Positions 1 through 22,585 of a stretch of DNA of 22,585 nucleotides are shown piece after piece (the stretch's first letter is position 1; each line of letters starts with the position of its first letter). The stretch is from a virus. The translations under genes and the position numbers were made by a program. The DNA is taken from IMG/VR virus record IMGVR_UViG_3300042731_002579, positions 1 through 22,585 of that record; one strand, 5' to 3'. The notes under the pieces were generated by a model. That model saw nothing but the letters and a program-made list of their open reading frames with translations, made no database searches and was not told where the DNA came from.

Positions 1-509
1 CTCTATAAACTTTAAAGGCCATATCTTTGTTATTATCACCAGTCCATGTTGTACCATTTGAAGAGGCAAAGAAAGAGCCATCAGCTGTATTTGTTGGAGC
101 GGTATATCTTGTAGTTGTTGAGCCAATATCAAATTCGCCATTTTTTGCAACAAATATTTTATAGCTTCCAACTGGAGCTGAAGTATAAATCACAAAAGAA
201 ACTAGACTATTTCCCGCTACAAACTGTGGTTCAGGAAATGTAAACTTATATTCAACTGCACTACTAAATGTTCCATTTGCAACAGCGCTCACTGCACTAC
301 CAGTTGCAACAACCTTTGATCCTGGAATAAACCTTGTTGAAGATGGAGAACCACTTTCTGTAGTTGGTCTAAGTTCCAGTGTAATTGGGTATGTATCATC
401 TGCAGAAGCAAAGAAAACTCCAATGCCAGTCAAAACCGAATCTTCCTCAACAATAAAGGTTTGACCGGAAGGACTGGCTTGTTCTGTTAATTGCAATAAA
501 CTAGTCATC
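1..509 (-). CDS. Partial structural protein, cyanophage QTF/GxYxx-type C-terminal module
   Basis: The start codon is at 507-509, preceded by an AGGAA ribosome binding site, and the frame stays open to the window edge, so 169 residues are visible and the C-terminus is missing. The protein begins MTSLLQLTEQASPSGQTF, followed by an alternating beta-rich region (ITLELRPTTESG, EYKFTFPEP, SLVSFVIYTS, YKIFVAKNGEFDIG) and ends in the visible part with SSNGTTWTGDNNKDMAFKVYR-like sequence. From memory, this order of motifs resembles the C-terminal module of the very long structural proteins of T4-like cyanophages, a beta-sandwich of unknown function probably displayed on the baseplate or a fibre. It is the last visible gene of the leftward late unit, 16 nt after the GLRPN-type protein. 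The family assignment is inference and the function is unknown. Confidence 0.7.
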
Positions 510-525
510 TTATATTCCTGTTATT

Positions 526-1272
526 TTAATGGTAATGCGTGGTTGTGCCATAATCGTACTCGAAGGAGACTTGAGTAAGGGTTCCTGAATTGTTCTGACC
601 ACCAATCTTAACTGTTTTGACTGATATTGTTGGACCACCATCATCACCATTGTTTACTTTTGCCGGGGGGCCAACCCAATATTTGTATTTTTCTTTTTCA
701 GTGTACGTATATGTTTCAGTGTATGTATAATCGTATGCCACTTGATATTCATACCACAATTGATTCTGTCCAACACCATAGAACTTCACAGCACCATATG
801 ACAAAGCTTCATCTTTATCTAAAACTGAAATATCAATTGCAACAAAGTTTAAACCATCAACACTAGTATTAAAGTTTAGTGTCGCATTACTTTGTAAATA
901 AAATAAACCGGATAATTCGCCATTTGCATCACTATATAAAGGAGTGCCTGTTGGGCCACCTAGATCTGCTGGAAATCCAGTTTCATTAATAAATTGATCT
1001 CCAGGTTCTCTATATGGCGAATCACTGGCGGCATTTGTAATATCAGTTAAAGTTTTTGATGTGTTACAATAGTTTGTAACTTGTACACCATCAAAGAAAA
1101 TCCAATGTGGAATATTAGGTCTTAAACCTTGAAATTCAAAGTAAATAATTTTAGGACGATGTAAAGGAATTTCTTCATAACCTAAGTTGGCGGTCTCGGT
1201 ACGAAATCTTTCTTCAGTAACTTCACGAGTACCTTCCTTTGTAACGTTTCTATATCCTGTTTTCCAGCCCAT
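526..1272 (-). CDS. Structural protein with GLRPN/FFDG module (cyanophage-type)
   Basis: This is a 248-residue protein of unknown function. Residues 49-65 read GLRPNIPHWIFFDGVQV and residues 115-126 read DANGELSGLFYL. These resemble the 'LKPxT...FFDG.DV' and 'D.nG.vsG.f' segments found inside long structural proteins of T4-like cyanophages (family knowledge, from memory). The N-terminus is charged (TKEGTREVTEERFRTET), as in the stretch preceding that segment in the long proteins. Residues 180-199 form a Tyr/Thr-rich tract, and the last residues are TTTHYH. The gene follows the DUF4815 gene after 26 nt, has an AAGGA ribosome binding site, and carries its own late-promoter-like AATAAATA just upstream. 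It is probably a virion surface or baseplate-periphery component. That role is inferred from position. Confidence 0.75.
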   Translation of the reverse strand: MGWKTGYRNVTKEGTREVTEERFRTETANLGYEEIPLHRPKIIYFEFQGLRPNIPHWIFFDGVQVTNYCNTSKTLTDITNAASDSPYREPGDQFINETGFPADLGGPTGTPLYSDANGELSGLFYLQSNATLNFNTSVDGLNFVAIDISVLDKDEALSYGAVKFYGVGQNQLWYEYQVAYDYTYTETYTYTEKEKYKYWVGPPAKVNNGDDGGPTISVKTVKIGGQNNSGTLTQVSFEYDYGTTTHYH

Positions 1273-1292
1273 TCAAGAGTTCCTTTTTATCT

Positions 1293-1300
1293 TATTTATT
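1293..1300 (-). promoter_or_regulatory. T4-type late promoter element (AATAAATA)
   Basis: The complementary strand reads AATAAATA, one mismatch from the T4 late consensus TATAAATA and fitting the NATAAATA form reported for cyanophages. It lies in the 26-nt gap before the 248-residue structural gene. With the usual -13 to -6 placement, transcription would start near 1287, about 15 nt before the start codon. The element overlaps the stop codon of the DUF4815 gene. Confidence 0.55.
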
Positions 1301-4295
1301 AGCGACCAAACCAATCGGGTTTACGCAGCAATGGTTTTGGCTTATATGGAGTACGAGATTCTCCAACATCTAAAGATTGTGAAGTGACCTCATCTAGCTT
1401 TTCTTGAACAATAGAAGTATTTGACGGTACAGCATAAGATTGGTCTACTTTTCTTCTATTTGTCCATGTATCCATTTGAGGAACTAGTTTACCTGTAGCA
1501 ATACTTTGCGCAATTTCAAATTGGTTGACGTTTTCAGATGCAGTAGCTTGGTCTTGAGCAAACATTACTTCTTCAGTATATACTGGCCAAACTGTCGTGC
1601 CTTTAATTACTGTATTTTCTGAAAGATCTGAATCATATGTAAGCCCTAAAGCTCTTGTATAGTAATATGGTTGTAGCGTGCCTCTTTCAGGACGAGCTCT
1701 ATAATCATCATCAAAAATATTACTTTGAACTAAGTTGAGGAAACCGTCACCCGATAAACCTTGAGTTTGTCTTAACGTACTACCTGTGGTTGGATCAAAT
1801 ACTTGTAACTGAGATAGATTCTGCTCAGTCATAGTAAGAGTTGCCATTCTTTCAAGGTTGTCTACTCTTTGTTCAATTCGACGAATGTCTGACATCTTGT
1901 AGCCAAGATTATTAACTTCTTCAATCCGCAGATCATTTTTAGTAAATGTGTATGGATTTAGATAAATGTAATGTAGTGGTAAATGCTCGCCTGGAATAAT
2001 CGGCGCATCAGGTATTAACTTAGATCTACCAATATGGTGAATTAATTGACCTTCTCTTGTAAGAGAGATTGCATCAATTCTAGGATTCCAGTATTTTGCT
2101 GTTCCAACAGTAATTGTATCACCATTTCTTGGTAGAGGTTCAATCCTTGAAATGCCACCTGAGAAAGTTTCATTACTTGGATTCTTCACTGGTCTCATAT
2201 CAATTACATCAGCTAAACGATATGATCGACCGGTAGTACTTGTAAATCTTGGAACGTCTTCATACTCAACATCTGGATAAGACGCCTTACCACCAAAATA
2301 TCCTGTTCCACTACCTGGATTCGAATGTTGGAAGTATCTATAGTATACAGTAATGGTTCCTGATGGCGCAGATGCACCAGATTTCAACGTACCTTTACCG
2401 GGACCATAGTAATTATCTCTTTGTCCGTTGTCAAGACTAAACTTTCGAATAATATCTTCGCCTGTTGCGTCGTCAATAATTCTATCAAACAAATAGATAT
2501 CTGCCTTTGAGAGAGTAAAGACTCCACCTGACAAAGATACCTGTTCTGATTCCCAAGTTGTAGTTGACGGTTTCAATGATTTAGTTTTAAGAGTAGCAGT
2601 AACGTTCTCGTATCCTAAAACAGAAACCGCAGTCAATGCTGGAAGTCCAGAAATATCTGCTGAGGTTGAACCGCTACCACCAGAAGAAATAGTAACTTCT
2701 GTATATAGATCACCATTGGTATTATCAGAAACGATCCATTGCTCTACATCTGCAAATGTATTACTTGAACCAGTACTAATTTGTGCCACACCACCGGCTG
2801 ACGTTACATCAGTATAAATTTTACCGACAGCCATAGTAACTGAAGAGATTTCTTGAACTGTTGAATTTGGCAGAGTAAATAGAAGATTATTTTCTGATCT
2901 ATCAAAAAGATCATATCGACCCGTGACAGTTGTAAGGTTGGCATAGTTATCACTATCAATACCAAGACTACGAACGTTTGCAAAGCTTCCGGTTACATCT
3001 ACATCAAAAACATGGATTCTATAATTATTATTGTATTCATCAATATGGCGAATTCTAGCAGAACCAACACGATTGCCACCGAGATTTTCTCCAGAGAAAA
3101 CATCAATTGAATCTAGTGTTGCAATATTTGAAATCAACCCATAAGCACTATCACATAAGAAATAGTTACCATATCTAGCAGATAAGAACTCATTTGTTCT
3201 TGTAGTAACATCTGTTGCTAGAGATCTTGGCTTTTCTATTGTAAGCGCGCGTCCAAAGTCTGTATCAATTTTAATCCCACCAATAAATGCTGTACCACTA
3301 GATACTCTTGCAACTAGTGTATCTCCATCGGCTCCAGCTGAATCATCAGTAATATCTAGTACAAATGCTCCGCGATCGTTTCTTTCAACAAAGTCACCAT
3401 TTACTGCTCTTAATCTATCATGAATAAGTGTACCAAGTCTCGAAAGAATCTTATCTTTTGTTCTTGTAAGAGTAACAATACCATTTACAACCTTATAAAC
3501 TTCAAAGAAAGTTTCACCAGGAAGAACATCAGTGCTCTTTGCTAGTTGTAAAGTAATTCTTAAACGATCAGCACCAGGTGATGTAAGGTTTGGTGTAGCA
3601 CCAGCGTTATCATATAGAGCAACATTATCAGCAGTTGTTACGATTTCTTCTTTTACAATAAAACCAATATTTACTGTTGGTGTACCACTATATTTTTCGA
3701 TCACTAAGCTTTGAGCATCAACCTGAATAAGGTGTCCAGCTGCATATGTATCAAATTGTGGAACTTCTACTAGAGAGCCTCTAGTAACGGCATCAGATGT
3801 TGATTTAACTTCTAAATTACCAAGAGATTCTGTAACAAGAGTAGCACCTGGAGAAAACAATTTTGGCTGTGATGTATTTGTTCCAGGAATAGATCCGCCT
3901 GATTGGCCTGTTGTCATTTTAACAAGGATCGTATCAGGATCTCCACCAGCTGCTGGAATAACTGCTTTGACGATACCAGTAAGATCGTTATCAGTAACAG
4001 TAGTATTTTTCAAAGCAGCATAACCAGTAGGCAATGATTCCAGTTTATATGATGTAAATGCAAAGGAATTTGGGCCAGATGCAAGACTGGTGTTATTATT
4101 AAAAATAGCACCTTCATTTACAATAAACTTTGCAATTCTATTCAATTCAGCCTGAATGATAGTTTGCATTTGAGTAAGTTCTCTAGCTTGAAGAGCTCTA
4201 CCGTTATTAAACAAGACACGATGATAGTGGTCACTATCTCTATAATCATCTCTATAATCACTTAAGAATGTAGTGTTTGTTAATTGAGTTACCAT
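1299..4295 (-). CDS. DUF4815-type large structural protein
   Basis: This 998-residue protein is the longest in the window. The N-terminus (SDYRDDYRDSDHYHRVLFNNGRALQARELTQMQTIIQ) has the 'RVLF..GxALQARELTQ.Q' signature of the DUF4815 family found in T4-like cyanophage structural proteins. Further matches to that family are SARYGNYFLCDSAYGLIS in the middle, KYWNPRIDAISLTREGQL near residue 770, and MSDIRRIEQRVDNLERMATL near residue 840. The C-terminal part (LVPQMDTWTNRRKVDQSY) matches the 'DxWxxTRR.P' segment I recall from the family. An AAGGA ribosome binding site precedes the start. The protein is a virion component, most likely at the baseplate rim or fibre attachment, and may do the job of T4 gp10 or gp7 arms, although that is inference. 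Its cyanophage counterparts continue into modules that here sit in the next two genes. Confidence 0.85.
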   Translation of the reverse strand: MVTQLTNTTFLSDYRDDYRDSDHYHRVLFNNGRALQARELTQMQTIIQAELNRIAKFIVNEGAIFNNNTSLASGPNSFAFTSYKLESLPTGYAALKNTTVTDNDLTGIVKAVIPAAGGDPDTILVKMTTGQSGGSIPGTNTSQPKLFSPGATLVTESLGNLEVKSTSDAVTRGSLVEVPQFDTYAAGHLIQVDAQSLVIEKYSGTPTVNIGFIVKEEIVTTADNVALYDNAGATPNLTSPGADRLRITLQLAKSTDVLPGETFFEVYKVVNGIVTLTRTKDKILSRLGTLIHDRLRAVNGDFVERNDRGAFVLDITDDSAGADGDTLVARVSSGTAFIGGIKIDTDFGRALTIEKPRSLATDVTTRTNEFLSARYGNYFLCDSAYGLISNIATLDSIDVFSGENLGGNRVGSARIRHIDEYNNNYRIHVFDVDVTGSFANVRSLGIDSDNYANLTTVTGRYDLFDRSENNLLFTLPNSTVQEISSVTMAVGKIYTDVTSAGGVAQISTGSSNTFADVEQWIVSDNTNGDLYTEVTISSGGSGSTSADISGLPALTAVSVLGYENVTATLKTKSLKPSTTTWESEQVSLSGGVFTLSKADIYLFDRIIDDATGEDIIRKFSLDNGQRDNYYGPGKGTLKSGASAPSGTITVYYRYFQHSNPGSGTGYFGGKASYPDVEYEDVPRFTSTTGRSYRLADVIDMRPVKNPSNETFSGGISRIEPLPRNGDTITVGTAKYWNPRIDAISLTREGQLIHHIGRSKLIPDAPIIPGEHLPLHYIYLNPYTFTKNDLRIEEVNNLGYKMSDIRRIEQRVDNLERMATLTMTEQNLSQLQVFDPTTGSTLRQTQGLSGDGFLNLVQSNIFDDDYRARPERGTLQPYYYTRALGLTYDSDLSENTVIKGTTVWPVYTEEVMFAQDQATASENVNQFEIAQSIATGKLVPQMDTWTNRRKVDQSYAVPSNTSIVQEKLDEVTSQSLDVGESRTPYKPKPLLRKPDWFGR

Positions 4296-4304
4296 CTTAT
4301 ATCC

Positions 4305-5708
4305 TTAAAGTTTAATAACTATCTTAATATCTTCAGTAGCGTCTGCATCTCTTGTTTGAGCCTGTGTATCATTGTTTATAAACAGAATATCACCACTAAA
4401 TATATCTATATCTGGCTCTTGTAAAGTTTTGATTTCAAAGGAACCAGATTTTCCTTCAATCGTAACTGTCTCAGAAACAGTAAAATCGCTAAAACCAGTT
4501 TCAGTATCTTGGTGATACCAGATTGTAGCTGAATCATCAAAATAGTCAATCCAACCAAGAGCATCGCTATCAGTACCAATTACTTGAATATCGTTTTCCC
4601 AAGATAGATCAGTAATGGCCTCACCAACAAAGGTCATTTTTCTTAATGCAGTTCCTGCAGTTTCAGTAAACAAAGTTCCATTTGCGCTGTCTTTAATATT
4701 TCTTAAAAGCGCTGTTTGCCTATAATCATTATCAACAGGCCATTTACCATCAACTGTACCTTCTGGCTTAATTACAAACATTAAAGAAGCTGATCTTAAA
4801 TCAACCCTTGCATCAGCACCTAAACCATTTCGAGGAGCAAAGATAGGTAGTACTTCAGCGCCTGATCCTTCGTCAGATATTTTTACATTTGCTTTTCTAT
4901 AACCAGATCCAAGCTGCGCGTTCAAAGTAGGATAACCGGTTGTACCAACACCAGCGCTATCCCCAGCATTTACTGCAACAATTGATCCACCTGCACCAAT
5001 AATTGGATGAGCAGACGCCCCTGACCCATCGCCTACAACTGTAAGTGTTGTTGATGAGTTATATCCTGATCCACCACTAATAACTTGATAACCAATAATT
5101 TGACCATCAACTGCTGCGTTTTGAATAGAATATTGCGGAAAGTCTGGAGATGTAGGTGCGGCGGAATCTACAAATTTCACTGGCATAAAGTTTGAAGTAA
5201 CAAAGTTAGAGTTATCTGCAACAGAAATAGTATACAAATATTTCCAAACATATCCATCATCTTCTACTGGCAGTGTAGTGTCTGTATGGTCTGGTTGGAA
5301 TTGTGAAGCAACGGCCGAACCAGTTGTTTCGTTTCTACCTTGACGAATACAAACATATACGTTATTGGCTGAAGATTTAATATAATAACTTTGATCTGGC
5401 TGTGATACAACATTATCGTTATATGCAGAATAAACACTACCAAAAGTCCATTCTTCTAATGGTACCACATACGAAAATGCTTCAACCGCTTTAACAGCTT
5501 GCATATTATATCTAAACTTACGTTGTTCTCTTTCAGTATCAATAGGAGTCGGAGCAACATCGGTATTGTCAGTAGGGTTCCACTGCTGCGATTTACCAAT
5601 TGCTATATAGTAATAGTTATCAGAATCGCCAAGGCGTGTCCCTTGATTTTCATTAAATATTTTGTCCGTAAAAATATCTTTTATTGGATCTAATATGATT
5701 GCTGTCAT
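4305..5708 (-). CDS. gp8: Baseplate wedge protein, gp8-like
   Basis: This 467-residue protein is larger than T4 gp8 (334 residues). The N-terminal 180 residues (YYYIAIGKSQQWN, then TPIDTEREQRKFRYNMQAVK, VVPLEEWTFGSVYSAYNDN, and DGYVWKYLYTISV) match the gp8-like baseplate wedge family of T4-like marine phages, as I recall it. Residues about 205-290 hold a glycine-rich repeat, with VISGGSGYNSSTTLTVVGDGSG followed by a second degenerate copy around LGSGYRKANVKI. The C-terminal part (RKMTFVGEAITDLSWENDIQVIG) is beta-rich. It follows the fibre-like gene after 12 nt, and an AGGAA ribosome binding site is present. gp8 bridges wedge and peripheral baseplate proteins, which fits its place between gp6/gp7-like and the DUF4815 protein. 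The gp8 name is the best guess rather than certain. Confidence 0.6.
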   Translation of the reverse strand: MTAIILDPIKDIFTDKIFNENQGTRLGDSDNYYYIAIGKSQQWNPTDNTDVAPTPIDTEREQRKFRYNMQAVKAVEAFSYVVPLEEWTFGSVYSAYNDNVVSQPDQSYYIKSSANNVYVCIRQGRNETTGSAVASQFQPDHTDTTLPVEDDGYVWKYLYTISVADNSNFVTSNFMPVKFVDSAAPTSPDFPQYSIQNAAVDGQIIGYQVISGGSGYNSSTTLTVVGDGSGASAHPIIGAGGSIVAVNAGDSAGVGTTGYPTLNAQLGSGYRKANVKISDEGSGAEVLPIFAPRNGLGADARVDLRSASLMFVIKPEGTVDGKWPVDNDYRQTALLRNIKDSANGTLFTETAGTALRKMTFVGEAITDLSWENDIQVIGTDSDALGWIDYFDDSATIWYHQDTETGFSDFTVSETVTIEGKSGSFEIKTLQEPDIDIFSGDILFINNDTQAQTRDADATEDIKIVIKL

Positions 5709-5720
5709 TTTATTTTCCTA

Positions 5721-6752
5721 TTAAACTGTACCAAAGAAAGGAGCACCGTTTGCGCTATCGATTGCATAGCCATAGCCTCCGGTCACATTCCAACCAGTTG
5801 TTCCATCCCATACAAGAGTTGCTGTGTCATTTGCATCAAAGTAAATACCTGTTGAACCTTGAGCAAAAGTTGTCATTGATAATAATACTTGACCTGTTCC
5901 AGATCTTCTCAGAACATTTACTTGTTCGCCTTGAGTTGTCCCATCAGGCATAATTACTGTACCTGTTGCACCACCTGTTAAAACTACAGTACCAACTGAT
6001 GATGATACGGTTGTACCATTTGCATAGGTTGCTGAACTATATGCAGGCTTCGACAATTGAACTGAGCCAGAGCCTTTTGCATTAATATTTAAATTAATAT
6101 TTGTATCTGAACTACCAAGAGTTGAAATGACCGGAGCACTACCAGATGCTACACTTTGAACTCTAATTCTATTTCGAGTACTACCTGTTGCAGTAAACGA
6201 AATAACAGGTTCACCTAACGAATCTGCCAACCATTCTTGAATATTTGGTCTTTTAATACTCGGTGTTGTTAAGGTCTTATTTGTAAGGGTCGCCGCTTTT
6301 GCATTAAATACTAGTGTATCACTATCAGAAAGAGCTGGTATGTTTATATTATGGTTTGCTGTAAGAGCTCCAGGGACAAACGTATATGTATGGCTAGAAT
6401 CGTTATCAAAAACCTTTAGATCTAAAATAGTTGGGTTATTGAGCTCAGCCGAATTGATTGTTTTATTCGTTAGTGTTTGAGTAGCTGTATCAATTACAAC
6501 ATTACCAGAAGAATCAGGAAAATTTACAAGAACATCATTAGAACCAGGATCTGTTGCTCCTAATTTAGTTCTAGACGAGACACCAATAATATCAAGACCA
6601 CTATCGGTAAGTTGGCTAACACCTGCCCCGCCACCAGCAACAATATCATATAACTCTGTAAAATTGGCATTAATTTTAGTACCAGCTGTACGTAGCGTAT
6701 CACCGGTTCCATCATTAGCTATTGTGCCAGTATTAATAGTTTGTTTTGCCAT
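5721..6752 (-). CDS. Tail-fibre-like structural protein with TLTNKT repeats
   Basis: This is a 343-residue protein. The N-terminus MAKQTINTGTIANDGTGDTLRTAGTKINANFTELY is a common opening of marine phage fibre and virion proteins. It carries two TLTNKT repeats (residues 93-98 and 155-160), each followed by a 'nPTI/rPNI' turn. Such repeats are frequent in phage fibre shafts. The C-terminal 80 residues (MPDGTTQGEQVNVLRRSG to TLVWDGTTGWNVTGG) look like the small beta-domain that often ends phage appendage proteins. It ends GAPFFGTV. It probably forms a trimeric short fibre or fibre-attachment protein in the baseplate periphery. A perfect late promoter and an AAGG ribosome binding site precede it. 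Receptor function cannot be read from the sequence. Confidence 0.7.
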   Translation of the reverse strand: MAKQTINTGTIANDGTGDTLRTAGTKINANFTELYDIVAGGGAGVSQLTDSGLDIIGVSSRTKLGATDPGSNDVLVNFPDSSGNVVIDTATQTLTNKTINSAELNNPTILDLKVFDNDSSHTYTFVPGALTANHNINIPALSDSDTLVFNAKAATLTNKTLTTPSIKRPNIQEWLADSLGEPVISFTATGSTRNRIRVQSVASGSAPVISTLGSSDTNINLNINAKGSGSVQLSKPAYSSATYANGTTVSSSVGTVVLTGGATGTVIMPDGTTQGEQVNVLRRSGTGQVLLSMTTFAQGSTGIYFDANDTATLVWDGTTGWNVTGGYGYAIDSANGAPFFGTV

Positions 6753-6777
6753 TTTAAAACCTTAGTTTAATTTAAAG

Positions 6778-6785
6778 TATTTATA
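6778..6785 (-). promoter_or_regulatory. T4-type late promoter element (TATAAATA)
   Basis: The complementary strand reads TATAAATACT, an exact match to the T4 late consensus. It sits at the 3' end of the gp7-like gene and serves the fibre-like gene that starts at 6752. The predicted start of transcription is near 6772, leaving a leader of about 20 nt that contains an AAGG ribosome binding site. Confidence 0.75.
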
Positions 6786-7851
6786 CATGCGGAAATGGAT
6801 AATGCGCAGAATCTGCTGTATTTGCAGAATCAAATAGAGTGACATAACGATGTTTATCAAATGTCTCTTTAAATACAATTGTTCCATCTGAATCTTGTGA
6901 TAGATCTGGAGCATCGCTGTCTTTGTCGAATGTATAAGAATTGATTGTAAGTAGATCGCCAATTGTTTGTAGACTTGCTGAGCTGTCCTCCAAGGAAACA
7001 TCAGATAGATATGCCATAGATTGATCGGTTGTCTGACGAACAATACCATCATCATGAGTAGCAGATACCCAATTCAATAGTGTAGATTGTTGATAAGCTT
7101 CAAACGCTCCAGTGGCTTCGTATTCTTTCACAGTTGTTGCTGTGATTGGATCCCCAACTTCATCTTGAATAGTTGCAAGAGTATTTGTATTTACATATTC
7201 AAGAAGTAATTCAGAACCCAGATATACTCCAGCTGGATGAACAAACAACTTATATGTATCAATCCAGTCTTTCACTGGTATACCAACTCGAATAAGAACT
7301 GACATGACTTGATATAACTTATCGTCCGTCAAGAATTTATTTGATTCAGCACCAATGATTGAAGCTTCTTCTTTAATTTGACCGCCAGCACTATTATCAC
7401 TATCTAATTCATAATTAATAACAGGTCCAACTTTAAAGATATTTTCTTTTGGATAAATTACTTGAGGGTCAACCCCAAAGAATCCTCTAAAGAATTGTTC
7501 AACAGAATACTTTGTACCTTTTGACCTATAAAGCAAATTACTAAATTTAATGGCTTCTCTTTTATTTAAGAAGCCACCAAAATAAGCTTGTCCTAAAAGT
7601 AATTCATCTTCTAAAAAAGGAAGTAGTTCTTCCGGAACTTGAGTTGCATCTCTGTTTAGATATAGATCTCTAATCTTTTCAGCAAAGTTATCGTTCTTAT
7701 CTAAATATTCATAATAAGCTTCTAAGAGCTGAATAACATTTGGAAAATCTTCACCAAAATATTCTGGCAAAACCTTTTCAACCTCAGATCGATTGAGATT
7801 TAAAAGTGTACGGTCATTATCTCTTAAAGTTTTATCTGTAAATCGTGACAT
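6781..7851 (-). CDS. Baseplate wedge protein, gp7/tail protein I-like
   Basis: This 356-residue protein follows gp6 with a TAATG overlap, the slot of gp7 in T4 and of gene I after J in P2-type phages. The N-terminus (VEKVLPEYFGEDFPNVIQLLEAYYEYLD) and the stretch FSNLLYRSKGTKYSVEQFFRGFFG (about residues 105-128) contain the 'KGT..s.e..f' signature typical of tail protein I-like wedge proteins. The region near residues 189-215 (VLIRVGIPVKDWIDTYKLFVHPAG) is also conserved in marine T4-like homologues as I recall them. T4 gp7 has 1032 residues, so this would be a minimal version without the large outer domains. By family role it would pair with gp6 and gp53 in the wedge core. The gp7 equivalence is inferred from synteny plus the motif. 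Confidence 0.65.
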   Translation of the reverse strand: MSRFTDKTLRDNDRTLLNLNRSEVEKVLPEYFGEDFPNVIQLLEAYYEYLDKNDNFAEKIRDLYLNRDATQVPEELLPFLEDELLLGQAYFGGFLNKREAIKFSNLLYRSKGTKYSVEQFFRGFFGVDPQVIYPKENIFKVGPVINYELDSDNSAGGQIKEEASIIGAESNKFLTDDKLYQVMSVLIRVGIPVKDWIDTYKLFVHPAGVYLGSELLLEYVNTNTLATIQDEVGDPITATTVKEYEATGAFEAYQQSTLLNWVSATHDDGIVRQTTDQSMAYLSDVSLEDSSASLQTIGDLLTINSYTFDKDSDAPDLSQDSDGTIVFKETFDKHRYVTLFDSANTADSAHYPFPHV

Positions 7852-9857
7852 TAGTTAGTAGCCGTCGTAATAACTGCTTGAATGTTAGACGCATCTGGAT
7901 CATAATTTAGATATTCATTTCTTTCAGGAACAATAGCACTTGGATTTGATGGAACGGCTGATAATTTAATTTGCGTTTGTCCACCAGTAATATTTGTTGG
8001 ATTAAAGTATCTAATTGTAACAATACCACTTTGAGCATTATAGTTGCCAATATTATCTACAACAACTGCACCGCTTGAAGCATCAACCGCTTGGATGATA
8101 TTAGTTTCCAATTTATTTCTTAAAACGCAAGTGATGCCATTCAACACAAAGCTATTGCTTCCAATTATATATTCATTGTCATCTGGAATCGCAATACTTA
8201 CAGGGAATCGAATAGTTTGGTTAGCTGATACACCAGCGTTTGCCAAAGTATTTTTAATTGTTACAGTATTCTCACCGGAAAGTTCATTTAAGAACATATA
8301 GTTTGCTGCTTCATTAAATTGACCATTTACGACATATTCAACTAGCAAGTTAATATCATTATTTGTTAGTGCATTTGGATCTGTTGATAATGACTTAATT
8401 ACTGTAATTAAATTAGGTGATGATGGTGTAAATCTTTGCTGCATTCTTACTGTGGCTCTAGAAGAAAGAATAGCGTTGTTTGACTCATCAATATCTGCAA
8501 GTAGATTTGATCTTCTAAATGCTTGTTTAAATGTTCCGGTATTTTCTGCAAAATAATCTGATACCACGTTATTTACATTTGTCACAACTGCATTCAAAGT
8601 TAGATCTGTTAATTTTGGGTTAATTTGGAAGAACACATCCAGTTCAACAAAGGTTTGAATTGGATCAACAAAGCGTAAGTTAAATGAAACAATCGAAAGT
8701 TGGTCTGATAAGTCTCGAATTGATTGTTTAGTATTAGTAATTGTTTCGGTAGACACATCATCTTCAAAAGCAATAGAAACATTTACAGCACCAAACTCAG
8801 GCTCAACTGCATCTTCTCCACCCCATGAAACAATATCTCGAATCAGTGTTGAATAGTTTCTTAAGATAAGAGAAGAATAATCTTCTGCCGTAACCATTCT
8901 GTTTTGTGTAGCATACTGGAATGGAGCATTCTTACGAATAGATTCAATTGATTCTTTTGTATCACCACCAACAGAAGTGGCCAATGTTGCGGCTGTCAGA
9001 ACTTCGTTTACATTGCCATCAATAATATTTGCTTGAGCAGTAAATGTTGTAGCCCCATTGGCCAATGCACCTTTTGTTGATAGGTATTGAACTTCAATTC
9101 TATTACCTGCTTGTGGAGCAACACCAAATGTTTCACCATCACCAAATGATAATTCAAAATTACCGTTTGGTGATTCTCTTAAAATGTATACAGTTGAATT
9201 CGCACTAATAGTAGTGGCATCTAAAATATTTTGATAGGCTACAAAATCAGCAGAAGTAGAACTTGAATATACTTTTACAGTAACAGTATCAGCATCAATA
9301 GTAGAGTCTGGAATAATATAAACTGGATTGTCAGCGTACTCACCAACTAAAAATGTTTTTGTTTTTAGTGTACCTTCATAAATTGGAATCCTGTTTGATC
9401 CATCAGATTTTTTAAATTCATAAAATCCATTACCATCATCAGAAGCGTAATAAGATTCTACAGTTTGAAATACATATGTTACATCATCAACAGTCGTACT
9501 AAATTTAGTATATGGCGGTAGTTGAATAATACTATTTCTTGGAGCAGTAGTCGTTGTAAAAGTTAGCCTTACTAGAGCTTGAGAAGCCGTATCTGTATCT
9601 GGAACATATCCAATACCTTCGGATAAAGAAACAACAGAACTACGCAATTGAGCAGTACTTAGATAAGATTCATTTAAAGCGAAGTTAGCCAACAACGCAT
9701 TCATATGCGTATTATGTGCTAATACATCTAAGATATTCGAAAGGCCAGACGCTTCAAAATTATAATCTTTAAACTCTTCTTTGTTTGCAAGAAAGGTTTT
9801 TAGATTATTTTTAATATTATTAAAATCTAAAGCCGTTGATCTAATTGTAGTTGTCAT
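7851..9857 (-). CDS. gp6: Baseplate wedge protein gp6
   Basis: The 668 residues are almost the length of T4 gp6 (660). The N-terminus (LDFNNIKNNLKTFLANKEEFKDYNFEASGLSNILDVLAHNT) and the stretch NALLANFALNESYLSTAQLRSSVVSLSEGIGYVP are highly typical of gp6 in T4-like phages. The baseplate-J-type core follows, with ESIRKNAPFQYATQNRMVTAEDYSSLI at about residues 305-331, a well-conserved segment of this superfamily. gp6 dimers form the inner ring that ties the wedges together and carries the sheath-contraction signal. The gene lies directly after gp25 (1-nt gap) and overlaps the gp7-like gene by 1 nt, which suggests translational coupling and matches the gp25-gp6-gp7 order of contractile systems. 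Confidence 0.93.
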   Translation of the reverse strand: MTTTIRSTALDFNNIKNNLKTFLANKEEFKDYNFEASGLSNILDVLAHNTHMNALLANFALNESYLSTAQLRSSVVSLSEGIGYVPDTDTASQALVRLTFTTTTAPRNSIIQLPPYTKFSTTVDDVTYVFQTVESYYASDDGNGFYEFKKSDGSNRIPIYEGTLKTKTFLVGEYADNPVYIIPDSTIDADTVTVKVYSSSTSADFVAYQNILDATTISANSTVYILRESPNGNFELSFGDGETFGVAPQAGNRIEVQYLSTKGALANGATTFTAQANIIDGNVNEVLTAATLATSVGGDTKESIESIRKNAPFQYATQNRMVTAEDYSSLILRNYSTLIRDIVSWGGEDAVEPEFGAVNVSIAFEDDVSTETITNTKQSIRDLSDQLSIVSFNLRFVDPIQTFVELDVFFQINPKLTDLTLNAVVTNVNNVVSDYFAENTGTFKQAFRRSNLLADIDESNNAILSSRATVRMQQRFTPSSPNLITVIKSLSTDPNALTNNDINLLVEYVVNGQFNEAANYMFLNELSGENTVTIKNTLANAGVSANQTIRFPVSIAIPDDNEYIIGSNSFVLNGITCVLRNKLETNIIQAVDASSGAVVVDNIGNYNAQSGIVTIRYFNPTNITGGQTQIKLSAVPSNPSAIVPERNEYLNYDPDASNIQAVITTATN

Positions 9858-9858
9858 G

Positions 9859-10305
9859 TTATCTCAACCTTGAAACTGCTGTTGTAAATGTAAATATTTC
9901 TTCTGAGTTCGATATTTGATATTCAATTGTAACGTTCAATGAATTTCTATCTGGATCAGAAACAACATCTATATTTCTTAAAATTGCACGTGGTTCATAT
10001 ATGTTAATTGTTTCGATGATGTTATCTCTTACATCATCTTCAATATCATCATAAGCTAATTCAAATAAAAGAGCTCTAATGTTACCACCAAAAAATGGTA
10101 GAAACGGTTTTTCAAAATGATTCGTTAAGATCAGATTCTTTAATGCCTGTTGTACGGCCGCGGCATCGGTTTTCTTAAATATTTCACCATTGGGCTTTGC
10201 TGCAAAGGTAAGATCAATGTCACGATAAGGCACAGTTCTTGTCGTAATGATAGAACTGGTGTTCAAATCCCCATCTTGTTTTGATAATACTCTTCTCGTC
10301 GCCAT
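9859..10305 (-). CDS. gp25: Baseplate wedge protein gp25
   Basis: This is a 148-residue protein (T4 gp25 is 132). It contains the family signature: KNLILTNHFEKPFLPFFGGNIRALLFE (about residues 56-82) followed by NIYEPRAILRNIDV, with the EPR motif at residues 104-106. In T4 and related contractile machines the EPR hairpin plugs into the gp6-gp7-gp53 bundle and anchors the first sheath ring. No catalytic lysozyme residues are expected despite the family's old 'lysozyme-like' name. The gene begins a new stretch of the leftward unit: a 35-nt gap with a perfect late promoter element separates it from the M15 peptidase gene, and gp6 follows after 1 nt. Confidence 0.95.
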   Translation of the reverse strand: MATRRVLSKQDGDLNTSSIITTRTVPYRDIDLTFAAKPNGEIFKKTDAAAVQQALKNLILTNHFEKPFLPFFGGNIRALLFELAYDDIEDDVRDNIIETINIYEPRAILRNIDVVSDPDRNSLNVTIEYQISNSEEIFTFTTAVSRLR

Positions 10306-10323
10306 GTTACGCTCTTTTTGTTT

Positions 10324-10331
10324 TATTTATA
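10324..10331 (-). promoter_or_regulatory. T4-type late promoter element (TATAAATA)
   Basis: The complementary strand reads TATAAATA exactly. It lies in the 35-nt gap before gp25, with a predicted transcription start near 10318 and a short leader of about 13 nt containing AAGAG. This would allow gp25, gp6 and the gp7-like gene to be expressed independently of the upstream hub and spike genes. Confidence 0.75.
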
Positions 10332-10340
10332 ACCTAAAAA

Positions 10341-11438
10341 TCAGTTACTATAATAGAAATTACCAGCTCCACGGACACGAACTCGTTCAATAATATCATC
10401 ATTAGTTGCTACTCCGAACCGTCGTCTTATCTTATATCCGCCACGTTCTGCGCTTGCTACAGAGAAGTGCATTGGATCCCAAGGTTTATTCCAATTACCA
10501 CCCCAACCGAGACCATGTTTGGCTGCAATATCAGAAATATTTAAAGGCAAATCACACTGGAAATCCCCACCTCTTGTTGATCTTGGATTCCATCCTCTTG
10601 GTGGACCACTGGCGCTATAACCATTTGGAACGTATGCATTAATATCAATCGCCGCTCCCATTGAATGAAAACTCGCTCGTGTAGAATTTCTAGCAGAACG
10701 TTGGCTATATCCATATATCTTTTTAATTACATATCCAGTCGCTTCTAGATCAGCCACAAATGCTTGAAAATTGCTTGCAAAAATAGCAGCTACAGTATAT
10801 TCCAATCCATTTGAAGTTCTAAGCGTAATAAGACCTTCTGCATCTAAATTGATTGATCCTTGCGATCCAGCTGTGGATGTTGATACATCAAATGGTAATA
10901 CTTCTACTAATTCGCCTTGAGCTAATTTTTGATTATTATATTCAGTAGAAACTTTTCGATTAAATACTCCGTTCCAATCGTCATCAATATCAGGTAAAGT
11001 AATAATCAATCTTGCAGTAATATTATTTCTACCTTTAAAACTATCATAGGACAAAACCATTTCATCGTAATAAGCATTATCTTTCAGAAAAGCAGCAACA
11101 TCAAAAAGTTTAGCATTATCTTCTTCACCTCTAGAATTTACAGCTTTATAAACAACAGTCTTACCCTTTAATTTTAAGTCATTTAAACTTTTAGGTGTGA
11201 TTGTTTCATTTGGTCCTGGACGGTAAACAGATTCAGCAACCTGAAGTGATACGCCTTTTAATTCTTCGCTATTATCATAGATGATTTGAAGAATAGTTCC
11301 ATGCACATACAAATATTTTGCAAGTTGTTTTTTAGCTTTATCTTCTCTTAAGAAATTTAAATTCGTGGGATCTTCGGTTCCTAAAAACTTAGAAATAGAT
11401 ACGTTATCATTTAGTTTTGTTTTTGCTGTAATTGGCAT
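10341..11438 (-). CDS. Virion protein with C-terminal M15 (VanY/DD-peptidase-like) domain
   Basis: This is a 365-residue protein. The C-terminal 130 residues form a zinc peptidase domain of family M15: SFHSMGAAIDIN at 256-267 supplies H258 and D265, and WDPMHF at 320-325 supplies catalytic D321 and zinc ligand H324. All the expected residues are present, so activity on peptidoglycan stem peptides is likely (DD-carboxypeptidase or endopeptidase; the exact bond is not readable). The N-terminal 230 residues are unrecognised. They are rich in charged and beta-prone sequence and may anchor the enzyme in the hub or spike. It lies between the beta-helix needle gene (7 nt away) and gp25, so it is more likely a virion-associated enzyme acting during DNA injection than a holin-partnered endolysin. 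No signal peptide or holin is visible nearby. Confidence 0.85.
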   Translation of the reverse strand: MPITAKTKLNDNVSISKFLGTEDPTNLNFLREDKAKKQLAKYLYVHGTILQIIYDNSEELKGVSLQVAESVYRPGPNETITPKSLNDLKLKGKTVVYKAVNSRGEEDNAKLFDVAAFLKDNAYYDEMVLSYDSFKGRNNITARLIITLPDIDDDWNGVFNRKVSTEYNNQKLAQGELVEVLPFDVSTSTAGSQGSINLDAEGLITLRTSNGLEYTVAAIFASNFQAFVADLEATGYVIKKIYGYSQRSARNSTRASFHSMGAAIDINAYVPNGYSASGPPRGWNPRSTRGGDFQCDLPLNISDIAAKHGLGWGGNWNKPWDPMHFSVASAERGGYKIRRRFGVATNDDIIERVRVRGAGNFYYSN

Positions 11439-11445
11439 TAATCAC

Positions 11446-12846
11446 CTATTCATCTATGAGGAGAGGATTATATTTTTCTTCTGGAGTAATATTCGCAAAC
11501 TTAGCTTTTGGAACATATGTTGCATACATATTATTTCTATAGAGATCTACTGATTGTGTAGAAATAATAGGTGTAGATTCTTCCGTAATTATTCTACCAA
11601 TTGCTGGTGGAGTCGGTGTACTAAAGCTTTCATCAATAATTCCATCTTGAATATATCTTGTTGTAAGCTGGCTATTATTTCTATTTGCCGGATCTCTCAT
11701 TGCAGATCTAGCCATTGCTGTTGTTGGCTTACTATAATGCACACCTTGATAATTTGTAGATTGATCTATAAAGTTTTTAATATCATTTGTATCATCAATT
11801 GTAACTTCTTTAATGCCAAATTCAGATTCATTATAAGCTGTTACTTTTGTGGCATTAATTTGTGGAAACGTTGGAGTGTCTAAATCAACTGTAGAACCAG
11901 GAGAACCAGCAGATCCTGTAGGCGCTGACCCAGCTGTAGTTGCAAAGTCTGCCTGAGCAGCATCATTTGCTTTACCATTTAGATTACCAGTAAATACTGT
12001 GGCTGTAACACCTTTTGTAAATACTCCACCATTTCCAGTAAAGTTTACTGCAGTACCACCAATAGATCCGGATCCACCCATCACAGATAGCTTATCGCCA
12101 GACAATGTTGTATTAGGTGATGCAATATTGATATCTGTTTCTGAAGTAAAATCAGCATCTCCACTAGAGAAGATACCAATATCACCTTGGACATTTGTAT
12201 TCATATCACCTTTGACATTATGTTCATATCCATTTAAGAAAGTATCAACAACGCTTTCTGTAACGTATGTAACCTTTTGTCCTACAATTTCGCTAGTGGA
12301 TCCTCTACCTATTGTTTTACTTTCAGTACCTGCAATAGTTTCGGTCTTATTACCTCTTGTTGTTACATTAAAATCTAAACAATCAATATTAAATTCACCA
12401 GTAACTTTCATATTCAAGTTACCTTGATATTCTAATGTAGCATCGCCACCAACAATAACTGTAGTATCAGCACCTGTAACATCAACTTTACCTTTTATCG
12501 CTGAGACCAACACGCTTCCATCAGGCTTAAATTCAATACCACCACCGGTTGGATGCTTAATTACAATTCTTCTATTTGATGGCGTATCATCTAATACAAT
12601 TTTGATTCCACCGGGAGTTTCTTGAACTTGGATTTTTCCAACTTCCGACGTAATAGTAGCTCTTTTGTCTTCATCTAAATACTCAGATTGAACTGGAATA
12701 GTTAATTCAGTTCTTTCAACACCTAAGGCTTCTTTATTAACAGATGGAGAATAAAAATAATTTGTTCTAGGATTATCATTACTCACATCCTCAGGACGGG
12801 CTTGTTTCTTTGGTACTAAACCACTTCGAATTGGAGGAATTGCCAT
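11446..12846 (-). CDS. Spike/needle protein, gp5 C-terminal beta-helix-like
   Basis: This is a 466-residue protein. Residues about 65-260 are a run of short beta-strands separated by Gly, Asp and Asn (KGKVDVTGADTTVIVGGDA, NLNMKVTGEFNIDC, KTETIAGTESKTIG, EHNVKGDMNTNVQGDIGI), the repeat style of the triple-stranded beta-helix at the end of T4 gp5 and VgrG proteins. After this comes a Gly/Ser/Ala-rich linker (GSAPTGSAGSPGS) with a fibre-like NLNGKANDAAQADFATTAGSA segment, then an unrecognised C-terminus that includes a Pro-rich run. It has no OB-fold or lysozyme. Those domains sit in another gene about 1.5 kb upstream in the same unit, so this looks like the detached needle part of gp5. An AAGGA ribosome binding site lies in the end of the preceding gene. 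Confidence 0.7.
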   Translation of the reverse strand: MAIPPIRSGLVPKKQARPEDVSNDNPRTNYFYSPSVNKEALGVERTELTIPVQSEYLDEDKRATITSEVGKIQVQETPGGIKIVLDDTPSNRRIVIKHPTGGGIEFKPDGSVLVSAIKGKVDVTGADTTVIVGGDATLEYQGNLNMKVTGEFNIDCLDFNVTTRGNKTETIAGTESKTIGRGSTSEIVGQKVTYVTESVVDTFLNGYEHNVKGDMNTNVQGDIGIFSSGDADFTSETDINIASPNTTLSGDKLSVMGGSGSIGGTAVNFTGNGGVFTKGVTATVFTGNLNGKANDAAQADFATTAGSAPTGSAGSPGSTVDLDTPTFPQINATKVTAYNESEFGIKEVTIDDTNDIKNFIDQSTNYQGVHYSKPTTAMARSAMRDPANRNNSQLTTRYIQDGIIDESFSTPTPPAIGRIITEESTPIISTQSVDLYRNNMYATYVPKAKFANITPEEKYNPLLIDE

Positions 12847-12848
12847 AA

Positions 12849-14357
12849 TTATGATCCTTGTCTATTAAATCCAGCGAGCTCTTCTCTTGTTAATGGAGCT
12901 CTGTTTGCTGGACTATAACCAGCAATATTAGATTTGCCAAAAGTATTCTTAATATATTGCGGTACTCTAAAATAAGGCTCTTGCCCGCCATCGAGCTGTC
13001 CCGCTCCAAACACTTGTATTCCTGGTCTAGCTCTATATATTGCTTTCAATACCTGTTCTAATTTTCTCATTTGCCACTGTCCTGGTGGTCCATCTGCTGC
13101 AATATGAATCAATATTGATCTTTTTCTATGTTCTGAAGGTTCCGCCGCAGATGGAATATCTAGCTCTAATGGTCTTCCACGCATCAATAACCCATGTTGT
13201 TGGATAAACAAGTGAGGTGCATATCCTGTTCCACGACCTTCAACATATGATTCATGCCATGTTTCAATTGGAATAAACTCATCTGTACCATATCCGCCGT
13301 TATCTGCGGCTATGACAACTTCTGTAACTTCTCTCTGCAAGTTAGCAACTTCATTGGCTAATACATTTGTATCTTCTACTTCTTGGAAGTTATTTTTATC
13401 ATATGGATCAGTATCAGCTTCTCTCCAAGTATTTAAGAATCTATCAGTTCTTGTAACTGGAATATCTAAAGTAACTGGAGCCGGTGGTTCAGCATTTGTT
13501 TTAACTCTATTATCAATACTAGAAATAACATCTTCTAATTCATTTTGAGGTTTGTCTGAATATTTTTGTAAGATACCAGCAGCTTTTGCTACGTCTTCTC
13601 CAACCACACCAGTTTTTATAATATCTTGAATATCCTTAGGATCCAGTGTTTGTATTACATCACCAATCTTTGCAACAGAATTTAATTTATTTCGCGCTGG
13701 AGAAAAGCTTTCTTCAATAACATTTTCTAAAAGAGCATCAAAACCAAAATTAATCTTATTATTTACACCATTAATTCCATTTGCGATCGCTGATTCTAAT
13801 TCTTTAATTGAGCTAAGAATACCTTTAGTTGATCCAAGAACATCTCCAACAACATTATCTATGAGTGATTCATCAAACTCAAAAGTAGTGTCTATATTAG
13901 ATTTTACAAGACTTTTAATGGCATCCGATGATTCGGTAGTTACAGATTCAAATGTTTTTGCTAATGCCTGTGGATGTGATAAAGTAATTGCAACTTTCTT
14001 TTGTTTCTTTGTAGAAGTAAAATCATTTCCAGTAATTGTTTTTAAATCATCTTTATTCGCATCCGGAACTGGTTTTTCTAAACTTGTCGACGCAGATTTA
14101 TCTACTTTTGCAATACCTACTTTACCAGTAATATTTGATGGAATTGATTCTGCTAATCCACTGATAACATCAAATTCGCTTTGAGCAAGATTTTTTATTC
14201 CACCACTTACATCATTCGCGGCTTTATATAATTGTGTAGTCGCCGCTTCAGCCTTTTCAACTAATTCATACGCAGCACCGCCAAGCTTTGATTTATTAAA
14301 ACTTCTTTCTAAGCCTCTTAAGCCTGATATTATTTTATCTTTAGGGTCAACCGCCAT
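12849..14357 (-). CDS. Hub-associated protein with C-terminal amidase (PGRP)-like domain
   Basis: This is a 502-residue protein. Residues 1-340 are mainly helical and low in recognisable motifs (for example YELVEKAEAATTQLYKAAND and SIKELESAIANGINGVNNKI). Residues about 345-475 resemble the amidase_2/PGRP fold: GYAPHLFIQQHGLLMRGRPL at 379-397 matches the usual 'gYHfvI..dG.iy.gRp', and EHRKRSILIHIAADGPPGQWQM at 409-430 matches 'N..siGI...G...Q'. The first zinc histidine of the fold is normally in a 'HHT' strand. Here that strand reads VVIAAD, so zinc binding may be lost. The domain may therefore bind peptidoglycan rather than cut it. It lies between the lysozyme and needle genes, which suggests a spike or hub component. 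The fold call is by eye and moderate. Confidence 0.6.
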   Translation of the reverse strand: MAVDPKDKIISGLRGLERSFNKSKLGGAAYELVEKAEAATTQLYKAANDVSGGIKNLAQSEFDVISGLAESIPSNITGKVGIAKVDKSASTSLEKPVPDANKDDLKTITGNDFTSTKKQKKVAITLSHPQALAKTFESVTTESSDAIKSLVKSNIDTTFEFDESLIDNVVGDVLGSTKGILSSIKELESAIANGINGVNNKINFGFDALLENVIEESFSPARNKLNSVAKIGDVIQTLDPKDIQDIIKTGVVGEDVAKAAGILQKYSDKPQNELEDVISSIDNRVKTNAEPPAPVTLDIPVTRTDRFLNTWREADTDPYDKNNFQEVEDTNVLANEVANLQREVTEVVIAADNGGYGTDEFIPIETWHESYVEGRGTGYAPHLFIQQHGLLMRGRPLELDIPSAAEPSEHRKRSILIHIAADGPPGQWQMRKLEQVLKAIYRARPGIQVFGAGQLDGGQEPYFRVPQYIKNTFGKSNIAGYSPANRAPLTREELAGFNRQGS

Positions 14358-14377
14358 TATGAATCTTCTCCATTACC

Positions 14378-15448
14378 TTATACTTTTGCTGACTGACTAA
14401 TACTATCATTATAAATTTTAAAAGCCTCAAAAGCAAATTTTTGTCTCTTATCTATATCCGCTTGGTCGTAATATTGCCTACCTCTTCCCATTTCAAAAAC
14501 ATGTAAGAAGTGGTGAGTTGGATTTATTTCTTCAGATTTTGAGCTATTATAATCAGGTGGATAATTTAAATCAATATAATCGCCTCTTAGATGTTCCCAA
14601 CATGCATGATAACCATTCTCACGTATCTTTCCATCTGCTCCAATCCCTGGAGATTTTTTCATATCATATATCAAATATTCAAGTTGAGTAAGAAAGTTGA
14701 GCGGATTCTTTCTTTCAGGAACTATATTTTGTGCTCCAGTGAATGGCCAATTTGGTCCCATTACAATCTTTTCAAGTGTTTGCCACCTACGTACATTTCG
14801 AGAAGCATTCCATTGTGCAATACCCCAAGCAGGTTCTTTACCAACATTCTGAGTTACTGTTTGAGTTGGTAGAGTGGGATCAGTGACTTGCGATGTAGGA
14901 ACTTGCGATTGAAGCTCTGGATCTAAGTTATAATTTTCACCAATTAAGTTACCAACGACTCCAGCAGCTGATCCAACTGGTAAACCATTTGTAACTAAAG
15001 TATCCATTGCAATAAAAATTCTATTTGCACGTTCTCCGTTTGCAACTACGTCTGCAGCATAGGATGGAATAACTGTTCCATTCTTACTTGTAGAATTTGG
15101 ACTACCATATGTTGGATTACCTCTTGTTGTTGCTTGTTCAACTTGTCCAAGAGAAGGAATTTCTGTTTTTGCTAATGATCCAATTACCATTGGAGTCTGA
15201 GATCTATCACCATCTAAGAAGAAACCAAAAACTAATGCTCCTCCTTGAAGATACGTATTTCTACCAAATCCACTTACACCACCTTCTGTGGTGGGCGATG
15301 CAACAGCTGCCCAAGGGAGATCTTCGGCTTTACTATCACTGCTATGTATACCGTGAATAAAAACTTGAACACGACCATACTCATCACCAGTTTTTGTAAT
15401 AACACCAGTAAACCATCTTAGATTATCTCCATAGAAGCTATTGCTCAT
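14378..15448 (-). CDS. gp5: Baseplate hub protein: gp5 OB-fold fused to tail lysozyme
   Basis: This is a 356-residue protein. Residues about 10-92 (WFTGVITKTGDEYGRVQVFIHGIHS, DLPWAAVASP, GALVFGFFLDGDRSQTPMVIG) are the gp5/VgrG OB-fold that sits under gp27. Residues about 140-350 look like the phage_lysozyme2 (tail-tip lysozyme) family: PVGSAAGVVGNLIGENYNLDP puts a likely catalytic Glu at 171, and WGIAQWNASR at 208-217 is the family's 'GiaQW' motif. T4 gp5 instead carries a T4-type lysozyme, so the enzyme class has been swapped. The gene overlaps the gp27 gene by 4 nt (ATGA), fitting the gp27-gp5 complex. The needle domain of T4 gp5 is absent and is probably supplied by the beta-helix gene further on. 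Confidence 0.78.
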   Translation of the reverse strand: MSNSFYGDNLRWFTGVITKTGDEYGRVQVFIHGIHSSDSKAEDLPWAAVASPTTEGGVSGFGRNTYLQGGALVFGFFLDGDRSQTPMVIGSLAKTEIPSLGQVEQATTRGNPTYGSPNSTSKNGTVIPSYAADVVANGERANRIFIAMDTLVTNGLPVGSAAGVVGNLIGENYNLDPELQSQVPTSQVTDPTLPTQTVTQNVGKEPAWGIAQWNASRNVRRWQTLEKIVMGPNWPFTGAQNIVPERKNPLNFLTQLEYLIYDMKKSPGIGADGKIRENGYHACWEHLRGDYIDLNYPPDYNSSKSEEINPTHHFLHVFEMGRGRQYYDQADIDKRQKFAFEAFKIYNDSISQSAKV

Positions 15449-16884
15449 GATGTTTTTGTCCTATTAAATAATTTTGCAATATCCAAAACGACAGTGTGTC
15501 TACCTTTACTTTGCAAATCAAAGATATGGCGTTTCTTTAGTATTATAAAAAAGCCTGAACGTTTGTTATCAACGATATCTATTTCTTTTTCGCTAAAGTT
15601 ATTTTTAAAAATGTCTAATGCAATTTGATTACTTACAGATGATTTTAAATCTCTAAAGGAAAAGAGAAGACCGGGAACATGAATAGTGCAAACGTTCTTT
15701 ACTAGATGATCTATGAAATGCTCCTTTGTAGTACTCAACCATGCTTCATATGGATCTCCATAGAAGCTTTGTATTCCTGGGTCTTGTGGAAAAGTGTCGC
15801 TTATGATATAATTAAATTGTCTAGTTTGAAATCCAGAAGATCCTGGTTCAGATAGCTTTGTTAAATTTATTTCATAAGGATCAGCAACAAACTCGTTATC
15901 AATATCAATTATTGATTGACCGGCTGGAATATCCCCGGCTTCAATTAAACTCTGCATAACCTCTACCATATTGAATTTAATTTCAAAAGGTTCCCCGGTC
16001 ACTGCATTAATTGTGGACACCTTAGAACTTAAAGCGCCACGCATTGCAAGCAAATGAGTATCTTCAGATCTTCTAGGTTCATAACTAATTACTGATAATG
16101 CTTTTGCTTCAAGGTCTTTATCAGATACCATATTACTTGTTGCTTGAGAAAATACAAATGGCTTGGCTTCTCCATTGACAGAGTTCATAGGATCTCTAGA
16201 AAGCATTGTGTGTAAATCAACTAAAACAAATTCATCTTCATAAATTGATGAATAGAAAAAGAATGGCATACCATGTTCGGTTGTCATCTTGTCTAATATT
16301 TGAGATATGGCAGTAAATGGATCTACATTCGGTACAAAATAACGGAATGTTTTTTGAGCTGATACATTTCCAGGATTCGACGCAAATCGGACAGTTCTTG
16401 GATCAAAATTATCTTGAACAATCTTAAAAATAATTTCTTCGCAAGTACCAGTATAAGACTTACTTATATTAAGCATATCATTGTAAAAACCAATGTCTTC
16501 AATTAAACTGATATTTAATACTTGTGTATAATCATTTGTCTTTACAGAGTCTTCCACAGAACGAATGACAAACTTTTTTGTAATCGTTGTGGCATTGTTT
16601 TCTCCGGGAGCTTTAAATCTTATTTCAACTCTTTCAGTACCAACAATATCTGCTGCTCTATATAAGTCTTGGTCATCAACTAAAACCATGTTAGCCGTAA
16701 CATATGGTCTAAATACATCTTCATATACGCTAAACTCAGATACAATTGGTGCACCACCAGTACCTTCAACTGTATCATTCTCAATACCAGCAAGAACAAG
16801 CTCTTTTCCATTAGGAAAGCGATTCGTAAACATACGAATTTTTTCAATAACAATATCTTCAGGAGAAAAAACGGTTGATGCCAT
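15445..16884 (-). CDS. gp27: Baseplate hub protein gp27
   Basis: This 479-residue protein is longer than T4 gp27 (391). It opens with a beta-barrel-like half (FSVYEDVFRPYVTANMVLVDDQDLYR, GTERVEIRFKAPG, KKFVIRSVEDSVKTNDYTQVLNISLIED) that is characteristic of gp27/VgrG-N hub proteins. The central segment RYFVPNVDPFTAISQILDKMTTEHGMPFFFYSSI fits the second barrel insertion. The C-terminal part has LLFSFRDLKSSVSNQIALDIF and GFFIILKKRHIFDL. Trimers of gp27 form the torus that adapts the threefold spike to the sixfold tube. The start follows the gp53 stop after 1 nt, and the 3' end overlaps the OB-fold/lysozyme gene by ATGA, so stoichiometric coupling is plausible. The assignment rests on pattern plus context. 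Confidence 0.82.
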   Translation of the reverse strand: MASTVFSPEDIVIEKIRMFTNRFPNGKELVLAGIENDTVEGTGGAPIVSEFSVYEDVFRPYVTANMVLVDDQDLYRAADIVGTERVEIRFKAPGENNATTITKKFVIRSVEDSVKTNDYTQVLNISLIEDIGFYNDMLNISKSYTGTCEEIIFKIVQDNFDPRTVRFASNPGNVSAQKTFRYFVPNVDPFTAISQILDKMTTEHGMPFFFYSSIYEDEFVLVDLHTMLSRDPMNSVNGEAKPFVFSQATSNMVSDKDLEAKALSVISYEPRRSEDTHLLAMRGALSSKVSTINAVTGEPFEIKFNMVEVMQSLIEAGDIPAGQSIIDIDNEFVADPYEINLTKLSEPGSSGFQTRQFNYIISDTFPQDPGIQSFYGDPYEAWLSTTKEHFIDHLVKNVCTIHVPGLLFSFRDLKSSVSNQIALDIFKNNFSEKEIDIVDNKRSGFFIILKKRHIFDLQSKGRHTVVLDIAKLFNRTKTS

Positions 16885-16885
16885 A

Positions 16886-17953
16886 TTATTGTCTTACAAG
16901 CTTTTGGAATTCTGTATTGATTTGATTTGCAACTTCGGGTTTAAATATTTTAATATTTTTTAAAGCATTATTCTCAGCAATTAATCGATCTAAATAAGTA
17001 ACTTCAGTTCCAGAAGGACTTTCCACGTCAGCTCCGCCAAAAGCCGAAACTGGTAGATCTACCCAATCTCCATTTTCATCTTCATAGTGATGTGTTTCTT
17101 TATATTGGGCATCTGATCTTAAAATGTCTAGACTGTTTACGAGATCAGCATCCCAATTTCTCGTATTATTTACACCCTTTTGTGAGTATACTCTAGTTCT
17201 ACCAACAATAGCATTTTCACTTAATGTTGCTGTTGCAGTTGCTCTTGTACCACTTGGTGTTTGAGGATCAGACAAAGTAACGGTTGGTGTTCCTGTAAAA
17301 TCTTCTCCACCATTAATAACAGTAATTGATTGAACAGAATCTGTTGTTACAGTCTGGTTTAAATCTTCATCAAAATATGTAAGTAGCGCTTCTGCAGTAG
17401 CACCGGTTCCACTGCCTCCAGTAAATGTTACAGTTGGAGGAGATGTATAACCGGATCCACCGTTCGTTACAGTAATAGATCTTACTTCTTTAATAGGCTT
17501 TACTACTATTTGACCAAAGTCATATCTTTTTTCAATGATTTTGCCTTTAAACACTGGATTTGCAATTGTCAAAGGATCTTCACTTTGTGGAACAATAAGC
17601 AGATCGTCTTTATAAAACTCGCCATGCATCTGCCGATCGGTAACAATTACAGTGTTTGGATAATAAATCTTTGCAAGGTCATATACATCTTGATTATCTA
17701 AAGGCCAACCTTGTGTACGCAATTTATCATTTAAAAGATAGAACATCCAGTAGTAGTCAGTTGTACCATACAAGAATTGAGACAGATTGTCAGGTCTATA
17801 TCCGTCAGGAATTACATATTGCTCATAAAAAGATGCATCATCCGCAACCTGATCGATAAGATCTACATATGTTGTCAGATTCTGAAATACCGCTGGATTG
17901 ATCTCATCTCCAAATCTGTAATTTACATATTGGAAATTATTAAATAAGCTCAT
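16886..17953 (-). CDS. gp53: Baseplate wedge protein gp53 with inserted glycine-rich repeats
   Basis: This 355-residue protein is much longer than T4 gp53 (196). Residues about 1-100 are clearly gp53: MSLFNNFQYVNYRFGDE, then YVIPDGYRPDNLSQFLYGTTDYYWMFYLLNDKLRTQGWPL, the 'P..lS...YG....yWvill.N' signature. Two related repeats follow: RSITVTNGGSGYTSPPTVTFTG at 158-179 and QSITVINGGEDFTGTPTVTLSD at 208-229. The C-terminus (TRVYSQKGVNNTRNWDADLVNSLDIL ... RLIAENNALKNIKIFKPEV) returns to helical sequence. gp53 staples adjacent wedges together. The inserted beta repeats may form an extra outward domain. The gene follows gp48 after 2 nt, with an AAGGAT ribosome binding site inside the gp48 end. Confidence 0.87.
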   Translation of the reverse strand: MSLFNNFQYVNYRFGDEINPAVFQNLTTYVDLIDQVADDASFYEQYVIPDGYRPDNLSQFLYGTTDYYWMFYLLNDKLRTQGWPLDNQDVYDLAKIYYPNTVIVTDRQMHGEFYKDDLLIVPQSEDPLTIANPVFKGKIIEKRYDFGQIVVKPIKEVRSITVTNGGSGYTSPPTVTFTGGSGTGATAEALLTYFDEDLNQTVTTDSVQSITVINGGEDFTGTPTVTLSDPQTPSGTRATATATLSENAIVGRTRVYSQKGVNNTRNWDADLVNSLDILRSDAQYKETHHYEDENGDWVDLPVSAFGGADVESPSGTEVTYLDRLIAENNALKNIKIFKPEVANQINTEFQKLVRQ

Positions 17954-17955
17954 TA

Positions 17956-18939
17956 TTAATATCCTTCGTTGGTAATATCGTATTTGCTTAGTGTGCGTTC
18001 TTCAACAAAGTTCAGAGATATATCGGTTTCTTGTGGATTACCATCTGTGTGGAAAGCCATAGCATTAGGGTTATAAACAACATCAACACTTTCAAGGAAA
18101 CATGGCAAGATTCCAGTTGCTACTTTTTTACCATCATAAGATAATTTGATTTCAAATTTAGATGGGAATCTATAAGCAGCAGAAATGTTAGAAATAAACC
18201 GAGCTTCAGGATACATTTCTTCTCTAAAGAATTGCACGATGCCTTTAATCATTTCAGCTTCATCTTGAGATGTTGGAATCATTTTAAATGCAAACCTAAA
18301 CTGTCTCAGGCCAACACCACGTAGAGTCGATCTTCTATTTGGATTTAAGGTAACTCCAGTTGTAGTTTCAATAGCACCTTGGGCAGCGCCTGATAAAGCT
18401 CCAAACGCTCTAATTGCAGCAACTTGAGCTGCTTCTGTTTTAATTCCAGCTGTGAAAGCATCTTGTAGAGCTTCAAAACTCGGCAAGCTTGCGCCTGTAG
18501 CTTTTTTAGCAATTTCTCCAAGACTTGCACCAGAAGCAACTGCCTGTGCAGCAGCAGCTCCAACCATACCTAAATCAATATTCGTGTATTCAATTCTATC
18601 AGCAAATTGAATTGATTGGGGTAAGTATAAAGAACATGTTCTGCCTGATCCGACTCTTTGCGGTATATTCCTTTTTGTTGTAGATAGCCCAACTGCAGCA
18701 ATAGTGTCATCTATTGCTTGTTGGTTTACAGTTTCAGTAGTGGCGGTAGTTGGATTTCCAGTTGCAAATCCTTGAAACAATTCACCAAGAGTATTTGATT
18801 CTGTTTTATATGCTTTAAACGTAATACGACCTTTGTAATCTTCATCGTCGTCAAGAGGAAACTTAAACGGTCCATTCGGATTGACTCTAGGTGAATACGC
18901 TGAGTTGAGTCCAGCTCGTCTCGCTGCAGGTGTTGACAT
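17956..18939 (-). CDS. gp48: Baseplate tail-tube cap protein gp48
   Basis: This is a 327-residue protein (T4 gp48 is 364). The C-terminal half, QFRFAFKMIPTSQDEAEMIKGIVQFFREEMYPEARF and FPSKFEIKLSYDGKKV ... LPCFLESVDVVYNPNAMAFHTDGNPQETDISLNFVEERTL, matches the tube-fold core of gp48/gp54-type proteins, where 'P.s..Ea..ik.iv..fr' and 'p....i.l.f.E...l' are conserved. The middle is Ala/Gly-rich (AAAAQAVASGASLGEIAKKATGA) and may be a membrane-like or flexible segment. gp48 sits on the hub and nucleates the tail tube. It is the first gene of the leftward unit, with AGGA seven nt before the start codon and a perfect late promoter in the divergent intergenic region. gp54 is an alternative name, but gp48 is the better fit. 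Confidence 0.8.
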   Translation of the reverse strand: MSTPAARRAGLNSAYSPRVNPNGPFKFPLDDDEDYKGRITFKAYKTESNTLGELFQGFATGNPTTATTETVNQQAIDDTIAAVGLSTTKRNIPQRVGSGRTCSLYLPQSIQFADRIEYTNIDLGMVGAAAAQAVASGASLGEIAKKATGASLPSFEALQDAFTAGIKTEAAQVAAIRAFGALSGAAQGAIETTTGVTLNPNRRSTLRGVGLRQFRFAFKMIPTSQDEAEMIKGIVQFFREEMYPEARFISNISAAYRFPSKFEIKLSYDGKKVATGILPCFLESVDVVYNPNAMAFHTDGNPQETDISLNFVEERTLSKYDITNEGY

Positions 18940-18949
18940 AGTTTATCCT

Positions 18950-18957
18950 AATAAATA
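18950..18957 (+). promoter_or_regulatory. Late promoter element for the rightward unit (AATAAATA)
   Basis: The + strand reads AATAAATAC, one mismatch from the T4 late consensus TATAAATA. Transcription would start near 18963, 26 nt before the gp4 start codon, leaving room for the AAGG ribosome binding site at 18980-18983. It faces the leftward element at 18973-18980. Confidence 0.6.
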
Positions 18958-18972
18958 CAAAAAACTTAATGT

Positions 18973-18980
18973 TATTTATA
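18973..18980 (-). promoter_or_regulatory. Late promoter element for the leftward unit (TATAAATA)
   Basis: The complementary strand reads TATAAATA exactly. The predicted start is near 18967, 28 nt before the gp48 start codon. The two start points of this divergent pair would lie only about 4 nt apart, and each RNA would run through the other's promoter element. Confidence 0.72.
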
Positions 18981-18988
18981 AGGTAATC

Positions 18989-19477
18989 ATGGCATATTCT
19001 GGAAAGTTCAAACCGAAAAACAAATCCAAGTACAATGGGAATCCTAATAATATTGTTTTTCGATCATTATGGGAGTACAAAGCTTTTAAATGGTGTGATG
19101 ATAATAGTCAAATCAAAAGTTGGTCAAGTGAAGAAGTTGTTATACCATACTTATATGAAGTTGATAAGAAATACCACAGATACTTTATGGATCTAAAGAT
19201 TACTTATAAGAATGGCAGAACTGTTTTGGTTGAAATTAAACCAGAGAAAGAAACAAAGCCACCAGAGTTTAAAGGTCGTAAAACAAAACGGTATATCAAC
19301 GAAGGTATGACATATATTAAGAATATGAATAAATGGTCTGCTGCTCAAAATTATGCCGCAGACCGGGGATGGGGGTTTGAGATATGGACCGAGAATCACC
19401 TTCAGTCTCTTGGTATATTACCTAAACCGAAAAAACGTTATAAACCATTAAAACCATTAAAGCCTCTGAAAAAATAG
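18989..19477 (+). CDS. gp4: Head completion protein gp4 (PD-(D/E)xK-like)
   Basis: The start at 18989 gives 162 residues (T4 gp4 is 150). An upstream in-frame ATG at 18881 would run back through the gp48 start and the promoters, so it is rejected. AAGG lies 5 nt before the chosen start. Conserved segments are NIVFRSLWEYKAFKWCDDN, YLYEVDKKYHRYFMDLKI and NGRTVLVEIKP. Together these give E29, D68 and E82-x-K84, the layout of a PD-(D/E)xK nuclease fold as in TnsA-type enzymes. gp4 closes the packaged head before tail joining. The C-terminus is basic with three KPL repeats. It is the first gene of the rightward unit and is followed by the next gene after 12 nt. In T4, gene 4 lies in the same direction as 53 and 5, so the divergent orientation is a rearrangement relative to T4. 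Confidence 0.87.
   Translation: MAYSGKFKPKNKSKYNGNPNNIVFRSLWEYKAFKWCDDNSQIKSWSSEEVVIPYLYEVDKKYHRYFMDLKITYKNGRTVLVEIKPEKETKPPEFKGRKTKRYINEGMTYIKNMNKWSAAQNYAADRGWGFEIWTENHLQSLGILPKPKKRYKPLKPLKPLKK
19442..19468 (+). repeat. Tandem 9-bp repeat encoding KPL x3
   Basis: Two exact copies of AAACCATTA are followed by a synonymous third copy (AAGCCTCTG), giving KPLKPLKPL at the C-terminus of gp4. The basic, proline-spaced tail may contact DNA or the portal. It could also be simple slippage expansion. Confidence 0.8.
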
Positions 19478-19484
19478 ATAAATA
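19477..19484 (+). promoter_or_regulatory. Possible late promoter element (GATAAATA)
   Basis: GATAAATA fits the relaxed NATAAATA form and lies between the gp4 stop and the next start codon. The predicted start would fall at 19490, the A of the ATG itself, so the message would be leaderless. The match may be chance in AT-rich sequence, and read-through from the gp4 promoter is the simpler explanation. Confidence 0.3.
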
Positions 19485-19489
19485 GTAGC

Positions 19490-20074
19490 ATGTCAAACTT
19501 ATTTAAAAATCTAGAACTAGAAGCATTCAGAGCTGGTATTACTCCTCGAACACGTGAGTCGAGAGATTGGTTTCGTCGTAAGGCTCAAAGGCTACGCCGA
19601 GTCAATCGTAATCAGTTGATGAAAGAAGAGCCAGTAGAACTCAGTAATCGTAGAATTATTGGCTCAATGCAAATGTTTTTCTATGATCCAAAACTAAAGA
19701 ATGAATTACCTTTCTATGATGCTTTTCCATTGGTGATTGTTCTAGGTCCAGCTCAAGGTGGATTTCTAGGTTTAAATTTACATTATTTGCCACCAACACT
19801 CAGAGCTAAATTTCTTGATGCATTACTAGATGTAACAAATAATAAAAGCTATGATGAATCTACAAAGTTTGATATTACATATAGTATGCTAAAAAGAGCA
19901 ATGAAATATAGATATTTCAAGCCTTGTATCAAACACTATTTAAATAAGAATGTAAGAAGTAGATTTGCAACAGTACCAGCTCCTGAATGGGAAATTGCCA
20001 CATTTTTACCAACTGCAGATTGGCAGAAGGCAAGTGCAAGTCAAGTTTATTCTGATTCCAGAAGGAAAATCTAA
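19490..20074 (+). CDS. Conserved T4-like structural-region protein, function unknown
   Basis: This is a 194-residue protein. I do not recognise a named function. Its N-terminus is strongly basic (RTRESRDWFRRKAQRLRRVNRNQ). A core follows with the segments GSMQMFFYDPKLKNELPFYDAFPLVIVL, GGFLGLNLHYLPPTLRAKFLDALLD, FDITYSML and YFKPCIKHYLNKNVRSRFATVPAPEWEIATFLP, and it ends VYSDSRRKI. I recall proteins with the 'FyYDPK.k..LPyYD.FPLvi....gGFlGlNlHYLpp' pattern from T4-like marine phages next to head and tail genes, annotated only as hypothetical or structural. No signal peptide or membrane segment is seen. No Shine-Dalgarno sequence is evident before the start. The stop overlaps the next start as TAATG, so it is co-translated with the tube protein. 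The basic N-terminus suggests nucleic acid or capsid contact, which is inference. Confidence 0.85.
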   Translation: MSNLFKNLELEAFRAGITPRTRESRDWFRRKAQRLRRVNRNQLMKEEPVELSNRRIIGSMQMFFYDPKLKNELPFYDAFPLVIVLGPAQGGFLGLNLHYLPPTLRAKFLDALLDVTNNKSYDESTKFDITYSMLKRAMKYRYFKPCIKHYLNKNVRSRFATVPAPEWEIATFLPTADWQKASASQVYSDSRRKI

Positions 20075-20808
20075 TGGTCCAGTCTATTGATCAGTTCAAA
20101 AGCTTAATTAATAATAAGAATGGATTAGTTAGATCTAATTTATTTAGAGTAAAGTTGCCATCACTTCCTGGTGCTTCGTCAGAGGAAATGAATATTTTAT
20201 GCAAAGATATTCAACTACCCGGTCGACAAATTCTTACAAATGAACGTCAGATTGGAATGCAGAATGTAAAAGTGCCATATGGTTATGCTGTGCAAGATGT
20301 AAGTATGACATTTCATGTATTGAATGACTATGGTGTAAAAGAATATTTTGAGACTTGGCAGAACCTTGCGGTAAATCAGAACAGATACGAAGTTGGTTAC
20401 CAGAAGGGTGTCGGGGGTTACGCACGTCAGGTAGAGATCGAGCAATTTCGAAAAGTGAAGAGACTACCACGGCGATTTACTAACGAATTTAGATCTGAAA
20501 CCGGACTAAAACAATTCTTGCCAAAACTAAGTGATTTTGAAATTGTTCAAGATGTGTTTGGATTACAAGATCAACTAAACGATCTAGTAATATACAAATG
20601 TAAATTGATTGATGCGTATCCAACTGGTCTTAACGCTATTCAATTGAATAATGAACTAGATGGTGTTGTAGAGTTAAACATTCAAATGTCTTATACAAAT
20701 TGGGAAACACCTTTTGTATTATCGCCATCTAATATTAAAGATGCAATATCAACAAAAATTAGTTCAACAATCGTTGGATTCGTGGATGAATTAAACCCAT
20801 TTACTTAA
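20074..20808 (+). CDS. Tail-tube family protein (gp19/gp54-like; tube or tube initiator)
   Basis: This is a 244-residue protein. The N-terminal half (SIDQFKSLINNKNGLVRSNLFRVKLP, NILCKDIQLPGRQI, NVKVPYGYAVQDVSMTFHVLNDYGVKEYFETWQN) fits the T4 gp19 tail-tube superfamily. The C-terminal strands YKCKLIDAYPTGLNAIQLNNELDGVVELNIQMSYTNWE complete it. Residues about 108-165 form an extra Arg/Gly/Lys-rich stretch not expected in a plain tube subunit. Position just before gp26 and the tape measure, rather than beside a sheath gene, favours the tube initiator (gp54 role) over the major tube protein (gp19), but this is not decisive. AAGGA precedes the start, which overlaps the upstream stop. Confidence 0.72.
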   Translation: MVQSIDQFKSLINNKNGLVRSNLFRVKLPSLPGASSEEMNILCKDIQLPGRQILTNERQIGMQNVKVPYGYAVQDVSMTFHVLNDYGVKEYFETWQNLAVNQNRYEVGYQKGVGGYARQVEIEQFRKVKRLPRRFTNEFRSETGLKQFLPKLSDFEIVQDVFGLQDQLNDLVIYKCKLIDAYPTGLNAIQLNNELDGVVELNIQMSYTNWETPFVLSPSNIKDAISTKISSTIVGFVDELNPFT

Positions 20809-20828
20809 ATAAAGGATGAACATTTATA

Positions 20829-21533
20829 ATGGCATTACCTCAGATTAATGATATACCAAAGTATGAATTGACTATTCCATCAACACAAAAAACAATAAGG
20901 TTTAGACCGTTTTTAGTAAAGGAACAAAAAATTCTTTTGATGGCTCTGGAAACTCAGGACCAAAAGCAGATTTTAAATGCTGTACTAGACACAATGAGAT
21001 CTTGTATTATTGAAGATATTAAGTTGAGTAATCTTACCACCTTTGATGTAGAATATATCTTTACAAAAATTAGAACCAAAGCGGTAGGTGAAACTTCTAA
21101 GATTGCTCTTGCATGTACAGAGTGCGACGAGCAGAATGAACTTGAAATCAACTTAGATTCAATTAACCTTGAAGTAAAGAATGGCGATAAGAAAATAAAG
21201 CTGAATGATAATTATACAATTCAATTAAAATATCCTACGTATAACGATGTAGTAAATAGCGAGTTGAGTTTTGAGACAGCAACAGAACAACTTTATAATA
21301 CTTTGATTACATGTTTAGATAAACTTATCACAGAAGAAGAACAAATAGAATTTAAAGAACAACCAAAAAAAGACATTGAAGATTTTTTAGAAAGTCTAAC
21401 TGGCGAACAAATGCAATTGATTATGAATTTTGTAGAAAATATTCCTACACTAAAATATGAAGGAGAATTTGTTTGTAGCTCTTGTAATGCTAATAATGTT
21501 TACAAACTAGAAGGAATGCAGGATTTTTTTTAA
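20829..21533 (+). CDS. gp26: Baseplate hub assembly protein gp26 (T4_baseplate family)
   Basis: This is a 234-residue protein (T4 gp26 is 208). The opening (LPQINDIPKYELTIPSTQKTIRFRPFLVKEQKILLMALET) and the segment FDVEYIFTKIRTKAVGETSKIALACTECDEQNELEINL are characteristic of the T4 gp26-like baseplate family. CxxC pairs at C96/C99 and C216/C219 (VCSSCNANN) could form one zinc site. AAGGA lies upstream at 20812-20816, 12 nt from the start codon, a long spacing. The reading frame ends GAT TTT TTT TAA inside a run of eight T. A frame without its own start continues in -1 directly after, so a second, longer product (299 residues) is likely. gp26 acts in hub assembly and is probably non-structural or of low copy. 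Confidence 0.87.
   Translation: MALPQINDIPKYELTIPSTQKTIRFRPFLVKEQKILLMALETQDQKQILNAVLDTMRSCIIEDIKLSNLTTFDVEYIFTKIRTKAVGETSKIALACTECDEQNELEINLDSINLEVKNGDKKIKLNDNYTIQLKYPTYNDVVNSELSFETATEQLYNTLITCLDKLITEEEQIEFKEQPKKDIEDFLESLTGEQMQLIMNFVENIPTLKYEGEFVCSSCNANNVYKLEGMQDFF
21524..21531 (+). promoter_or_regulatory. Probable -1 frameshift (or transcriptional slippage) site, T8
   Basis: Eight consecutive T (GA-T8-AA) form the last codons of gp26, with the in-frame TAA using the eighth T. Slipping -1 on the tandem TTT codons leads to TTA-ATA-TCT and into the downstream frame, which has no start codon at its 5' end. The same tract could also act by RNA polymerase slippage. Confidence 0.65.
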
Positions 21534-21727
21534 TATCTCTCTCACATGATACATTAGCGAATTATTATCAATCTAATTATCAGCTAATGCAAAATCATAA
21601 GTACTCGTTAAAAGATTTAGATTATATGATACCATGGGAGAGAGAAATTTATTTAAGCATGTTGATTGACGAGCTTAAACAACAAAAAGAAGAAATGCAG
21701 AGGACACAAATGAGTGGATCACTATAA
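21530..21727 (+). CDS. -1 frame extension of gp26 (tail assembly chaperone-like, GT-type)
   Basis: The frame is open from 21497 to the stop at 21725-21727 and contains no ATG, GTG or TTG before an ATG at 21587. Entered by -1 shift from the T8 tract, it adds 65 residues after QDFF: LISLSHDTLANYYQSNYQLM, then QNHKYSLKDLDYMIPWEREIYLSM and a basic/acidic helical end (LIDELKQQKEEMQR). The part before the ATG (SHDTLANYYQSNYQL) looks protein-like and, as I recall, has relatives in marine T4-like phages, so starting at 21587 (46 residues, no ribosome binding site) would cut a conserved piece. It could be the counterpart of T4 gp51 or a T domain that binds the tape measure. Its stop overlaps the next start (TAATG). 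Confidence 0.68.
   Translation, partial: LISLSHDTLANYYQSNYQLMQNHKYSLKDLDYMIPWEREIYLSMLIDELKQQKEEMQRTQMSGSL
21552..21589 (+). promoter_or_regulatory. Inverted repeat downstream of the slippery tract
   Basis: CATTAGC at 21552-21558 is perfectly complementary to GCTAATG at 21583-21589, leaving a 24-nt AT-rich loop. The 3' arm contains the only internal ATG of the extension frame (21587-21589). The spacing from the T8 tract (20 nt) is longer than usual for a frameshift stimulator. The stem is only 7 bp and could be chance. Confidence 0.35.
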
Positions 21728-22585
21728 TGTCATCACTAGCAGAGATTAATAAAGAGCTTCAAAAGCAATCAGCAGAGTTATCTGATGTAAAAGAAAATTT
21801 AGCTGCTCAACTAAAAGCAGAGATAGCCGCGCAGAAGAAAGAAGAGCGGCTGTCAGGACGAAGAGAAGAAGCTCGTAGAGAAGCTCAACGAAAATCTCCT
21901 AGAGGGTTTAAAGAAGGTTTCACTCAAGGCGTAGGTCTTGGTGGTGCTAGTGGAATGGTTGATGGATTCCTTAGGGGATTCTTTGGTGCGGGGACTGGAA
22001 TTTTAGCTGCCATTCTTGGTTCTGTTGGTTTAGCTGCTGGTAAACTCGTAAAAGGAACATTGATTGTAGGACTACTATCCACCTTTGGTGAAAAGGCCAT
22101 AAAAGCTTTATTTGATAAATTAGATGGTACTGCTTTAGATTTAAATTTTACAAAAGAACAAGAAGATGCATTTGCTAAAAATGCAACTGATGGTTTAATG
22201 GGATACTTTCTAACAGGGTTAGTATTTAGAAATCCTTTAATTAAGTTAGGTGCTGGTGTTGTTGCGTTCTATAAAGATGAAGTTTTAGGCGCAATTTATA
22301 AATTGTTTGGTGTTGAAGAAACAAGTATTGGTTCTGCTAGAGATGGCACAGTTCTTAAATATAAAAATATATTTGGTCAAGGTACAATAGATCTGCCTAA
22401 AATATCTGAGACTATGGAAACCGGCATTATTGCAGTTGTAACAGGATTTCTTTTGTTCATTACTAAAAAAGTAACTAATATGGTGACTTGGCTATTGACA
22501 GGCGGTCAAAGTAGAACTGAGAAAAAATTTAATAAAATCTTAGCTGACCAGGAAAAGAAATTTAATAAACAACTTGATGATTTAG
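21727..22585 (+). CDS. Probable tail tape-measure protein (N-terminal part)
   Basis: The start overlaps the stop of the preceding frame (TAATG), and 286 residues are visible before the window ends, with no stop. Residues about 1-58 are a charged coiled coil (EINKELQKQSAELSDVKENL, then KKEERLSGRREEARREAQRK). Three hydrophobic Gly/Ala-rich segments follow (near 78-100, 158-180 and 238-255), and the visible end turns to coiled coil again (KKFNKILADQEKKFNKQL). Coiled coils with embedded membrane-like segments, placed directly after the assembly-chaperone region, are the usual marks of a tape measure. In T4 the corresponding protein is gp29. A membrane-active hub protein is the alternative. No family signature is certain. 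Confidence 0.6.
   Translation, partial: MSSLAEINKELQKQSAELSDVKENLAAQLKAEIAAQKKEERLSGRREEARREAQRKSPRGFKEGFTQGVGLGGASGMVDGFLRGFFGAGTGILAAILGSVGLAAGKLVKGTLIVGLLSTFGEKAIKALFDKLDGTALDLNFTKEQEDAFAKNATDGLMGYFLTGLVFRNPLIKLGAGVVAFYKDEVLGAIYKLFGVEETSIGSARDGTVLKYKNIFGQGTIDLPKISETMETGIIAVVTGFLLFITKKVTNMVTWLLTGGQSRTEKKFNKILADQEKKFNKQLDDL

Follow-up and report, generated by a model that had tools for sequence, protein, structure and literature searches.

The gp26 gene of the window and the reading frame that follows it (positions 20,829–21,727) very probably encode a tail assembly chaperone (TAC) pair of the lambda G/GT type, made by −1 frameshifting. The window, by which we mean the whole stretch of 22,585 nucleotides that was analysed, is a 22.6-kb virus record (IMG/VR IMGVR_UViG_3300042731_002579), and sequence comparison placed its source among T4-like phages, with marine phages as the closest relatives. 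The chaperone-pair reading is based on the conserved signals, the phase, the coding potential, the homology to T4 gp26 and gp51 and the chaperone-like predicted N-domain. The minus strand carries baseplate genes, and the plus strand carries in order a gp4-like gene, a gp2-like gene (DNA end protector), a gp54-like gene, gp26 and a long ORF. Within the baseplate region, a protein (10,341–11,438, minus strand) whose C-terminal stretch is endolysin-like (phrog_1768) adjoins the gp5-like hub gene, and its 502-aa neighbour (12,849–14,357, minus strand) gave no PHROG match at E 0.001. The region appears to hold a cell-wall enzyme separate from the spike.

Table 1. Features of the window at and around the putative frameshift site.
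Feature	Position	Strand	Remarks
gp54-like tail-tube-fold protein	20074–20808	+	directly 5' of gp26; phrog_45 tail tube, E 3.7e-28
gp26 (TAC-N), short form, 234 aa	20829–21533	+	PF12322, phrog_150; first ~86 residues chaperone-like in predicted fold
SD-like AGAAGGA, presumed frameshift stimulator	21509–21515	+	8 nt 5' of the heptamer; anti-SD energy, GAG enrichment
Slippery heptamer T_TTT_TTT, putative −1 shift site	21524–21530	+	inside the T8 tract 21524–21531
0-frame TAA ending the short form	21531–21533	+	abuts the heptamer
−1 frame, 65-residue C-terminal (T, gp51-like) domain of the predicted long form	21530–21727	+	without a start of its own; stop TAA 21725–21727
Earliest ATG of the −1 frame	21587	+	within the conserved core
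Probable tape measure protein, N-terminal part	21727–22584	+	start within TAATG; cut off at the record end

The gp26 gene ends with CAG GAT TTT TTT TAA, and the −1 frame reads TTA ATA TCT CTC and onwards for 65 codons, up to a stop that overlaps the start ATG of the following ORF as TAATG. Before the shift point this frame is open for 11 codons only, and no ATG, GTG or TTG was found in it before the conserved core. Initiation at its earliest ATG was rejected, as no Shine-Dalgarno sequence precedes this codon and it lies within the core; a 46-aa ORF beginning there is not credible as a stand-alone gene. A −1 slip on the heptamer would give a fused product of 234 + 65 = 299 aa. The preliminary description of this locus had reported the T8 tract with its adjoining TAA, the start-less 65-codon frame running to TAATG, the ATG without a ribosome binding site and the 299-residue fusion, and all four agree with the present analysis.

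The −1 frame matched the PHROG family phrog_634 (gp51) with an E-value of 8.9e-24 in a profile search, and also the C-terminal 46 positions of phrog_150 (gp26). The gp26 protein itself matched PF12322 (E 3.6e-55) and phrog_150 (E 2.3e-60), and the joined 299-residue chain covered positions 5–281 of the 282 of phrog_150. Comparison of the −1 frame between the window and close relatives gave pN values of 0.05–0.08 and pS values of 0.65–0.84, with changes mainly at third codon positions. The dN/dS ratio was 0.056 between the window and relative L009, and L014/L015 showed no amino-acid change in this frame. These sequence measures indicate that purifying selection acts on the −1 frame, which is protein coding and part of gp26.

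A total of 102 gp26 loci was collected, from which 85 representatives with less than 80% identity were retained. The set spans cyanophages, pelagiphage Mosig, vibriophage nt-1, Acidovorax phage ACP17, Stenotrophomonas phage Yut2 and an Aeromonas phage. An in-frame T_TTT_TTN was present near the gp26 end in 83 of the 85 representatives, compared to a background of 13 per 18,609 codon positions in gp26 bodies, so the heptamer is not there by chance. The variants were TTTTTTC (47 cases), TTTTTTT (32) and TTTTTTA (4). The residue preceding the heptamer varied (D, S, N, A or G) and its codon ended in T every time; in four representatives FF was replaced by FL with the six T retained. The 0-frame stop was found 0–1 codons past the heptamer in 81 of the 83, and in L088 and Mosig it was three or eight codons away, yet the phase of the T tract was retained. 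The preliminary description had proposed to look among gp26 homologues for conservation of the T tract, of the −1 phase and of the lack of a start. Conservation was found for tract and phase, and the picture was mixed for the start: no ATG, GTG or TTG preceded the core in 16 of the 83 representatives, the window among them, whereas an ATG was present before the core in the −1 frame of 38, so some homologues could also reinitiate.

Several loci departed from this pattern. Members of the Ackermannviridae (Kuttervirus, Taipeivirus) and Vibrio phage K493 have a gp51-like −1 frame after gp26 without T_TTT_TTN (L025, 3290–3500; L122, 3270–3480; L024, 3140–3370), and gp26 3' ends among these loci read ATT TTC ATT TAA and CTT TTC AAG TAATG. 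Vibrio phage VB_VaC_TDDLMA carries a single 229-aa ORF (L027, 2477–3166), which matches both gp26 and the T domain weakly and may be an in-frame fusion of the two.

The distribution of the heptamer bears on three other explanations of the split frame. A homopolymer error of sequencing or assembly could have divided a single ORF, as the window is a virus record of IMG/VR and a run of eight T is error prone; but the identical phase recurs in more than 80 distinct loci, including the isolates P-SSM2, S-WAM1, Mosig, nt-1 and ACP17, and many homologues have T6C rather than T8, on which grounds this explanation was rejected and retains a negligible probability. Slippage of the RNA polymerase, which the eight T of the window might permit, was likewise rejected and is highly improbable: the T run is only six long in 51 of the 83 homologues, and the codon phase of the heptamer and the SD-like element suit slippage by the ribosome. 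Runs of six T are usually shorter than polymerase slippage requires. It is also very unlikely, if slightly less so, that translational coupling or reinitiation past the gp26 stop yields the T-frame product as a small protein in its own right. Such a protein would fit the −1 frames of some homologues (nt-1, S-CRM01, K493), which have TAATG or an ATG close by, and the stand-alone gp51 annotated in records (the cyanophage "gp51"), but against it are the 16 representatives without any start codon, the phase retained in L088 and Mosig in spite of their displaced stops, the location of the SD-like element, too distant from any start, and T4 gp51, which carries both parts in one chain.

A Shine-Dalgarno-like GGAGG or GAAGG was located 7–9 nt 5' of the heptamer in most representatives. 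The 9-mer ending 6–8 nt before the heptamer had a mean anti-SD energy of approximately −6.7 kcal/mol, against a background of −0.16 (sd 2.1), and an energy of −4 was reached at that site in 86% of the representatives compared to 6.7% elsewhere. The element translates as L-E-G. The ratio of GAG to GAA among its glutamate codons was 41:16, compared to 517:1325 in gene bodies (Fisher p 1.9e-11), and this codon bias indicates selection on the SD-like nucleotides and not only on the L-E-G residues.

In 16 loci of a P-SSM2-like clade (L002, L058, L063, L069, L092 and 11 more), an 11-bp hairpin begins 5 nt 3' of the heptamer. Its cells pair in 92.6% of cases, against at most 48% in slid controls, a percentage biased upward because the sequences were picked for at least 9 of 11 pairs. 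The compensatory changes are better evidence than this percentage: in six sequences one pair was altered on both sides, with UA, GC and AU exchanges. The hairpin is likely a frameshift stimulator in this clade. It was absent in the window, where the downstream RNA structure is weak and begins about 15 nt past the heptamer. Across the set, downstream structure gave mean z values of −1.22 to −1.82 compared to −0.02 to −0.62 for controls, and generic hairpins occurred in 25 of 83 cases against 27 of 83 in one control window; general downstream structure is thus at best weak. The dnaX gene of E. coli has a stimulatory SD about 10 nt upstream of its slippery heptamer. The SD-like element of gp26 lies near the corresponding position, and the hairpin of the P-SSM2-like clade, 5 nt downstream of the heptamer, is a further likeness to dnaX; the gp26 heptamer is U-rich, whereas that of dnaX is A-rich, and the genes are unrelated. 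In the literature searched, which took in Vladimirov et al. 2022 short of its full text, no earlier description of the SD-like element or of the P-SSM2-clade hairpin was found.

The same protein family is arranged differently in T4. Both T4 gp26 and T4 gp51 match PF12322 and each other (BLASTP E 2e-6), and they cover positions 14–235 (N part only) and 13–280 (N and T parts) of phrog_150, respectively; hhalign gave 98.6% for window gp26 against T4 gp26. As judged from sequence, the two T4 proteins are paralogues that correspond to the short and the long form: gp26 is homologous to the short form of the window and gp51 to the whole fusion. In T4 and its relatives, however, these are two divergent genes without a slippery tract, and T4 gp26 ends with TTC TTT GAG TTA CTA TAA before gp25. 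An unrooted tree of the N-domain showed three well-supported groups, namely the frameshift forms, the T4-type gp26 and the T4-type gp51. The model of a T4-type gp51 has a strand and helix order similar to that of gp26 plus three C-terminal helices, and these modelled helices fit the T domain. The abstract of Vladimirov et al. reportedly describes T4 genes 26 and 51 as the short and long forms and other T4-like groups as frameshifting. A Klebsiella phage record labels both gp26 and gp51 "tape measure chaperone".

The AlphaFold model of gp26 (pLDDT 87) had its best matches among tail assembly chaperones over its first ~86 residues. The best VIA match was the HK97 tail assembly chaperone gp13 (2ob9, Z 7.2, 85 residues aligned), followed by 3fgx and YqbN 3klu (Z 6.9) and 5ir0 (Z 4.0), all below the VIA caution level of Z 8, with later rows at 2.4 or less. 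We take 3klu and 3fgx to be phage tail-chaperone-like proteins. A chaperone-like fold is thus the best match for the predicted N-domain, at a Z below 8. The T4-type gp51 model returned no tail chaperones from the PDB, a null result compatible with a chaperone fold, and sequence searches of the PDB gave no matches. Paired CxxC motifs, zinc-ribbon-like, are present in window gp26; they are partly common to T4 gp26 and are lost in P-SSM2-type cyanophages.

The gene order is a tube-like gene, gp26, the −1 frame and a gene resembling a tape measure. The last of these is of tape-measure-like size and hydrophobicity and is partial in the window, where it gave no match to a tape-measure profile. A complete version of 630 aa with hydrophobic stretches is present in the close relative L007, and in the relative L034 the next ORF matched the tape-measure profile phrog_794 (E 1.6e-9), the sole profile support; by sequence the gene after the −1 frame probably encodes the tape measure protein. 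That frameshifting occurs but yields baseplate hub proteins with a function unrelated to the G/GT chaperones is improbable. T4 genetics assigned gp26 and gp51 to the assembly of the hub, and gp26 was located in the hub (PMC3004832). Against this, gp51 is required yet absent from the final particle (PMC3004832), the N-domain model has solved tail assembly chaperones as its best matches, the gene order fits chaperones, and gp26 and gp51 are called TACs by Vladimirov et al. 2022, as far as the record of that paper goes.

The chaperone-pair reading agrees with the layout of lambda gpG/gpGT and of P2 E/E' (Xu, Hendrix & Duda 2004): a short protein with a −1 extension that has no independent start, between the tube and tape measure genes, which in the window are a tail-tube-fold gene and a probable tape measure gene. 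This likeness is one of layout. The window differs by its T_TTT_TTN heptamer, by the presumed SD-like stimulator upstream, and by ~150 additional residues, with CxxC motifs, after the chaperone-like N-domain. The frameshift and the lambda-like layout proposed in the preliminary description are strongly supported by the conserved signals, but its view of the T4-like phages as an unexplained exception is superseded by prior literature. A 2016 review described G-T frameshifting as conserved "except T4" (PMC5009743), and tail assembly chaperones of T4-like phages were then identified by Vladimirov, Gautam & Davidson (Virology 2022, pmid 34826709), according to the record of that paper. The link of T4-like hub genes to the general tail-chaperone system, proposed in the preliminary description, thus already existed. 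The part of PMC10885494 on this work mentions that some T4-like phages carry a short gene and a fused long gene, with no frameshifting, and a passage of PMC12846349 citing it names polyT sequences in the TAC-N genes of T4-like phages as −1 slippery signals. The window locus is a further example of this known frameshifted system.

We propose the following model. The majority of ribosomes would stop at TAA 21,531 and release gp26 (TAC-N, 234 aa), and a minority would slip by −1 on T_TTT_TTT, probably with help from the SD-like AGAAGGA 5' of it, and translate another 65 codons, giving a gp26-gp51 fusion of 299 aa (TAC-NC). If lambda is taken as a guide, the N-domain would coat the tape measure protein of the adjoining gene and the C-terminal domain would recruit the tail tube or the tail tube initiator. 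What we infer here is the occurrence of the shift, how often it takes place, and which partners gp26 and the fusion bind.

The "gp51" of cyanophages and vibriophages was noted to be ~200 residues short, unexplained there (Sullivan et al. 2010, PMC3037559); this apparent truncation would arise because the part that they lack comes from gp26 through frameshifting. Public records (L004, L005, L003, L025, L122 and others) list the T frame as a gene by itself, "baseplate hub assembly catalyst", with arbitrary starts, or omit it. Many records need a joined CDS for gp26 and the T frame, and hundreds of phage records have two genes, or one missed, in place of a single gene with a recoded extension. 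On balance we lean towards the view that the tail chaperone gene of marine and other non-Tevenvirinae T4-like phages contains a conserved dnaX-like frameshift cassette, with a codon-selected SD-like element, a heptamer rich in U and, within a single clade, a hairpin that covaries. The SD-like element is a simple handle on how phages set chaperone stoichiometry. If the cassette view is true, the cassette would tune the ratio of short to long form, which T4 sets via two genes.
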